Positions 1 through 64,000 of a stretch of 64,000 nt of DNA are shown here, in pieces. The first letter of the stretch is position 1. The number at the start of each line of letters is the position of its first letter. A program made the position numbers and the translations under genes. The notes below the pieces were generated by a model that ran no database searches, was not told the origin of the DNA, and was given only the letters and a program-made list of their open reading frames with translations. Source of the stretch: Temperatibacter marinus (lineage in GTDB: Bacteria; Pseudomonadota; Alphaproteobacteria; Sphingomonadales; Kordiimonadaceae); the NCBI RefSeq assembly GCF_031598375.1, contig NZ_CP123872.1, positions 2,290,501-2,354,500 on the forward strand, given 5' to 3'.

Positions 1-681
1 CGCCACTCTGTTTTTCAAATCCTGAGCAGTGTAGCCCTGTGAATTCGCATCGCCGCCTTCGATAGTTGATTGGTTGAAATCTTCGGAAAGTTGTTGAACA
101 ATCATGCGTGCCATATCATCGGCATGGATGAGCGCAAATCTATTATTCTGACTGCCTGCAGCAAAGAGAAAGCCTTGTTTTGCCATTTTGAACATAGGTA
201 GGAATTCATAATCCCCTGGACCATATATGCCGCCTGGCCTGATAATCATCCAATCAAAGGGCCACTTAAACGTATGGAGAGCTTGATCTCCCTCCCATTT
301 ACTTAAAGCATAATGCGAGAGGCTTGGTTCTCGGGCTGCCATGCTTGATATCATGATAAATTTTTTAACTTTTGAATGTTTCGCAGCTTGCAATGCATTC
401 CAAGCCCCCATTTTATTGACACGCCTGAACCCTTCTAGTGACAGCGCTTTGGTAAGGCCTGCGCCGTGAATGAAGATGCTAGCTCCCTGAGCAAGTAGTG
501 ATAAAGATTCTGGAAGTTCGACATCCCCTGTCACCCAAGTTACGCCGTCTTTTTCTTTTTGAGGGCGACGGGTAAGGGCTCTGACATGATAGCCTTCAGT
601 GACCAGATGATCGATGAGGTAAGCCCCTAAAAAACCAGTCGCTCCTGTGAGAGCGACTGTTTTATTAAAGTCAGAAGGCAT
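1..681 (-). CDS. NAD-dependent epimerase/dehydratase, CerR-like (3' end cut by window edge)
   Basis: Extended short-chain dehydrogenase/reductase, 227 codons visible from an ATG at 681; the C-terminus lies beyond the left edge. The Rossmann motif TGATGFLG is at residues 12-19, the active-site pair is Tyr124/Lys128 (YALSK) after Ser112-Ser113, and RPGGIYGPGD is at 148-157. It starts three bases after the stop of the upstream acyl-AMP ligase, so the two are one operon. In Caulobacter the ceramide genes include a reductase of this family (CerR) beside an acyl-ACP synthetase and serine palmitoyltransferase. By that analogy this enzyme may reduce oxidised ceramide. The family is broad, so a sugar or sterol-type dehydrogenase remains possible. 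The family is seen; the ceramide role is inferred. Confidence 0.85.
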   Translation of the reverse strand, partial: MPSDFNKTVALTGATGFLGAYLIDHLVTEGYHVRALTRRPQKEKDGVTWVTGDVELPESLSLLAQGASIFIHGAGLTKALSLEGFRRVNKMGAWNALQAAKHSKVKKFIMISSMAAREPSLSHYALSKWEGDQALHTFKWPFDWMIIRPGGIYGPGDYEFLPMFKMAKQGFLFAAGSQNNRFALIHADDMARMIVQQLSEDFNQSTIEGGDANSQGYTAQDLKNRVA

Positions 682-684
682 AGA

Positions 685-2418
685 TTAACTCGCTAAAGCT
701 TGCAATTGACCAGAAAGGAATTGATTTCGGGCTTTTACACGAGATAATTTCCCTGAAGACGTTCGGGGAAGGGCACGGGGTGCAACGAGTTCGACAATCA
801 CATTAATTCCAGTTTCACGTTGCACATGCTTTTTCAATTCATCAATAAAGCGCAATCTTTCTGCCGTATCAGAGACACGACATTGGACCAAAATGAGAGG
901 AATTTCCTCTGCTTGTTCGCCAGGAACAGAAATGGCAGCCACATCGCCACTTTTGACGCCTTGTAATTGCTCTGCAGCCCATTCAATATCTTGTGGCCAG
1001 TGGTTTTTACCATTTACAATGATCATGTCTTTAACCCGACCAACAATGTAAATATAGCCATTTTTAAGATAGCCCATATCCCCAGTATTGAGCCAACCAT
1101 CCGCGCTTAGACAGGCAGCAGTAGAGTCAGGGTCATTAAAATACTCACGCATTACAGAGGTGCCGCGCACAAAAATTTGCCCGACTTGTTTTTCGTTTAG
1201 AACAGCATCTTCAGTGGATCTGATTTCTACTTCATACTCCGGCATGGGTTTGCCGCAGTTAACAACTTCTCGCATGCGCGGTGCATCGTCACTATTATTT
1301 ACAAGTAAATGCGTTTCGCCTGTTAGAAGGCTTTCGTCCATCAGGTCGATTTCTATGCCCTTGCCAACATCCCCAAAACTTACGCCTAAAGTACATTCAG
1401 CTAGTCCATAACTTGGCAGTAAGGCTGTTTGCTTAAATCCGATAGGTTTAAATGTATCCAAGAAGAAGCGCATAACATCAGGACGGATCATTTCGGCTCC
1501 GATTCCAGCAATGCGCCAGCTTGATAAATCAAGTTCTTCAAGGGCCGATTGACGTGTTCCAGCTCTGCGAGCGCATACGTCGTAGCCAAAGGTAGGGCTA
1601 TAACTTATTGTTCCTTTGTTTTTTGTCAAAACACGCAGCCAACTTAACGGTCGGCGTGCAAATTCTTCGGTAGGAATAAAATCAGCTGTTAACTGACAAG
1701 TAACAGATGTTAAAAGCGTCCCAACAAGTCCCATGTCATGATAGAAAGGCAACCATGATGTTATTCTATCATCATCTTGTAAATTCACACCGTGATAGCC
1801 CATGCCATAGTTATTGGCCATAAGCGATTTATGGGTGACGACAATCCCATGGGGAAAACGTGTCGATCCAGAAGAATATTGTAGGTAAGCCACATCCTCT
1901 GTGGTGGGAAGACGCGGGTCTGCATCGCCGGCCTGGGCCATATAGTGATCCCAGTCACCTGTGAATGTAACGTCGGTCCCTTTTTTGGCTTCTTCAAGGA
2001 TTTCATTCATGAAGGCGGGCGCCATAATAGCATTCGCCTTACTGCTTTGAAGCTGCACGTTTAATTGTGCAACATAGCCTTCTTTTCCACCAAATGAAGT
2101 AGGCAGTGGCATGGGAACAGGAAGAACTGATGCATAGGCACAGCCCATAAAAAAAGCGACAAATTCAGCAGAGGTTTCTGCAATCATCGCAATTCTAGCG
2201 CCTTTTTCAAATCCCATTCCTACGAGTTTACGGCCCATAGCTTCAGCCATGTCACGCATTTCTGAGTAAGGAAGAGATCGTTTTAGATTTCCACGTGCGT
2301 CATAAAAATTAAGTCCACGTTTTCCTTGAGCTGCATATTCAACAGCTTCAACAAGCGTTTCAAAATCAGAGAAACGACGTTTAAGACTTTTATCCACACT
2401 AGGGGTTGGTTCTGTCAT
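685..2418 (-). CDS. Fatty acyl-AMP ligase / acyl-ACP synthetase-like protein
   Basis: ANL-superfamily adenylate-forming enzyme of 577 residues. The phosphate-binding motif YSSGSTRFPHG is at 181-191, followed by a PSYGLAE motif near 335 and the TGD and GRxKD motifs near 446-465. It resembles the fatty acyl-AMP ligase (FAAL) branch, which activates a fatty acid and passes it to an acyl carrier protein rather than to CoA. The next gene downstream, three bases away, is a CerR-like reductase. That pairing matches the acyl-ACP synthetase and reductase of the Caulobacter ceramide cluster. The carrier protein and serine palmitoyltransferase expected in such a cluster would lie left of this window. 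The general family is clear; the sphingolipid role is an inference. Confidence 0.85.
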   Translation of the reverse strand: MTEPTPSVDKSLKRRFSDFETLVEAVEYAAQGKRGLNFYDARGNLKRSLPYSEMRDMAEAMGRKLVGMGFEKGARIAMIAETSAEFVAFFMGCAYASVLPVPMPLPTSFGGKEGYVAQLNVQLQSSKANAIMAPAFMNEILEEAKKGTDVTFTGDWDHYMAQAGDADPRLPTTEDVAYLQYSSGSTRFPHGIVVTHKSLMANNYGMGYHGVNLQDDDRITSWLPFYHDMGLVGTLLTSVTCQLTADFIPTEEFARRPLSWLRVLTKNKGTISYSPTFGYDVCARRAGTRQSALEELDLSSWRIAGIGAEMIRPDVMRFFLDTFKPIGFKQTALLPSYGLAECTLGVSFGDVGKGIEIDLMDESLLTGETHLLVNNSDDAPRMREVVNCGKPMPEYEVEIRSTEDAVLNEKQVGQIFVRGTSVMREYFNDPDSTAACLSADGWLNTGDMGYLKNGYIYIVGRVKDMIIVNGKNHWPQDIEWAAEQLQGVKSGDVAAISVPGEQAEEIPLILVQCRVSDTAERLRFIDELKKHVQRETGINVIVELVAPRALPRTSSGKLSRVKARNQFLSGQLQALAS

Positions 2419-2446
2419 AAATCAGGGCCACCCATTTTCTGTTTAT

Positions 2447-2463
2447 ACTAGTTCACTCAGTAT
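2447..2463. promoter_or_regulatory. Weak operator-like sequence upstream of the acyl-AMP ligase
   Basis: ACTAGTTCACTCAGTAT lies about 30 bp upstream of the ligase start (2418, minus strand). It matches 12 of 17 positions of the ACTRGACTARTCAGTCT motif found twice elsewhere in this window (33604 and 39583). The match is weak and could be chance. Confidence 0.2.
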
Positions 2464-2581
2464 TAATCAGGATTTCATTGTAATTTACATGCAATAAAAT
2501 ACCACTATATTCCAAAATTTGCCTCAAGGCCATCCCTTAGGCAATAATCTTTTGATATATAGATGTTCAGGTTTAAAACCC

Positions 2582-2611
2582 TTGACGAACCCCTAATTTC
2601 ACTTCTTTAAT
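2582..2611 (+). promoter_or_regulatory. Probable sigma70-type promoter for the 2707 aminotransferase gene
   Basis: TTGACG (2582-2587) and TTTAAT (2606-2611) are separated by 18 bp; each differs from consensus at one base. The pair sits in the 288-bp divergent gap about 95 bp upstream of the plus-strand start at 2707. Confidence 0.4.
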
Positions 2612-2706
2612 ATTTTTGAATTACATTTTCGTGCGTAAATTCGCAAGTTTTTTCTTCTGTAATATCAACTTAACTGCAACAATTATGGATCAATTAAGGC
2701 TAAACA

Positions 2707-3903
2707 ATGACGGATAAAATCCTCTCACACCCTGAACTAGATATCGAAAATATAAGGAAAAATGCGGATTTCGACCGATCTCGAGTTCATCTTGATCATG
2801 CAGGTGCCTCATTTTTATCTAAGCAAACTGTTGCGAGGATGCAACAGCATTTGGCTTTGGAAGCGCAAGTTGCAGGCTATGTGGCTCAAGAACAAGTGGC
2901 TGAAGAACTAGAAGATACCTATTCGCTTCTTGCAAAATGCTTTGGTGCGGCGTCATCTGACTACGCCTTGACTGGCAGCGCTGTCGATAGCTGGACAAAA
3001 TTATTTTACAGCACCCCAATCGATAAAGGACAAAACATCGTTACGGCTCATACTGAATATTGTGCAAATTTTGTTGCCATGGTTCATGACCAAAAAAGGC
3101 GTGGGTATGAGATTAGAATTGCTAACAGGCTAGACAATGGAGATATCGATTTAGATCATTTTGATCAATTAGTTGATGAGAATACAGCTCTGATTGCCTT
3201 GACATGGATTGGCTCGAGTAGTGGCCAAATATTACCGGCTTCAAAAGTGGGTGAAATTGCGGCACGTAAAAATGCTCTCTATTTATTGGACGCCTGTCAG
3301 GCAGCAGGGCATATCCCTGTTAATTTCCAAACTGTAGGGGCTGATATGGCTAGCGGTACAGCTCGGAAATTTTTACGGGGACCTCGGGGTGTTGGGTTCT
3401 TATATGCATCTGAAAAGGCTAGGAAGGCCTTAAATCCTGTTGTTATGACAAATAATTCTGCCAGTTGGGAGGCGACATTCGAGATAAAATGCCGTGACGA
3501 TGCAAGACTTTTCGAAGCTTGGGAGCGGTCCGTGATGACGGTCTTAGGTTTTAGAAACGCCTTGAGTGAATTCCATCAGATGGGTATTCAGGCTTTGACA
3601 GATCAAACACGACTGGTCTCTAACTACATTAGACGTCAACTTGAGGCGATGAATAATGTTACAATCGGCTGTCCTCCAGGAAGCGAGGGGGCGATTATTA
3701 CGTTTAATAAGGACGGACTTGAGGCTGGTGATGCTAAAGCGGCATTTGAAAAGCAAGGGATTGCTGTCAATGTCGCTTCAGTCTTTCATACTCGGTTAGA
3801 CCTTGAGGCAAGAAATATTGATAGTTTGATCCGCATTTCCCCGCAATATATGACTGCGCAAGAGGAAGTGGATCGGTTCCTTGATGTTTTAAGAGCACTG
3901 TAA
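2707..3903 (+). CDS. Class V aminotransferase family PLP enzyme
   Basis: PLP-dependent fold-type I protein, 398 residues, of the cysteine desulfurase / isopenicillin N epimerase-like superfamily. The substrate-side motif LDHAGASF is at 29-36. Asp195 in LLDACQAAGH should contact the PLP ring nitrogen, and Lys221 in TARKFLRGPRG is the likely Schiff-base lysine. No IscS/SufS-type active-site cysteine loop is evident, so a housekeeping cysteine desulfurase role is unlikely and the substrate is unknown. The stop codon overlaps the recX start in a TAATG, so the two are translationally coupled, although no functional link is obvious. The gene runs divergently from the acyl-AMP ligase. Confidence 0.85.
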   Translation: MTDKILSHPELDIENIRKNADFDRSRVHLDHAGASFLSKQTVARMQQHLALEAQVAGYVAQEQVAEELEDTYSLLAKCFGAASSDYALTGSAVDSWTKLFYSTPIDKGQNIVTAHTEYCANFVAMVHDQKRRGYEIRIANRLDNGDIDLDHFDQLVDENTALIALTWIGSSSGQILPASKVGEIAARKNALYLLDACQAAGHIPVNFQTVGADMASGTARKFLRGPRGVGFLYASEKARKALNPVVMTNNSASWEATFEIKCRDDARLFEAWERSVMTVLGFRNALSEFHQMGIQALTDQTRLVSNYIRRQLEAMNNVTIGCPPGSEGAIITFNKDGLEAGDAKAAFEKQGIAVNVASVFHTRLDLEARNIDSLIRISPQYMTAQEEVDRFLDVLRAL

Positions 3904-4457
3904 TGGAAAAGCGAAAAAAACCTGTTACAGCGGCTTATCTTGAAAGGGCAGCACTTTTTTACCTGGAGCGCTATAGCTCGAGCCGTAAGAATTTGGAGCG
4001 TGTTCTTGATCGTAAGGTGAGACGCAGGCACGAAGACCATAGCCCGCCTTCCCAAGAAGAAAAGGAATGGATTAAGCAGGCTGCTGATAAGTGTGTAAAT
4101 CTTGGCTTTGTGAATGATCAACGCTACGCAAGTCAAAAAGCGCTTTCTATGCATCTGAGCGGGAAATCAGAACGGGCTATCAAAAACTATCTCTATCATA
4201 AAGGATTGTCTGAAGAAGATATTTCATATGCTTTTAAAGACCTAGAAGAGGAACGCGGCGAGGATGCTGATTTAAGGGCAGCCATAATTTATGCCCGTAA
4301 ACGTGGTTTTGGCCCGTTCAGAATGCGTCATAAGTCTGAAGATCGAGAGCAAAAAGACTTGGCCTCAATGCTAAGGGCAGGCCATTCGATGGAGCAGGTC
4401 CATAAAGTACTAAAAGTTTCCTCCGTAGAGGAGCTTGAAGATATTTTATATGGATAA
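3903..4457 (+). CDS. recX: RecX family regulatory protein
   Basis: 184-residue, highly charged helical protein with the tandem three-helix repeats of RecX. Recognisable signatures include LxxRxYSxxxL near the start, GFVNDQRYA near residue 63 and a GLSEEDI segment near 100. RecX binds RecA filaments and inhibits their strand exchange and coprotease activity in the cytoplasm. The start overlaps the aminotransferase stop by one base. recA is not in this window. Alphaproteobacterial RecX proteins diverge strongly, but length, charge and motif order fit well. Confidence 0.85.
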   Translation: MEKRKKPVTAAYLERAALFYLERYSSSRKNLERVLDRKVRRRHEDHSPPSQEEKEWIKQAADKCVNLGFVNDQRYASQKALSMHLSGKSERAIKNYLYHKGLSEEDISYAFKDLEEERGEDADLRAAIIYARKRGFGPFRMRHKSEDREQKDLASMLRAGHSMEQVHKVLKVSSVEELEDILYG

Positions 4458-4475
4458 GTTGATCGGTTGAGTGTC

Positions 4476-5396
4476 CTACATGGGCAGTTTTATGCCTTCT
4501 CTTGCAATATTGTATCCTGCCTTGATAACCTGTTTACTTTCAGAGCTTTCAGCGTTGAGCAAAGGATTTGTGTGGTTCATATGGATAAACCAAATTCGAT
4601 TCTTATCTTTATTTGAAAGAGACTGAAAGAGGGTCATGCTTTCTTTGACGCTTGGGTGAGGAATTTTGGACATATCTCTACCGGGCAATTCATCCCCTGA
4701 GAAGAACGTTGCATCAATCAATGCATAATCAACTTTCTTAATTTCTTCACGAATATCTTTACGCCATAAATGCCATTTATTGATATCGGGAATGAATAAA
4801 GCAGATTTGCGTGGTCCTTGAATATGAAAGCCTACAGTTTCACTGTATTCATCTCGGTGGGGGACAAGCAAAGGTGTTACGGCTAACGTTTTGCTTAAGC
4901 GATATGTTTTTTCATTTGAAAGTTCAAATAAAGTAATATTTCTCTTCTCTACCAGTTGTGACCAGGGCCCATTCGTCTCAATATACTGCTTCATTTTGGG
5001 CATGACAAAGACGGGCATTTTTAAGGCACCCATGGCTTCGTGCCCCAGATACATAAGCCCCGTATAATGGCCGATATGAGCATGAGTGATAAAGATTCCG
5101 GAAAGTGAAGGGGAGAAAGGTTGCTGATGAAGGCGGTACATGTGCTCAGGAAAATCAGGGCTGGCATCAAAGATATAGCTTTTCTGTGTTTGATCTACAT
5201 AAGCGATAGAGATAGCTGTGCGTCTTTTGTCTTTGTCCGCCCATCCCGGTAAACAATGGCTTTTATAGCATCCTGCTTGAGGGTAACCAGCATCTTGAGC
5301 CGTGCCTAGGATGAATACATAGGGGTGTTTTTCTTTTGAATAAGCCGTTAAAGACAAACATAACAGAGTAACGACTAGGGTGAAAATTTTAATCAT
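4476..5396 (-). CDS. Exported MBL-fold metallo-hydrolase, PqqB-like
   Basis: 306 residues with an N-terminal signal peptide (about 1-20, ending TAYS), so probably periplasmic. The core is a metallo-beta-lactamase fold: GTAQDAGYPQAGC at 31-43, FDASPDFPEH near 76, and the metal-site motif HAHIGH at 105-110. Glycine replaces the aspartate of the classical HxHxDH. This variant goes with PqqB-like proteins that are not part of a PQQ operon, and no pqqA/C/D/E genes are nearby. VPHRDEYSETVGF near 175 and HMNHTNP near the C-terminus supply further metal-site residues. The substrate is unknown. Confidence 0.8.
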   Translation of the reverse strand: MIKIFTLVVTLLCLSLTAYSKEKHPYVFILGTAQDAGYPQAGCYKSHCLPGWADKDKRRTAISIAYVDQTQKSYIFDASPDFPEHMYRLHQQPFSPSLSGIFITHAHIGHYTGLMYLGHEAMGALKMPVFVMPKMKQYIETNGPWSQLVEKRNITLFELSNEKTYRLSKTLAVTPLLVPHRDEYSETVGFHIQGPRKSALFIPDINKWHLWRKDIREEIKKVDYALIDATFFSGDELPGRDMSKIPHPSVKESMTLFQSLSNKDKNRIWFIHMNHTNPLLNAESSESKQVIKAGYNIAREGIKLPM

Positions 5397-5594
5397 CTCT
5401 CTCTCTCCCTTTTACGATTGGCTGGCATTAAAAACCCTTTCTCGATCTTAGGCAAGCACTTGTTAAGCTGTATTTTTTTAGGGTAAAATCCAGTTTTGCT
5501 TGAATTCTACTCTGCGTAATTATACAAGCAGCATTAATTCCCTCTTTGAGCTATCACTTGAAGGGACGGTCTGTAATTGAAAAAGGGACTTACA

Positions 5595-7184
5595 ATGAGT
5601 AGTCGAATTACTAACAATCCATATTGGCAGAATTTCATGGGTCACTCTGCGAATTGGTACAAGCTTACAATCCTTGCTTTTCTTATTATCAATCCAATTC
5701 TATTCAGCATTGATCCATATGTTGCAGGTTGGGTTCTTGTCTTAGAATTTATTTTCTGTCTTGCGATGGCACTCAAGTGTTATCCACTGCTTCCTGGAGG
5801 GCTTCTTGCCTTTGAGGCGATCGCTTTAGGTATGACGTCGATCAAAACTCTGGAGCATGAAATTGTAGGCAATTTAGAGGTTATTCTATTGCTTGTCTTC
5901 ATGGTTGCAGGGATTTACTTCATGCAGAAATTGATCTTATTCCTTTTTACAAAGATGCTTGTAAACATAAGGAATAAAGTGGCTCTTTCACTGCTTTTCT
6001 CTTTTGCAGCGGCATTTCTTTCTGCTTTCCTTGATGCGTTGACAGTAACAGCAGTGATCATCACTGTTGCCATTGGTTTCTACTCAATTTACCATAAAGT
6101 GGCTTCTGGTAAGCACTTCACCCATGACCATGATCATAAAAATGATGGCTCTGTTGAATCGCTGAACCGCGACGACCTAGAGCAATTCCGTTCTTTCCTT
6201 AGATCTTTGATGATGCACGCAGCAGTTGGTACGGCTTTAGGCGGCGTATGTACAATTGTTGGTGAGCCGCAGAATATTGTAATTGGTACAAAAGCAGGAT
6301 GGGATTTCATCGAATTCTTCATGCGCATGGCACCTGTAACATTACCTGTTCTCGTGTCGGGTCTTATCACATGTGCCCTACTTGAGATGAGTGGTAAATT
6401 TGGTTACGGCGGTAAAATCCCCGAAAAAGTGATGAATGTTATTGCGGACTATGATCAGTATGAAGACGAGCGCCGCACGCCAAAAGATAAAGCGTCACTT
6501 GTCATGCAAGGGGTTGTTGGTGTTTGGTTGATCATTGGTCTTCTAACACATATGGCCCCAGTCGGGATCATCGGTCTCTCAATTATCGTTCTTGGCACAG
6601 TCCTAACTGGTATCACTGAAGAGCATCAGATTGGTCACGCATTTGAAGAGGCCTTGCCTTTCACTGCCTTGCTGGTTGTTTTCTTTGCCATTGTTGGTGT
6701 CATTGCAGATCAGGGCTTGTTTGCGCCCATCACAGAATTTGTTCTCTCACAAGAGGGCTCAACTCAAGTGACTTTCCTATATGCAGCGAACGGTATCTTA
6801 TCAGCGATTTCAGATAATGTATTTGTGGCGACGGTCTACATCAATCAAATGGTTGAAGCCGCAGCTACTGGTCGTATTGACCGTGAAACATTTGATATGC
6901 TTGCTGTTGCGATTAACACTGGAACAAACATTCCTTCGGTTGCGACACCAAATGGTCAAGCAGCTTTCTTGTTCTTGCTTACATCAGCAGTTGCACCGCT
7001 TATTCGCCTGTCTTATATGAAGATGGTTGTTATGGCGCTGCCTTATACAATTGTAATGTCAATTGTTGGTTATATTATGGTTGCCAATTACCTTCAGCCT
7101 GCGACAGACTGGATGTATGAGAATAATATGATCCAGCACCATGAAGGACTGCCTGGACAAGGCAACTCCGGTGGAGATCACTAG
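5595..7184 (+). CDS. nhaD: NhaD-type Na+/H+ antiporter
   Basis: Polytopic inner-membrane protein, about 529 residues, with roughly 12 predicted transmembrane segments and a cytoplasmic His/Asp-rich loop near 180 ([10 protein letters not shown]). Conserved NhaD features include [39 protein letters not shown] and [16 protein letters not shown]. NhaD exchanges internal Na+ or Li+ for protons and supports salt and alkaline tolerance, which suits a marine organism. I chose the ATG at 5595, which follows a GGGACT Shine-Dalgarno-like stretch; an in-frame TTG at 5577 is less likely. A strong terminator follows. Confidence 0.92.
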
Positions 7185-7212
7185 ATAAGGGTTTAAACCC
7201 AAATTTTCTAAA

Positions 7213-7240
7213 AAGGAGCGCGAGTCGCTCCTTTTTTTTG
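7213..7240 (+). terminator. Rho-independent terminator of nhaD
   Basis: Stem AAGGAGCG / CGCTCCTT (7213-7220 with 7226-7233), loop CGAGT, followed by a run of T. Confidence 0.9.
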
Positions 7241-7409
7241 TTCTTTGAGTATATTTTTAGACGAATCAGTTCGAATTTATGCTGAAATATAGAGCGAAGG
7301 CCTCTTATTGCGGTTTTTTGTTGCAGGCCAAGGAGTTATTTGTTTACACTTTGTTAAGCATTTAATGCGTCGAGGAATAAATTGTAACGAGTAGGGTAGG
7401 GGAAGTACC

Positions 7410-7985
7410 ATGAGTGAAGAGCAAGCTATGGCGGCTCAGGAGCAGCATGATGGGGAGTTATGCAAGCTTTCTGGAAAAGTAAAATGGTTTGATGCTGTCA
7501 AAGGTTTTGGCTTTGTCGTGCCAGAGGTTATTGAAATCGAAGGCCCAGAAGAAATTTCTAGTGATATTTTGTTGCATTTCTCAGTATTAAGAGAAGTTGG
7601 TCGACGAAGTGTGCCAGAAGGGACAACCGTCAATTGTTTTGTGGCTAAGCGTGATCGAGGCTGGCAGGCCGTTGAAGTGGTCTCTTTGGACCTTTCAACA
7701 GCAGTATCCCCAGAAGATTTTGGCAGAACCTCTTTTTCGCATCCTGGTATGGATGTTACTGTCTCAAAAGATTTTGAAGATGTCACAGTAAAATGGTTCA
7801 ACCGAGTGAAGGGCTATGGTTTTGTTTCTTGTGGATCTGGAGATCAAGATATCTTCGTACATATTGAAACCCTTCGTCGTGCTGGATTGACTGAACTTGA
7901 ACCGGGGCAAGAAGTAAGGGTAAGAATTGGTGAAGGGGAACGTGGTCCGCTTGTTGCACAAATTGCATTGCCTGGGGATGCTTAA
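7410..7985 (+). CDS. Double cold-shock-domain protein
   Basis: 191 residues with two cold-shock (OB-fold) domains. The first spans about 22-93, with RNP1 KGFGFV at 31-36 and RNP2-like DILLHF at 52-57. The second spans about 123-188, with KGYGFV at 134-139 and DIFVHI at 147-152. Single-stranded nucleic acid binding through the aromatic residues of these motifs is known for the family; duplicated forms are typical of Alphaproteobacteria. The 5' leader of more than 200 bases after the nhaD terminator leaves room for post-transcriptional control. A terminator follows at 8062. Confidence 0.92.
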
Positions 7986-8061
7986 GACTTGTTATTTTAA
8001 GTTATAAAATATTGGGCTCTGGATAATAGATCTGGAATGTTGCCACATTTAACGTATATTC

Positions 8062-8091
8062 ATGCCATGGACCCTAACCATGGCATTTTTT
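8062..8091 (+). terminator. Rho-independent terminator after the cold-shock gene
   Basis: Stem ATGCCATGG / CCATGGCAT (8062-8070 with 8078-8086), loop ACCCTAA, then TTTTT. It occupies the first codons of the longest possible reading of the next ORF, which argues that the next gene starts downstream at 8104. Confidence 0.8.
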
Positions 8092-8103
8092 ATAGGATCA
8101 TTT

Positions 8104-8577
8104 ATGCAGCACTCAATGCGCCTTTTCTTTGCACTTTCTTTATTATGCATCAACAGTTTCTTTGTTCAGGCTCAAGAAAAGGAAAGTTATTTTCCTCTTA
8201 CAGTTAAAACAGCAGAGAAAGAAGTGACTTTTCAAGTGCGACTAGCCCTAGACCGCGAAACTCGTGCACAGGGACTTATGTATGTGAAAGAAATGCCAGA
8301 CACAGAAGGCATGCTTTTCATTTACCCAAATGAAAGTAAGCGGTCATTTTGGATGCGGAATACATATATTTCTTTAGATATCATCTATATCAAGCGCAAT
8401 GGCCGCATTGACAGCATCCAAAAAAATGTACCGACATTGAATGACGACTCTCGCCCTAGTGAGGGGAAAGTCATGTCTGTTCTTGAAATTAAAGGAGGGC
8501 TGTCTGATAAGTTAGGGATTAAGGTCGGGGATACAATTAAAGTGCCGCTGAGCTGGCGTTTAAAGGCGCAGTGGTAA
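8104..8577 (+). CDS. DUF192 family exported protein
   Basis: About 158 residues with an N-terminal signal peptide (MRLFFALSLLCINSFFVQA within the first 25 residues) and a DUF192 domain. Family features are ETRAQGLMYVKEMPDTEGMLF, FWMRNTYISLDIIYI and a C-terminal VLEIKGG. The function of DUF192 is not established. I chose the ATG at 8104 because a TAGGA site lies seven bases upstream; the longer reading from 8062 would start inside a terminator hairpin. ATG 8116 is a possible alternative. The following thioesterase starts one base after the stop, so the two form an operon. Confidence 0.85.
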   Translation: MQHSMRLFFALSLLCINSFFVQAQEKESYFPLTVKTAEKEVTFQVRLALDRETRAQGLMYVKEMPDTEGMLFIYPNESKRSFWMRNTYISLDIIYIKRNGRIDSIQKNVPTLNDDSRPSEGKVMSVLEIKGGLSDKLGIKVGDTIKVPLSWRLKAQW

Positions 8578-8578
8578 G

Positions 8579-9046
8579 ATGTTTCCTGTTTTTGAGTATA
8601 ACGCAGAGGATTTAGTCGCCTCAGAGGCCCCTGACGGTTTTAACGCTATTACAAGCCACAGCGAATATGCCTGCCATGCAGGGCCAATTTTTGAACGGAT
8701 TTATACGGACGAGAAGGGGAATGAGCAATGGGAGCGTGGCTTTCGTGTGCTGCCTAAGCATACCAATGCGGGAGCAATGGCTCACGGAGGCTTGCTGATG
8801 ACATTTGCAGATGTTCTTCTTGCCACCGCAGTCTTTAAGCGATTACCCCCGCCCTTTGTCACAGTGAAGATGACCAGTGAGTTTTTAGGGAGAGCCCCTG
8901 TAGGGGCCTGGGTCACTGGAAAAGCATGGATGGTAAAGCGTACAGGCTCACTCGCCTTCTTAGAGGGGCAATTGATGATAGATTCGAAGATTATATTCAC
9001 AGTTTCTGGTATTTTCAAACATCGTGCTGGTAAAGAATACGGGTAA
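8579..9046 (+). CDS. PaaI-type hotdog thioesterase
   Basis: 155-residue hotdog-fold protein with the PaaI/4HBT signature NAGAMAHGGLLMTFADVLLA near 61-80 and a downstream TVKMTSEFLGRAP strand. Such enzymes hydrolyse acyl-CoA thioesters. It starts one base after the DUF192 stop. Four thioesterase-like genes occur in this window, in keeping with extensive acyl-CoA metabolism. The exact substrate cannot be told from the sequence. Confidence 0.85.
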   Translation: MFPVFEYNAEDLVASEAPDGFNAITSHSEYACHAGPIFERIYTDEKGNEQWERGFRVLPKHTNAGAMAHGGLLMTFADVLLATAVFKRLPPPFVTVKMTSEFLGRAPVGAWVTGKAWMVKRTGSLAFLEGQLMIDSKIIFTVSGIFKHRAGKEYG

Positions 9047-9124
9047 TAATCTTATCCGAAAGCACTAAAAATCAGCAGGAAAGTAAGTTTTTGTAAGATT
9101 TTTCACGAAAATTGATTTTTCCCC

Positions 9125-9153
9125 TTGCATTTATACGCCGTAGGTCATAGATA
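9125..9153 (+). promoter_or_regulatory. Possible tRNA-Pro promoter
   Basis: TTGCAT (9125-9130) and TAGATA (9148-9153) are 17 bp apart, directly upstream of the tRNA. The same TAGATA -10 hexamer occurs in the groES promoter of this window. The match to consensus is weak. Confidence 0.3.
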
Positions 9154-9164
9154 CACACCCGCGC

Positions 9165-9241
9165 CGGGGAGTGGCGCAGCCTGGTAGCGCACCTGTTTTG
9201 GGTACAGGGGGTCGCAAGTTCGAATCTTGTCTCCCCGACCA
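9165..9241 (+). tRNA. tRNA-Pro (anticodon TGG)
   Basis: The cloverleaf has acceptor arms CGGGGAG / CTCCCCG, anticodon loop TTTGGGT (anticodon TGG), T arm GTTCGAATC and an encoded CCA at 9239-9241. Confidence 0.95.
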
Positions 9242-9300
9242 TCTTCTCCTTCGGGAGAAAATACGACGATCGCTTGAGAGACCCAAACCTCGAGCATTCA

Positions 9301-9334
9301 AAAAGCCTCACTGGAAACAGTGAGGCTTTTTTGT
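9301..9334 (+). terminator. Strong Rho-independent terminator downstream of tRNA-Pro
   Basis: A perfect 13-bp stem (9301-9313 with 9318-9330) closes a GAAA tetraloop and ends in a T run. The flanking A tract makes it possibly bidirectional. Confidence 0.9.
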
Positions 9335-9412
9335 TGGGTATCTTTCTGTTTTTACAAGCTTCTCAAAATACATTAGTCTATTGTTCTCTGATGAAGGGTG
9401 AGGGGTGTAGGG

Positions 9413-10162
9413 ATGATTTTACGTAAATTTATTAAACATGTTTCAGAGCAGAATTGGGTTGCTGTTGGGCTGGATGTCATTGTTGTCATCGTTGGTATTT
9501 TTCTTGGCATGCAGGTTACCAATTGGAACGAAGGTAAAAAGCAAGAAAGTTTAGAGCAAGAATATATTGCCAGACTTCATCGTGATTTAACAACGACGAT
9601 TAAAAATACCGAGTATAATATCCGGTGGGATGAAGCACGCTATCAGTCGGAAATGATCATTAAAAAGAGCCTTGATGAAGGAAAGCTGGAAGAGAAAGAT
9701 TTACAGGTATTTTCAACGGGCCTTTTTTATTTGGGATTCAGAAATGAGCTGGCTCTCAGCTGGCAGACCTTTGAAGAATTAAAGTCTACTGGCTTGCTTA
9801 GTATTATTCAGGATAAGACCTTGCTGAAGGATCTTGGTAATCTGGAAGACGCTTACTACCGGCGCAAAAATATCCTTAATAGTATTGAAGACCTTAATAG
9901 CACTATTACGTCCCCCTTAATAGATTTCTACTATGTGAAATCAGTAGCACGTAATCAAGCCACTTTAGTATTTGATTTCGAAAAGATCTCTCAAAATAAA
10001 AAATTTAAAAATATTGTGAGTAATATAACGTGGCGAACCCATGAGATGTCAGAATTTAGAATGTATCATTACAAGCAAGTTAAACGAGTCTTGGCTTCTG
10101 TGGAGGCCATTATGGAGCAGCAAAACATTAAAGAACTTCCCCTTAATGAAGGGCAGTCATAA
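9413..10162 (+). CDS. Membrane-anchored hypothetical protein (DUF6090-like)
   Basis: About 249 residues. One transmembrane helix lies near residues 15-36 (GLDVIVVIVGIFLGMQV followed by NWNE); the rest is a soluble, helix-rich domain with a charged segment near 40-60. The N-terminal pattern resembles the DUF6090 family of small membrane-anchored proteins, which have no established function. I chose ATG 9413, with GAGGGG seven bases upstream, rather than the GTG at 9398. It stands alone between two terminator regions. Confidence 0.65.
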   Translation: MILRKFIKHVSEQNWVAVGLDVIVVIVGIFLGMQVTNWNEGKKQESLEQEYIARLHRDLTTTIKNTEYNIRWDEARYQSEMIIKKSLDEGKLEEKDLQVFSTGLFYLGFRNELALSWQTFEELKSTGLLSIIQDKTLLKDLGNLEDAYYRRKNILNSIEDLNSTITSPLIDFYYVKSVARNQATLVFDFEKISQNKKFKNIVSNITWRTHEMSEFRMYHYKQVKRVLASVEAIMEQQNIKELPLNEGQS

Positions 10163-10301
10163 GAAAGTATAGCAGAATTTTAAGCTTTTAATTTGTTATG
10201 GAGCGGCTGTTTTTTACCTTTCCAGCTAAATATGATTTGCGCAGATGGTTTTTTGTGGTACTCCAAAGTTGAAATCTAATATCTTATAAAATAAGGTTTG
10301 A

Positions 10302-10583
10302 ATGATGAAAGCACGTATTTACTGCCCTTCTAAAAGTGTAACTCAATCTGGCTCTCGTGGTTCTGATAAGTGGGTTCTAGAGTATGAACCTGCGGGTCAA
10401 AAGGCTGTTGAAACTCTGATGGGGTGGACCGGGACTAAAGACGCCCTACAACAAGTGAAGCTTTCTTTTCCGTCACAAGACGAAGCAGAAGCCTATGCAA
10501 AGCGTAAAGGGATCGACTACGATGTAAAGCCACAGCAAAGTCGTCGTGTGCGTTTTCAGGCTTATGCAGATAACTTTAAGTAA
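10302..10583 (+). CDS. NADH dehydrogenase complex I accessory subunit (NDUFA4/NDUFS4-type)
   Basis: 93-residue protein of the ETC complex I subunit family (mitochondrial 18-kDa NDUFS4-like). Its features are ARIYCPSKSVTQSG at the start, KWVLEYEP, MGWTGTKDALQQVKLSFPS and the closing AEAYAKRKGIDYDV segment. In mitochondria and Alphaproteobacteria this subunit sits on the peripheral arm of NADH:ubiquinone oxidoreductase and aids its stability. The gene is monocistronic, away from any nuo cluster, as is usual in the class. An AAGG site precedes tandem ATGs at 10302 and 10305. Confidence 0.9.
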   Translation: MMKARIYCPSKSVTQSGSRGSDKWVLEYEPAGQKAVETLMGWTGTKDALQQVKLSFPSQDEAEAYAKRKGIDYDVKPQQSRRVRFQAYADNFK

Positions 10584-10610
10584 GCTATCTGCCAGATAGG
10601 GTTTTTGGTG

Positions 10611-10638
10611 AAGGCATTCATTTTGGATGCCTTTTTTT
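10611..10638 (+). terminator. Rho-independent terminator
   Basis: Stem AAGGCAT / ATGCCTT (10611-10617 with 10627-10633) followed by T residues, just before the convergent phaC stop. Confidence 0.8.
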
Positions 10639-10666
10639 AATCTCAGTCTGTTAGGCCTTCAGTCTG

Positions 10667-12490
10667 TTAGGCTTTAACCTTAACATAACTGCCAGGGGCA
10701 TCTTCAAGGGCAGGATAGGGGCCTTCCCCAGGAATACGCGGCTCTGTCTGTCTTTTACTGCGTTTATTCAGCCAAGTGAGCCAGTCAGGCCACCAACTGC
10801 CCTCATGCTTCTCTGTGTTAGCCATATAGTCATCTAAAGTATCAGCTTTTGCATCATTCACCATATACCAATATTTACCCCCCGTGTTATCTGCAAGCGG
10901 AGGGTTAATCACCCCGGCGATATGACCACTTCCCCCCAATACAAAGCGAGCAGGGCTTTTTACACGATTTCTAAGAGAATAAACGCTTTGTGCTGGGGCA
11001 ATATGATCATCCACAGTTGCGAGGATATAGAGCGGCGTGTCAATCTGAGACAGGTCTAGGGGTACATCACATAATGTCACCCCCTCAGGATCTTTCAATT
11101 TATTATGAAGATACATGTTTTCTAAATATTCGCTGTGGCATTTTTCGGCCTGATTTGTGCTGTCAGAATTCCAATAGAGAAGATCAAAGGCCATTGGTTC
11201 TTTCCCTAAGAGATAATTATTAATCAGATATGACCAGATTAAATCATTGGATCTTAGCATGTTAAACGTCAGAGCCATGGCTTTGCCGTCCATATAGCCT
11301 TGGGAAGCCATCATAGATTTTATCCCAGCGACTTGTTCTTCATCGATGAAAGTCAGAAGTTCGCCTGCATCATCAAAGTTGGTAAGCGTTGTGAAGAGAG
11401 AGGCTGATTTAATCATCTCAGCTTGATTGGTTGCCTGTAAATAGGCAAGGGCTGCGGTCAGCATGGTGCCGCCCACACAATAGCCCGTTGTATGGATCGC
11501 TTTCTCACCCGTGATTTCTTGCACAACCTTTAAAGCTTCAAGATAGCCTTCTTGAAGATAGTTATCCAAACCTTTATCACGGTGTTCTGCCGTTGGATTA
11601 ACCCAGCTGACCATAAAAGTTGTGAACCCTTGATTGACCAACCATTGAACAATGGATTTCTTTTCGTTTAGATCAAGAATGTAATATTTATTGATCCAGG
11701 GCGGGAAGAAGACCATCGGTGCTTTTTTAATCTTGTTTGTGGTCGGCGCATACTGAATAAGCTCTATCAGATCATTTTTGAAAACGACTTTACCCTTAGT
11801 AACCGCAACATTCTTTCCCACTTCGAATTGACTTTTATCCACCATTGAGATGAGGGGTACACTGTTCTGACCTTCCTGCAGGTCATGCATCATATTTTGC
11901 ATGCCTTTCATCAGGTTTTCCCCCTTTGTTTCCATCGTCTCCTTCAGAACATCGGGATTGGTCATGATAAAATTACTAGGCGAAAAGGCATCCACCATTT
12001 GTTTGGTGAAAAAGTCTATCTTCTCTTTCTCATGGTGATCAATGCCTTCAAGGCTTTCGAGGGACGCATAAATATGTTTTGAGAGAAGGAGGTAAGAGTT
12101 TTTTATGAAATCAAAGGTCGTGTTTTCTGACCAATCTTTTGATTTGAAACGTTTATCTCGGCTTGAATCGATGATATCTTCAACGTCTTCACCCGCCTGT
12201 TTTTTGGTCGCATGATCCCACAAGCGGCCATAATCTTCGAATAATGCCATTTGATGGCTTACTAATTTCTCTGGATGCTTCATCATCTCATTCGTCATAG
12301 AAAAATAGTTTTTCATCAGATGAAAGGGATCAGGCATGCCTGATGGGGGCGATTCTGTTGGTATTTTGCTGAGATATTCAGTGAATAATGACTGTGATTG
12401 CTCAGAAGCTTTGACCATGATGTCTGAGAGGGTCTTTAATTCTTCTTCAGACCAAGGAAAATTATTTTGCTCATTCTGTTCATTAGACAT
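10667..12490 (-). CDS. phaC: Class I poly(3-hydroxyalkanoate) synthase
   Basis: 607 residues, the normal length for class I PhaC. The N-terminal domain spans about 1-210. An alpha/beta-hydrolase core follows with the lipase-like box GYCVGG, nucleophile Cys338. The other triad members are Asp495 (VDDHIAP) and His523 (GGSGHIAGV). It polymerises (R)-3-hydroxyacyl-CoA into PHA storage granules. No phaA, phaB, phasin or depolymerase lies beside it, so monomers must come from elsewhere, perhaps partly from the MaoC-type hydratase at 38067. It is divergent from hom. Confidence 0.95.
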   Translation of the reverse strand: MSNEQNEQNNFPWSEEELKTLSDIMVKASEQSQSLFTEYLSKIPTESPPSGMPDPFHLMKNYFSMTNEMMKHPEKLVSHQMALFEDYGRLWDHATKKQAGEDVEDIIDSSRDKRFKSKDWSENTTFDFIKNSYLLLSKHIYASLESLEGIDHHEKEKIDFFTKQMVDAFSPSNFIMTNPDVLKETMETKGENLMKGMQNMMHDLQEGQNSVPLISMVDKSQFEVGKNVAVTKGKVVFKNDLIELIQYAPTTNKIKKAPMVFFPPWINKYYILDLNEKKSIVQWLVNQGFTTFMVSWVNPTAEHRDKGLDNYLQEGYLEALKVVQEITGEKAIHTTGYCVGGTMLTAALAYLQATNQAEMIKSASLFTTLTNFDDAGELLTFIDEEQVAGIKSMMASQGYMDGKAMALTFNMLRSNDLIWSYLINNYLLGKEPMAFDLLYWNSDSTNQAEKCHSEYLENMYLHNKLKDPEGVTLCDVPLDLSQIDTPLYILATVDDHIAPAQSVYSLRNRVKSPARFVLGGSGHIAGVINPPLADNTGGKYWYMVNDAKADTLDDYMANTEKHEGSWWPDWLTWLNKRSKRQTEPRIPGEGPYPALEDAPGSYVKVKA

Positions 12491-12654
12491 AAAATTGCTC
12501 CAAAAAAACGCGGCCTGATCTTATGTTATCAAGAAGCGCTTTTAATGCAATAGAATGATGCGTGATATTGCTAAATTCTTTCTTTTGGCTGGACCTGTTA
12601 TGGGAATCGTGCTAGCGCCACTTTTACCTAAAGTATAAGTCTTGGAGTAAGCTC

Positions 12655-13962
12655 ATGTCTGATAAAAACAATGCCATTGGGGTTGCCATCGCCGGTCTAG
12701 GGACTGTTGGCGTGGGCGTTATTCGTATTATTGAGAAACATACTGCCATGCTTGAGCAACGCTCAGGCCGAACGGTGGAAATTGTTGCAGTTTCTGCACG
12801 AGATAGAAACCGAGATCGAGGCGTGGATCTGTCGTCCTATGCCTGGGTAGATGACACGACTTCGCTGGCTGACCATGACGGTGTTGATGTTGTTATTGAG
12901 CTTGTCGGGGGCAGTGATGGGACAGCTTTGGCACTGGCTAGAAATACACTTAAAAAAGGCAAAGCCTTTGTGACTGCAAATAAGGCTTTGATTGCTATTC
13001 ATGGAAAAGAATTGGCTAAACTTGCTGAAGAACATGATAGCTTCCTTGCTTTCGAAGCAGCTGTTGCAGGCGGCATTCCAATTCTTAAAGCCCTAAAAGA
13101 GGGACTTGCTGGCAATCAGATGAGTAATCTGCGGGGCATTTTAAACGGAACCTGTAATTATATCCTTACACGCATGGAGAATGAGGGCCTTGGGTTTGAA
13201 GAAGTTCTCGCAGATGCGCAGCGTCTAGGTTATGCAGAAGCCGACCCCACTTTTGATGTGGACGGTATTGATACAGCCCATAAAACAGCGATATTAGCAG
13301 CCTTAGCCTTTGGTGTAGAGCCAGACTTTGCCGCCATTGAATGCGAGGGCATTAGAGCGATTGCTTCCGTCGATATCGATTATGCGAGAACGCTTGGCTA
13401 TACGATTAAACTTCTCGGCAGTGTACGCCGTACAGAGACTGGTATTGAACAACATGTTCACCCGGCCATGGTTCCCTTGGAAACGGCTCTTGCAAATGTT
13501 TCTGGAGCGACAAATGCCGTTCAAGTCTATGGTGATGCTGTTGGAGAAACCGTCTATATTGGGGCTGGCGCAGGTGAATTACCTACAGCCAGTGCCGTCA
13601 TGGCCGATGTGGTTGATTATGCAAGTGGGAATAACCGTCCGGCTTTTGGTGTACCGTCAAATGAATTGAAAAAACTTATTCCTGTTTCAAGCGATGAACA
13701 TGTAGGCAGTTATTATATTCGTTTTCGTGTGATTGATGAACTTGGAAAAATGGCTGAAATAACATCAGTCCTTCGTGATTCTAATGTCTCCATTGAAAGT
13801 ATGATCCAGCTTGGATCTGCTGAAGACGGCGGTGTATATATGGTTCTGACGACGCACCCAATTCAAGGAAGCGCCGTTCACACAGCGATAGAGAAACTAC
13901 ATGCCATAAATGAAATGAAAATATTAGACAAACCTGTGGTTCTAAGGATTGCCAAAGTTTAG
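12655..13962 (+). CDS. hom: Homoserine dehydrogenase
   Basis: 435 residues. The N-terminal NAD(P)-binding domain carries GLGTVGVGVIRI near 15-26. The catalytic domain has GGIPILKALKEG and NGTCNYILTRM near 146-174, followed by AEADPTFDVDGIDTAHK. A C-terminal ACT domain spans about 350-430 and is the usual site of threonine feedback control. The enzyme reduces aspartate semialdehyde to homoserine for Thr and Met synthesis. It heads the hom-glpX-recJ cluster, a common alphaproteobacterial gene order; the start follows GGAG with a short spacer. Confidence 0.96.
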   Translation: MSDKNNAIGVAIAGLGTVGVGVIRIIEKHTAMLEQRSGRTVEIVAVSARDRNRDRGVDLSSYAWVDDTTSLADHDGVDVVIELVGGSDGTALALARNTLKKGKAFVTANKALIAIHGKELAKLAEEHDSFLAFEAAVAGGIPILKALKEGLAGNQMSNLRGILNGTCNYILTRMENEGLGFEEVLADAQRLGYAEADPTFDVDGIDTAHKTAILAALAFGVEPDFAAIECEGIRAIASVDIDYARTLGYTIKLLGSVRRTETGIEQHVHPAMVPLETALANVSGATNAVQVYGDAVGETVYIGAGAGELPTASAVMADVVDYASGNNRPAFGVPSNELKKLIPVSSDEHVGSYYIRFRVIDELGKMAEITSVLRDSNVSIESMIQLGSAEDGGVYMVLTTHPIQGSAVHTAIEKLHAINEMKILDKPVVLRIAKV

Positions 13963-14045
13963 TAAATGTGTCATTAGGCATTCATAATTTTGTCTCACTG
14001 GTCCCAAATAGTGTGAGGCATGATTTGACATAAAGGAGATATATT

Positions 14046-15002
14046 ATGAGCTCGACCCATTTAGGTAGAGATCTCGTCATTGAATTTGCTCGCGTTACAG
14101 AGGCTGCTGCCTTATCTTGTGCGGGGCTCATTGGACGCGGTGACGAAAAAGCGGCAGATGCTGCAGCCGTTGAAGGCATGCGAAATTCCCTCAATACTCT
14201 GCCGATCAATGGCACTGTTGTAATCGGCGAAGGTGAACGCGATGAAGCGCCAATGCTTTTCATCGGAGAAGAAGTTGGTTCTGGCGGAGCAGATGTTGAT
14301 CTTGCTATGGATCCTCTTGAGGGCACAACAATATGTGCAAAGGGTCAACCAAATGCTCTTGCTGTTATTGCAGCGGCACCGAAAGGCGGTCTGTTGAATG
14401 CACCTGATGTTTACATGGATAAAATTGCTGTTGGCGGTGGTCTTCCAGAAGGTGTTATAGATTTAGATAAGTCAGTGGAAGAAAATGTAAGATCTGTTGC
14501 CAAAGCAAAAGGCAAAACGATTGATCAAATGATAGTCTGTGTCCTTGATCGCCCGCGTCATGTTGATAAAATTAAAGAACTTCGCAGTCTAGGGTGCGGT
14601 GTGAAACTTATTGGCGACGGCGATGTCGCAGGTGTTATTGATACCACCAATGAAGAAGCCGGTGTTGACTTATATATTGGGGCAGGTGGTGCTCCTGAAG
14701 GCGTTCTGGCTGCTGCGGCATTACGATGTATTGGCGGGCAATTCCAGGGCCGTTTACTTTTTAGAAACGACGATGAGCGCGCTCGAGCACGCAAATGGGG
14801 TATTAAGGATTTAGACCGTAAATATACACTGACTGAACTCGCCAGTAAGGAAGTTATCTTTGCTGCAACAGGCGTGACAGATGGTTCATTGCTTGAAGGT
14901 GTGCGTCGTAAACCTGGAGGGTTCACAACAGAAACAATCATTATGCGGTCTGAAACCAAAACAGTTCGTTGGATTAAAGCTTTCCATCCTGATGAAGACT
15001 AG
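14046..15002 (+). CDS. glpX: Class II fructose-1,6-bisphosphatase
   Basis: 318 residues of the GlpX family, a lithium-sensitive phosphatase fold. The metal-site motifs are VVIGEGERDEAPM near 57-69 and DLAMDPLEGT near 79-88, with GAGGAPEGVLAAAALRC near 211. It dephosphorylates fructose-1,6-bisphosphate in gluconeogenesis, which fits an organism living on fatty and organic acids. An AAGGAG site precedes the ATG. It lies 83 bases after hom and 13 bases before recJ. Confidence 0.96.
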   Translation: MSSTHLGRDLVIEFARVTEAAALSCAGLIGRGDEKAADAAAVEGMRNSLNTLPINGTVVIGEGERDEAPMLFIGEEVGSGGADVDLAMDPLEGTTICAKGQPNALAVIAAAPKGGLLNAPDVYMDKIAVGGGLPEGVIDLDKSVEENVRSVAKAKGKTIDQMIVCVLDRPRHVDKIKELRSLGCGVKLIGDGDVAGVIDTTNEEAGVDLYIGAGGAPEGVLAAAALRCIGGQFQGRLLFRNDDERARARKWGIKDLDRKYTLTELASKEVIFAATGVTDGSLLEGVRRKPGGFTTETIIMRSETKTVRWIKAFHPDED

Positions 15003-15015
15003 TTAATCTGAGTGA

Positions 15016-16833
15016 ATGACTCATGATACGATAAAAAATAGTGATGACACGGCGGATACTTTATTAGGTGTTCGCCGTTCTAGTCTTGGCCAGCGATGGT
15101 CTTTGAAGCCCTTTATCTCAAGACATGCAGAGGCGATCGCAGACCTTCTCGGTGTTTCCCCAATCGTTGGGCAAATTATCGCCGCGCGCAATATAGACAT
15201 AGAGCATGCGGCAGAATTTTATGAGCCAAGCTTGAGAAATAGTTTGCCTGACCCGAATGAATTTTTGGATATGGATAAGGCGGTTGATCGATTATGCCAA
15301 GCTCTTGAAAGAGAGGAAAAGGTCGCAGTTTTCGGTGATTATGATGTGGATGGTGCCACATCATCAGCACTTCTCATTCGGTATTTTAGAATGATCAATC
15401 GGCAGATGATGGTTCATATTCCAGACCGCAATCTTGAAGGCTATGGCCCTAACACGGCTGCTCTGACACGCCTTCATAGCAAAGGGGCGAAAGTTGTCAT
15501 CACAGTCGACTGCGGCACCTTGTCATTTCAACCTCTAGAAGATGCGTTTAATTTGGGCCTGGACATTGTTGTGGTTGATCATCACAAAGCCGAAACAACG
15601 CTTCCAAAAGCTGTTGCCGTTGTGAATCCCAACAGATTAGATGAGAGTGGTCACTACGGACAATTGGCAGCTGCGGGTGTTACTTTTATGCTTTTAGTCG
15701 CACTCAATAAAGGATTACGTGAACGAGGCTGGTTCTCATCTCAGCAGATAAAAGAACCCAATTTGTTGTCTCTCTTGGATATTGTTGCCTTGGGCACAGT
15801 CTGTGATGTAGTGCCCCTCACAGGCGTCAATAGAGCCTTTGTTAAGCAAGGGTTGAAGATTATGGCCCAGCGTCAAAATGCAGGCATTGTAGCTCTCTCT
15901 GACGTTGGTCGTGTAGACGAAGCTCCGAATGCATATCATCTTGGTTTTGTCTTAGGGCCCAGAGTGAATGCTGGAGGCCGCGTGGGAGAGGCTGGCCTCG
16001 GTGCGAGATTGCTGGCTTTAGACGATTATCAAGCTGCACGCCAAATTGCAGATAAATTAGATGGTTATAACCAAGATCGCAAAGTTATCGAGGCACATGT
16101 GCTCGATGAAGCCTTTTCAATGATGACAAAAAAATACGGGCCAGATGGTGGTCCCGAAACTTTGGTTTTTGTCGCTGCAAAAGGCTGGCATGCTGGGGTT
16201 ATCGGTATTGTTGCAAGCCGCTTGAAGGAAAAATACAACAAACCAGCTTTTGTGTTAGCAATTGAAGAGAATGGAGAAGCCAAAGGATCAGGACGATCCA
16301 TCACGGGTGTTGATCTGGGCGCTGCAGTTCTAGAAGCTCAGGCGAAAGAAATTCTTGTGAAAGGAGGCGGGCATGCAATGGCCGCCGGCTTAACAGTGAT
16401 GGAGGATCGTTTGGATGACTTGGAACACTTTCTCGGGGCCCATATGGCTGAAGCAGTCTCTAAGGCTTCAGAGACTCGCACCCTTGAAATTGATACTGTG
16501 ACAACCTTTATGGCCTGCCAACCTCAAATGATCGAGGATATTGAAAAGGTGGGACCATTCGGTGTTGGTAACCCTGGGCCTAAACTTGCTTTTTCACATG
16601 TGACCCTCACAAAGGTTGATGTTGTCGGGCAGAATCACATGCGGGCAATTTTTACATCTAAAGATGGATCCTCGATGAAAGCCATGGCTTTTAGAAGTTT
16701 AGGCGAGCCTCTTGGAAACAGCTTAGAAGGGGGGATTGGCAAAAAATTTCATATCGTTGGAAAGGTGAAAGTCAACACCTGGGGGGGGCGTGAATCTGTT
16801 GAGATGACACTAGAAGATCTGGCCTCTTGCTAA
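15016..16833 (+). CDS. recJ: Single-stranded-DNA-specific exonuclease RecJ
   Basis: 605 residues of the DHH phosphoesterase superfamily. Motif I, DYDVDG, is at 108-113 and the DHH triad lies in VVVDHHKAE near 190. DHHA1-type residues follow (VKGGGHAMAAGL near 450), then a C-terminal OB-like domain. RecJ is a 5'-3' exonuclease used in recombination and mismatch repair, requiring Mn2+ or Mg2+. The ATG at 15016 follows the glpX stop by 13 bases, so the genes are probably co-transcribed. The length is normal for the family. Confidence 0.95.
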   Translation: MTHDTIKNSDDTADTLLGVRRSSLGQRWSLKPFISRHAEAIADLLGVSPIVGQIIAARNIDIEHAAEFYEPSLRNSLPDPNEFLDMDKAVDRLCQALEREEKVAVFGDYDVDGATSSALLIRYFRMINRQMMVHIPDRNLEGYGPNTAALTRLHSKGAKVVITVDCGTLSFQPLEDAFNLGLDIVVVDHHKAETTLPKAVAVVNPNRLDESGHYGQLAAAGVTFMLLVALNKGLRERGWFSSQQIKEPNLLSLLDIVALGTVCDVVPLTGVNRAFVKQGLKIMAQRQNAGIVALSDVGRVDEAPNAYHLGFVLGPRVNAGGRVGEAGLGARLLALDDYQAARQIADKLDGYNQDRKVIEAHVLDEAFSMMTKKYGPDGGPETLVFVAAKGWHAGVIGIVASRLKEKYNKPAFVLAIEENGEAKGSGRSITGVDLGAAVLEAQAKEILVKGGGHAMAAGLTVMEDRLDDLEHFLGAHMAEAVSKASETRTLEIDTVTTFMACQPQMIEDIEKVGPFGVGNPGPKLAFSHVTLTKVDVVGQNHMRAIFTSKDGSSMKAMAFRSLGEPLGNSLEGGIGKKFHIVGKVKVNTWGGRESVEMTLEDLASC

Positions 16834-16927
16834 AGGCTTCTACAGAGGTAAATTCCCCGCAATGGATGGGGAAGAAGGGTCCTATCAAGAAAATTGAAAA
16901 ATTATTGCAGAATAATGTAAAAAGAGG

Positions 16928-16956
16928 TTGACCAAACGAGGGGAAACCTTTAACAA
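16928..16956 (+). promoter_or_regulatory. Possible promoter of the tRNA-Glu pair
   Basis: TTGACC (16928-16933) and TAACAA (16951-16956) are 17 bp apart, about 40 bp upstream of the first tRNA-Glu. The -35 is good and the -10 poor. Confidence 0.3.
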
Positions 16957-16996
16957 GCCTCTCGTTGCCCAGAAATGAGTAACAGATTGGTTATTT

Positions 16997-17072
16997 GGTC
17001 CCTTCGTCTAGTGGCCTAGGACGCTGCCCTTTCACGGCGGAAACACGGGTTCGAGTCCCGTAGGGATCACCA
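16997..17072 (+). tRNA. tRNA-Glu (anticodon TTC), copy 1
   Basis: 76 nt. Acceptor arms GGTCCCT / AGGGATC, anticodon loop CTTTCAC (TTC), T loop GGTTCGAGTCC and encoded CCA. It is identical in sequence to the copy at 17110. Confidence 0.95.
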
Positions 17073-17109
17073 TATCTGAGTGGTCAGAGTAACCAAGCAT
17101 AAGAATAGC

Positions 17110-17185
17110 GGTCCCTTCGTCTAGTGGCCTAGGACGCTGCCCTTTCACGGCGGAAACACGGGTTCGAGTCCCGTAGGGATCACCA
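17110..17185 (+). tRNA. tRNA-Glu (anticodon TTC), copy 2
   Basis: An identical 76-nt duplicate of the preceding tRNA-Glu after a 37-nt spacer. A terminator follows 13 nt later, so the two form one transcription unit. Confidence 0.95.
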
Positions 17186-17198
17186 TTCTTTATAAAAT

Positions 17199-17222
17199 AG
17201 CAGGCTTCGGCCTGCTTTTTTT
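17199..17222 (+). terminator. Rho-independent terminator after the tRNA-Glu pair
   Basis: Stem AGCAGGC / GCCTGCT with a TTCG tetraloop (17199-17216) followed by seven T residues. Confidence 0.9.
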
Positions 17223-17237
17223 ATGATCAATCTCTCT

Positions 17238-18629
17238 TTAAATTACGCGTCCTTTGTTTAAGATATCCTTAGGGTCAAGAGCTGCTTTTATTTTTTTGAA
17301 AGCAGCAACTTTTTCCGGATGTCTCAAAGCTAGTTCTTCACGTTTAAGGGTACCAATACCATGCTCTGCAGAGATGGATCCCTTCATGGAGCAGACTAGG
17401 TCATGGATGGCTGCGTTCATCTCTGGCCAGTGGTTTAAAAATGTCTCTTTAGCCATGGTTTCGGGTTGCATGATGTTGTAATGGAGATTGCCATCCCCAA
17501 AATGCCCAAAGGGGGTTGGTCGCGCCCCTTTAACAATAGATTGAATTCTATGTGGGGCCTGTTTCATGAAGGATGCAAGCTGCTCAAGTGGTAGGCTAAT
17601 GTCATGCTTTATGCTGCCCCCTTCATACTTTTGGGCTTCTGAAAGATTTTCTCTTAAAGCCCAGAGAGCCTTTTGTTGTGCTTTATTTTGGGCAATGACG
17701 GCATCAGTGATGGCCCCGCTATCCAAACATTCAGCCAGTGCCTTTTCAAGGCTGTCAGGACCTTCAATCTCAATATCAAATAGAATTGACCATGGGGCAA
17801 GCTGGGAAACGGGTGCTTTGCCCGCCATGTGCTTTTCCACAAAGTCTAAGCCAGTCTTGCCCATCACTTCAAAGGCGTGCAACCCTTGATTTGAGAGTGT
17901 TTGTAAAGCATTCATTAAAGGCAGGCACTTATCAATGTCATGGACAGAGAGCCACCCCGTAACAAGAGTGTTTGGTTTTGGAAAAAGCTTTAGCTTTGCT
18001 TTTGTGATTATTCCTAGCGTTCCTTCAGAGCCAATAAGTAGATTTTGTAGATCAAAGCCCGTGTTGTCTTTTTTTAAGCCACCAAGGTTGCTAAAAATAG
18101 TGCCGTCAGGCAAGACAGCTTCGATACCAGCAACCAAATGACGCATCGTGCCGTAACGAATAACATGAATGCCGCCTGCATTGGTTGCCATCGTCCCGCC
18201 AATTGTACAGGAGCCTTCTGACGCGAGCGATAGAGGGAAATGATAAGGCTCTGCTTCTGTGTGAACGGTCGATAAAATGGCCCCAGCTTCCACTGTTATG
18301 GTCATCGTATCAGAGCAAGGTGCCTCTACACGAGACATCTTTTTTAGGGAGACCAGGATTTCTTCTCTGTTCTCTAATCCAGGAGTACTACCCCCAACCA
18401 ATCCTGTATTGCCCCCTTGAATAGAGAGGTTTACTTCTGCTTTGTTGGCCAAAATTAGAATTTTTTGCACATCAGCAGTAGACATGGGCATCAACATCAG
18501 GGGGGTCGACCCATGAAATTTATCGCGCCATTCACTTAAGTGAGGGGCGATAATATTTTGATCCTCTGTCCACTGATTTTCAGGCAGCAAGGCTTTGAAA
18601 TCTCTTAGATGTTCAGTCTTGATTGTCAT
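17238..18629 (-). CDS. FAD-linked D-2-hydroxyacid dehydrogenase (D-2-hydroxyglutarate / GlcD-like)
   Basis: 463 residues of the vanillyl-alcohol oxidase/GlcD flavoprotein family. The FAD-binding motif GGNTGLVGGS is near 72-81 with SLASEGSCTIGGTMATNAGG downstream. The C-terminal substrate and metal region has PFGHFGDGNLHYNI near 371 and SAEHGIGTLKR near 416. Such enzymes oxidise D-2-hydroxyglutarate or D-lactate and pass electrons to quinones or an ETF. The histidine pattern favours the 2-hydroxyglutarate/D-lactate group, but the substrate cannot be fixed. The first four bases overlap the end of the Sua5 gene, so the two are coupled. Confidence 0.88.
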   Translation of the reverse strand: MTIKTEHLRDFKALLPENQWTEDQNIIAPHLSEWRDKFHGSTPLMLMPMSTADVQKILILANKAEVNLSIQGGNTGLVGGSTPGLENREEILVSLKKMSRVEAPCSDTMTITVEAGAILSTVHTEAEPYHFPLSLASEGSCTIGGTMATNAGGIHVIRYGTMRHLVAGIEAVLPDGTIFSNLGGLKKDNTGFDLQNLLIGSEGTLGIITKAKLKLFPKPNTLVTGWLSVHDIDKCLPLMNALQTLSNQGLHAFEVMGKTGLDFVEKHMAGKAPVSQLAPWSILFDIEIEGPDSLEKALAECLDSGAITDAVIAQNKAQQKALWALRENLSEAQKYEGGSIKHDISLPLEQLASFMKQAPHRIQSIVKGARPTPFGHFGDGNLHYNIMQPETMAKETFLNHWPEMNAAIHDLVCSMKGSISAEHGIGTLKREELALRHPEKVAAFKKIKAALDPKDILNKGRVI

Positions 18630-19570
18630 GCGTGATCCTTGGGTGCGGCAGCGCGTTTCAAACGATCATTTATGGCGATGCCAATACCCGTTGCAGGGAT
18701 AGGTACAACCGCAATGGCTTTTTTCCCAGCCTGATCAGCTTTTCTTAAACTGGCAAAGAGATTTCGGCCGGCTTCCTCTAAATGACCCTTTGCCGATAAA
18801 TTCAGGTTTCCTTGATTATCACCAAACCCTATAATGAATATATCGTCATTAGGTGGTCCACTATACTTTAATGTCACTTGAGTATTCGGAGCATAATGCG
18901 AGCTCAGTTGCCCCGGAGCCGTAATTTCTGATCCTTCACGATCAAAAACAGGACACTTTGCGACAGCTGCAATTTCATCACTCTGAATTGTTCCAGGTCT
19001 AAGAAGAGATATCTTATTGTTTTCAATGGAAATAATAGTCGATTCTAAGCCAACAACACAAGGCCCACCGTCTAAAATGAGGCTGACTTTACTTCCCAGA
19101 CCTTCCTCTACATCTGCGGCACATGTTGGAGAAATTTTGCCTGATGGGTTGGCACTGGGTGCCGCGATTGGTTTATTCAGTTCTGCAATAAGTGCTCGGA
19201 TGGTCTCATTTTGTGGACAGCGCACAGCAAGAGTATCAAGACCAGCAGAGACTGCTTTGGCAAGGCTGCAATTCTGCTTCCGCGGTAAGACAAATGTGAG
19301 CGGACCTGGCCAAAATTTGTCGATTAATTTCTGGGCGGTTGTCTTAATATCAACATAACGCGCAGCCATTTCTATGTCAGAAACATGACAGATTAAAGGG
19401 TTATATGAAGGGCGACCCTTGGCGGCATAAATTAGAGCAACAGCCTGCTCATTGCTGGCATCAGCGGCAAGGCCGTAGACAGTCTCAGTGGGAATGGCAA
19501 CCAACTCTCCATTAGAGAGGAGGTCTAGGGCTTTTTCCTTCGCACCTGCAGCATTTTCTTTAATGATCAC
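18626..19570 (-). CDS. L-threonylcarbamoyladenylate synthase (Sua5/YrdC family)
   Basis: 314 residues: an N-terminal YrdC domain (about 10-200) with PTETVYGLAADA and a conserved PSANPSGKISPT segment, then a C-terminal Sua5-specific domain (about 205-310), linked by a PGQLSSHYAPNT segment. The enzyme makes threonylcarbamoyl-AMP from threonine, bicarbonate and ATP for the t6A modification at position 37 of ANN-decoding tRNAs. Having the second domain makes this Sua5 rather than the short TsaC type. Its stop overlaps the start of the flavoprotein gene by four bases. Confidence 0.93.
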   Translation of the reverse strand: MIIKENAAGAKEKALDLLSNGELVAIPTETVYGLAADASNEQAVALIYAAKGRPSYNPLICHVSDIEMAARYVDIKTTAQKLIDKFWPGPLTFVLPRKQNCSLAKAVSAGLDTLAVRCPQNETIRALIAELNKPIAAPSANPSGKISPTCAADVEEGLGSKVSLILDGGPCVVGLESTIISIENNKISLLRPGTIQSDEIAAVAKCPVFDREGSEITAPGQLSSHYAPNTQVTLKYSGPPNDDIFIIGFGDNQGNLNLSAKGHLEEAGRNLFASLRKADQAGKKAIAVVPIPATGIGIAINDRLKRAAAPKDHA

Positions 19571-19675
19571 TCTTATAATCCTTGATGTACGTGATAAAAA
19601 GGCTATGTTCTTTGAATACTTTGATGATGATAATATCGCAAGTGTAATGTTCTAATGAGTATGGAGGTATAAGTT

Positions 19676-21472
19676 ATGACTGATTATAAGGCTCCCCTAG
19701 AAGAGATCAGTTTTGTCCTAGAAACAATCAGCAGCATGAAAGAGTGGGACAAGCTCCCGGGCTTTGAAGATGCGTCTGAAGATATGGTGGCAGCTATCCT
19801 TGACGAGGGTGGGAAGTTTGCCAGTGAAATGATTGCCCCAACAAATGGTCCCTGTGATTTATTTGGTGCAAAATTGAATGATGGGGTTGTTACAGTTTCT
19901 CCAGAATTAGACCCAATTCATAAAGCTTATGTTGAGAATGGATGGAATACACTAGCCAATAATCCTGAGTTTGGTGGCCAAGGGCTTCCTGAAACATTAT
20001 CGCTTGCTTTCGCAGAAATGCTAACTTCAGCGAATATGGCTTATAGTCTTCACTGGATTCTCTCTAACGGTGCCGTTAGTGCGATTCAAGCCCATGGGAG
20101 TGATGCCATCAAAGAGAAATATCTACCGAAGATGGTTTCTGGTGAATGGTCTGGCAGTATGAATTTGACCGAACCAGCTGCGGGATCGGATGTTGGGGCC
20201 TTAAAAACCAAAGCTGAACCGCAAGAAGACGGCAGTTATCATATCAAAGGTCAAAAGATTTTTATTTCTTGGGGTGAGCATGAATTGAGCGAAAATATCA
20301 TTCACCTTGTGCTTGCACGGACGCCAGGCGCCCCTGAAGGAACGCGCGGCATTTCTATGTTTGTTGTCCCTAAGTATCTTGTGAAGGATGATGGAACACG
20401 AGGCGAACGGAACGACGTGAAATGTGTTGGGGTAGAGCATAAGCTTGGTATACATTCTAGTCCCACATGTGTCTTATCTTTTGGTGAAAAGAATTCTTGC
20501 GTTGGCTATCTTGTCGGCCGCGAGAATAAAGGTATGGCAAATATGTTTACCATGATGAACCATGCAAGAATTATGGTGGGCCTTCAGGGTGTTTCTATCG
20601 GCGAACGGGCCTATCAGAATGCTGTGAACTTTGCAGCAGAGCGCATACAGAGTGCTCAAATTGGATCAAAAGACAGATCGTCTGTGGCAATTATTAATCA
20701 TCCTGATATTCGCAGAACGTTAATGACAATGCGTGCTCATATCGAAGCTGCACGTGCCATTCTTTACCGGAATGTTTGGGCCATTGATCAAGCTCATAAA
20801 TCTACGGATGAAGAAGCGAAGCGCCTTGCATTAGGCGAATCTGATTTGCTAACGCCCCTTTCTAAAGCCTATGCAACTGATATCGGGTGTGAAGTCGCAT
20901 CAATGGCAGTTCAAGTCTTTGGAGGTATGGGATATGTCGAAGAAACTGGCGTGGCGCAATTCTATAGAGACATTAGAATCGCCCCGATCTACGAAGGGAC
21001 GAACGGCATTCAGGCTTTAGACCTTGTCGGGCGGAAATTGAATATGGACGGCGGTGAACATTGGAAGCATATGATTGCTGAGATCAAAGCTTTTGTTCAA
21101 TCTATGGATCGCTCTCTTTCTGGTCAAAAGGAAGGACTTTCAGAAGGGATAAAAGCCTTAGAATCTGCCTCAGAAAGTTTATTTGCGAATGGCTTTGAAG
21201 GGCTCGTCGATACAGCTGCGGGCGCAACGCCTTATCTGAGGTTATTCTCAACTGTTGTCGGAGCGTATCTTCTTGCAAAGCAAGCCGTTATAGCGGAAAG
21301 ACGCTTAGCCGGTGATGAGGGTAATCCTGTCTTCTTAAAAGCAAAAATTGTGACTGCTAAATTCTATATTGAACAGATTTTACCAACAGCTGTTTGTTTA
21401 CTTGGCCCTATAACTGCGGGAGCTGACCGCCTCTATGAAATCGAAGAAGAAGGTTTCTTAAGGCAAGGATAG
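19676..21472 (+). CDS. Acyl-CoA dehydrogenase with C-terminal extension
   Basis: 598 residues, longer than the classical 380-residue enzymes, with a C-terminal extra domain of the Acyl-CoA_dh_C type. Core motifs are MNLTEPAAGSDVG near 162, the FISWGEH segment, and the catalytic-base region AQFYRDIRIAPIYEGTNGIQ near 420-440, with the Glu of YEGTNG acting as base. It introduces the trans-2 double bond in fatty acyl-CoA oxidation, passing electrons to ETF. The start follows TGGAGG. The gene is monocistronic between Sua5 and xseB. Confidence 0.92.
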   Translation: MTDYKAPLEEISFVLETISSMKEWDKLPGFEDASEDMVAAILDEGGKFASEMIAPTNGPCDLFGAKLNDGVVTVSPELDPIHKAYVENGWNTLANNPEFGGQGLPETLSLAFAEMLTSANMAYSLHWILSNGAVSAIQAHGSDAIKEKYLPKMVSGEWSGSMNLTEPAAGSDVGALKTKAEPQEDGSYHIKGQKIFISWGEHELSENIIHLVLARTPGAPEGTRGISMFVVPKYLVKDDGTRGERNDVKCVGVEHKLGIHSSPTCVLSFGEKNSCVGYLVGRENKGMANMFTMMNHARIMVGLQGVSIGERAYQNAVNFAAERIQSAQIGSKDRSSVAIINHPDIRRTLMTMRAHIEAARAILYRNVWAIDQAHKSTDEEAKRLALGESDLLTPLSKAYATDIGCEVASMAVQVFGGMGYVEETGVAQFYRDIRIAPIYEGTNGIQALDLVGRKLNMDGGEHWKHMIAEIKAFVQSMDRSLSGQKEGLSEGIKALESASESLFANGFEGLVDTAAGATPYLRLFSTVVGAYLLAKQAVIAERRLAGDEGNPVFLKAKIVTAKFYIEQILPTAVCLLGPITAGADRLYEIEEEGFLRQG

Positions 21473-21594
21473 GGTAATTTTAGCCCACATCTGTGCAAGA
21501 AATGAAAAAACGGGATGCAACTGTTCAATAGCAATTGCATCCTGACCGCCAGCCTTCTATAAGCAGACAATGATAGATAAAAGGAGGATCCCTG

Positions 21595-21840
21595 GTGACT
21601 GATATTCCAGCAGATATTCAGGAAATGAGCTTTGAAGCAGCTATGGGCGCGCTTGAGCAGATTGTATCTAAACTTGAAAGTGGTCAAGCACCACTAGAGG
21701 ATAGTATTGATCTGTATACGCGGGGCACTCTTTTAAAGAAGCACTGCGAAGCAAAATTGGCTTCCGCCCAATCGCGTATTGAAAAGCTAACTCTTTCAAA
21801 TGATGGGCCCACAGGTTCTGAAACATTTGAAAGTGACTAG
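21595..21840 (+). CDS. xseB: Exodeoxyribonuclease VII small subunit
   Basis: 81 residues with the XseB pattern MSFEAAMGALEQIVSKLESG followed by PLEDSIDLYTRGTLLKKHCE. It supports XseA in degrading single-stranded DNA to oligonucleotides. A GTG start at 21595 is placed by a perfect AAGGAGG seven bases upstream. It leads the xseB-ispA-dxs-tlyA-rlmD operon, a standard alphaproteobacterial arrangement; the next gene starts three bases after its stop. Confidence 0.93.
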   Translation: MTDIPADIQEMSFEAAMGALEQIVSKLESGQAPLEDSIDLYTRGTLLKKHCEAKLASAQSRIEKLTLSNDGPTGSETFESD

Positions 21841-21843
21841 GCC

Positions 21844-22746
21844 ATGCCAGATTTTCAAAATCAGGCTTTACTTGATGCCCTTCAATCAACGTCTAATGCC
21901 GTAGAAAAAGTACTAGACCCTATGCTAGCCCTTCCCAAGGGGCCTGAAGCTCGGGTAGTAGAGGCGATGCGTCATGCTGTCTTTGCAGGCGGTAAGCGGT
22001 TGCGGCCTTTTCTAGTTTTAGCCAGTAGTACTCTCTTTGACGTAGGGAAACACCAAGCGTTGCGTGTTGCAGCGGCAATAGAATGCGTTCATACATACTC
22101 GCTGGTTCATGATGATTTGCCTGCAATGGACGATGACGATTTGAGACGGGGTCAGCCAACCGTTCATAAAGCCTTTGATGAAGCAACAGCAATTCTGGCA
22201 GGAGATGCCTTGCTAACGCTTGCTTTTGATATTCTCTCAGATGAGAAAACCCACCCCGATGCTAATGTGCGGGTACGATTAATCGCAGCTCTAGCGCAAG
22301 CAGCAGGGCATGCAGGTATGGTTGGCGGTCAGATGATAGATATGCGTGCAGAAGAGTTTGATCTTGACCAAAATGCAATTTATCGTCTGCAGCAAATGAA
22401 AACAGGGGCTTTGATCGCCTTTTCAGTAGAAGCCGGCGCTATAATGGGTCATGCTGATAGTCGAATGTATCAACATTTGCAAGGATATGCGCGGGATTTA
22501 GGTCTTGCCTTTCAGATAGCGGATGACATCTTAGATGTTGAAAGTACGACAGAAGAGGCGGGAAAGGCTATTGGAAAAGATGCAGAAGCCGGCAAAGCAA
22601 CACTTTTGGGCTTAATGGGACTTGAAAGAGCAAAGAAACAGGCCCAAATATTAGCAGATCAAGCGATAGAGCATCTAAAAGAATTTGATGAGAAAGCTTC
22701 CCTTTTGCGTGCTGTAGCTCATTTTGCTATAAACCGCCGAAAATGA
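21844..22746 (+). CDS. ispA: Polyprenyl synthetase, farnesyl diphosphate synthase
   Basis: 300 residues of the trans-prenyltransferase fold. The first aspartate-rich motif lies in HDDLPAMDDDDLRRG near 92-106 and the second in QIADDILD near 226. GGKRLRPFLVL near 50 supplies the isopentenyl-diphosphate site. It condenses IPP with DMAPP and GPP to farnesyl diphosphate. The length and the FARM spacing with a two-residue insertion fit bacterial FPP/GGPP synthases. It sits directly upstream of dxs, so precursor supply and elongation are co-expressed. Confidence 0.94.
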   Translation: MPDFQNQALLDALQSTSNAVEKVLDPMLALPKGPEARVVEAMRHAVFAGGKRLRPFLVLASSTLFDVGKHQALRVAAAIECVHTYSLVHDDLPAMDDDDLRRGQPTVHKAFDEATAILAGDALLTLAFDILSDEKTHPDANVRVRLIAALAQAAGHAGMVGGQMIDMRAEEFDLDQNAIYRLQQMKTGALIAFSVEAGAIMGHADSRMYQHLQGYARDLGLAFQIADDILDVESTTEEAGKAIGKDAEAGKATLLGLMGLERAKKQAQILADQAIEHLKEFDEKASLLRAVAHFAINRRK

Positions 22747-22781
22747 ATCGAATAATTTCCTAAAGAGGATAAAGAGTAATT

Positions 22782-24713
22782 ATGACAAGTCGTCCAGAGA
22801 CGCCCTTACTAGATAAGATTACTAAGCCAGCTGACCTTAGAAAGCTTGAGAAATCAGAGCTGCGTCAGTTTGCGGACGAACTGCGTCAAGACATGATTAG
22901 CGCTGTGTCAGTTACGGGAGGTCATTTTGGAGCTGGGCTCGGTGTCGTAGAACTGACAACTGCGTTGCATTATGTTTTTAATACACCTGAAGATCGATTG
23001 ATATGGGATGTGGGGCATCAGGCTTATCCTCATAAAATTCTTACAGGCAGGCGCGAACAGATGCGAACCATCCGACAGCCCAAAGGGTTATCGCCTTTTA
23101 CCAAAAGGAAGGAAAGTGATTTTGATCCCTTTGGGGCAGGCCATTCTTCGACAAGTATTTCTGCTGCAGTGGGGATGGCAGTCGCGAATAAGATGGATGG
23201 TAAACCAGGTAAAGCCATTGCTGTCATAGGGGATGGATCAATCAGTGCTGGTATGGCTTATGAAGCTATGAACAATGCGCGAGAGGCTGGTAATAGACTG
23301 GTGGTCATTTTAAATGATAATGATATGTCAATTGCTCCTGCTGTAGGCGCGATGAGCGCTTACTTGGCCCGTGTACATAGCTCTAAGAGTTTCTTGAGTG
23401 TGAGAAACTGGATGAAGAAACTTGTCGATAAGTTACCGCGAACGCTTGGTGATTATTTTAGACGCAGTGAAGAATATGCACGGGGAATTGCCACAGGTGG
23501 GACGCTTTTTGATGAATTAGGTCTGTATTATGTAGGGCCTATTGACGGCCACAATATGGATCATCTGATCCCCATATTGGAAAATGTAAGAGACGCTGAA
23601 GACCAGGAAAGCCCGATACTTGTGCATGTGGTCACTGAGAAAGGACACGGTCATCCTTTTGCTGATCCTCATCAGGAGAAATACCATGCGGTGGCCAAAT
23701 TTGATGTTGTGACAGGAGAACAACAAAAGTCTGCTCCTAAAAGCCCAACCTATACCAATGTCTATGCAGAAGCTCTCATCCAAGCTGCGGAGAAAGATGA
23801 TAAAATTGTTGCCATAACTGCAGCGATGCCCTCAGGGACTGGGCTTGATAAGTTTGGGAAGGCCTTTCCTGAGCGAACTTTTGATGTTGGTATCGCTGAA
23901 CAACATGCTGTAACTTTTGCTGCGGGGCTAGCCTGTGAAGGCTATAAGCCTTTTGCCACCATATATTCAACTTTTCTTCAACGGGCCTATGATCAAGTTG
24001 TTCATGATGTCTGTGTGCAAAATCTACCTGTAAGATTTGCTATTGATCGTGCAGGCCTTGTAGGGGCTGATGGTCCAACGCATGCCGGCTCTTTTGATAT
24101 TACTTATCTTGCAAGCCTGCCAAATATGGTTGTAATGGCCGCTGCAGATGAAGCGGATCTCAAGCATATGATTGCCACAGCTGCCGCTTATGATGACGGG
24201 CCTATTGCTGTACGCTATCCCCGCGGAGAAGGGATGGGCGTTGAGCTTCCAAAAGAAGGCGAAAAGCTTGAGATTGGTAAAGGGCGTATCATGCGCAAAG
24301 GCACAAAGGTTGCTCTTCTCTCATTGGGGGCTCGCATGGCAGAAGCTCTAAAGGCAGCGGATGAACTTGAAAGCCGTGGTCTTTCTACAACAGTGGCAGA
24401 TGCCCGCTTTGCAAAGCCATTGGATACAGGGTTAGTGAATGATCTAGCGCTTGGTCATGATTTGGTTGTTACAATTGAAGAGGGATCCATTGGGGGCTTT
24501 GGGTCTCATGTGAGCGATCATCTTTGTGAAACGGGACTGATGGATGGTCCTTTGCGATTGCGAACGATGAAATTACCAGACGAATTCCAAGAACATGGCA
24601 AACCAGATGAAATGTATGCTGATGCAGGCCTCACAGCAGATGGTATTGTTGAGACAGTTTTAAAGGCACTTCAAAGAAATGATTTATCTCCAGCGGCAGA
24701 TGAGAGCGCCTAA
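22782..24713 (+). CDS. dxs: 1-deoxy-D-xylulose-5-phosphate synthase
   Basis: 643 residues of the transketolase-like, thiamine-diphosphate-dependent family. Its features are [17 protein letters not shown] near 46, [15 protein letters not shown] near 75, the cofactor motif [17 protein letters not shown] near 149-165, the pyrimidine domain with [13 protein letters not shown] near 372, and [15 protein letters not shown] near 422. It condenses pyruvate and glyceraldehyde-3-phosphate in the first step of the MEP isoprenoid pathway. It is 35 bases from ispA, with tlyA starting two bases after its stop. Confidence 0.96.
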
Positions 24714-24715
24714 TC

Positions 24716-25468
24716 ATGGCCAAGAAAATTCGTGCAGATGTTGCTTTAGTGGAACGCGGACAGGTTGAAAGTCGGGCCAAAGCTCAGGCCTTAATTATGG
24801 CAGGAAAAGTCTTTCTTGGTGAACAAAAAATCGCCAAAGCTGGCCATCAAATTAAAGAAGATCAATCCCTTGATGTAAGAGGGAAAGAGCATCCTTGGGT
24901 TTCTCGAGGGGGGTTGAAACTTGAAAAAGCCATGAAAGAATATGCAATTGATCCTCAGGGATGGACAGTGATAGATGTGGGTTCTTCAACGGGAGGGTTT
25001 ACTGATGTTGCCCTTTCTCACGGGGCGGCATGTGTTTATTCAGTTGATGTTGGGCATGGACAGCTTGCTTGGAAATTACGCAGTGATGATCGTGTGGTTG
25101 TTCTTGAAAAGACAAACGCTCGCTATCTAACTGAAGAGCAAATCTCCACAGCAGCAGATATGGTTGTCTGTGACGCAAGTTTCATTTCTTTAAAAACAGT
25201 ATTGCCAGCAGCACTGTCCCTTACCAAAGAGCAGGCTTGTATGGCAGTCTTGATTAAGCCTCAATTTGAAGTCGGCCGTGATAATGTTGGAAAAGGCGGC
25301 GTCGTCAGAGACCCAGCCCTTCATAAAGCTGTCTGCGATGATATGCGCGATTGGGTGAATAGTCTGAGTGAGTGGACAGTTCAGGGTATTACAGAAAGCC
25401 CAATTAAGGGCCCCGAAGGGAATATTGAATTCCTTCTTTATGCAACCAAGGGGGCGGGGAATGAATAA
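24716..25468 (+). CDS. tlyA: TlyA family rRNA 2'-O-methyltransferase / hemolysin-type protein
   Basis: 250 residues: an N-terminal S4 RNA-binding domain (about 6-65) and a FtsJ-like SAM methyltransferase domain with VIDVGSSTGGFTDVALSHGA near 83 and LIKPQFEVGRD near 181. TlyA proteins methylate 2'-OH groups of cytidines in 16S and 23S rRNA in mycobacteria; the alphaproteobacterial members are less studied. The 3' end overlaps the next gene by eight bases, indicating translational coupling. Confidence 0.93.
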   Translation: MAKKIRADVALVERGQVESRAKAQALIMAGKVFLGEQKIAKAGHQIKEDQSLDVRGKEHPWVSRGGLKLEKAMKEYAIDPQGWTVIDVGSSTGGFTDVALSHGAACVYSVDVGHGQLAWKLRSDDRVVVLEKTNARYLTEEQISTAADMVVCDASFISLKTVLPAALSLTKEQACMAVLIKPQFEVGRDNVGKGGVVRDPALHKAVCDDMRDWVNSLSEWTVQGITESPIKGPEGNIEFLLYATKGAGNE

Positions 25469-26732
25469 AGGTCAAGAACGGGTTCTCATCGAAGAGATTG
25501 GAGCGCAGGGAGACGGCGTCGGGTATATTGGAGAAAAGGCAGTCTATGCGCCAATGACAATGCCTGGAGACGAAATATTAGTCGAGATCATTAAAGAGCA
25601 AAAGTCTTCCTATGCGACTAACCTTCTTCGGATTGAAAAAAACAGTGCGCAAAGAGTTGATCCCCTTTGTCAGCATTTCGGTAAATGCGGTGGCTGTCAG
25701 TTACAGATGCTGCCTAATGACCAGTATAAAAAGTGGATTAAAAAGCGGATTACATCTGCACTGGATCATCACGAATTGTCAACAGAATGTGTCTCAGAAC
25801 CGCTCATTAGTCCGCTTCATTCAAGACGGCGCGTTGCTTTAAAAGTACTTAAAACAGGAAAATCTCTGAAGTTAGGATTTAATCGTCAAGGGTCCGCACA
25901 GCTTGTTGACTTACAGGAATGCCCGGTGACTGAAAAAACCATCACAGCTTTATTTTCACCGCTGAAGGAGTTGTTGAATGGGGTGCTAAAAAATCGTGAT
26001 AGTGGCAATGTGCATATTACCTTAGCTCACTCGGGTCTTGATCTGTTGATTGATGTTCCTCACGAGCTGACTTTAACAGATCGTGAAGCTCTATCAGACT
26101 TTGCTCATAAATATGATGTAGCAGCCATTCATTGGATGGATCGCGATTTTATGGATCCCGTTCTTATCAGGCGCGAGCCTGTAATGCTCTTTGGGGACAA
26201 ATTGTCTGAACTGCCACCTGCGGCCTTCATACAGGCGACACAAGCCGGAGAAAAGAGCTTGATTGATGAAATGGCAAAGGCTGTAAGAGGGCACAAGCGT
26301 ATGGCGGACCTTTTTAGTGGAATTGGCACATTCAGTTTACCGCTTGCTAGTGAAATGCAGGTTCTCGCCGTTGAAGGGTCAAAAGCTGCAACAGACGCAC
26401 TCCAAAATGCCGTTAATAGTGCAACAGGCCTTAAGAAAATCCTTGTTCGGCATCGTGATCTTTATAGAAGGCCGCTGACTTTCAAAGAGTTGGAGGCGTT
26501 TGATGCTGTCGTATTTGATCCCCCTCGTGCGGGAGCAAGAGAGCAAGTTATAGAACTTGCACAATCGAACGTTCAAACAATTGTTGGGGTTTCCTGTAAT
26601 CCAAATACGTTTGGCCGCGATGCTAGGCTGTTGGTTGATGGGGGATACACCCTAGAGAAAGTTGTCCCAGTGGATCAGTTCTTATTTAGCCCTCACCTGG
26701 AAGTGGTTGGGATCTTTAGACGTCATCAATAA
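25461..26732 (+). CDS. rlmD: 23S rRNA (uracil-5-)-methyltransferase, RlmD/RumA family
   Basis: 423 residues from ATG 25461, which follows a GGGGCGGGG stretch; the longer reading frame from 25368 would overlap tlyA extensively. An N-terminal TRAM-like domain is followed by the 4Fe-4S cysteines in CQHFGKCGGCQ and then CPVTE. A SAM domain carries ADLFSGIGTFSLPLA, FDPPRAG and the catalytic cysteine in GVSCNPNTFGRDA. It makes 5-methyluridine in 23S rRNA; RlmC/RlmD specificity cannot be separated by sequence alone. It ends the operon and overlaps the convergent PAS gene by 17 bases. Confidence 0.9.
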   Translation: MNKGQERVLIEEIGAQGDGVGYIGEKAVYAPMTMPGDEILVEIIKEQKSSYATNLLRIEKNSAQRVDPLCQHFGKCGGCQLQMLPNDQYKKWIKKRITSALDHHELSTECVSEPLISPLHSRRRVALKVLKTGKSLKLGFNRQGSAQLVDLQECPVTEKTITALFSPLKELLNGVLKNRDSGNVHITLAHSGLDLLIDVPHELTLTDREALSDFAHKYDVAAIHWMDRDFMDPVLIRREPVMLFGDKLSELPPAAFIQATQAGEKSLIDEMAKAVRGHKRMADLFSGIGTFSLPLASEMQVLAVEGSKAATDALQNAVNSATGLKKILVRHRDLYRRPLTFKELEAFDAVVFDPPRAGAREQVIELAQSNVQTIVGVSCNPNTFGRDARLLVDGGYTLEKVVPVDQFLFSPHLEVVGIFRRHQ

Positions 26733-27276
26733 TCAGAGCAGGTTTGTTTTTGGGAATGCCATGACCAATATCGAGCCAGTGGTCTTTGATAATGATTTTA
26801 GCTCTAGCATTTACCAAGTCTATGGGATCAAAGTCGCTTGCAGGCTCACCGTGGGATAGCATATAGACGAGACGTTTATCTTCCACTTCATCATAGATTG
26901 GAACGGCGACTACTTCATCCAGAGTGCTGATGCCCCGCTCATAAGGGGTCAGTGATTTAAGGTAATAGACGGAAGGTGTCGTGATGACATCTTTAAGATC
27001 TTTATAGATTTGTTTCTTTGTATTTTTATCAAATAAAAACAAGAGATTAAGTCCGTTCATCTCGGCCTTGAATAGGGCGCATTTCGCACTGCCTGCAAAG
27101 AGAATATTCGCGTGATAGAAAGCTTCGTCTTGATAAACATCCAGAATTAATAAATGGGGAATACTCTCTGGAATCCGCTGTAATTTGAAAGAGGATTTAG
27201 TCGGTAGGCCGTCTTTATTTTTGGGTAAGCTGTGCCAAAAATTTAGATATTCAGAAGCAATTTCGCCGATCTGCAT
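26716..27276 (-). CDS. PAS domain-containing protein (PAS_5 family), downstream copy
   Basis: 186 residues of the short single-domain PAS_5 family common in Alphaproteobacteria. It begins with a helical YLNFWHSLP segment, has a LKRIPESIPHLLILDV-like strand region near 30-46 and ends with VYMLSHGEPASDFDP. No output domain is present. Its ATG directly follows the stop of the hydrolase gene, so the two are translationally coupled. A related PAS gene precedes the hydrolase. Ligand and function are unknown. Confidence 0.75.
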   Translation of the reverse strand: MQIGEIASEYLNFWHSLPKNKDGLPTKSSFKLQRIPESIPHLLILDVYQDEAFYHANILFAGSAKCALFKAEMNGLNLLFLFDKNTKKQIYKDLKDVITTPSVYYLKSLTPYERGISTLDEVVAVPIYDEVEDKRLVYMLSHGEPASDFDPIDLVNARAKIIIKDHWLDIGHGIPKNKPALIIDDV

Positions 27277-28221
27277 TTAGGGCCTTTCGATTTCGAAGAT
27301 AAAAGATTTAGCTGCTGTTGCCGACTGTAAGGGAATTTCTTCCATAGGTAAATGACCGACTTTAGGATAAACGATTAGGCGGCCGTTTGGTAAGCGCCTG
27401 TCCCACTCATAAGCAGAGGAGACGTGGATTAACTTATCCTCTTCTCCCCATAGAATTAAGGTGGGAACTGTGATCATTTCAGCTTGAATGTCTGGTTGTT
27501 TTTTTGCATAGCCAGCAAAGCGCATTCGTGTAGCTCGTCGATTTCCTTCCACTCGATTAAGGTCAAAATATCGATCAATCATTTCTTTAGTGATGAGAGT
27601 GTGATTTGAAATGCTTTTTTTTGTGCCTTCGACGACAACACTGCGCGGTGTTATATATTCAAATAGTAAATTAATGACCGGAATGGGAGCGAGTTTAAAA
27701 GCAAGAGGTCTATCCGTTTCACCTTCATCGGTAAGAACGCCCGCTGCATCCAATAGAATAAGCCCTTTCACTCTGTCTGGATAGGTGAGCGCATAATGAG
27801 CGCTAATTCCGCCGCCCATGCTATTGCCTGCAATATAGAGCTGAGCGACCGCTAGCTTTTGCCTAACTTCTTCAACAACAGTCGTCATACAGTCATAGGC
27901 ATAGTTGCAAGAATAGCCCCCTGTCAGTCCATGGCCAGGCATATCTATAGCCACAATATGAAATTGATCACTTAGTATCTCAATCCAGGGGTGCCATGTA
28001 TGAAGGCTGCTATTTGATCCATGGATTAGAAAAAGGCTGGCTTCTTTTGGATCTCCATACGTTTGAATATGAACTGTACCGCCTGAGAGCGCGAGCCACT
28101 GGCTCTGTTCATTGGCATATTTCACCTTTAACGATTCAATGGTTAAATCAGGTTCAGAGAAAACAAGGAATGCAGCAAGAAAAAGAGCAAAGCTATAAAG
28201 AGCGATTTTGAGAGATTTCAT
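27277..28221 (-). CDS. Membrane-anchored or exported alpha/beta hydrolase
   Basis: About 314 residues. An N-terminal hydrophobic stretch (IALYSFALFLAAFLVF, residues 5-20) acts as an anchor or signal. The hydrolase core has the oxyanion motif LIHGSNSS near 75, the nucleophile elbow AGNSMGGG near 140, an Asp in LILWGEEDKL near 261 and a His in KVGHLPMEE near 290. It is probably an esterase or lipase-like enzyme of unknown substrate. The start at 28221 is set by a GAGGAG six bases upstream; a longer frame from 28251 would overlap the preceding PAS gene. It is the middle gene of a PAS-hydrolase-PAS operon. Confidence 0.85.
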   Translation of the reverse strand: MKSLKIALYSFALFLAAFLVFSEPDLTIESLKVKYANEQSQWLALSGGTVHIQTYGDPKEASLFLIHGSNSSLHTWHPWIEILSDQFHIVAIDMPGHGLTGGYSCNYAYDCMTTVVEEVRQKLAVAQLYIAGNSMGGGISAHYALTYPDRVKGLILLDAAGVLTDEGETDRPLAFKLAPIPVINLLFEYITPRSVVVEGTKKSISNHTLITKEMIDRYFDLNRVEGNRRATRMRFAGYAKKQPDIQAEMITVPTLILWGEEDKLIHVSSAYEWDRRLPNGRLIVYPKVGHLPMEEIPLQSATAAKSFIFEIERP

Positions 28222-28234
28222 TGTCAGCTCCTCG

Positions 28235-28843
28235 TCATGGACTATGCGCAAGGAACTGGTTTGTCGTTAGACCTGAAAATGGCCCTGGAACCCCTTTTCC
28301 AATATCAATCCATAGATGCTCATTCCCCTTCTGGATATGACCACCATCCTCGGAATATGTAATAAATTCTTGTTCGGCGATATCTTTAGCAACAGATAAG
28401 AGAATAGGAATATTTTTATCTCGCCTTTCATCATAGAGAGGTAAAATTAAGCTTTCATCATAGAGATGGAAATTTCTTCTATGTGGAGAAATCATGCGAC
28501 GCCAAATACCAGCAGGGTGTGCAATAAGGCTCTTAAACCCCTCATAAAGCGGGTGTCGATCTTCTGCAGGAAAGAGATCTAAAATATTGGTACCAGTTAA
28601 TTCCATTTGATATCGTTCATAGACGTTTGTGCCTGTTAATTTGATGCGAACACAAAGGGAATTATCTTCCTTTCCTTGTTCAATAGTCTCTGAGGGGTCT
28701 TCCACCTCAAGGACTGATAGATAAGGGACACATTCCGGTACTTCAAATGGCTTAAAGTTGGATTTTAAAGGAATAATTTGGCCGTCCATTTTGATGGATT
28801 GCCAATAAGTTAAAAAGTCTTTTACCAATTGAGAGATAATCAT
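28235..28843 (-). CDS. PAS domain-containing protein (PAS_5 family), upstream copy
   Basis: 202 residues, a second PAS_5 protein with the same plan: DFLTYWQSIK near 9, FEVPECVPYLSVLEVEDP near 33 and a C-terminal WIDIGKGVP that parallels the LDIGHGIPK end of the other PAS gene. The two are clearly paralogous. The stop lies 13 bases before the hydrolase start. The chorismate synthase gene lies 32 bases downstream of its 5' side on the same strand. Confidence 0.75.
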   Translation of the reverse strand: MIISQLVKDFLTYWQSIKMDGQIIPLKSNFKPFEVPECVPYLSVLEVEDPSETIEQGKEDNSLCVRIKLTGTNVYERYQMELTGTNILDLFPAEDRHPLYEGFKSLIAHPAGIWRRMISPHRRNFHLYDESLILPLYDERRDKNIPILLSVAKDIAEQEFITYSEDGGHIQKGNEHLWIDIGKGVPGPFSGLTTNQFLAHSP

Positions 28844-28875
28844 TATGCATTTATGACATAGTTAATGATTTCTAT

Positions 28876-29949
28876 CTACCCACATTGTGCTTTATGCATC
28901 AGAATTTGATCGGCTAAGACAATCGCCATCATTGCTTCCCCTACAGGCACAGCTCGGATGCCAACACACGGATCGTGCCTGCCTTTGGTCATAACTTCAG
29001 TGGCGTCACCTGAGCGAGTAATGGACTTTTTAGGAGTTAAGATAGAGCTTGTTGGCTTTACAGAAAAACGACAAACCACAGGTTGCCCTGTCGCAATGCC
29101 ACCAAGCACACCTCCTGCTTTGTTAGAGAGATATACCGGATTTCCGTTTGCATCTGGGGTCATTTCATCTGCATTTTCTTCGCCTGTAAGCAAAGCGGCT
29201 TCCATGCCTACGCCAATTTCGACACCCTTTACAGCATTTATCGTCATCATAGCACAGGCAAGATCGCTGTCTAATTTCCGGTACAGCGGCGCCCCGATAC
29301 CTGCGGGCACGCCCTCAGCAACAATTTCAATTACTGCGCCAATGCTACTGCCCGCTTTTCTAATCTCCGTTAGTTCTTTTTCCCAGCTTTCAGCTGTTAC
29401 CGCAGAGGGACAAAAGAAAGGGTTTTTATGCACGGTTTCCCAATTAAAATCATCACGATTAACTTTTGTAGGGCCCATTTGCACCATAGCGCCGCGAATG
29501 GTAATAGTGTCACCTATGATCAAACGCGCAATGGCACCGGCGGCAACTCTACTTGCTGTTTCCCGGGCACTCGAGCGCCCACCGCCGCGATAATCACGAA
29601 AACCATATTTAGTGTCATAGGTTATGTCAGCATGGCCGGGTCGATATGTTTCAGCAATATTGCCGTAATCCTTTGATCGCTGATCTACATTCTCGATCAT
29701 AAGCTGAATAGGCGTGCCCGTCGTTTTTCCTTCAAAGACACCCGATAGGATTTTTACTAGGTCAGGTTCTTTTCGCTGGGTTGTGAATTTGCTTTGACCA
29801 GGTTTTCTTTTATCAAGGAATTGTTGAATATAGGCTTCATCTAAGGGAAGTCCTGGAGGGACGCCGTCAACAGTACAGCCGATAGCGGGCCCATGACTTT
29901 CGCCCCAAGTCGTAAATCTAAACACATGACCAAAGGTATTAAAAGACAC
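28876..29949 (-). CDS. aroC: Chorismate synthase
   Basis: 357 residues with all three family signatures: [18 protein letters not shown] near 16-33, the [20 protein letters not shown] region near 120 and [20 protein letters not shown] near 314. It converts 5-enolpyruvylshikimate-3-phosphate to chorismate using reduced FMN. It lies 16 bases downstream of fabI on the same strand and is probably co-transcribed with it. Confidence 0.97.
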
Positions 29950-29965
29950 GGATATTCTTCCCTAT

Positions 29966-30772
29966 TTATCGAGTTAAAGTCTTCATATGGTCTTCATCAA
30001 GTGGCATGCAAACAGAAGAGAAGCCTGAATCTACATGATGATTTTCACCGGTTACGCCAGACGATAGATCGCTAAGCATGTAAAGTCCAGCACCTGCAAT
30101 ATCGTCCATAGTAATATTGCGCTTAAGAGGGGAGTTCTTTTCGTTATATTTCATGAGCATTCGGAAATCACCTACGCCACTTGCAGCCAAGGTTTTCATT
30201 GGACCAGCTGAAATAGAATTGACACGAATGCCTTTTTCACCCAAATCTCGTGCTAGATAGCGAGTAGAACATTCCAGGGCAGCTTTTGCCACACCCATAA
30301 CGTTGTAGTGAGGTACAACTTTTTCTGCGCCGTAATAACTTAGAGTGAGGAGGCTTCCTCCGTCGGGCATCATTTTTTCAGCTCTTTTAGAAACTTCAAC
30401 AAAAGAGAAGGCTGAAATATTCATGGTCATGAGAAAGTTATCAATAGACGTGTCCACATATCGACCACGTAATTCTGATTTATCACTATATCCAATCGCA
30501 TGAAGAACAAAGTCAAGTTTGCCCCATTTTTTTTCAATTTCTGCAAAAAGAGCATCCATTGAGTCTGGGTCGGAAACATCACATGGCAAAACCATATCAG
30601 ATCCGATACTTTCGGCAAGAGGGCGGACTCTCTTTTCTAGGGCTTCACCTTGGTATGAGAAGGCAATGTCAGCCCCTTGATCGGCACAGATTTTCGCAAT
30701 TGCCCAAGCCATAGATCTATCATTGGCTACGCCCATGATAAGGCCTTTTTTGCCTGCCATCAGTTTTGTCAT
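29966..30772 (-). CDS. fabI: Enoyl-[acyl-carrier-protein] reductase (NADH)
   Basis: 268 residues from the ATG at 30772, which follows GGAGG at proper spacing; an ATG at 30787 overlaps that site. The Rossmann motif GVANDRSMAWAIA is near 13-25. The catalytic Tyr and Lys lie in YNVMGVAKAALE (Tyr-x6-Lys of FabI), with YYGAEKVVPHYN before it. It catalyses the last reduction of each type II fatty acid elongation cycle and is the classical triclosan target. fabI-aroC adjacency is common in the class. Confidence 0.95.
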   Translation of the reverse strand: MTKLMAGKKGLIMGVANDRSMAWAIAKICADQGADIAFSYQGEALEKRVRPLAESIGSDMVLPCDVSDPDSMDALFAEIEKKWGKLDFVLHAIGYSDKSELRGRYVDTSIDNFLMTMNISAFSFVEVSKRAEKMMPDGGSLLTLSYYGAEKVVPHYNVMGVAKAALECSTRYLARDLGEKGIRVNSISAGPMKTLAASGVGDFRMLMKYNEKNSPLKRNITMDDIAGAGLYMLSDLSSGVTGENHHVDSGFSSVCMPLDEDHMKTLTR

Positions 30773-30887
30773 TGATCTTTCCTCCATTAAACGCCCAGAT
30801 AAATGTAGGGGCGCGATATTTTGATGCAGTCTATACCAAAAAACTCAGTAAATACAAAGGTTAAATCGATGAAGTATCACGTGAATT

Positions 30888-31814
30888 TTATGAAAGACTT
30901 TCACTTTTTTGTGAAGGCTTCTCTGTTTCTTCTTTTTCAGATTGTGTTACTCGATCTGAATGTTTAGTCCAGGCTGCATTAAATTCTGCACCGAAAATAA
31001 AACCAATACTAACCACATAACAAAAAAGTTGTACGATCACGACCCCTGCGAGGGATCCGTAAGTTACGTCATATGTGCCAACTGATTTTAAATAAGCAGA
31101 AAGCCCTTTTGCCGTCAGAAGGAAGAGAGCAAGAGTAAGGATTGCTCCTGGCAAACGGAAAGGTCGGTATATACTACGCGGTGTGAGAGCAACATATAAA
31201 ACATAGAGGCCAATCAATAAAAAGAGAGGGCTAATTGCAAAAGTAAGCCAGGTCCAAAAGGTTTGCAGACCCCCAGTCATAATGTCAGGGAAGAGGCTGT
31301 TGATCGCTTTTATGATCGGAGGGCCCATGACCTGTACTGACATTGAGAGAAGGATCAAGAAGGAGGAAATTATGACAAAAGCTAAGCTTTCTAAACGTCG
31401 TTTCCAAAAGCTGTGACCATATTCTCGACCAAAAGCGCGAATGACAATTTCGCGGCCAGCTTCTATGCCATTTGCAGCAGTTAGGAGGGCAAAAAGGATA
31501 GAAAAGGTCAAAATCTCTTTGCCTGCATTACGCAATATCCCTTGAATAGGCGTGTTCAATGTTTGACTGACCTCTGGAGGGAGGAGGGAGAGGATAAATT
31601 CTATTGCTTCTAGACCCTGATCAGATTGGCCAACAACACCTGATATAGAAATCATAAAAATCAAGAAAGGAAAAAGACAAAACATGGCGAGGAAAGCCAT
31701 ATTTCCAGCTGCTGCCATGCCGTGATTGTGGCCAAACCCTCGGCCTGCATCTCCGAGAATTCGTAGTGCCATGCGAGTCTTGCTATAGATATATGTAGAT
31801 GAAAATTCTGTCAT
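30888..31814 (-). CDS. YihY/virulence factor BrkB family membrane protein
   Basis: 308 residues with about six transmembrane helices. The signature is the first helix FLAMFCLFPFLIFMISISGV near 39-58 after a HNHGMAAAGNMA segment, then a charged TAANGIEAGREIVIRAF stretch near 107. The C-terminus is hydrophilic with many Glu, Ser and Lys. The family function is unproven despite older RNase BN labels. It lies between the DnaJ-like gene and fabI on the same strand. Confidence 0.87.
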   Translation of the reverse strand: MTEFSSTYIYSKTRMALRILGDAGRGFGHNHGMAAAGNMAFLAMFCLFPFLIFMISISGVVGQSDQGLEAIEFILSLLPPEVSQTLNTPIQGILRNAGKEILTFSILFALLTAANGIEAGREIVIRAFGREYGHSFWKRRLESLAFVIISSFLILLSMSVQVMGPPIIKAINSLFPDIMTGGLQTFWTWLTFAISPLFLLIGLYVLYVALTPRSIYRPFRLPGAILTLALFLLTAKGLSAYLKSVGTYDVTYGSLAGVVIVQLFCYVVSIGFIFGAEFNAAWTKHSDRVTQSEKEETEKPSQKSESLS

Positions 31815-31855
31815 TAAAGTCCCTTGTACCTGAAAAGCTTACAAGGATAACATCT

Positions 31856-32851
31856 TTATTTCAATCCTGCTTTTTCTCTGAGTTCAGGACCTTTACCGCC
31901 CGTCCAACCTCGAATGAGGATTTCCAGCTCTTTATCTCTAACATCTGGTAGCATAACCGTAAGGTGCACATAGAGATCTCCTTCAGCACTGGCTTTGCGG
32001 ACACCTTTACCGCGGAGTCTCAATCGTTTGCCACTGGAAGTTCCTTTTGGGACACGAACAGTCAAACGACCATGCGGTGTCGGAATTTCGATATCCCCAC
32101 CAAGGACGGCTTCGTCAAGAGAGATGGGGCATTCCATATGAATGTCACTGCCATCACGTTTAAAGAGAGGGTGATCAGCTACCAGAATTTCAATAAGAGC
32201 GTCACCAGAGTTGCCCCCTGCAACACCAGGGCCGCCTTGCCCAGGAAGCCGGATGATTTGCCCTTCTTTTATACCAAGGGGAATTTTGACATCTACTTCG
32301 CGTCCATCGTTCAGCATAAGACGGCGCGTGCTGCCTCTGATCGATTCTTCAAAGCCTATGGTGATTTCATAAGTGACATCGATGCCTTTTCTCTTCGGTC
32401 GTCGGAAAAAACTAGATCGTTCCTCTTTGGAGCGTTTTTTTTGTTTTTTGCCGAAGAATTCCGCAAAAAGATCCTCTTTTCCATCCACGTCCATCCCAAA
32501 AGCATTAGTGTCTTTCGCTTTTAGATCTTCCTCTTCTACAGAACCACGGTCAAATCTTGCTCTATAGCGTGCGCGCTCTTCTGCTGCTTCTTGATAGGGG
32601 TGTTTCGGTTGTCTGTCTTTTGGGCGCGGGCGGCCTTGCTCGTCAATCTCGCCCCGATCATATTTTTTTCGCTGTTTTTTGTCAGACAATAATTTATAGG
32701 CATTATTGACCAATTTGAATTTTTCAGCAATGCGCTCATCATCACGATTAAAATCGGGATGAAGTTCCTTTGCGAGGGCGCGATAAGCGGCTTTTATGTC
32801 TGCTTCAGAAGCAGATTGAGCAACGCCTAATATGGTATATAAATTTCCCAT
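31856..32851 (-). CDS. DnaJ-like co-chaperone (CbpA type, no zinc finger)
   Basis: About 331 residues. The N-terminal J domain (2-70) has the HPD tripeptide in LAKELHPDFNRD and is followed by a charged linker with FGMDVDGKEDLFAEFFGKK. The two C-terminal beta-sandwich domains (about 150-320) carry IRLPGQGGPGVAGGNSGDAL and LRLRGKGV. There are no CxxCxGxG repeats, so it belongs to the CbpA rather than the DnaJ class. It should stimulate DnaK. Tandem ATGs at 32854 and 32851 are both possible starts. It is divergent from pdxH across a region with a 24-bp palindrome. Confidence 0.9.
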   Translation of the reverse strand: MGNLYTILGVAQSASEADIKAAYRALAKELHPDFNRDDERIAEKFKLVNNAYKLLSDKKQRKKYDRGEIDEQGRPRPKDRQPKHPYQEAAEERARYRARFDRGSVEEEDLKAKDTNAFGMDVDGKEDLFAEFFGKKQKKRSKEERSSFFRRPKRKGIDVTYEITIGFEESIRGSTRRLMLNDGREVDVKIPLGIKEGQIIRLPGQGGPGVAGGNSGDALIEILVADHPLFKRDGSDIHMECPISLDEAVLGGDIEIPTPHGRLTVRVPKGTSSGKRLRLRGKGVRKASAEGDLYVHLTVMLPDVRDKELEILIRGWTGGKGPELREKAGLK

Positions 32852-32888
32852 CATACTTGTAACGAAAGTAACCTTTAAAATATCAATT

Positions 32889-32912
32889 GATAGATAGAAA
32901 TTTCTATCTATC
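32889..32912. repeat. Perfect 24-bp palindrome between dnaJ-like gene and pdxH
   Basis: The left half GATAGATAGAAA (32889-32900) is followed immediately by its exact reverse complement (32901-32912). It sits centrally in the 125-bp divergent region. It has no loop, so an operator for a dimeric regulator is more likely than a terminator. Confidence 0.6.
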
Positions 32913-32978
32913 TCATATACTCTAATTATTGTATCAGAAAGATAAAATTTTAACTAATTTTTTGAATGAGAGCTTAAA

Positions 32979-33572
32979 ATGTCCCTAGTTGATCATAAAC
33001 ACCCCTTTGAATTGTTCGAAAAATGGTTTGGTGATGCCAAGTGTCGTGAGGCTGACGTTCCCGAAGCCATGTCACTTTCAAGCGTCAGTCCAGATGGTAA
33101 GCCCAGTTCTCGTATGGTGCTTCTTAAGGGTGTTGATGAAAGAGGTTTTGTTTTTTATACAAATTGTACAAGCAGAAAAGGGCAGCAAATACAAGGGAAT
33201 AGCCATGTAGCTCTTCTTTTTCATTGGAAAAGCTTAAAGCGCCAAGTCCGGATTGAAGGGCAGGCAGTACCTGTCACTGAGGCTGAGGCAGATGCCTATT
33301 TTGCTTCGCGCCATAAAGACAGTAGGATTGGCGCTTGGGCATCAAAACAATCTCAACCTATGGAAGGTCGTTTTGAGTTTGAAAAACGCATTGCAAAATA
33401 TGCTGCAAAATATACTTTAGGTGATGTCCCAAGGCCTGAATTTTGGAGCGGTTTTCGTATTAAACCTACTATGATTGAATTTTGGCAGGATCGCAGCTTT
33501 AGACTCCATGAGCGCAACGTTTATTCTTTACAGGATGATGGGCAGTGGGAAGTCTCTACACTTTATCCATAA
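32979..33572 (+). CDS. pdxH: Pyridoxamine/pyridoxine 5'-phosphate oxidase
   Basis: 197 residues with the PNPOx split-barrel and FMN site: SRMVLLKGVDERGFVFYTN near 39-57, the SRKGQQI segment, and a C-terminal dimerisation domain with FWSGFRIKPTMIEFWQ and RLHERNVY. It oxidises PNP or PMP to pyridoxal 5'-phosphate, which is needed by PLP enzymes such as the class V aminotransferase at 2707. The start follows a weak GAG site. Confidence 0.95.
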   Translation: MSLVDHKHPFELFEKWFGDAKCREADVPEAMSLSSVSPDGKPSSRMVLLKGVDERGFVFYTNCTSRKGQQIQGNSHVALLFHWKSLKRQVRIEGQAVPVTEAEADAYFASRHKDSRIGAWASKQSQPMEGRFEFEKRIAKYAAKYTLGDVPRPEFWSGFRIKPTMIEFWQDRSFRLHERNVYSLQDDGQWEVSTLYP

Positions 33573-33603
33573 GTGAGGTAGGGAATGGTCTTGGCTATTA
33601 TTT

Positions 33604-33620
33604 ACTGGACTAGTCAGTCT
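33604..33620. promoter_or_regulatory. Operator-like motif upstream of the aldehyde dehydrogenase gene
   Basis: ACTGGACTAGTCAGTCT contains inverted GACT / AGTC arms around four bases. It matches 15 of 17 positions of the motif at 39583, which precedes the patatin gene, suggesting one shared regulator, probably TetR-type. Confidence 0.5.
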
Positions 33621-33684
33621 ATGAAGGGTAGAAAGAAGCAGGATTAGGCTTTCTTTAAAGTCATGAGAATTATGGAGAAGATTG

Positions 33685-35142
33685 ATGGACGGTGGTATTG
33701 TTGCTAATGAGCATTTTGAAGCAATTCAAACCCTTTTAAATAAACAGCGGGAAAGCTACCTTCAAGAAGGTTTTGTGAGTGCCGCAGTTAGAATTGACCG
33801 TCTCAAGCGTGCAAAAAATCTTGTTCTAAAATATAAAGATGAACTGTTAGATGTCATCAACGAAGATTACGGAAATAGATCTAAAGAAATTGGTCTTGTG
33901 ACAGACGTTATGGCCGCAAATGGTGCACTTGCAGATGCCATTAAAAATGTTAAAAAATGGATGAAGCCCGAGAAAAGGGGGTTGATGTTTCCCCTTGGGT
34001 TGCTCGGTGCGCGGGCCCAAGTGAATTATCAACCAAAAGGGGTGATGGGTATCATTACGCCGTGGAATTTTCCTCTGACAATGATTTTTGTACCTCTAGC
34101 TCAAGCTTTGGCAGCAGGAAACCGGGTTATCATTAAACCTTCAGAGCATACGCCAAAGACGTCAGATTTTATTCAGAAGATCATCTCAGAATCCTTCGAC
34201 GAGACTGAAGTCGCTGTTTATACAGGCGGTGTTGAAGTCTCTCAGGCCTTTGCATCGCAGAACTGGGACCATTTAATGTTCACTGGCGCCCCGGTTGTTG
34301 GCAAACTGATTATGCGGGCAGCAAGTGAAAATCTTGTGCCTGTGACCCTTGAGTTAGGCGGAAAGTCACCTGTTCTAGTCTCACGTGGGGCAGATCTTAA
34401 GATGGTTGCTGAACGTGTTGCTACATGGAAAATGACAAACGCAGGCCAAATCTGTCTCACCGCGGATTATATTAATTTACCAGAAGATAAGAAAGATGAA
34501 TTCATTGAGGTCTATAAGCAGACGGTATCTGAGATGTTCCCAACGCTTTTGGAAAATGATCAATATACGTCTATCATTACAGAACGTCACCGTGATCGGA
34601 TGCATGGCTATCTAAAAGAATGCGAAGACAAAGGGGCCACAGTTCATACCATTAATCCAGCAAAAGAAGACTTTTCTCAGCAGCCAGAAGGCATGAACAA
34701 AGTGGCACCTGCAATTATTGAGGGTGTGGACGATAGCTTTAAAATTATGCAGGAAGAGATTTTCGGGCCGCTTCTTCCCATTCGGACATATTCTAAATTT
34801 GAAGAAGTGATTGATTATGTGAATGATCATGAAAGACCATTGGCGATTTATTATTTTGGTACGGATAAGGCTGAGATTGAAGTCGTTTCACATCACACCA
34901 CGTCTGGCGGGTTAACAATTAATGATTGTGTATGGCACGGTGCCCATGAAACTCTCCCTTTTGGTGGTGTCGGCAATAGTGGAATGGGACGTTATCATGG
35001 ATTTGATGGATTTAAAGAGTTTAGCCATCACAAGCCTGTTTTGAAGCACCCTGCAAAGATAGGCATCAACAAGTTGTTAGGTATAGTCCCACCTTATGGG
35101 GCAACACTGAAGCGCACAGCGAAGATGGAATTGAAAAAATAG
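33685..35142 (+). CDS. Coniferyl-aldehyde-dehydrogenase-like NAD(P)+ aldehyde dehydrogenase
   Basis: 485 residues of the aldehyde dehydrogenase superfamily. GIITPWNFPLTMIFVPLAQA near 118 and the catalytic Glu in LELGGKSPVLVS near 229 are followed by the catalytic Cys in NAGQICLTADYINLP near 257. The QIC-LTADY variant resembles coniferyl aldehyde dehydrogenases and related long-chain aldehyde enzymes. The ATG at 33685 has GGAG seven bases upstream. Its promoter region carries the 33604 operator-like motif. A thioesterase follows at 35179. Confidence 0.88.
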   Translation: MDGGIVANEHFEAIQTLLNKQRESYLQEGFVSAAVRIDRLKRAKNLVLKYKDELLDVINEDYGNRSKEIGLVTDVMAANGALADAIKNVKKWMKPEKRGLMFPLGLLGARAQVNYQPKGVMGIITPWNFPLTMIFVPLAQALAAGNRVIIKPSEHTPKTSDFIQKIISESFDETEVAVYTGGVEVSQAFASQNWDHLMFTGAPVVGKLIMRAASENLVPVTLELGGKSPVLVSRGADLKMVAERVATWKMTNAGQICLTADYINLPEDKKDEFIEVYKQTVSEMFPTLLENDQYTSIITERHRDRMHGYLKECEDKGATVHTINPAKEDFSQQPEGMNKVAPAIIEGVDDSFKIMQEEIFGPLLPIRTYSKFEEVIDYVNDHERPLAIYYFGTDKAEIEVVSHHTTSGGLTINDCVWHGAHETLPFGGVGNSGMGRYHGFDGFKEFSHHKPVLKHPAKIGINKLLGIVPPYGATLKRTAKMELKK

Positions 35143-35178
35143 TCTTATTCCATAGTTTTTAGTAAAAGGAGTGTTGGT

Positions 35179-35592
35179 ATGGCAACTCAAGAAGAAGTTA
35201 TAAAATTTTTGGAAAAATCTTACCCGCACTTGCCAGTTTCTATAAGATCTATCCAACAAGGCACAGCTACAATAGCCATGGAAGTTGGCAGTTCTGCTAC
35301 CTTACGCCCCGGCGGTACGGTAAATGGGCCCACTATGATGATGATGGCTGATGTTGCACTTTATATTGCCATACAAGGGATGGGAGAGCTCACCTTAATG
35401 GCAGTTACAAGCAGTTTGAACTTTAATTTCTTAAGGCGCCCCAGCCCAGATGCAGCCTTAATTGCTGAAGCAAAAATATTGAAGATGGGCCGAAATCTTG
35501 CTGTGGGGGAAGTGACAATTTTTTCTGAAGGAGATACGGCGCCCGTTTGCCACGCCACAGGCAGCTACGCATTACCGCAGAAAAGTTCCTAA
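35179..35592 (+). CDS. PaaI family thioesterase
   Basis: 137 residues of the hotdog fold. The PaaI signature is LRPGGTVNGPTMMMMADVAL near 41-60, followed by AVTSSLNFNFLRRP and a final VCHATGSYALP. It is likely a cytoplasmic acyl-CoA thioesterase. It lies 36 bases after the aldehyde dehydrogenase with an AAGGAG site before the ATG, so the two are an operon and this enzyme may act on the acid side of that pathway. Confidence 0.87.
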   Translation: MATQEEVIKFLEKSYPHLPVSIRSIQQGTATIAMEVGSSATLRPGGTVNGPTMMMMADVALYIAIQGMGELTLMAVTSSLNFNFLRRPSPDAALIAEAKILKMGRNLAVGEVTIFSEGDTAPVCHATGSYALPQKSS

Positions 35593-35601
35593 ACAAAAAG
35601 A

Positions 35602-36486
35602 TTATTTTTCGTGAACCCGCAAGAGGCCTTCTTGCTGAATGCTTGCGACCAATGTGCCATCTCTTGTGAATATATGCCCGCGCCCTAAAGCTCTAGCGCC
35701 GCCAGTCCATGTACCTTCTATGGCGTTAAACATCCATTCATCTACTCTAAAGTTTCGGCTATGAAGATGAAGCGCATGATCAAGACTGCAGATGTTTTTT
35801 ATCCGGGGATCGAAAGGGACAAAACCATGAGGCCTAAAGGTTCCTGCAATAAGGCCCATGTCAGAGAGATAGGCTAGCAACCTGATATTGTTTTGCCGGT
35901 CATCATCCCCGTCGTACCGCAGCTTAAACCAGAACCCACCGTGGATATCTTTGGGTTTTGGGTTAAGTATTTCGACCCGATCATAGGAACGCATTTCGAA
36001 TGGAACAAGTGGTTTTTCAATGCGTTTTCTGAGCGGTTCGGCTTTCGGGCCCATTTGATCGATAACATGATGGTAATAGGCATGATCATCAATTAATTCT
36101 TCCGGAGGCGGGACATCAGGCATCTTTACTTGATGCTCTAGACCTGTTTCTTCAATATGAAAGGACATGATCGCTGTAAAAATAGCGTCTCCATTTTGGA
36201 TTGCATTTACCCGGCGGGTACAAAAGCTGCGGCCATCACGGATCGGATCAACTTCATAGATGATTGGAATTTCACTATTGCCGAGACGCATGAAATAAGC
36301 ATGCATGGAATGCAGTTGATATTGAGATTCTACAGTGCGTTGACAGGCATCTAAGGATTGTCCAATCACATGACCACCGTAGACATGTTTATTGGGCCAT
36401 TTATTTGGAATGCCTTTAAATAATAATTTATCTAACCGTTCTAATTCTAGACCATCAATCTGTTTCTGGTAATGCGCATCAACCAT
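35602..36486 (-). CDS. tesB: Acyl-CoA thioesterase II
   Basis: 294 residues with the double-hotdog fold of TesB. HVYGGHVIGQSLDACQRTV near 35-53 and LHSMHAYFMRLGNSEIPIIY near 59 mark the first domain; DMGLIAGTF and LDHALHLHSRNFRVDEW mark the second, whose Asp is part of the active site. It hydrolyses medium- and long-chain acyl-CoA. It is six bases downstream of the MATE gene on the same strand and convergent with the PaaI gene (nine-base gap). Confidence 0.92.
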   Translation of the reverse strand: MVDAHYQKQIDGLELERLDKLLFKGIPNKWPNKHVYGGHVIGQSLDACQRTVESQYQLHSMHAYFMRLGNSEIPIIYEVDPIRDGRSFCTRRVNAIQNGDAIFTAIMSFHIEETGLEHQVKMPDVPPPEELIDDHAYYHHVIDQMGPKAEPLRKRIEKPLVPFEMRSYDRVEILNPKPKDIHGGFWFKLRYDGDDDRQNNIRLLAYLSDMGLIAGTFRPHGFVPFDPRIKNICSLDHALHLHSRNFRVDEWMFNAIEGTWTGGARALGRGHIFTRDGTLVASIQQEGLLRVHEK

Positions 36487-36492
36487 ATAATG

Positions 36493-37914
36493 TTACTCTT
36501 TAATCTCTTCTTCATCACAGTGTATTCTATAATATTCTCGAACACCAGTTCTGTTAATTGCATGAGCCGACTGTAATGGTGCGGGAGGCGTTTGATCAAG
36601 CGATTTAAGCCAAATGTTGCCCTGTAAGCGCCACAATAAGGCGCTGGCTTTAATGATGAAATCAAGCAACATTAAGCTATACATGATCCAAAGAGGCCAA
36701 CTGTTTAGCACGCAAATATATCCAAGAATGACTCTGGCTCCTATGGTGCCGATAAGTGTTGCCATCATGGGGAATCGCGTATCACCTGCACCCCGAAGTG
36801 TTCCACCAACAGCAAATTCGATGGCCATGAGTGGTTGGCAAAGAGCAAGGATAACAACAAACATTTGAGCGTGGGCAGCCACAGCAGGATCATCCGTTAA
36901 GAGATAGCTTAGTGGCTCTCTAAATAAACCAAAAACAAGAGCCAAAAATGTCATACAGAGAAGAGCCATTTTAAGGGCAACATAACCTGATTGACGCGCT
37001 TGATCTGGCTCGCCAGCGCCGATACGTTGTCCCGAGAGTGTCGCGCCTGCAGACCCAAAAGCTATACCGATGACAATACAAACACTTAGAATATTTATGC
37101 CAATTCCATAAGCAACAAAAGCTTCCGTGCCATAAGAAACAAGTAGAGCCATAACAATGATTGATCCTATTTGTATGACATATTGTTCTAAAGCTGAAGG
37201 AATGCCTATTTTCGCTAATTTTTTGAACCGTATTGGGCAAAAAAGATAGTCCCAATTCGGTTTGATTTCGTGTTTTCCTTGGGCCCAAATGATGAAGTAA
37301 AGGGCAGTAATCCCCACTTGCGCAACACAAGCGCCAACTGGAATTCCAAGAGGCCCAAGGGCTGGTAAACCAAAGGCTCCCATAGTGAAGCCATAGGCCA
37401 TTACAATATTGCTGACACTGGATACAGCCATGATTTTAAGAGGCCTAAGCACATTGCCAATGGCTCTATAATTGGTTGATAATGTAAGATTCACTGCATA
37501 GATGACACAGAGGCAAGCTATGGGATACATCATCGTCGTTGTTGTTGCGATAAGAGAAGGGTCGTCACTAAAGATACTGGCAATCTGTTCGGCGAAAAGA
37601 AACACAGGGGTCGCTATCGCTAGGGCGATAATGAAAGAGAGACCGATTGAGCTTGTTGCAGCTTTATTTGCCTCTTCATAGTCCTCAGCACCCCATGCCC
37701 TTGCTACTAGAGCTGTTGTGGCAACTGACAGAGCCATAGCCGCAGCCATCAGGAGGAAGTTAACCCGTGTCGCAGAAATGACTGCAGCACTGGCATCTGC
37801 CCCTAGAGGGGCTACAATATACATATGAGCGATCATTGTTGAGACCGCAAGCATATTGCTAACAATATTGGGGGCAGCAAGCTTCCAAACTGTTTGATAG
37901 GGGAAAGACTTCAT
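36493..37914 (-). CDS. MATE family efflux transporter
   Basis: 473 residues with 12 predicted transmembrane helices in two MatE halves. ATTALVARAWGAEDYEEAN near 66 and its counterpart GATLSGQRIGAGEPDQARQSG near 296 are the internal repeats. It is an inner-membrane Na+ or H+ coupled multidrug exporter by family; the substrate is unknown. tesB follows six bases later, so the two are co-transcribed. The C-terminal tail is acidic. Confidence 0.92.
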   Translation of the reverse strand: MKSFPYQTVWKLAAPNIVSNMLAVSTMIAHMYIVAPLGADASAAVISATRVNFLLMAAAMALSVATTALVARAWGAEDYEEANKAATSSIGLSFIIALAIATPVFLFAEQIASIFSDDPSLIATTTTMMYPIACLCVIYAVNLTLSTNYRAIGNVLRPLKIMAVSSVSNIVMAYGFTMGAFGLPALGPLGIPVGACVAQVGITALYFIIWAQGKHEIKPNWDYLFCPIRFKKLAKIGIPSALEQYVIQIGSIIVMALLVSYGTEAFVAYGIGINILSVCIVIGIAFGSAGATLSGQRIGAGEPDQARQSGYVALKMALLCMTFLALVFGLFREPLSYLLTDDPAVAAHAQMFVVILALCQPLMAIEFAVGGTLRGAGDTRFPMMATLIGTIGARVILGYICVLNSWPLWIMYSLMLLDFIIKASALLWRLQGNIWLKSLDQTPPAPLQSAHAINRTGVREYYRIHCDEEEIKE

Positions 37915-38066
37915 AAGGTCCTGATTTCTATTCTATTTTAATTCTATTCATGAATACCATAGAGCCCTTCATAAAGCACATAGTTTATTTCTCATAAGAT
38001 TATGCTTGATTTTGCGGTGCAAAAAGCCATTATCACCATGAATTTTAATTAGTTTTGGAGGAAAGT

Positions 38067-38537
38067 ATGACTAAGATTGTGGACATCAATGAACTTGAAA
38101 ATTTTGTTGGAGAAGTTACGGGAACCAGTGAATGGTTTCAAGTTACTCAAGATCAAATTAGCCTGTTTGCGGACGCGACACACGATCATCAATTTATCCA
38201 TATTGATCCAGAACGCGCGGCAGATACTATGTTTGGCAGTACCATTGCGCATGGATTTTTGACGTTGTCTATGCTGTCACATCTTGCCATAGATTGTATG
38301 ATAACAATCCCAGATCCTGAAATGGTGATTAATTATGGACTTGATACAGTGCGGTTTATGTCGCCGGTAAAGGTCGATAAGCGCATCCGAGCGGTCTGTA
38401 AACTCGTAGATGTACAGGTGAAGGGCGCTGGAAAACGTGCGCTTTGCAAATATGATATATCGATAGAAATTGAAGGCGAGAAACGTCCAGCCATGAATGC
38501 AGAGTGGCTGATGATGTTTATGGCGAAGAAAAAGTAA
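38067..38537 (+). CDS. MaoC family dehydratase ((R)-specific enoyl-CoA hydratase type)
   Basis: 156 residues from ATG 38067, preceded by GGAGGAAAGT; the TTG at 38055 is rejected. The hydratase motif FADATHDHQFIHIDPERA near 29-46 carries the active-site Asp and His, then AHGFLTLSMLS. These enzymes add water to trans-2-enoyl-CoA to give (R)-3-hydroxyacyl-CoA. With the following SDR it matches the hydratase and dehydrogenase halves of the eukaryotic peroxisomal MFE-2. It could also feed the PHA synthase at 10667. Confidence 0.92.
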   Translation: MTKIVDINELENFVGEVTGTSEWFQVTQDQISLFADATHDHQFIHIDPERAADTMFGSTIAHGFLTLSMLSHLAIDCMITIPDPEMVINYGLDTVRFMSPVKVDKRIRAVCKLVDVQVKGAGKRALCKYDISIEIEGEKRPAMNAEWLMMFMAKKK

Positions 38538-38604
38538 TAGTATCATTAATTTGAGTAACTTAACCTAAAAGTAGGTTGGTCCCATTTGTTTAAGGAGGTA
38601 TTTT

Positions 38605-39516
38605 ATGTCTGAAATTCGTTATGACGGACAAGTCGCTATTGTCACGGGTGCAGGTGGAGGGCTTGGACGCTCTCATGCGCTAGAGCTTGCCAAACGTGGC
38701 GCGAAGGTTGTTGTAAACGATCTTGGGGGGGCTGTTGATGGATCGGGTGGATCTGTTTCTGCAGCTCAGGCAGTCGTTAATGAAATTGAAGCTTTAGGCG
38801 GCGAAGCTTTGGCCCATGGTGCCAACGTTCTTGAGCGTGAACAAGTTGAAGACATGGTTGCTAAAACTATAGAAAAGTGGGGACGCATTGACGTTCTTAT
38901 CAATAATGCGGGTATTTTGCGGGATAAGTCATTCGCTAAGTTAGAGATGAGTGATTGGGACCTTGTCACAGGAGTTCACCTCACAGGCACAGCCAACTGT
39001 ACACGAGCAGTCTGGCAAATTATGCGAGATCAAAATTATGGACGTATAGTTGTGACATCTTCTTCTTCTGGTATGTATGGAAATTTCGGCCAGGCAAATT
39101 ACGGGGCTGCTAAGTTGGGCGTGGTTGGTTTAATGAATACACTCTGTCTTGAGGGTGCAAAAAATAACATCCATGTTAATACTCTTATTCCTGTTGCTGC
39201 GACACGCATGACAGAAAGCTTGATGCCTCCTGAGATGCTTGAGTTATTAAAGCCAGAATTGGTGACACCAGCCGTGATTTATCTTGCTTCAACAGAGGGG
39301 CCAAATAGAACAGTTCTCTCTGCCGGTGCAGGGGCTTACTCTCGTGTTGTCATTCAAGAAACCGAAGGGGTTGCTTTCCTTGAAGAAGACGCAACTGCAG
39401 AAAATATTGCGGCGAACTGGGGGACAATTGATGATCACTCAACGCTTAAAGAGTTAACGGCGGGCAATGAACATACGATGAAATGTGTTCAGATGGCGTC
39501 TAAAATCCGGTCTTAA
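38605..39516 (+). CDS. SDR family (3R)-hydroxyacyl-CoA dehydrogenase-like
   Basis: 303 residues of the MFE-2 dehydrogenase branch of the SDR family: TGAGGGLGRSHALELAKRGA near 16-35 with the extended NDLGG segment, the NNAG motif near 98, and catalytic Ser, Tyr and Lys in SSSSGMYGNFGQANYGAAK near 152-170. A C-terminal stretch beyond 250 is typical of this branch. It follows the MaoC gene by 67 bases with an AAGGAGG site. A terminator follows. Confidence 0.9.
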   Translation: MSEIRYDGQVAIVTGAGGGLGRSHALELAKRGAKVVVNDLGGAVDGSGGSVSAAQAVVNEIEALGGEALAHGANVLEREQVEDMVAKTIEKWGRIDVLINNAGILRDKSFAKLEMSDWDLVTGVHLTGTANCTRAVWQIMRDQNYGRIVVTSSSSGMYGNFGQANYGAAKLGVVGLMNTLCLEGAKNNIHVNTLIPVAATRMTESLMPPEMLELLKPELVTPAVIYLASTEGPNRTVLSAGAGAYSRVVIQETEGVAFLEEDATAENIAANWGTIDDHSTLKELTAGNEHTMKCVQMASKIRS

Positions 39517-39540
39517 CGTGAGTTTCCACATAGGGTCTTT

Positions 39541-39569
39541 AAAAGCGGTGTTTTTACATCGCTTTTTTT
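39541..39569 (+). terminator. Rho-independent terminator after the MaoC-SDR pair
   Basis: Stem AAAGCGGTG / CATCGCTTT (39542-39550 with 39557-39565, one G-T pair) followed by T residues. Confidence 0.75.
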
Positions 39570-39582
39570 ATAAATTTGGCAA

Positions 39583-39599
39583 ACTAGACTAATCAGTCT
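39583..39599. promoter_or_regulatory. Operator-like motif upstream of the patatin gene
   Basis: ACTAGACTAATCAGTCT includes perfect AGACT / AGTCT arms around four bases (39586-39599). It matches the 33604 motif at 15 of 17 positions and lies about 60 bp before the patatin start. Confidence 0.5.
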
Positions 39600-39657
39600 T
39601 GTATTTAGAAAATAGTCTGGCTAAAAGTAAAGAGTGGAAGTTAGGGAATCATAAGAA

Positions 39658-40731
39658 ATGCAGTCTTTGAAGCTACTTGTTGGATCAAAAGCTCAGGAAA
39701 TAATCCGTCGAAACGGAGGGTTGTTTTCCGATCAGGTGCGTCTGGTTCTTGGAGCTTCAGGGGGGCCTAAATGGCTGATTTTAAGAGGGCTGGACGATTA
39801 TATTTTCGGAGATTGGCTTTTGAAAAGCCGAACACCAAAAGATTTACTTGGTACAAGTATTGGTTCTATGCGCATGACGGCAGCATGTACTGACGATCCG
39901 AAAGAAACCTTTAATGACCTCCTAAGGGTCTACTGCGAAATGAAGTATTATAAAGAGCAAACCTACCATGATTGGACAGCGAGTGCTTATGATTTTTTTA
40001 AAGAGATTTTTACAGACAGCCGCAGGAAGGCCATTGCCAATGGAAAAGATCGCCGCCTAAATATCATTGCAACACGATGCCGTGGATTGGCGGGTCATCC
40101 AACTTCCTTGTTTTTGAATATCGTAGGCCTTACAAAGGCTTACGCGCAGAATTTGGTTGATCGTAAGCATTTATCTAAAACATTTGATCGTGTGATTTAT
40201 TCGATAGAAGAAAGTGGTTTACCGCTTGATCATTTGCAAGAATTTAACATGCTTCAGGGGCGAATTGTTTCGGACAATGTTGTGGATATTTTGATGGCTT
40301 CAGGATCAATACCGGGGGTTTGGGAATCTGTTGTCGATATTCCACATGGTCCTAAAGGGACAATGCGGGATGGGGGGATCACAGATTATCACTTTGATAA
40401 TAAATGGGTTTTGGGAGAAGATGAAGTTGTTCTCTATCCACATTTTTATCAACATATCGTCCCCGGATGGTTTGACAAAAAACTCAAGAGGCGTCGCATG
40501 TCTGGATCAAATTGGGATAATGTGGTGATGCTTGCTCCTTCGGATGAGCTGGTTGCGTCTTTACCAGGTGGTAAGATTACAGATCGCACTGATTTTACAG
40601 CCTATTCAAATGATCAACGCTTGAAAGTTTGGAACCACGTTATTGACGCGGGGTATCGAATGGCAGACGAATTTCAAAATCTTGTCGAAAATTCAGAGTG
40701 TCTCATTGACCGAATGGAATTACCGACTTAG
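39658..40731 (+). CDS. Patatin-like phospholipase family protein
   Basis: 357 residues with patatin features: an oxyanion-type GASGGPK segment near 33, the nucleophile box GTSIGS near 64 (GxSxG) and the catalytic aspartate in MRDGGITDYH near 236 (DGG). It should be a Ser-Asp dyad lipid acyl hydrolase acting on phospholipids or other esters. It lacks a signal peptide or membrane helix. It is followed 45 bases later by a long-chain acyl-CoA ligase, suggesting release and then activation of fatty acids. An operator-like motif lies upstream. Confidence 0.85.
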   Translation: MQSLKLLVGSKAQEIIRRNGGLFSDQVRLVLGASGGPKWLILRGLDDYIFGDWLLKSRTPKDLLGTSIGSMRMTAACTDDPKETFNDLLRVYCEMKYYKEQTYHDWTASAYDFFKEIFTDSRRKAIANGKDRRLNIIATRCRGLAGHPTSLFLNIVGLTKAYAQNLVDRKHLSKTFDRVIYSIEESGLPLDHLQEFNMLQGRIVSDNVVDILMASGSIPGVWESVVDIPHGPKGTMRDGGITDYHFDNKWVLGEDEVVLYPHFYQHIVPGWFDKKLKRRRMSGSNWDNVVMLAPSDELVASLPGGKITDRTDFTAYSNDQRLKVWNHVIDAGYRMADEFQNLVENSECLIDRMELPT

Positions 40732-40776
40732 TTTAATAGTAGAGAAGTAATAGCTTGGGAAGGCTTGGGAAGTAGT

Positions 40777-42486
40777 ATGAATATTGAGAACGGCGTCTAT
40801 AAAAGCGCGTTAGAGTATGGACAAGAGGATAGACTTTGCAACACGCTTGGTGAACTTGTTGATTTAATTGTTGAAGAACATAAGGACAATAAAGCCTTTA
40901 GTTGCGTCTTGCCAACAGGGCATGTTGCTGACATGACTTACGCAGAATTGGGTCGGGCTTCTGATGCACTTGCATGTTATTTGAGACAGGATTTGGGCCT
41001 AGAGCGCGGTGACACAGTTGCTCTTATGTCGCCTAATATTATGTCTTATCCCATTGTTGCTTTTGGCGTGTTCAAAGCAGGTCTTAAATTGACAAATATT
41101 AACCCTTTATACACGTCTGAAGAGGCCAATCACCAGCTTAAAGATAGCCAAGCTAAAGTCATGTTTGTGATCGATGTCTTTGGGGATCGGTTAGCTAAAG
41201 CGACAGAGGGGTCAAATGTAAGTGAAGTTGTCTCTTTATCCCTAACAGATATGTATTCATGGGTACCCAGAACTCTTTTGAATTTTGCACTGAAATATTT
41301 GAAGAAAATCATACCAACACCAACTGTTTCATTCTGTGATAGTTTTATGGGGGCTTTAGTAAAAGGCCAAAAACATATGAATGCGGGCAAATGTGTTAAA
41401 GACTTTCGAGACGGGCAGACCGCAGATGAAACGGCTGTTTTCCAATATACTGGGGGAACGACAGGAAAATCAAAAGGCGCTGAGCTTACTCATGATAATT
41501 TGGTTTCAAACATCTCTCAAGCAAACAAAAAGAATTTAGATGTTCTTAAAGATGAAGATCATACATTGATGTTGGTTCTGCCGCTTTACCATGTTTATGC
41601 CTTTGCCGTTGGTTTTGTCTCAAGTTTGAAAACTGGGACGCATATTGTGCTCGTGCCAGTACCGAGACCCATGTCAAACATTAAGAAGGTTTTTGATAAA
41701 TTTGACATTTCTGTCTTCCCTTCAGTCAATACACTTTACCTTGGGTTGCTGCATGAACCGTGGTTTCGTGAAAATCCGCCAAAATCTTTGAAATATTGTT
41801 TCTCTGGTGCTGCTCCTCTTCAACCCGCTGTTGCTCAAGAATGGAAAGAGTTCACGGGCTGTGACATTTACGAGGGATATGGTTTAACAGAAGGAACTTG
41901 TATTGTCTCATCTATGGATTTCAAAGCTGCTCCCGTTAAAGGCAGTGTAGGTCAACTTATTCCAGGAACCAGTGCCCGAATTGTAGACAATGGTAAAGAC
42001 ATGCCGATCGGTGAGAAGGGCGAATTATGGCTGGCTGGCCCTCAAATTATGAAAGGCTACCTCAATAGACCAGAAGTGAATGCGGAAAGTTTTGAAGGAG
42101 AGTGGCTCAAGACCGGAGATGTGGCTCAATTTGATGAAGAAGGCAATCTTTACATTGTTGATCGAATTAAAGACCTTGTCATTGTCTCTGGATTTAATGT
42201 TTTTCCAACAGACTTGGAAGCATGCATGACTCAATTTGAGATGATTGATGATGCGGCAGTTGTTGGGGTGCCTGATGATGAAACCGGAGAGCGATTAATT
42301 GCTTATGTGATCCCAAAAGGAGAAGGGGTCACAGCCGAGGCTATCATCGAAGAATGCCGAAAACACCTGACAGGATATAAGGTACCAAAGACCATACGCT
42401 TTGTTGATGAAATGCCAAAGTCACCTGTGGGCAAGGTTTTACGCAGAGAATTGCGTGACAAAGCGATTGCTGAGGAGTGCAAATAG
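40777..42486 (+). CDS. Long-chain-fatty-acid-CoA ligase
   Basis: 569 residues from ATG 40777 (GGGAAG upstream); the TTG at 40765 is less likely. ANL-family motifs are QYTGGTTGKSKGAELTH near 225-241, GYGLTEGTC near 366, TGDVAQFDEEGNLYIVDR near 445 and the C-terminal lysine in SPVGKVLRREL. This is the FadD type, forming acyl-CoA through an acyl-AMP. It contrasts with the FAAL-type enzyme at 685. The SDR gene that follows starts directly after its stop, so patatin, ligase and SDR are likely one operon. Confidence 0.93.
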   Translation: MNIENGVYKSALEYGQEDRLCNTLGELVDLIVEEHKDNKAFSCVLPTGHVADMTYAELGRASDALACYLRQDLGLERGDTVALMSPNIMSYPIVAFGVFKAGLKLTNINPLYTSEEANHQLKDSQAKVMFVIDVFGDRLAKATEGSNVSEVVSLSLTDMYSWVPRTLLNFALKYLKKIIPTPTVSFCDSFMGALVKGQKHMNAGKCVKDFRDGQTADETAVFQYTGGTTGKSKGAELTHDNLVSNISQANKKNLDVLKDEDHTLMLVLPLYHVYAFAVGFVSSLKTGTHIVLVPVPRPMSNIKKVFDKFDISVFPSVNTLYLGLLHEPWFRENPPKSLKYCFSGAAPLQPAVAQEWKEFTGCDIYEGYGLTEGTCIVSSMDFKAAPVKGSVGQLIPGTSARIVDNGKDMPIGEKGELWLAGPQIMKGYLNRPEVNAESFEGEWLKTGDVAQFDEEGNLYIVDRIKDLVIVSGFNVFPTDLEACMTQFEMIDDAAVVGVPDDETGERLIAYVIPKGEGVTAEAIIEECRKHLTGYKVPKTIRFVDEMPKSPVGKVLRRELRDKAIAEECK

Positions 42487-43245
42487 ATGGACCTCAATCT
42501 GAAAGGAAAGAAAGTCATCGTAACAGGCGGGACCCGTGGTATTGGGGCTGCTATTGTTGACCTTTTCCTTTCTGAAGGGGCGGAAGTGGCTTATTGCGCA
42601 CGAAGTGCAGATCAGGTTACTGAAACGGTGAAGGCGCATCAACAAAAAGGATGTGTTGTCTACGGAGCCGCTGTTGATGTGAGTGATAAACAAGCCTATT
42701 TGGCCTGGCTTAGGAAGGCCGTTGATGACCTTGGCGGCCTAGATATCCTGGTTCCAAATGTAAGTGGAGGAGCTCAGCCAGGCCTTGAAGGTTGGGAAAG
42801 TGCCTTCTCAATAGATCTGATGGCATCAGTTATGGCATGTGAATCGATGCTTGAAGTGCTTTCAAAGTCGTCTTGTGGAGCCATAACAGTGATAACAACC
42901 ATTAGTGGGCTCGAGCAAACAGGCGGCCCGTCCGCCTATGGCACGCTCAAAGCAGGTCTTGTAAGTTATTGTGGTCAGTTAAGTGAACTGGCTGGTGCCC
43001 ACGGCGTTAGAGTGAATTGTGTATCACCAGGCCCAATCATGGTGAAGGATGGGTTTTGGGGGCAAGCGGAAGGGCAAAACCCAGACATGGTTGCTCAAGT
43101 CAAAGCACGCCATCATTCTGGGCGATTAGGGACGCCTGAAGAGGTTGCAAATGCTGTCGTTTTTCTCTCATCTCCTCAAAGCAGTTGGATAACGGGCACC
43201 AATCTCATCATTGACGGCGGTTTTACGAAACGTATTCAATTTTAA
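42487..43245 (+). CDS. SDR family oxidoreductase
   Basis: 252 residues of the classical SDR type: the cofactor motif TGGTRGIGAAI near 14-24, a VPNVSGG in place of the usual NNAG near 92, and catalytic Ser, Tyr, Lys around TTISGLEQTGGPSAYGTLKA near 138-157. The C-terminus ITGTNLIIDGG is standard. Substrate is unknown, though the operon context suggests an acyl-derived or related substrate. It starts immediately after the ligase stop, using a GAGGAG inside the ligase's last codons. Confidence 0.88.
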   Translation: MDLNLKGKKVIVTGGTRGIGAAIVDLFLSEGAEVAYCARSADQVTETVKAHQQKGCVVYGAAVDVSDKQAYLAWLRKAVDDLGGLDILVPNVSGGAQPGLEGWESAFSIDLMASVMACESMLEVLSKSSCGAITVITTISGLEQTGGPSAYGTLKAGLVSYCGQLSELAGAHGVRVNCVSPGPIMVKDGFWGQAEGQNPDMVAQVKARHHSGRLGTPEEVANAVVFLSSPQSSWITGTNLIIDGGFTKRIQF

Positions 43246-43291
43246 GAGTTGAAAAAGCCATTTCTGGAAGTTCTATATAGATAGTGTAGGT

Positions 43292-43308
43292 AAGAACAAT
43301 TAGTTCTT
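43292..43308. repeat. Short perfect inverted repeat upstream of the hybrid kinase
   Basis: AAGAAC (43292-43297) and GTTCTT (43303-43308) flank AATTA, 54 bp before the kinase start. It could be an operator or a weak hairpin. Confidence 0.35.
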
Positions 43309-43361
43309 GCACTCAGTTCGTTCGATTCCTACTATGTTTTATCTTATTATTTGATGTAGAA

Positions 43362-44990
43362 ATGTTCATGGCATATAAAAAATGGCTTAAATTTATTGGT
43401 ATCATTGTCTTTGGTGTTCTCGTTTGTACTTTTGGCAGTGCTTATCTTATTTCTGTTCACGGATTTGAGTGGCAATTCTACATTTTTGTATCGACAATGT
43501 TAGTGAGTAGTATCCTTCTATATAATACAATGGCCATACATGCAGAGTTCCTTACAGCGGATAATCTCTCAGCCGTTGAATTTGAAACACTTGAAACCGA
43601 TTTAGCAAAAAGCTTAGAGAGTAAGAGACGTGTTGATGCTTTATTGAAAGAGCAAAAAAAATCATTTGCAAAGTTAGCGAATGAGCTTGCTAAAGCTAGG
43701 GATACAGCAGAACAGGCCTCTATTGCAAAGTCAGAATTTTTAGCCACGATGAGTCATGAGATTAGAACCCCTATGAATGGTGTTCTGAGTATGATTGATT
43801 TCCTTATGGAGACAGATCTGACCGAAGAGCAACAGGAAATTGCTGATACATTGAAACATTCCGGTGAGAGTTTATTGACAGTTATTAATGACATCTTGGA
43901 TATTTCAAAACTTGAGGCCGGAAAAATATCAATCGAAAACCAAGCTTTTGATTTACAGTTAAATATTCAGCAAACCGCAGACTTCTTTCGTTTGAAAATG
44001 AGGGAGAAAGGACTGTATCTTACTTTTGATATTAAAGAAGATATTCCGGCATACTTTGTCTCTGATGTTACAAGAATTAGACAAATTCTCTTTAACCTGG
44101 TTGGAAATGCGATCAAATTCACTGAAGAAGGGGGAATTACAATTTCTGTGACAAAAGTTGCAGAGCTTGCTGACGATCGTATGTCGCTGAAATTTGAAGT
44201 CAAAGATACAGGGATTGGTATCGCACCTGATGCACAAGACGCTTTGTTTGAAAAATTCGCACAAGCTGATGCCTCGACCACCCGCCGATACGGGGGGACA
44301 GGATTGGGACTTGCTATTTCAAAGCAATTGACGGAGCTGCTTGGAGGCGAAATTGGCCTAGAGAGTAAACCTTATGAGGGCTCAACTTTCTGGTTTACGA
44401 TCGAGGGCGGGGTCAGCAGCGGTGAAAATATTCAAGCACCTCAGCTACTGTCGTCCTTTCATCAGGCTGAATTCGATTATAAAGTTAAAAAACCACTGAA
44501 GATCTTAGTGGTTGATGATAATCAGATTAATCTGAATATTCTTTTCCGAATATTAAACAAAGGCCACGAATTAGCCAGTGCTATGAATGGGGCAGAAGCC
44601 TGTACATTGGTTGAGAATATGAAGTTTGATTTGATCCTAATGGACGTGCACATGCCCGTACTTGGGGGAGTTGATGCTGTCAAATGGATCAGAGCAATGG
44701 AACCTGAGATTGCCTCAGTCCCAATCATTGGATGTACAGCAGATGCATTTCCAGATCAGATTGAACGATTTAAGAAAATTGGTATGAATGATGTGGTGAC
44801 AAAACCGATTAATAAACGGGTCTTACTCGATATTATTAATTCTGTCATGGAGCAGGAAGTTTTCGAAATTCTTTCAATAGATCCCCCCTCAGACTCTATC
44901 AGAAACATAGAAAAGCAGTCTAAAACTACTGCGGTGAAGTCCAAAAAAACTGAAGAGGATCTGATGGCAGATCTACTGGATGAATTATAA
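43362..44990 (+). CDS. Hybrid sensor histidine kinase / response regulator
   Basis: 542 residues. Two transmembrane helices (about 9-30 and 38-57) with a very short periplasmic loop are followed by a coiled coil (about 75-120). The HisKA domain has phospho-acceptor His132 in FLATMSHEIRTPMNG. The HATPase domain has an N box at Asn249, G1 at DTGIGI (282-287) and G2 at GGTGLGLAI (311-319). A receiver domain (379-495) carries VVDD at 383-386 and phospho-acceptor Asp428. No output domain or partner regulator is adjacent, so phosphotransfer probably continues to an unlinked Hpt protein. The input is unknown. Confidence 0.95.
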   Translation: MFMAYKKWLKFIGIIVFGVLVCTFGSAYLISVHGFEWQFYIFVSTMLVSSILLYNTMAIHAEFLTADNLSAVEFETLETDLAKSLESKRRVDALLKEQKKSFAKLANELAKARDTAEQASIAKSEFLATMSHEIRTPMNGVLSMIDFLMETDLTEEQQEIADTLKHSGESLLTVINDILDISKLEAGKISIENQAFDLQLNIQQTADFFRLKMREKGLYLTFDIKEDIPAYFVSDVTRIRQILFNLVGNAIKFTEEGGITISVTKVAELADDRMSLKFEVKDTGIGIAPDAQDALFEKFAQADASTTRRYGGTGLGLAISKQLTELLGGEIGLESKPYEGSTFWFTIEGGVSSGENIQAPQLLSSFHQAEFDYKVKKPLKILVVDDNQINLNILFRILNKGHELASAMNGAEACTLVENMKFDLILMDVHMPVLGGVDAVKWIRAMEPEIASVPIIGCTADAFPDQIERFKKIGMNDVVTKPINKRVLLDIINSVMEQEVFEILSIDPPSDSIRNIEKQSKTTAVKSKKTEEDLMADLLDEL

Positions 44991-45016
44991 GGAGCACCGA
45001 CGTATACTCCTCAATG

Positions 45017-45045
45017 AAAAAGGCGGGTTCCATTCCCGCCTTTTT
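45017..45045. terminator. Bidirectional terminator between the kinase and S10 peptidase genes
   Basis: AAAAAGGCGGG and CCCGCCTTTTT flank a seven-base loop between two convergent genes, so it should work on both strands. Confidence 0.88.
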
Positions 45046-45059
45046 GTTTACCCAACTGA

Positions 45060-46535
45060 TTACTGACCGTTTATGAAAGAGCGGATGTCATCATTAAGTT
45101 GTTTGAGACTTGGATGGTGAATATACATCATGTGACCGGCTGGATAGTATGTGTATGTGACGCGGGCAGGATCAATGCCGCTGCGGTCAAGTGCATATTC
45201 AGCACCAAGCAGAGGTGTCGCAAAGTCATAATAACCTGCTGCATTAAATACCCTTAGGTCTTTATTACCCCGCATGGCTTTTCCAATGAACTGGGTCACA
45301 TTCATATATGGCTCGCGCCACATGCCTGTGCCAATCTTCCAATTCCAGCTACGAACACCGCCAATGATTGTATATTCGCGATCAGGATTGAATTTTAAGC
45401 GGTCGCGAACCCAGTGATTCAGTGCTGCAGTATAACCACCATCAATGCCGTAAAAACTAGGGTCAATTTCAGGCCTTTCGCTGTTGCCAACTACTTCCTT
45501 ACCTTTGAAACGACTGTCAAGGCGACCAACAGAGTAGCCTTCGTCCCTTAGAAGCTCACGGTTGAATTCTTGGTAATGGACACGGAGATTAGCCAACTCT
45601 AGATAGCGTTTGCTGAGACCCGTAAACTTCATAAGGCCTTTTAAGATTTCTTCTCTTTTTTTCCCTTTAAGTTTACTGCCAAGAAGGAGAGCAGGTGCAT
45701 AGTCTTCTACTGCAAATTGTCTGGCTTGCTCTACAAAATCAGCAAGCGGAACACCTCCACCAGCTTTTCCGTGATATTGTGCGGTTGCAGCCATGGTGGG
45801 GAGTGCCGTCATATAAGCAAGCTCTGCACCTTCTGCATAGGCATAGACACTGAAATCAAGGATCGTTGAGATGAGAATAATCCCGTTTATAGAAACATCG
45901 TCATACCGTCCTTCTAAGGCATTAATCAACATGGCTGATCGTGTGGTACCGTAACTTTCGCCGCCTATATATTTTGGGCTATTCCAGCGACCATTGCGGC
46001 GCAGCCACGTTCGAATAAAAGTGGCGACAGAAGCGGCATCTTCACGAAGACCCCAGTAAGTTTTACCTTCACCGTCCCCCACTGTGTGTGAAAAGCCAGT
46101 CCCAATAGGGTCAATAAAGACCATATCAGTAACGTCAAGCAAGCTATCATTATTGGCTGCTATGTTAAAAGGCGCCGCGCCGTCATCCTTTGCATCGCTA
46201 GGTAGAATAATTTTTTCAGGTCCCCAGGCCCCCATATGTAACCAAACAGAACTTGATCCCGGTCCGCCGTTATAAAAGAAAGCGACAGGGCGTTTAGAAG
46301 TGTCCTTAACACCGTCTTTTGTATAAGTAATAGAAAAGAGTTTGGCGTCAGGCTGTCCGTCCTTGTTTAAGGTTGTGTATTGAGCCGTCGCTGTATAATT
46401 AACTTTCTTCCCTTTAATAGTCACAGAATGCTTAGTGATCGATTTATCTTCAATGGCTTGCGTTGTTTTCGTTGAATCAGCTACTACCGAACCACTGAAA
46501 GCAAGAGCAATGAAGCATGCAATTATATTCTTCAT
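45060..46535 (-). CDS. Secreted S10 family serine carboxypeptidase-like peptidase
   Basis: 491 residues with a signal peptide (about 1-19, SGSVVAD cut region). S10 features are YNGGPGSSSVWLHMGAWGPE near 88-107, DPIGTGFSH near 142 and nucleophile Ser194 in GGESYGTTRSA. The Asp lies in AAGYYDFATP near 434 and the His in YPAGHMMYIH near 465. It is probably periplasmic or secreted and trims C-terminal residues of peptides. The order of the triad supports an active enzyme. The MipA-like gene lies upstream on the same strand. Confidence 0.92.
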   Translation of the reverse strand: MKNIIACFIALAFSGSVVADSTKTTQAIEDKSITKHSVTIKGKKVNYTATAQYTTLNKDGQPDAKLFSITYTKDGVKDTSKRPVAFFYNGGPGSSSVWLHMGAWGPEKIILPSDAKDDGAAPFNIAANNDSLLDVTDMVFIDPIGTGFSHTVGDGEGKTYWGLREDAASVATFIRTWLRRNGRWNSPKYIGGESYGTTRSAMLINALEGRYDDVSINGIILISTILDFSVYAYAEGAELAYMTALPTMAATAQYHGKAGGGVPLADFVEQARQFAVEDYAPALLLGSKLKGKKREEILKGLMKFTGLSKRYLELANLRVHYQEFNRELLRDEGYSVGRLDSRFKGKEVVGNSERPEIDPSFYGIDGGYTAALNHWVRDRLKFNPDREYTIIGGVRSWNWKIGTGMWREPYMNVTQFIGKAMRGNKDLRVFNAAGYYDFATPLLGAEYALDRSGIDPARVTYTYYPAGHMMYIHHPSLKQLNDDIRSFINGQ

Positions 46536-46639
46536 AAAATCCCCCTTTAGATGAGTTCTAATTAATCTATAAGGTTTACGGATTAGGTCAAGAAAGACCT
46601 TTGTATATTATAGAATATAACGAATATTAACGATCAGTA

Positions 46640-47431
46640 TTAGAACCTATAAGTCAGGGCACTGATCACAGTAAAGCTGTTGTTTTTGTCCACGATAGGG
46701 CTAAGCTTAGCGCCTTTCTGAAGAAAGTTTGCATTTGCGATGAGGCTTAGGCGCCATTTATCAGAGAGTTTTTTTAAGTAAAAGAGGGACGCTGTGTACT
46801 TTTCAAGATTAGAGTCTGGTGTGTAAGCCATTAAGCCACTTGCTTGTGTATTTTCAGGGCGAATTTGATAAAAGCTATTCATATAGCTCTGATCCGCAAG
46901 GCGAGTACCTATACTGACATTAAAAATATCCTCATCTAAGCGTAATCCAAAGCCGAGGTTCAGGTCCAAATAAGCACCTTCATGCCCTGAAGCGATATCT
47001 TTCGCTGCAATTGCATTTAAAGAAAACCCATACAACTTAAAAGACCCAAACAAGCGCGCTTCAACGGCCATACTGATATCTGGCAGACCTGGAAAGTCTT
47101 CTGCATCTCTGTTTTGAAAGTTTGGGGCAATAGACCCACCAAATTCATACCCAAAACCAGGATTGCCGTATTTAACAAGATAGCCGCCAACGCCTTGTGG
47201 GACGTTTAAAAAGAAACGTTCACCGTAACGAATATCAATATAGGGTATGACTCGGGCTTTATAGGAGGAAGAACCCATATATTCTGGAGAAATAATACTT
47301 CCAACACCCATATCAAGTGTCCAATGTGTATTATTGTTATCCTCAGAGATACTAGGAAAACTGAAGAAAAAACCGATGACAAGAACAAGTTTTGAGTGCT
47401 TAAAGTATTTATTCGTATGTAGAGCTGTCAT
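46640..47431 (-). CDS. MipA/OmpV family outer-membrane protein
   Basis: 263 residues with an N-terminal hydrophobic signal (LVLVIGFFFSFPSIS) and a beta-barrel pattern ending in Phe (ALTYRF), typical of outer-membrane proteins. GVGSIISPEYMGSSSYKARVIPYIDIRYG near 41-69 is the MipA/OmpV hallmark; the barrel strands alternate aromatic residues. The family is associated with MltA-interacting scaffolds or kanamycin-sensitive porins, and the role here is unknown. It stands alone with its own upstream region. Confidence 0.88.
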   Translation of the reverse strand: MTALHTNKYFKHSKLVLVIGFFFSFPSISEDNNNTHWTLDMGVGSIISPEYMGSSSYKARVIPYIDIRYGERFFLNVPQGVGGYLVKYGNPGFGYEFGGSIAPNFQNRDAEDFPGLPDISMAVEARLFGSFKLYGFSLNAIAAKDIASGHEGAYLDLNLGFGLRLDEDIFNVSIGTRLADQSYMNSFYQIRPENTQASGLMAYTPDSNLEKYTASLFYLKKLSDKWRLSLIANANFLQKGAKLSPIVDKNNSFTVISALTYRF

Positions 47432-47592
47432 AAATATTTCCTGAAAAGCCTTTGTTATCTTTACCTAATTCTTTTTACGTGCTTATTCGGAAATGGATCA
47501 AAATCTTTAGATCTCTTTGTACCGCCTAACGCTTCAAAAAATAAATTTACAGGGCAATAGAAAAAAAATATAAAAAATCTACATCTTAACCC

Positions 47593-47621
47593 TTGAACTA
47601 AAGGCCTGTTCCTCTTAGATA
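47593..47621 (+). promoter_or_regulatory. Likely groESL promoter (vegetative, with heat-shock-like -35)
   Basis: TTGAAC (47593-47598) and TAGATA (47616-47621) are 17 bp apart, ending 11 bp before the CIRCE element. The CTTGAA at 47592 also resembles a sigma32 -35 sequence. Confidence 0.5.
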
Positions 47622-47632
47622 ACATTCACGCA

Positions 47633-47659
47633 TTAGCACTCAAAGTTGGAGAGTGCTAA
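47633..47659. promoter_or_regulatory. CIRCE element, HrcA operator of groESL
   Basis: The two perfect arms TTAGCACTC (47633-47641) and GAGTGCTAA (47651-47659) are separated by nine bases, an exact CIRCE consensus match. It implies repression of groESL by HrcA, whose gene is not in this window. Confidence 0.97.
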
Positions 47660-47706
47660 TACCGATAATTAATTTATTTGTTCAACAGTAAATTGGGAGA
47701 AAGAAG

Positions 47707-47994
47707 ATGGCTCTACGTCCACTTCATGACCGCGTTTTAGTAAAGCGCTTAGAATCTGAAACAAAAACAGCAGGCGGAATTATTCTTCCTGACAGCGCAC
47801 AAGAAAAGCCTTCTGAAGGTGAAGTTATTGCTGCAGGCAACGGTGTTAAGACTGAAGACGGCAAAATTGTCGCTCTTGATGTCAAAGCAGGTGACAAAAT
47901 TCTTTTCGGTAAATGGTCTGGCACAGAAGTTAAAGTTGACGGCCAGGATCTACTGATCATGAAAGAATCTGACATTATGGGTATTATCGAATAA
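47707..47994 (+). CDS. groES: Co-chaperonin GroES
   Basis: 95 residues, normal for Gro[15 protein letters not shown] is at 3-15, the mobile loop spans about 17-32 with GGIILP, and the roof and C-terminal MKESDIMGI are standard. It forms the heptameric lid of GroEL. It follows CIRCE and a GGGAGAAAG ribosome-binding site, and groEL begins 49 bases after the stop. Confidence 0.98.
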
Positions 47995-48019
47995 TCGATT
48001 TCCCACTCTACTTAAGTAA

Positions 48020-49699
<1,680 letters not shown>

Positions 49700-49733
49700 G
49701 CCAGCCGACACAGCATTCAATGCAAAAAATCAA

Positions 49734-49767
49734 AACCATCAGCCACTATGGCTGGTGGTTTTTTTAT
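49734..49767 (+). terminator. Rho-independent terminator of groESL
   Basis: A 12-bp stem AACCATCAGCCA / TGGCTGGTGGTT (49734-49745 with 49749-49760, one G-T pair) closes a three-base loop and ends in T residues. Confidence 0.88.
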
Positions 49768-49945
49768 TGACAGAATTAACTTTTTGTCACATTAGTGTCG
49801 CGAAATTGAGACATAGAAGACATCAAACTATGACACATAATACTCATCAAATGGCCCGTACAAAAGTATGTGATGCCAGTAAAGGCTGCAAAAGCAAGCT
49901 CCGACGATCATTCTTTGATTGTTAGAACCAACGTTTTTGTATACC

Positions 49946-49980
49946 GCCACAGCTATGTGGCAAAGATGCCCAAGGGGCAT
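49946..49980 (+). promoter_or_regulatory. Tandem hairpins over the GNAT gene ribosome-binding site
   Basis: GCCACA / TGTGGC (49946-49951 with 49956-49961) is followed by ATGCCC / GGGCAT (49966-49971 with 49975-49980). The second encloses the AAGGGG Shine-Dalgarno sequence of the downstream gene, so translation could depend on its opening. Confidence 0.35.
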
Positions 49981-49987
49981 ATGATGG

Positions 49988-50575
49988 ATGAGTGTGATGT
50001 TTATTTCTGCACAACAATGGGCCGATACGGCTAAAATCGAAACTTTATTGGATTGTGTTTTTGGCAAAGAGCGGATCTCTAAATCTTCTTACAGTCTTCG
50101 GCGCAATATTGAACCCGTTCGGGGTTTGAGTTACGTCTTTAGAAATAGAGAAGAAATTTTGGGGACGATACGGTTTTGGCCCGTTTTTCTACAAGATTTT
50201 ATGACTGGCAGTATGGATAAGGTTTTACTTCTAGGACCTCTTGCTGTTTGCTCAACGCTGCAAGGCCAGGGGGTTGGGACAGCCCTTATCAGGAAAGGGC
50301 TTACCGCAGCAAGGTTTCAAGGATATCATAGGATCGTTCTTGTTGGGGATAAGGACTATTATGCCCGATTTGGATTTAAGCCTGTGGAGCCAAATCGAGT
50401 TAAAATGCCCAATGGAGAAGACGCTGAGCGGTTGTTATATCTAGACTTGCGTCAGGCCAGTGACCTGCCTGAACTGGGGGCTTTGGTGCCCTATGCTCCC
50501 TTGGAAAGTGGAGGTCAAGAGACTGCAGACTGTCACCAGAAGGGAAAATGGCCATTTGCACGGCTTGCCAGTTGA
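49988..50575 (+). CDS. GNAT family N-acetyltransferase
   Basis: 195 residues. The acetyl-CoA-binding motif A is LLGPLAVCSTLQGQGVGTAL near 80-99 (Q-x-x-G-x-G/A type), followed by IVLVGDKDYYARFGF near 115. The pattern matches the YhbS-like group of uncharacterised acetyltransferases. Acceptor substrate is unknown. The start at 49988 has AAGGGG ten bases upstream, within a possible hairpin; ATG 49997 is an alternative. The C-terminal 40 residues are beyond the usual GNAT core. Confidence 0.85.
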   Translation: MSVMFISAQQWADTAKIETLLDCVFGKERISKSSYSLRRNIEPVRGLSYVFRNREEILGTIRFWPVFLQDFMTGSMDKVLLLGPLAVCSTLQGQGVGTALIRKGLTAARFQGYHRIVLVGDKDYYARFGFKPVEPNRVKMPNGEDAERLLYLDLRQASDLPELGALVPYAPLESGGQETADCHQKGKWPFARLAS

Positions 50576-50623
50576 TATCTTTCTCTCTTAGTCCTACATT
50601 TGAGAAAGATTGTAGGAATTATA

Positions 50624-51169
50624 ATGAGCCAATTAGAAGATATACTCAAAGCTTTAGAAGGACAGAGGCATCCGCCTGTCCATTTATGGAATCCTGACTA
50701 TTGCGGAGAGATCGATATGGTAATCCATAAAGATGGGACTTGGTCATACATGGGAACCCCCATTGGACGACAAAGAATGGTAAATCTTTTTGCTAGCGTT
50801 TTAAGATTTGAAGAGAATGGCCGTTATTATCTGGTCACGCCTGTTGAAAAGATTGGAATTCAGGTTGAGGATGTTCCTTTTGTTACAACACTCATGGATA
50901 TTTTAGACGAATCTGAAGGCCCAGCAATTCATTTTGAGACAAATGTAGGGGATAAAGTGATTGTTGATCAAGCACATCCCCTTGAGGTGTTATATCTTGA
51001 GGGCCGGGATGAACCCCGTCCATATGTGACAGTTCGATCAAACCTCAAAGCAAAAATTAATCGAGCAAACTTTTATGAACTCGTTGAAAATGCTGTCGAA
51101 GTTGAAAATAAACTTTGTGTCAATTCGAGAGGGGGCTGTTACAGCCTAGGAGATATCTCTGATGTATGA
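50624..51169 (+). CDS. DUF1285 domain-containing protein
   Basis: 181 residues from ATG 50624, with an AGGA site before it; the TTG at 50600 is unlikely. DUF1285 features are HPPVHLWNPDYCGEIDMVI near 20 and a GTPIGRQRMVNLFASVLRFE segment near 47, then YYLVTPVEKIGI. The family is conserved next to a CoA pyrophosphatase in many Alphaproteobacteria but has no known activity. The last eight bases overlap the Nudix gene, so they are coupled. Confidence 0.88.
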   Translation: MSQLEDILKALEGQRHPPVHLWNPDYCGEIDMVIHKDGTWSYMGTPIGRQRMVNLFASVLRFEENGRYYLVTPVEKIGIQVEDVPFVTTLMDILDESEGPAIHFETNVGDKVIVDQAHPLEVLYLEGRDEPRPYVTVRSNLKAKINRANFYELVENAVEVENKLCVNSRGGCYSLGDISDV

Positions 51170-51788
51170 TTGGATCAAAACAGCTGTTGCTCCTATGTCA
51201 GCAGGTCGGAAAGGGTTTCGAAGTGATTTCGACCTAAATCCTTCTGTGCGCGGGAAGACTGTTAAGCCGTTTCAAGGCCGTAAAGCTGCTGTTTTAGTAC
51301 CTATAATCCATCGGGATGAGGGATATAGTATCTTGCTCACTCAACGGACAGATGATCTGCCTACTCATGCGGGGCAAGTGAGCTTTCCAGGGGGGAAAAT
51401 AGATCCTGTTGACAGATCGGCTCAAGATGCCGCTCTAAGAGAAGCATGGGAAGAAATTGGATTGCAGTCTGATTATGTGGATATTATTGGCACACTTGAT
51501 ACTTATGAAACGAGTACGGGATTTGAAGTGTCGCCCTTTGTTGGGGTTGTCCAAGAGGGCTTTCTTTTAAATCCTGACCCTTCAGAGGTAGCGGAAGTAT
51601 TTGAGCTACCTTTTGATGTTTTTCTAAATCCAGAGAATCATCAAATCCATAGTCGTGAATATCAAGGCATAGAGCGGTTTTTCTATGTGATACCATTTAA
51701 AGATTTTTATATTTGGGGGGCAACAGCAGCGATGTTGGTGAACTTTTATGAAATGTTAATGGCAGCACCGGTTCAGAAAAAGGCTTGA
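51162..51788 (+). CDS. Nudix hydrolase, CoA pyrophosphatase type
   Basis: 208 residues. The Nudix box is GGKIDPVDRSAQDAALREAW followed by EEIGL near 77-101; the preceding LTQRTDDLPTHAGQVSFPGG is the CoA-pyrophosphatase (NudL-like) signature. It cleaves CoA or acyl-CoA to 3',5'-ADP and phosphopantetheine. It overlaps the DUF1285 stop by eight bases and precedes DUF6111 and cca, an alphaproteobacterial gene order. Confidence 0.92.
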   Translation: MYDWIKTAVAPMSAGRKGFRSDFDLNPSVRGKTVKPFQGRKAAVLVPIIHRDEGYSILLTQRTDDLPTHAGQVSFPGGKIDPVDRSAQDAALREAWEEIGLQSDYVDIIGTLDTYETSTGFEVSPFVGVVQEGFLLNPDPSEVAEVFELPFDVFLNPENHQIHSREYQGIERFFYVIPFKDFYIWGATAAMLVNFYEMLMAAPVQKKA

Positions 51789-51843
51789 AGCCCCTTGTCA
51801 GGTAGCCCATATTAACCTGAACGACTGCATCTGGGAGATCTAC

Positions 51844-52209
51844 ATGTTTGCACTAATATTTCGAATTATACTATTTCTTGCTCCAATTTTAGTTCTCATT
51901 CTTTGGATCCGCTGGCGCATGATCAAAGTGCAAGACGGCGAAAATCTTGATCAGGAATTTAAGAAAGTCAGAAAATATATCCTTGGCCTTCTGTTGTTGA
52001 TTGTTTTGGCTATCGTAGGATTGAAATTAACAGAGAATGAAACAGCCAATGCAGGGGCTCAATATATTCCGCCACGCCTAGAAGATGGGAAAGTCATTCC
52101 TGGGAAATTCAAAGACCCTAAGGAAGAAAACCAACAGGATGACGGTAAAGGCGGCTCAAGTAAAGACGGCTCAAATAAAGACGGCTCAAATAAAGATGGG
52201 CGCAAATAA
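51844..52209 (+). CDS. DUF6111-like small membrane protein with repetitive acidic/Lys tail
   Basis: 121 residues. Two transmembrane helices (about 2-22 and 46-62) are separated by a short charged loop. The hydrophilic C-terminus ends in tandem KDGSN repeats. Its size, membrane topology and place between a Nudix hydrolase and cca match DUF6111. No function is known. The tail is encoded by an in-frame 15-bp repeat and may vary in length between strains. Confidence 0.7.
   Translation: MFALIFRIILFLAPILVLILWIRWRMIKVQDGENLDQEFKKVRKYILGLLLLIVLAIVGLKLTENETANAGAQYIPPRLEDGKVIPGKFKDPKEENQQDDGKGGSSKDGSNKDGSNKDGRK
52150..52199. repeat. Tandem 15-bp repeats at the end of the DUF6111-like gene
   Basis: Three to four imperfect copies of GGCTCAAATAAAGAC encode the KDGSN repeats. 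The repeat length is a multiple of three, so copy changes keep the frame. Confidence 0.75.
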
Positions 52210-52225
52210 TAGCATTGGGGTCTAT

Positions 52226-53392
52226 ATGGAAAACCTAGTGCAGTTTTCATGGCTGAACACTCCCGGGGTGCAAAGGGTTTCACAAGCTCTGGGCGGAGAA
52301 AACCTTCGCTTTGTAGGAGGCTGTGTACGTGATTCATTGTTGGGAAGACCTGTTAACGATTTGGATGCCTGTACACCTTTTTCGCCCGATGAGGTTATGT
52401 CTCGGCTTCAGAAAGCAGATATAAACGTTATCCCGACTGGTTTAAAGCATGGCACGGTTACCGCCGTAGCATCCGGTACGTCGATCGAGATTACGACATT
52501 AAGACGGGATGTGGAAACGGATGGCCGTCGGGCTGAGGTGTCATTTACAGAAGATTGGTCTGAAGATGCAAAGCGCCGTGATTTTACAATAAATGCACTT
52601 TATCTGACTGTTGAGGGGGCAATTTACGACCCTGTTGGGGGGCTGGGTGATTTAAAGGAGTCTCGTGTTCGGTTCATTGGTAAGCCGCGGGAGCGGATCG
52701 GCGAGGATGCCCTCAGAATTTTAAGATTCTTTAGGTTTACCCTAGGATATTCTAATGGCCCGCCAGACCCTGAAGGTCTAGCAGCCGCTCTTGAAAAAAT
52801 GGCCATGTTGAAAATATTATCAAAAGAGAGAATTAGAGATGAATTGGTGAAAATCTTAGAGCATCCTGATCCAAGCTCTATTCTTGATTTGATGAGAAAA
52901 TCCGGGTGTTTTCCCTATGTATTGCCTGAAAAATTTTGGGTCTCTGTCCCGCTGAAACATATGAAGAATACAAATGCTAATGTACGATTTCTATCGCTCA
53001 TACGTCGGGAAAAGAAGGTCGTAAAAGAAGCGGCTAAAATTCTACGGCTAAAAAATTCTACGCGAGCGCATTTACTGAATATCCTTGATTGCCAAGATGT
53101 CTTGAAGGAGGCCGTTACGCAGTATGGTTTACTATATTGCTTATATTATTTTGGTCGCCTTGCGTTGGAAGATGCGCTGATCCTGTGCGGCGAGGAATCT
53201 AAGGTGCATAAGCTCCCGCAAAGCCTGACATTTCCCCTCAAGGGTAAAGATCTTATAGAAGCCGGAAATCAGGCGGGACCAGTCATCGGAAAAATGCTCA
53301 AGGACCTTGAAATTGAATGGCTTAAATCTGAATGTAGGAAGACAAAAGAGCAACTTCTTAAGTTGGCTGCTGCGTATCCATCCATATGGTGA
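52226..53392 (+). CDS. cca: CCA tRNA nucleotidyltransferase / poly(A) polymerase family
   Basis: 388 residues from ATG 52226, after a GGGG site; the longer frame from 52085 overlaps DUF6111 and is rejected. Class II nucleotidyltransferase features are LRFVGGCVRDSLLGRPVNDL near 25-44 with the catalytic DLD, RRDFTINALYL near 117 and ERIGEDALRILRFFRF near 155. It adds or repairs the 3' CCA of tRNAs. The tRNAs seen here encode CCA, so repair is likely its main role. The 3' end overlaps the convergent dtd by 35 bases. Confidence 0.92.
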   Translation: MENLVQFSWLNTPGVQRVSQALGGENLRFVGGCVRDSLLGRPVNDLDACTPFSPDEVMSRLQKADINVIPTGLKHGTVTAVASGTSIEITTLRRDVETDGRRAEVSFTEDWSEDAKRRDFTINALYLTVEGAIYDPVGGLGDLKESRVRFIGKPRERIGEDALRILRFFRFTLGYSNGPPDPEGLAAALEKMAMLKILSKERIRDELVKILEHPDPSSILDLMRKSGCFPYVLPEKFWVSVPLKHMKNTNANVRFLSLIRREKKVVKEAAKILRLKNSTRAHLLNILDCQDVLKEAVTQYGLLYCLYYFGRLALEDALILCGEESKVHKLPQSLTFPLKGKDLIEAGNQAGPVIGKMLKDLEIEWLKSECRKTKEQLLKLAAAYPSIW

Positions 53393-53807
53393 ATGGCCCT
53401 TCGTTAGACAGGTTAACTTGCATGGAAGCTGCAAACTCTCCGGTTTCGACAGGCACACCTGCAGCTTCTAGTTTTTTACAAAATGAGTGATATAAGGCTT
53501 TAGCTGTTTCAGGATCTGCCGCTGCTGAAAATCCAGGACGATTGCCTTTCTTCCAGCTTGCAGACAGAGTAAATTGGCTGACCACGAGAGCAGCCCCCTG
53601 GATGTCCAGAATACTTAAATTGGTTTTGCCGTTTTCATCTGGAAATAATCGACATTTAGCTATTTTAGATGCTAAATATACTGCCTCATCTTCCGTGTCT
53701 CCGTCCATTGCACAGAGCAAAATCAAAAGGCCGCGCTCCGTTCGACCAATTTCCTTATGATCGACAATAACATTGGCATGGCTTACTCGCTGCAATAAAG
53801 CTCTCAT
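53358..53807 (-). CDS. dtd: D-aminoacyl-tRNA deacylase
   Basis: 149 residues from ATG 53807 with AGGAGTAAGT upstream; an earlier ATG at 53837 lies inside the neighbouring thioesterase gene. MRALLQRVSHANVIVD opens the protein, then the catalytic SQFTLSASWKKGNRPGFSAA near 79-98 carries the chiral-proofreading SQxT motif. It removes D-amino acids, and glycine, from mischarged tRNAs. It lies eight bases after the thioesterase stop on the same strand. Confidence 0.95.
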   Translation of the reverse strand: MRALLQRVSHANVIVDHKEIGRTERGLLILLCAMDGDTEDEAVYLASKIAKCRLFPDENGKTNLSILDIQGAALVVSQFTLSASWKKGNRPGFSAAADPETAKALYHSFCKKLEAAGVPVETGEFAASMQVNLSNEGPFTIWMDTQQPT

Positions 53808-53815
53808 ACTTACTC

Positions 53816-54625
53816 CTAATCGAAATAACACATACACTGACGAGATAAAGCCACCAATGTGCCGTCTTCAGCGTGAATGGTGCCACTCTGTTGGCTATAC
53901 CCGTGAGCAGCAGCATCTGCCTTATAGTCTATATAAAACCAACCAGATCCATCGATTTGTTCCATAGGGGCAACCACGTCAATCATCCATGTTAAACTTG
54001 AGATCACCATCTTTGACGTATAATAGCTCATGACGGCGGCTGGAGGGATATCAGCCAAGGCCAATATCGCAGGTAAAGGATTGCAATTTAAGGCCCCGTT
54101 ATGTTTGACCCACATGCCCACGCGCCGCTCTTTCATCCCAGACATAGGAATACCGCCACCAGTCCAATGAATGTCAAAATTCACGAGGAAATTTGGTAAA
54201 GGGCTATGTTGAATTAAACGACGTTCCATCACCGCTGCAGAGTCTCTTGCTTCTGCCTTCATTGGCAATTCATGAGGAATTGTTTCTCGGGTTTCTCTTG
54301 GAACGCCAAAAGCAGCCAGAGATTGAAAGCATAGTTGACCATCGGGCGCGATAATATTGGTAGAAAGTTGAGTGACATTTTTACCTTCCCGCGCCTTATT
54401 CGTTTCAATGGAAAGTTTTTCTGCAGGCGTTGGGGCGACAAAGGATCCCATAAAAGAACGCAGGGTGCGCTTGTCCTCAATTTGCTGGTGCATATGCTCG
54501 CAAGCAACAGCGGCAACAAGGCCACCAAAACCGGTTCTTCCTTGCAGCCAATTTTGGCTCAATTGAACATAATTTTCTGGAATTGTTGCCATAATATCTT
54601 TTATGGGTAAATCAGAATCGATCAT
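53816..54625 (-). CDS. Thioesterase family protein (double hotdog, acyl-CoA thioesterase-like)
   Basis: 269 residues of the TesB-like double-hotdog type. WLQGRTGFGGLVAAVACEHM near 28-47 and LRSFMGSFVAPTP near 55 form the first domain, and SSLTWMIDVVAP with WFYIDYKADAAAHGYSQQSG near 230-249 the second. Such proteins are probable acyl-CoA thioesterases; specificity is unknown. It lies eight bases upstream of dtd, so the two are co-transcribed. Confidence 0.85.
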   Translation of the reverse strand: MIDSDLPIKDIMATIPENYVQLSQNWLQGRTGFGGLVAAVACEHMHQQIEDKRTLRSFMGSFVAPTPAEKLSIETNKAREGKNVTQLSTNIIAPDGQLCFQSLAAFGVPRETRETIPHELPMKAEARDSAAVMERRLIQHSPLPNFLVNFDIHWTGGGIPMSGMKERRVGMWVKHNGALNCNPLPAILALADIPPAAVMSYYTSKMVISSLTWMIDVVAPMEQIDGSGWFYIDYKADAAAHGYSQQSGTIHAEDGTLVALSRQCMCYFD

Positions 54626-54690
54626 TATATGTCTCCGAAATTTATTCTAAATTAGACCCGTAGGTTTGATAATTCAAGAGCGCTCTCGGT

Positions 54691-55614
54691 TTAACTGGTT
54701 GATTGCACTGTAATGATAAAAGTATTGCCGTATAAATTAATTTTAGCCTTTAAATTATTGTTATACAGGGATTTTTGCAAGGCTTGTCTTAATTGACTGA
54801 TTGAAAGACCACTGTCATATCTGAGGATGTAATGGGTATTCTTCCGCTTTATAGTTCTGACCGTCAGGGACCGCATTTTATCCAGTGTTTTTAGGTCAGC
54901 CTCTAAGATTTCAAACAGCGCAGGTGTAATGTTGATAAATTCTACGCCGTAAATTAAGCTTTCGAAAATATCCTGAGGTATGTCTTTTCGTGAACTGGAT
55001 TGCTGAGGAGATTCTGCTTTTGTTAAAGGCTCTTTTGATGCAGAATCAGACGGCTGTTCTGGGAGAATATGGGCTGAAATATACTGGGCGAGGACTTGAC
55101 TTTGTTCTTCAGCCATTTGAATGAGAGTGCGGGTTTCACAGTATCCAGTACAAGCGCCCGTGAGTGTTGTTTGTTGTTCTCTCACACCAAAAGATGAAAC
55201 AATTTTTCCAGTAGAGACTGTGTAGATCTCGGCGGTTGTCTTGATTTTCAGTGTCTTGTTTCGACCAAGGTGACGCGAGGTTCCTTTGACAGATACAAGG
55301 ATTAGCTGTCCAATGCCTTGCTGTTTAAAAAGACGGAGTCGGTTGAGAATATCAATTTTGGATCCATACCGCTGGGTTTGTAGAGACTGAACATTGATGA
55401 ATTTTTTTGCAAGATGTTGACTGAGGGCTGCTGAACTTCGGCTTTCAAGAAGTGTTTTTGGCGGCAACCCTGACTCTTTGGGAACAGGACCATTATAAAG
55501 GCTTACCACGGCATAGCTTGAGGGAAGGGCAGTAGAAGAGTTGGGCCCTTCGCTTTGGCAAGCGACAAGAACGATTGAGAGAAGACAGAGCGTGAGTAAT
55601 TTTAAATCAAACAT
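54691..55614 (-). CDS. Hypothetical lipoprotein
   Basis: 307 residues. The N-terminus has a lipoprotein signal with lipobox LVAC at 16-19, so Cys19 would be acylated and the protein anchored in a membrane. A Ser/Gln-rich, low-complexity stretch spans about 190-210 and two mixed alpha/beta segments lie at either side. No family is recognised. It lies downstream of the RTX gene on the same strand, separated by a region with a strong inverted repeat. Confidence 0.65.
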   Translation of the reverse strand: MFDLKLLTLCLLSIVLVACQSEGPNSSTALPSSYAVVSLYNGPVPKESGLPPKTLLESRSSAALSQHLAKKFINVQSLQTQRYGSKIDILNRLRLFKQQGIGQLILVSVKGTSRHLGRNKTLKIKTTAEIYTVSTGKIVSSFGVREQQTTLTGACTGYCETRTLIQMAEEQSQVLAQYISAHILPEQPSDSASKEPLTKAESPQQSSSRKDIPQDIFESLIYGVEFINITPALFEILEADLKTLDKMRSLTVRTIKRKNTHYILRYDSGLSISQLRQALQKSLYNNNLKAKINLYGNTFIITVQSTS

Positions 55615-55722
55615 CGTCCATTCCTAATTGCGAGCTTTCAGAAACCATCTTTAATAGTGTGTTTATATAGACGTTGCTTCAAGAAGAAAGTCAAGAATAG
55701 CGATACGGCCATGCTTGGTATC

Positions 55723-55765
55723 CCAGAATATAGGATATCCGTAAGAGAATTTTCCTATATTCTGG
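55723..55765. repeat. Perfect 13-bp inverted repeat between the RTX and lipoprotein genes
   Basis: CCAGAATATAGGA (55723-55735) and its exact reverse complement (55753-55765) flank 17 bases. It lies 16 bases after the RTX stop with no T tract after it on that strand, so it may act as a processing or mRNA-stability hairpin rather than a classical terminator. Confidence 0.6.
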
Positions 55766-55780
55766 ATAGTCTAGTATATT

Positions 55781-56542
55781 TTAGAAAAAAAAGTCATCTT
55801 GCGTAATACTTGTGGCCTGGACATCTTCAAGAGTTATAGAATTCCCATTGCCGTCATAGATGACTGTATTTGCATCCTCTTGTCGTATGGTGAGATCGTC
55901 AAATTTAAGACCACTCCATGCAAGATCCAGCATATCTTCACCATCCTCGAAGTCAGTGATCACATCATCGCCCCACGGACTGTAGAAAGAAAATTTATCC
56001 TCTCCAGTCCCGCCTTCTAGAGTGTCATTGCCGCCGCTGCCTTTAATGACATCATCGCCTGCACTGCCTTTGATATGATCGTCACCTTGGCTGCCGAAGA
56101 TGCGTGTCTTTTCTTCATAGCCTTCATTTATGCCTTGATCCACTTGAATCAGAGTTATGCCGTCCAATTCTACATTGCTGAAATCATAGGTATTTCCTGA
56201 GGCGAGAGTGATTGTCGTACTCTCTGCTGCAGTGCCATCAATTTTTTCAATATTTCTTAGGTCATCGATGCGAATGTCAGTAGGCCCATCATTTGTTACC
56301 ACGATTTGATCATAGCCAGACCCCCCATCATAACTGTTGAATAGATCAAACTGACTGCCATCTGCCCCAGTGATCAAAATACGATCCTCTCCAAAGCCCG
56401 TAGAGATGGTGTCACTCCCATAGTTGTCATAGACATCATCGTCTCCAGCGCCTGCATTGATGATATCATTGCCGGGGGTGCCAAAGAGTGTGTCATCGCC
56501 GTCAGTTCCTGGGATATAATTAACTGTATCTTGTGTACTCAT
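55781..56542 (-). CDS. RTX (hemolysin-type calcium-binding repeat) protein, small
   Basis: 253 residues. Glycine/aspartate-rich nonapeptide repeats occur near 13-45 (DGDDTLFGTPGND and GAGDDDV) and again near 148-185 (GSQGDDHIKGSAGDD and GSGGNDTLEGG). These bind calcium and form a parallel beta-roll. The C-terminus ends DDFFF, resembling type I secretion signals, and there is no N-terminal signal peptide. It is probably exported by a type I system encoded elsewhere. No catalytic domain is visible between the repeat blocks (about 60-140). Confidence 0.85.
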   Translation of the reverse strand: MSTQDTVNYIPGTDGDDTLFGTPGNDIINAGAGDDDVYDNYGSDTISTGFGEDRILITGADGSQFDLFNSYDGGSGYDQIVVTNDGPTDIRIDDLRNIEKIDGTAAESTTITLASGNTYDFSNVELDGITLIQVDQGINEGYEEKTRIFGSQGDDHIKGSAGDDVIKGSGGNDTLEGGTGEDKFSFYSPWGDDVITDFEDGEDMLDLAWSGLKFDDLTIRQEDANTVIYDGNGNSITLEDVQATSITQDDFFF

Positions 56543-56857
56543 TACTTTACTCCATAAAATAGTTAGGAATACGTGTATATACTAAACTAGGAATAGAATA
56601 AAGGCGTAATGATATACTTTTTAGTTTTATAGGGGCAGTCCTTCCCCGAGAGAGGCTGTTTGGCGAGAAGTGTAAGGGGATCGGTAAAAGCTTACTAAGC
56701 GCGTTAAGGGGATAATGATCAGGCCGGTTATTGAAAGGATTACACAGAATAGTCTTAAGAGAAGAAACCGCGACTGAGAGGATCAAAAATGCTGCGAACA
56801 GCATGGCTCCCTGCAGAAGGCAATGATTTTTGTATTCTGAATGTTTTGGGAGGAGAG
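56543..56857. other. Intergenic region upstream of the RTX gene
   Basis: About 315 bp between the RTX start and tRNA-Thr with no supported gene. It holds the RTX promoter region, which I cannot pinpoint, and reading frames here are shadows running through the tRNA. Confidence 0.5.
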
Positions 56858-56933
56858 TGGTGCCCGCACTCGGAATCGAACCAAGGGCCTGATGATTACA
56901 AATCAACTGCTCTACCATCTGAGCTATACGGGC
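56858..56933 (-). tRNA. tRNA-Thr (anticodon TGT)
   Basis: 76 nt on the minus strand. Acceptor arms GCCCGTA / TGCGGGC, anticodon loop TTTGTAA (TGT), T loop GGTTCGATTCC and an encoded CCA at 56858-56860. Confidence 0.93.
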
Positions 56934-57311
56934 ATTCCAACAATCGGAATTGCTTGTCAAAGGCGCTGTGCCCTGAAAGCTCGCGCTGTATAGAACAGCT
57001 TTTTAAAAGGTGCAAGAGGAAAAAATAAAAAAATGAAAAAATTTTATCTGATTCATTTTTCAGAAGCGAAAAGAGTCATAAAAAGAGTGTCTAAACCAGA
57101 AAAATTACGATGAAACGTTTCACCTCAGCCGTCTTGCGATCAACGGTTTGTCAAATGCGGTGGGCTGATATTGTATTATGACTTGAGCAGACATATATTA
57201 AGTGTGTAGCCAAGAGGTGAGAGACAAACTTCATCCAAGAGCAACCGACAGTTAAATATAAAGAGCATTTAAAAGCTCACGCCATAAAAGTATAATAAAG
57301 AGGATAGAACC
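56934..57311. other. Intergenic region before the small Arg-rich ORF
   Basis: About 380 bp of A/T-rich sequence. It must hold the tRNA-Thr promoter (minus) and that of the small ORF (plus). A TTGTCA at 57148 with TATTAT at 57174 is spaced too widely to be convincing. Nothing else is recognisable. Confidence 0.5.
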
Positions 57312-57422
57312 ATGTTTACAACTTTTGCATCGCTGAACCTAGAAGGTAACGCAACACGATCAGCATTTGCTGGTAGTTTTTCAAGCCGTCGCAATCGTCG
57401 TCAAAGACGCGCTAAAGGCTAG
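57312..57422 (+). CDS. Small Arg-rich ORF (36 residues)
   Basis: A 36-residue ORF starts at ATG 57312 with an AGAGGA ribosome-binding site at ideal (7-base) spacing. The first part is neutral and Ser/Ala-rich; the end FSSRRNRRQRRAKG has six arginines in eight residues, suggesting nucleic-acid binding or ribosome slowing. It is directly followed by two stable hairpins with C-rich loops. In Rhodobacter, a small Arg-rich DUF1127 gene precedes CcsR sRNAs with similar loops. This ORF lacks the usual DUF1127 C-terminal motif, so it is not assigned to that family. Confidence 0.6.
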   Translation: MFTTFASLNLEGNATRSAFAGSFSSRRNRRQRRAKG

Positions 57423-57435
57423 AGAATACGAATTG

Positions 57436-57595
57436 GGTGGTGGCTGAAGATTTCCCGATCTGCATTTCCTCCCTCCCTTACGGGAAATAAAGAAGCCACT
57501 AGTCAGAAGCCGAGTTAACAGCTTATACCGGATATATCCCCCCTGTACTTATCCGGTTCCTTCCCTGAGAGCTGCTAACTCGGCTTTATTATTTT
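57436..57595 (+). ncRNA. Candidate structured sRNA with C-rich loops (CcsR/cuckoo-like)
   Basis: Hairpin 1 has an outer stem (57438-57445 with 57494-57501, one G-T pair) and an inner stem ATTTCCCG / CGGGAAAT (57450-57457 with 57481-57488). Its loop carries CCTCCCTCCC at 57468-57477, complementary to Shine-Dalgarno sequences. Hairpin 2 has a 16-bp outer stem (57508-57523 with 57570-57585, one mismatch) and an inner stem ACCGGATA / TATCCGGT (57527-57534 with 57550-57557) with CCCCCC in the loop. It ends in TTATTATTTTT. The RNA could be processed from the small-ORF transcript. The structure is seen; the function is inferred by analogy. Confidence 0.55.
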
Positions 57596-57663
57596 TGACA
57601 ACGCAGGTGCTCAGTTTCTTAATTTTATTTGCAAATATTTTATGCGCTCAGTACATAGATCTT

Positions 57664-58341
57664 ATGACCGATTTATTCACAGCAGCAGAAATTCCCTTAA
57701 ACAGTGGTCCGGATTGGTCGGCCGAACTTGCCATGCAGAAACGCGCGGGCACGGGCTTTGTTATCGGTGTCGATGAAGTGGGGCGAGGGCCTCTTTCAGG
57801 GCCTGTGGTGGCGGCTGCCGTAATTCTTGATCCACAATCCATTCCCTCAGGTCTTAACGACAGTAAAAAATTAACCGCAAAGAAGCGAGACTATCTTTAC
57901 GATCTTTTGTTAGACTCTGTTGTCGATTATTCAGTTGCGGAAGTTTCTGTAGAGGTGATTGACGAGATTAATATCCTGCAAGCATCTATGCTAGCTATGA
58001 GGAAAGCTGTAGACCCTTTATCAGAAAAAGCAATCGGTGTCTTAGTGGATGGAAATAAAAATCCTGGCTTTAATCCGGCCCTGCCAACAGAAACGCTTGT
58101 GAAAGGGGATGGACGCTCGCTTTCAATTGCAGCCGCTTCTATTTTGGCTAAAGTCTACCGAGATCGATTGATGCAAGACCTTGCCAAAGACTATCCGGGC
58201 TATGGCTGGGAGACGAATGCTGGCTATGGCTCTCAAAAGCATCGAGATGCATTAAGGACTTTAGGCGTAACACCGCATCACCGAAAAAGTTTTTCCCCCG
58301 TGTCCGAGCTCTTGGCGAGTTCCCCCCAAACTTCTCCCTAA
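57664..58341 (+). CDS. rnhB: Ribonuclease HII
   Basis: About 225 residues from ATG 57664; a longer frame from TTG 57595 starts in the terminator tail and is rejected. Motifs are GVDEVGRGPLSGPVVAAAVI near 36 (catalytic Asp-Glu), NDSKKLTAKKR near 66 and DGRSLSIAAASILAKVYRDR near 155, whose Asp is catalytic. It removes RNA from RNA-DNA hybrids and single ribonucleotides from DNA. No clear Shine-Dalgarno sequence precedes the chosen ATG. rnhB next to ccrM is common in Alphaproteobacteria. Confidence 0.93.
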   Translation: MTDLFTAAEIPLNSGPDWSAELAMQKRAGTGFVIGVDEVGRGPLSGPVVAAAVILDPQSIPSGLNDSKKLTAKKRDYLYDLLLDSVVDYSVAEVSVEVIDEINILQASMLAMRKAVDPLSEKAIGVLVDGNKNPGFNPALPTETLVKGDGRSLSIAAASILAKVYRDRLMQDLAKDYPGYGWETNAGYGSQKHRDALRTLGVTPHHRKSFSPVSELLASSPQTSP

Positions 58342-58410
58342 ATAAAATACCACCACAGAAGCCTTTATCTATGATTTGGTTGTATCGATCGAGGCTTATG
58401 CGCCTTTAAC

Positions 58411-58620
58411 GAGTCTGCCGTCGAGGAAATATTAAAAAAATCATATTTTTTTGAAAAAAATACGCAAAACACGATCTAGTGGGTCAGGATTCATCGGCAC
58501 ACTAGGTTTAGTAGGTGGGGATTCGTTATTGATTCCGATTCGGTCCTAAAAAGATGCATTTATTAGCCAACCTACTGATTCATAACAAAGAATCACTTGA
58601 CGAAGAATCGGAAGCGACTC
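58411..58620. promoter_or_regulatory. Cluster of nine GANTC (CcrM) sites upstream of ccrM
   Basis: GANTC occurs at 58411, 58488, 58520, 58531, 58537, 58577, 58590, 58605 and 58616. Random expectation in 210 bp is about one. Some sites are in inverted pairs, such as TGATTC / GAATCA at 58576-58595. CcrM itself methylates this sequence, so autoregulation is likely. Confidence 0.8.
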
Positions 58621-58625
58621 ATAAT
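58597..58625 (+). promoter_or_regulatory. ccrM: Probable ccrM promoter with GANTC in its spacer
   Basis: TTGACG (58597-58602) and CATAAT (58620-58625) are exactly 17 bp apart and each differs from consensus at one base. GANTC sites at 58605 and 58616 lie in the spacer, the second touching the -10. It ends 83 bp before the ccrM start. Confidence 0.6.
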
Positions 58626-58645
58626 GGCTTTCAGAAACGCGATGA

Positions 58646-59827
<1,182 letters not shown>

Positions 59828-59891
59828 ATAGTTTAAATAGTTTGCCCGAGATACTGACCACTCAATGCCCGAATGTTAGTATCTCTCTCCT

Positions 59892-59930
59892 GGGTGTGAT
59901 GTTCCCAAAACATCACACCCTTTCTTTTTG
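59892..59930. terminator. Terminator between ccrM and the cNMP-FHA gene
   Basis: A 10-bp perfect stem GGGTGTGATG / CATCACACCC (59892-59901 with 59911-59920) is followed by a T-rich tract; it sits between convergent genes. Confidence 0.85.
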
Positions 59931-59970
59931 TTTTTCATAGTTTTCTATTAACTGAGATGAAGCAGTGCTT

Positions 59971-60744
59971 TTATTTTGTCCAGGGTACAGAGACCGTAAA
60001 TTCTAGTGTTTTTCCTTCCTGAGTGACAATGCTGATCAGGGATTGCCCAGGTCTAAGGGCGACAACTGCATCATCGCTGTAGCGACTATATTTGTGGCTA
60101 TGTACAAATATCCCAATTTGAGAACCCAAGTCTCTAACGAAGATCTCTCCACTCCTTTTGACGATTTCAAAATGTTGATCTGCAAAGCTACTCAGTTCCG
60201 GAAGAGGGAGGAAGTACCCACTTTTTGACTGGCGAGCTTCCTCAAATCCAGCACCTAAGTTACCTATTTTAAAAGGAAAATCTTCGACCTTGATGGGAAG
60301 GTTAAAGTAGGGGGCCATTTCTGGAGAACTGCTTGTGATGGTGACGCAGTTTAAAGGGGCTTCCGTTGAGGCATCTTCAAGTGGGCTGCCTTTTGGTGTC
60401 TCGCTATAGAAACTTTTTAAGCGCGCAGAGAGTGTGTGAACCACAAAACGAACAAGGGGGTCGCTTAGGCTTTTTCTAAAAGTGTCTGCTTTGATGAAAA
60501 TGACTTTTGTTGGCTTTGCAACCTTCGCAGTGACAGACCTGTTTACATTGTCAATCACACTGGTCTCACCCATGAGTTCGCCGTCAATAAGACTTGCGAT
60601 CCGTGAGGATTTTCCGAGCTCATCCAAATGCCAAAGGTCAATGCGACCTTCTAATATGATGTACACACCGTGGCTGGGCTCACCTTGTTCAAAGATTATT
60701 TGCCCTGTCCGGTAAAAAATTTCTTCGCCTTCATTTAAATTCAT
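59971..60744 (-). CDS. Cyclic nucleotide-binding and FHA domain fusion protein
   Basis: 257 residues. An N-terminal cNMP-binding beta-roll (about 8-115) has GELMGETSVIDNVNRSVTA at 55-73, with the Glu60 and Arg69 expected to contact the cyclic nucleotide. A linker (115-150) is followed by a C-terminal domain (about 155-250) with FHA-type features: FPFKIGN, QHFEIV and VRDLGSQIGIFVHS (203-216). FHA domains bind phosphothreonine. There is no DNA-binding domain, so it may link a second messenger to a kinase-phosphorylated partner. The partner and nucleotide are unknown. Confidence 0.72.
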   Translation of the reverse strand: MNLNEGEEIFYRTGQIIFEQGEPSHGVYIILEGRIDLWHLDELGKSSRIASLIDGELMGETSVIDNVNRSVTAKVAKPTKVIFIKADTFRKSLSDPLVRFVVHTLSARLKSFYSETPKGSPLEDASTEAPLNCVTITSSSPEMAPYFNLPIKVEDFPFKIGNLGAGFEEARQSKSGYFLPLPELSSFADQHFEIVKRSGEIFVRDLGSQIGIFVHSHKYSRYSDDAVVALRPGQSLISIVTQEGKTLEFTVSVPWTK

Positions 60745-60814
60745 TATAATCCTTTCGCATGCCTCGAATAGGGATAGCGTATTTTTTTACGGAGGGACTT
60801 GATTGCTATCAAGT

Positions 60815-61426
60815 TTATAGCCCAGCAGTTTTTTTGGCGACTCTCAAAATATTCTTGAGCATATCTTCGGTTATGCGTCCTGTATTCACATTATAGCGAG
60901 AGCAATGATAACTATCGATTAAAATAAAAGGTTGGTTGGGCAGATTGTGAATGGCACCATGCTCAAAGCGAAAGTCTCCTAATTTATAGTCATAAGCTTT
61001 AAGGATCGTCTCATGCGCGATGCGGCCGAGGGCGACCAAGACCCTTAACTTTGGTAGCTGTCTCAGCCTTGCGTGTAAGAAAGGGCGGCAATTTGAAATT
61101 TCCTCTGGCGTGGGCTTATTCTGAGGAGGAACACAACGTACCGCATTGGTGATGATTACATGATTGAGGGTGAAGCCATCATCTATGCGATTGTCGAAAC
61201 TAGCATTCGAGAGGCCTTCTGATTCTAAACATTTAAAAAGCAGAGTGCCTGATTGGTCCCCTGTAAACGGTCGACCTGTGCGGTTTGCACCGTGTAAACC
61301 TGGCGCTAAGCCAATGATTGCTAGGCGTGCATCCAAGTCGCCGAATGACCCTGTTGCCTTATTGAAATAATCTGGAAATGCTTTTTTATTTTCACGACGA
61401 AAGGCAACAAGCCGTTTACACCGCAA
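60815..61426 (-). CDS. Uracil-DNA glycosylase, family 5 (UDGb), start uncertain
   Basis: 203 residues from the TTG at 61426, the furthest canonical start. The uracil-site motif GLAPGLHGANRTGRPFTGD near 39-57 has the UDGb form without the active-site Asn/Asp of other families. The 4Fe-4S cysteines in VRCVPP and SNCRPF are present. However, the CxxC-type first cysteine is encoded by TGC just upstream (61427-61429), and the frame is open to 61517 without ATG, GTG or TTG. Translation may begin at ATT 61498, overlapping the NYN stop. It excises uracil from deaminated DNA. Confidence 0.85.
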   Translation of the reverse strand: MRCKRLVAFRRENKKAFPDYFNKATGSFGDLDARLAIIGLAPGLHGANRTGRPFTGDQSGTLLFKCLESEGLSNASFDNRIDDGFTLNHVIITNAVRCVPPQNKPTPEEISNCRPFLHARLRQLPKLRVLVALGRIAHETILKAYDYKLGDFRFEHGAIHNLPNQPFILIDSYHCSRYNVNTGRITEDMLKNILRVAKKTAGL

Positions 61427-61491
61427 GCATCCTGCGCGCGGTTCCCCTTGTTTTGAGTGAGAATGATCCCAAACTTGCTTGGCTTGATTAA

Positions 61492-62037
61492 CTATAATTC
61501 TTTGTCGCTTTTGAGTTGTTCAATTTTATTATGGAGGTGTACCATATCTATAAATTGATCGGATTGGCGTCTGAGTTCATCAGCAATCATGGAAGGCTGT
61601 GTGCTGTTTGAGCTAATCACTGTGACCCGAACACCTTTTCGCTGGATTGCTTCTATTAATCGGCGGAAGTCTCCGTCGCCGGAAAAGAGGACGATGTGAT
61701 CAATGGTTTCGCTTATATTCATCATATCAACGGCGATTTCAATATCCATGTTGCCTTTGATTTTTCGGCGTCCATGTTCGTCGGTGAATTCTTTCACGGG
61801 CTTTGTTATAAGAGTAAAGCCATTATAGTCTAGCCAATCGATAAGGGGCCGAAGGGGGGAATATTCAGCATCCTCTAAGATGGCAGTGTAATAGAAAGCT
61901 CTCACCAATCGGCTTCTCTTTGCGAAAAAGGCTCGGAGGCTTTTGTAATCAATTTCCATATCTAGCGCACGTGCCGTTGCGTATAGATTGGCGCCATCAA
62001 TGAAAAGCGCAACTTTTTCTTGAGGATAGAAAAGCAT
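61492..62037 (-). CDS. NYN domain-containing protein (LabA/DUF88 family)
   Basis: 181 residues of the NYN (PIN-like) nuclease fold. VALFIDGANLYATARAL near 9-25 holds the first acidic residue Asp14, KGNMDIEIAVDMMN the second cluster near 90-103, and LFSGDGDFRRLIEAIQRKG near 113-131 the third. The acidic set is that of metal-dependent RNases, so RNA processing is plausible. Its stop overlaps the possible ATT start of the glycosylase by seven bases, suggesting coupling. It is divergent from folK. Confidence 0.9.
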   Translation of the reverse strand: MLFYPQEKVALFIDGANLYATARALDMEIDYKSLRAFFAKRSRLVRAFYYTAILEDAEYSPLRPLIDWLDYNGFTLITKPVKEFTDEHGRRKIKGNMDIEIAVDMMNISETIDHIVLFSGDGDFRRLIEAIQRKGVRVTVISSNSTQPSMIADELRRQSDQFIDMVHLHNKIEQLKSDKEL

Positions 62038-62181
62038 AATAAATCCAGTCTTAAAAAATAAATAGTTTCATATATCTCACCTAGTAAAATAGTGTGAAAG
62101 GCAAGAGGGAGTCTATACAAATTTTGGGAGTTCCTATAAAAACATCCTTATGTAGTGAAAATGCAAGGACTTAACGTATAT

Positions 62182-62739
62182 ATGATAAACGATAGTATGA
62201 TTATTATTGGATTGGGTGGCAATTTGTCCTACGAGGGGGCACGCCCCGAGATCACACTAAACCGTTCGATTGAGTGGCTTTCTTTACAAGATATAAAAGT
62301 TCTTGAATGGTCACCCTTCTATATCTCGCGACCTGTCCCACCCTCTGGTCAGCCTGATTTTGTCAATGCTGCCCTTCAAATTGTTACAGATATGAGCGCT
62401 GCAGAGCTTTTGGAAGTCCTTCATCAGTGTGAAACAAAGTTCGGAAGAAAGCGCTCTGATCGCTGGGAGGCCAGAAGCCTTGATCTGGATTTATTGGTTT
62501 TTAAAGGACAAATTCTACCCTCCCTTGATGCGTGGAATTCTATCGTAGAAAATCCAGACCCTTCCGCTTTTACAAATGATGTAATGGTGCCGCATCCGAG
62601 ATTGCATAAGCGTTCTTTTGCCTTGACGCCGCTTCTTGATTTATGGCCTGACTTTCATCACCCAATATTAGGGGTGTCAGGAAGAGATCTTCTGAATGAA
62701 ATTAAAGATCAGCCTATCGAGCTGCTTGATCAGAAATGA
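62182..62739 (+). CDS. folK: 6-hydroxymethyl-dihydropterin pyrophosphokinase
   Basis: About 185 residues from ATG 62182; in-frame starts at 62155 (GTG), 62161 and 62197 are also possible. HPPK features are the opening MIIIGLGGNLSYEG, WSPFYISRPVPPSGQPDFVNAA near 50 and RWEARSLDLDLLVF near 100, whose Asp residues bind Mg2+, plus VPHPRLHKRSF near 142. It transfers pyrophosphate from ATP to the pterin in folate synthesis. It precedes rpoZ by 96 bases. Confidence 0.9.
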   Translation: MINDSMIIIGLGGNLSYEGARPEITLNRSIEWLSLQDIKVLEWSPFYISRPVPPSGQPDFVNAALQIVTDMSAAELLEVLHQCETKFGRKRSDRWEARSLDLDLLVFKGQILPSLDAWNSIVENPDPSAFTNDVMVPHPRLHKRSFALTPLLDLWPDFHHPILGVSGRDLLNEIKDQPIELLDQK

Positions 62740-62835
62740 TTATGAAAATACTGGCTTTACAGCTTTGTTTAACCACTGTATAAGCCGATTAATTGTGCGC
62801 CTGATAAGGCTGAATAAAAAATAAGGTGAACCAAT

Positions 62836-63129
62836 ATGGCACGTGTAACCGTTGAAGACTGCGTAGATAAAGTCACAAACCGCTTTGAACTCGTTCTTGA
62901 TGCTGCAAAAAGGTCGCGTCAAATTTCGAGCGGCGCTCCTCTTCTTGTTGATCGTGATAACGATAAAAACGCTGTTGTTTCTCTTCGTGAAATTGCTGAT
63001 GAACTTGTTGAGCCAGAAAAGCTTAAAGAGTCTATCGTGCATGACATGCGTAAAGTTGTAGAAAAAGAAGAGCAAGAAGAAGTTGATATGTCTATTCTTA
63101 TGGCTGGTATGGACGCCGACCAAGAATAG
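62836..63129 (+). CDS. rpoZ: RNA polymerase omega subunit
   Basis: 97 residues. [20 protein letters not shown] opens the protein, and [11 protein letters not shown] near 48-60 completes the omega fold; the C-terminus is acidic. It assists RNA polymerase assembly and forms part of one ppGpp-binding site, which fits its location before a RelA/SpoT homologue, a conserved pairing. An AAGGTGAACC site precedes ATG 62836. A terminator separates it from the next gene. Confidence 0.96.
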
Positions 63130-63168
63130 TCTTTATCTTGCAAAAGATAGGGATGTATATCGCTTAAC

Positions 63169-63197
63169 AAACCCGGTTTTATCACCGGGTTTTTCTG
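63169..63197 (+). terminator. Rho-independent terminator of rpoZ
   Basis: Stem AAACCCGGT / ACCGGGTTT (63169-63177 with 63184-63192) followed by T residues. Confidence 0.9.
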
Positions 63198-63275
63198 TTT
63201 TTATTTCTCAGGTCTATTATATTATAATAAGCCTGAATTTTGTATGATTTGTGTTTGATGTAAGGATAAATATCT

Positions 63276-64000
63276 GTGATCCGCCAGTATGAACTTGTTG
63301 AACTTGTTAGTGCCTATGATCCCAATGTGGATGAAGCTCTTTTGAATAGAGCTTATGTATTCGCCATGCAGGCTCATAGAAATCAAACAAGACGGTCAGG
63401 GGATCCCTATTTTTCTCATCCCCTAGAAGTCGCAGAAATTTTAACAACAATGAAGCTTGATTGCGATACAATCGCGACGGCTTTATTGCATGATGTTGTT
63501 GAAGATACAGCAGCGACAATAGAAGAGATTAGAGAGCTTTTCGGGGATAAAGTTGGTGAACTTGTCGACGGGGTAACAAAACTTTCAACTCTTGAGATGC
63601 AAACTAAGGATCAAAAGCAAGCCGAAAATTTCCGAAAATTCGTTCTGGCGATGTCCAATGATATTCGCGTTTTAATGATTAAACTGGCTGACCGTCTTCA
63701 TAACATGCGTACCCTGCATTATTTTGACGATCGTCCTGATAAGCAAGAACGTATATCCCGCGAAACTTTAGATATTTATGCGCCTCTAGCTGAGAGAATA
63801 GGCATGAATGAGCTCAGTGATGAGCTGCAAAATATATCCTTTCAATATATCGACCCTGAGGCGATGAAGTCCATTACGACGCGACTTGATTATTTGGTAC
63901 GTCAAAGTCCAACTCTTGAGGAAGATATTCGAAAAGAAATTGAAGACCATATGAATAGAAATGGGATTATGTGTACAGTTTCTAGTCGTGCCAAAAGGCC
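63276..64000 (+). CDS. RelA/SpoT homologue, (p)ppGpp synthetase/hydrolase (cut by right edge)
   Basis: The first 241 codons of an Rsh protein, read from a GTG at 63276 with AAGGA about nine bases upstream. The N-terminal HD hydrolase domain is intact in the visible part: SHPLEVAEIL with the first His, LLHDVVEDT with the HD pair, and IKLADRLHNMRTL with the ED/N region. This implies ppGpp hydrolysis; the synthetase, TGS and ACT domains would follow beyond the edge. Single bifunctional Rsh proteins are typical of Alphaproteobacteria, and rpoZ adjacency is standard. Confidence 0.95.
   Translation, partial: MIRQYELVELVSAYDPNVDEALLNRAYVFAMQAHRNQTRRSGDPYFSHPLEVAEILTTMKLDCDTIATALLHDVVEDTAATIEEIRELFGDKVGELVDGVTKLSTLEMQTKDQKQAENFRKFVLAMSNDIRVLMIKLADRLHNMRTLHYFDDRPDKQERISRETLDIYAPLAERIGMNELSDELQNISFQYIDPEAMKSITTRLDYLVRQSPTLEEDIRKEIEDHMNRNGIMCTVSSRAKR

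Follow-up and report, generated by a model that had tools for sequence, protein, structure and literature searches.

A conserved arginine-rich small-protein gene with 3' C-loop hairpins, built, and probably working, like ccaF1-CcsR, in Temperatibacter marinus

In the window, the 64,000-nucleotide stretch of DNA analysed here, a 36-codon Arg-rich ORF is followed by two stable hairpins with C-rich loops. We interpret the arrangement as a self-contained, probably stress-induced unit, in which one transcript would supply both an Arg-rich RNA-binding protein and a C-loop hairpin array in the 3' UTR (rough probability 0.6). The unit shares its construction with ccaF1-CcsR and, by analogy, probably acts in the same way. 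The comparative basis of this explanation consists of a selected ORF, conserved promoter elements, hairpins that covary in relatives, loops biased toward C, and co-inheritance of the peptide and the RNA.

The small ORF and hairpins of the window

The ORF at 57312-57422 (+ strand) encodes a 36-aa product, MFTTFASLNLEGNATRSAFAGSFSSRRNRRQRRAKG, which starts with MFT and ends in SRRNRRQRRAKG, and the ribosome site AGAGGATAGAACC lies immediately 5' of its ATG. Among the family homologues, the peptides follow the pattern MFTxL...R(S/T)xRRxRR, with the start MFT and RRxRR conserved. The dN/dS of the ORF is approximately 0.1-0.3 in most pairs of related genomes (dN 0.02 and dS 0.19 for G019/G026; dN 0.20 and dS 1.34 for G012/G018), and the small peptide is under purifying selection. 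Searches of Pfam, NCBIfam and PHROGs returned no credible family for it. Residues 5-35 of the window peptide are predicted as one helix with a mean pLDDT of 86, which is weak evidence from a single-sequence model built with no alignment. Moreover, the best PDB profile matches are basic proteins, including lambda-type N, at non-significant values (E 0.4-0.9). The peptide is probably a small, helical, basic RNA-binding protein of the arginine-rich-motif kind.

DUF1127 was considered for this peptide and ruled out. Pfam DUF1127 (PF06568) matches 0 of 26 members of the peptide family, the C-terminal signature LxxLDDRxLADIGLSRxxI is missing from all 26, and profile-profile comparison with DUF1127 (hhalign) yields a probability of 2.9%, the alignment spanning nine basic residues. 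Additionally, PF06568 exceeds the cut-off in none of the 30 genomes of the window's bacterial family and in 68 of 190 genomes sampled from the whole class; an E. coli positive control also matched. As judged from its sequence, the peptide is not a DUF1127 protein.

Hairpin 1 (57434-57505) is formed by the stems 57438-57445/57494-57501 and 57450-57457/57481-57488 and presents a 23-nt loop (57458-57480) that carries CCUCCCUCCC, with CCTCCCTCCC at 57468-57477. Hairpin 2 (57506-57596 with its tail) is formed by the stems 57506-57517/57576-57587, 57519-57524/57569-57574 and 57527-57534/57550-57557. Its C-rich loop at 57535-57549, TATCCCCCCTGTACT, includes CCCCCC, and its C-rich inner bulge contains CCTTCCC. 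The hairpin ends at 57587 and is followed by the T-rich tail ATTATTTTT; in the window, hairpin 2 looks like it doubles as a terminator. The region has an MFE of -62.8 kcal/mol, compared with a shuffled mean of -45.0 (z -4.16; 0 of 200 shuffles as good), and CCTCCC occurs twice within 250 nt 3' of the ORF's stop versus 0.10 expected. The initial annotation had described a 36-codon ORF with a ribosome-binding site, two strong nested hairpins, C-rich loops and a T-rich tail on the second hairpin, and each of these elements is borne out. A canonical CCTCCTCCC array elsewhere in the window genome was sought and ruled out, the genome containing single scattered sites.

The window genome is the sole member of its genus among the 30 family genomes compared, and its own hairpins therefore rest on position, ORF homology and folding energy rather than on covariation among close homologues. 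The covariation alignments described below leave out the window's own hairpins, and the RNA model built from relatives gave no match to the window genome at E <= 0.1.

Upstream of the unit lies a tRNA-Thr gene on the opposite strand, and a ccrM-like DNA methylase is encoded downstream at 58709-59827. The nearer downstream neighbour, rnhB (RNase HII, Pfam PF01351; 57664-58341, + strand), was judged to be outside the unit, which is located elsewhere in genus g3. Farther away in the window, a minus-strand ORF at 55781-56542 with repeated GGxGxD-like motifs probably encodes an RTX-type calcium-binding protein, and two adjacent tRNA-Glu (TTC) genes at 16997-17072 and 17110-17185 have identical Rfam scores.

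Conservation of the unit and its promoter

To follow the unit across the family, we searched the window genome (one contig, 3.18 Mb) and 29 further genomes, locating homologues via synteny with rnhB and via profiles. Plain DNA similarity among the relatives gave chance matches only, four of which were inspected. With a profile from six peptides, the small ORF is recovered in 27 of the 30 family genomes, each time upstream of rnhB, and most homologous ORFs have GCGAGGATA or a close variant as their ribosome site, GAGGATA being the element of both the window and the family. Conservation of the ORF and hairpins in relatives had been named as a check on the initial annotation, and the result is affirmative: the ORF and C-loop hairpin unit is present in all 30 genomes, in 27 upstream of rnhB and in 3 elsewhere, and its hairpins covary.

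The weakest of the 27 rnhB-linked peptides had poor E-values with the six-peptide profile and later entered a larger profile, A3; the A3 values of G003 (3.9e-13) and G006 (4.2e-9) are therefore partly produced by construction, since weak members trained it. These peptides are supported by their common start, position, ribosome site and promoter. For genus g3 (G002 and G009), the unit lies away from rnhB, with peptide and RNA matches approximately 100 nt apart. The peptide-profile matches are weak (E 9e-4 and 0.02) and the RNA-model matches have E-values of 4e-4 and 1e-3, neither profile nor model having been trained on these two genomes; when read, their DNA contains an ORF, ribosome site and hairpins of the same kind. 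For G027, an incomplete genome in which rnhB was undetected, the copy is elsewhere and has the loop CCCTTCCTCCC. Across the 248 genomes of the order that were searched, strong matches of the larger peptide profile are confined to the window's family, and weak matches outside it were counted as chance. The peptide and the RNA are co-inherited, and the recurrence of homologous ORF and hairpin units across the family indicates that the arrangement in the window is more than chance.

Additional copies were also observed. The window genome has a second peptide gene (L232, C1:1805225-1805335, minus strand) that encodes MFVQLVQKNTYARLNGHSVTAGEYSRRRQRRVKRFQSAA; on the same strand it is preceded by an ORF of 641 aa resembling a peptidase and followed by one of 249 aa that looks secreted. 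It has the same ribosome site, a weak promoter match and a terminator-like hairpin without a C-rich array; thus, the peptide can exist without the array. A second complete unit with its own promoter boxes occurs in G007 (L236, C14:173600-173716), where the C-rich stretch CCCCGCCCCCTCTCCCCTTCCCC lies inside a hairpin loop. In two sister families, G048, G043 and G041 contain candidate small ORFs (L123, L120 and L122) directly upstream of rnhB, whose start resembles MF(T/S) or whose end resembles WRxxRRARR, and the G048 ORF is followed by a hairpin with the loop GCATCCCTCCC. These ORFs are possible older relatives of the unit, as candidates only.

Both hairpins covary in the relatives. For hairpin 1, a hairpin at the same place was aligned on its own in 13 genomes of similar sequence; 94% of cells are paired, changes on both sides affect 17 cells compared with 5.8 in shuffles, and pairing falls to 34-37% when the partner is slid by one column. 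For hairpin 2, the corresponding second hairpin in 19 genomes has 92.5% of cells paired and 19 cells changed on both sides compared with 6.6 in shuffles, and a one-column shift of the partner reduces pairing to 54-55%. All 27 rnhB-linked copies fold better than the shuffle mean (z -1.5 to -5.3). Most of the 19 aligned genomes have an almost unchanged hairpin 2 loop, CCCCUGACCCUAGCCCC, while the inner stem varies. Many copies continue with one to three extra hairpins and a terminator, several of these loops being C-rich. Over 31 copies, C outnumbers G among unpaired bases (1020 to 220) and is outnumbered by it among paired bases (1074 to 1306), counts that are approximate owing to automatic, imperfect trimming of the arrays.

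The loops had been annotated as C-rich and able to pair with Shine-Dalgarno sequences. For the window, this stands insofar as one loop bears CCUCC; across the family, CCUCC was ruled out as a conserved anti-SD feature, because CCTCCC is found in 13 of 31 copies, at 14 sites versus 8.5 expected, and the conserved loop is CCCCUGACCCUAGCCCC instead. CCUCC-type sequences, which overall show no clear enrichment, occur in the window, G020, G006, G007 and G027, and in several genus-g9 genomes at later positions of the array.

The upstream regions of the 31 copies align on TTGCGGTGAAGCGTGC-N6-TGNGGTGGGTGCT-[AC]TTGAA-N16-CCTAAATTA, to which TTGCGATCAACGGTTT-N6-TGCGGTGGGCTGA-N1-ATTGTA-N16-CATATATTA corresponds in the window. 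In the latter, the direct-repeat boxes TTGCGATCAACGGTTT (57134-57149) and TGCGGTGGGCTGA (57156-57168) are 22 bp apart and precede a promoter core with a -35 element ATTGTA (57170-57175), a 16-nt spacer and the -10 element CATATATTA (57192-57200). The alignment relied on a fixed consensus selected visually from these very sequences; its scores are thus descriptive and do not amount to a test. G027 departs from the consensus, and the fit of G001 and of the second copy in the window genome is weak. When the family was scanned with at most one mismatch, the double box was almost confined to these units. This points to an activator that is dedicated to them or narrow in range, and the boxes at 57134-57168 are its probable, predicted sites. 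The core [AC]TTGAA-N16-CCTAAATTA resembles the RpoH1 promoter of S. meliloti, which PMC4843759 quotes as CTTGAA-N15-16-CCTATAT; an alternative sigma-70 reading of the window promoter, with 17-bp spacing to TAAATT, fits as well. The probable 5' UTR (57207-57311, from a putative start) contains the element ACCGACAGTTAAAT from 57244 and the ribosome site GAGGATA. The family form of this element, ACGACAGYAAA, is common to most copies. In many relatives, TGTAGC at the 5' end can pair with GCTACA farther down; a partner for this pairing was not seen in the window.

Proposed function and alternative explanations

Under our preferred explanation, the ORF and hairpins would be transcribed as a single unit under stress control, and RNase E would cut the transcript, as in ccaF1-CcsR, into an mRNA and stable hairpin RNAs, whose C-rich loops might pair in trans with G-rich stretches of other mRNAs, for example ribosome sites, and the peptide might bind the hairpins or other RNAs and tune maturation or turnover. 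Several points count against the explanation: complementarity of the CCUCC anti-SD type is not conserved family-wide, the L232 peptide copy lacks a C-rich array, and the promoter may be an ordinary sigma-70 promoter. More tentatively, and with odds somewhat below even, the unit could be an independently evolved counterpart of CcaF1-CcsR, in which an unrelated Arg-rich peptide binds and processes its own array and the CCCCUGACCCUAGCCCC loop serves a new target class in a family devoid of DUF1127.

The main rival is a role in cis only, in which the hairpins would be binding sites or stabilisers on their own mRNA, bound by the peptide in the manner of N-boxB; the outcome would be autoregulation or a more stable mRNA, and no trans-acting sRNA would be made. 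Co-inheritance of the Arg-rich peptide with the hairpins in nearly all genomes agrees with such a role, and the much stronger conservation of the hairpin 2 loop relative to the inner stem would likewise suit a site bound by protein; the single predicted helix (single sequence only) and the non-significant PDB matches to basic proteins such as lambda-type N (E 0.4-0.9) point the same way. However, arrays of several C-loop hairpins exceed the need of one binding site, and L232 is a peptide copy without an array. We consider this rival unlikely, while ranking it first among the alternatives.

Shared ancestry with the Rhodobacter and Rhizobiales loci, by which the unit would be a diverged true cuckoo/CcsR member whose DUF1127 gene degenerated or was replaced, is less probable still. 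The order of parts, the RpoH1-like promoter and the CCUCC-bearing loop of the window match this reading, but the peptide has no DUF1127 similarity, the family lacks DUF1127, the conserved loop differs (CCCCUGACCCUAGCCCC), and the rnhB neighbourhood of Rhodobacteraceae contains no such unit. A leader-peptide attenuator of rnhB, in which stalling at the Arg codons of the ORF end would decide termination at the hairpin, fits the ORF and terminator-like hairpin immediately upstream of rnhB in the window, but is very improbable because the unit lies 2-3 kb from rnhB in several relatives and elsewhere in genus g3, the second peptide copy of the window genome adjoins another neighbour, and the peptide, with its conserved N-terminus MFTxL, is under purifying selection.

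Comparison with known systems

In R. sphaeroides, CcsR1-4 derive from the 3' UTR of ccaF1, which is transcribed from an RpoHI/RpoHII promoter; cleavage of the precursor by RNase E yields C-loop sRNAs and an mRNA that encodes a small RNA-binding protein, and both RNase E and CcaF1 take part in maturation (PMC10253847, PMC8625941). Similar to this locus (CIN1), the unit described here comprises a short Arg-rich protein gene, consecutive C-loop hairpins and a terminator, with an RpoH-type promoter there and an RpoH1-like one here, to which sigma-70 also fits. In contrast, the protein here is not DUF1127 and belongs to a clade without DUF1127, the conserved loop is CCCCUGACCCUAGCCCC rather than CCUCCUCCC in every loop, and a conserved double box lies upstream of the promoter.

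The initial annotation had regarded the arrangement as cuckoo-like. Its architectural part holds, since the ORF, C-loop hairpins, terminator and RpoH1-like promoter recur family-wide, and at least two consecutive stable hairpins followed by a terminator come after the ORF. Assignment to the cuckoo family is not supported: the loops carry CCUCCCUCCC and CCCCCC in the window and CCCCUGACCCUAGCCCC in the family instead of CCUCCUCCC in each hairpin, and the upstream ORF is not the short co-transcribed DUF1127 gene of that family. Rfam, at gathering and relaxed thresholds, gave no relevant match to the unit. With both the CCUCCUCCC loops and the DUF1127 partner absent, our claim is that the unit probably works like a cuckoo/CcsR locus, not that it is one.

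The SmelA075 and SmelA099 sRNA families of Rhizobiales have three to four C-loop hairpins with variable stems and conserved loops bearing CCUCCUCCC (PMC3927594). The array here likewise combines C-rich loops and variable stems with conserved loops, whereas CCUCC is limited to the window and some relatives. The peptide resembles arginine-rich-motif peptides of the lambda N type in being short, basic and probably helical with RRxRR, a likeness of composition only, as the PDB profile match is not significant (E 0.6).

Collectively, a small basic protein paired with C-loop RNAs is already known, the protein being DUF1127. That a family devoid of DUF1127 has the same architecture, built around an unrelated protein, suggests a useful combination, one that may have originated repeatedly, and the family-wide copies with a fixed loop motif make cooperation between peptide and hairpins testable by comparison and genetics.
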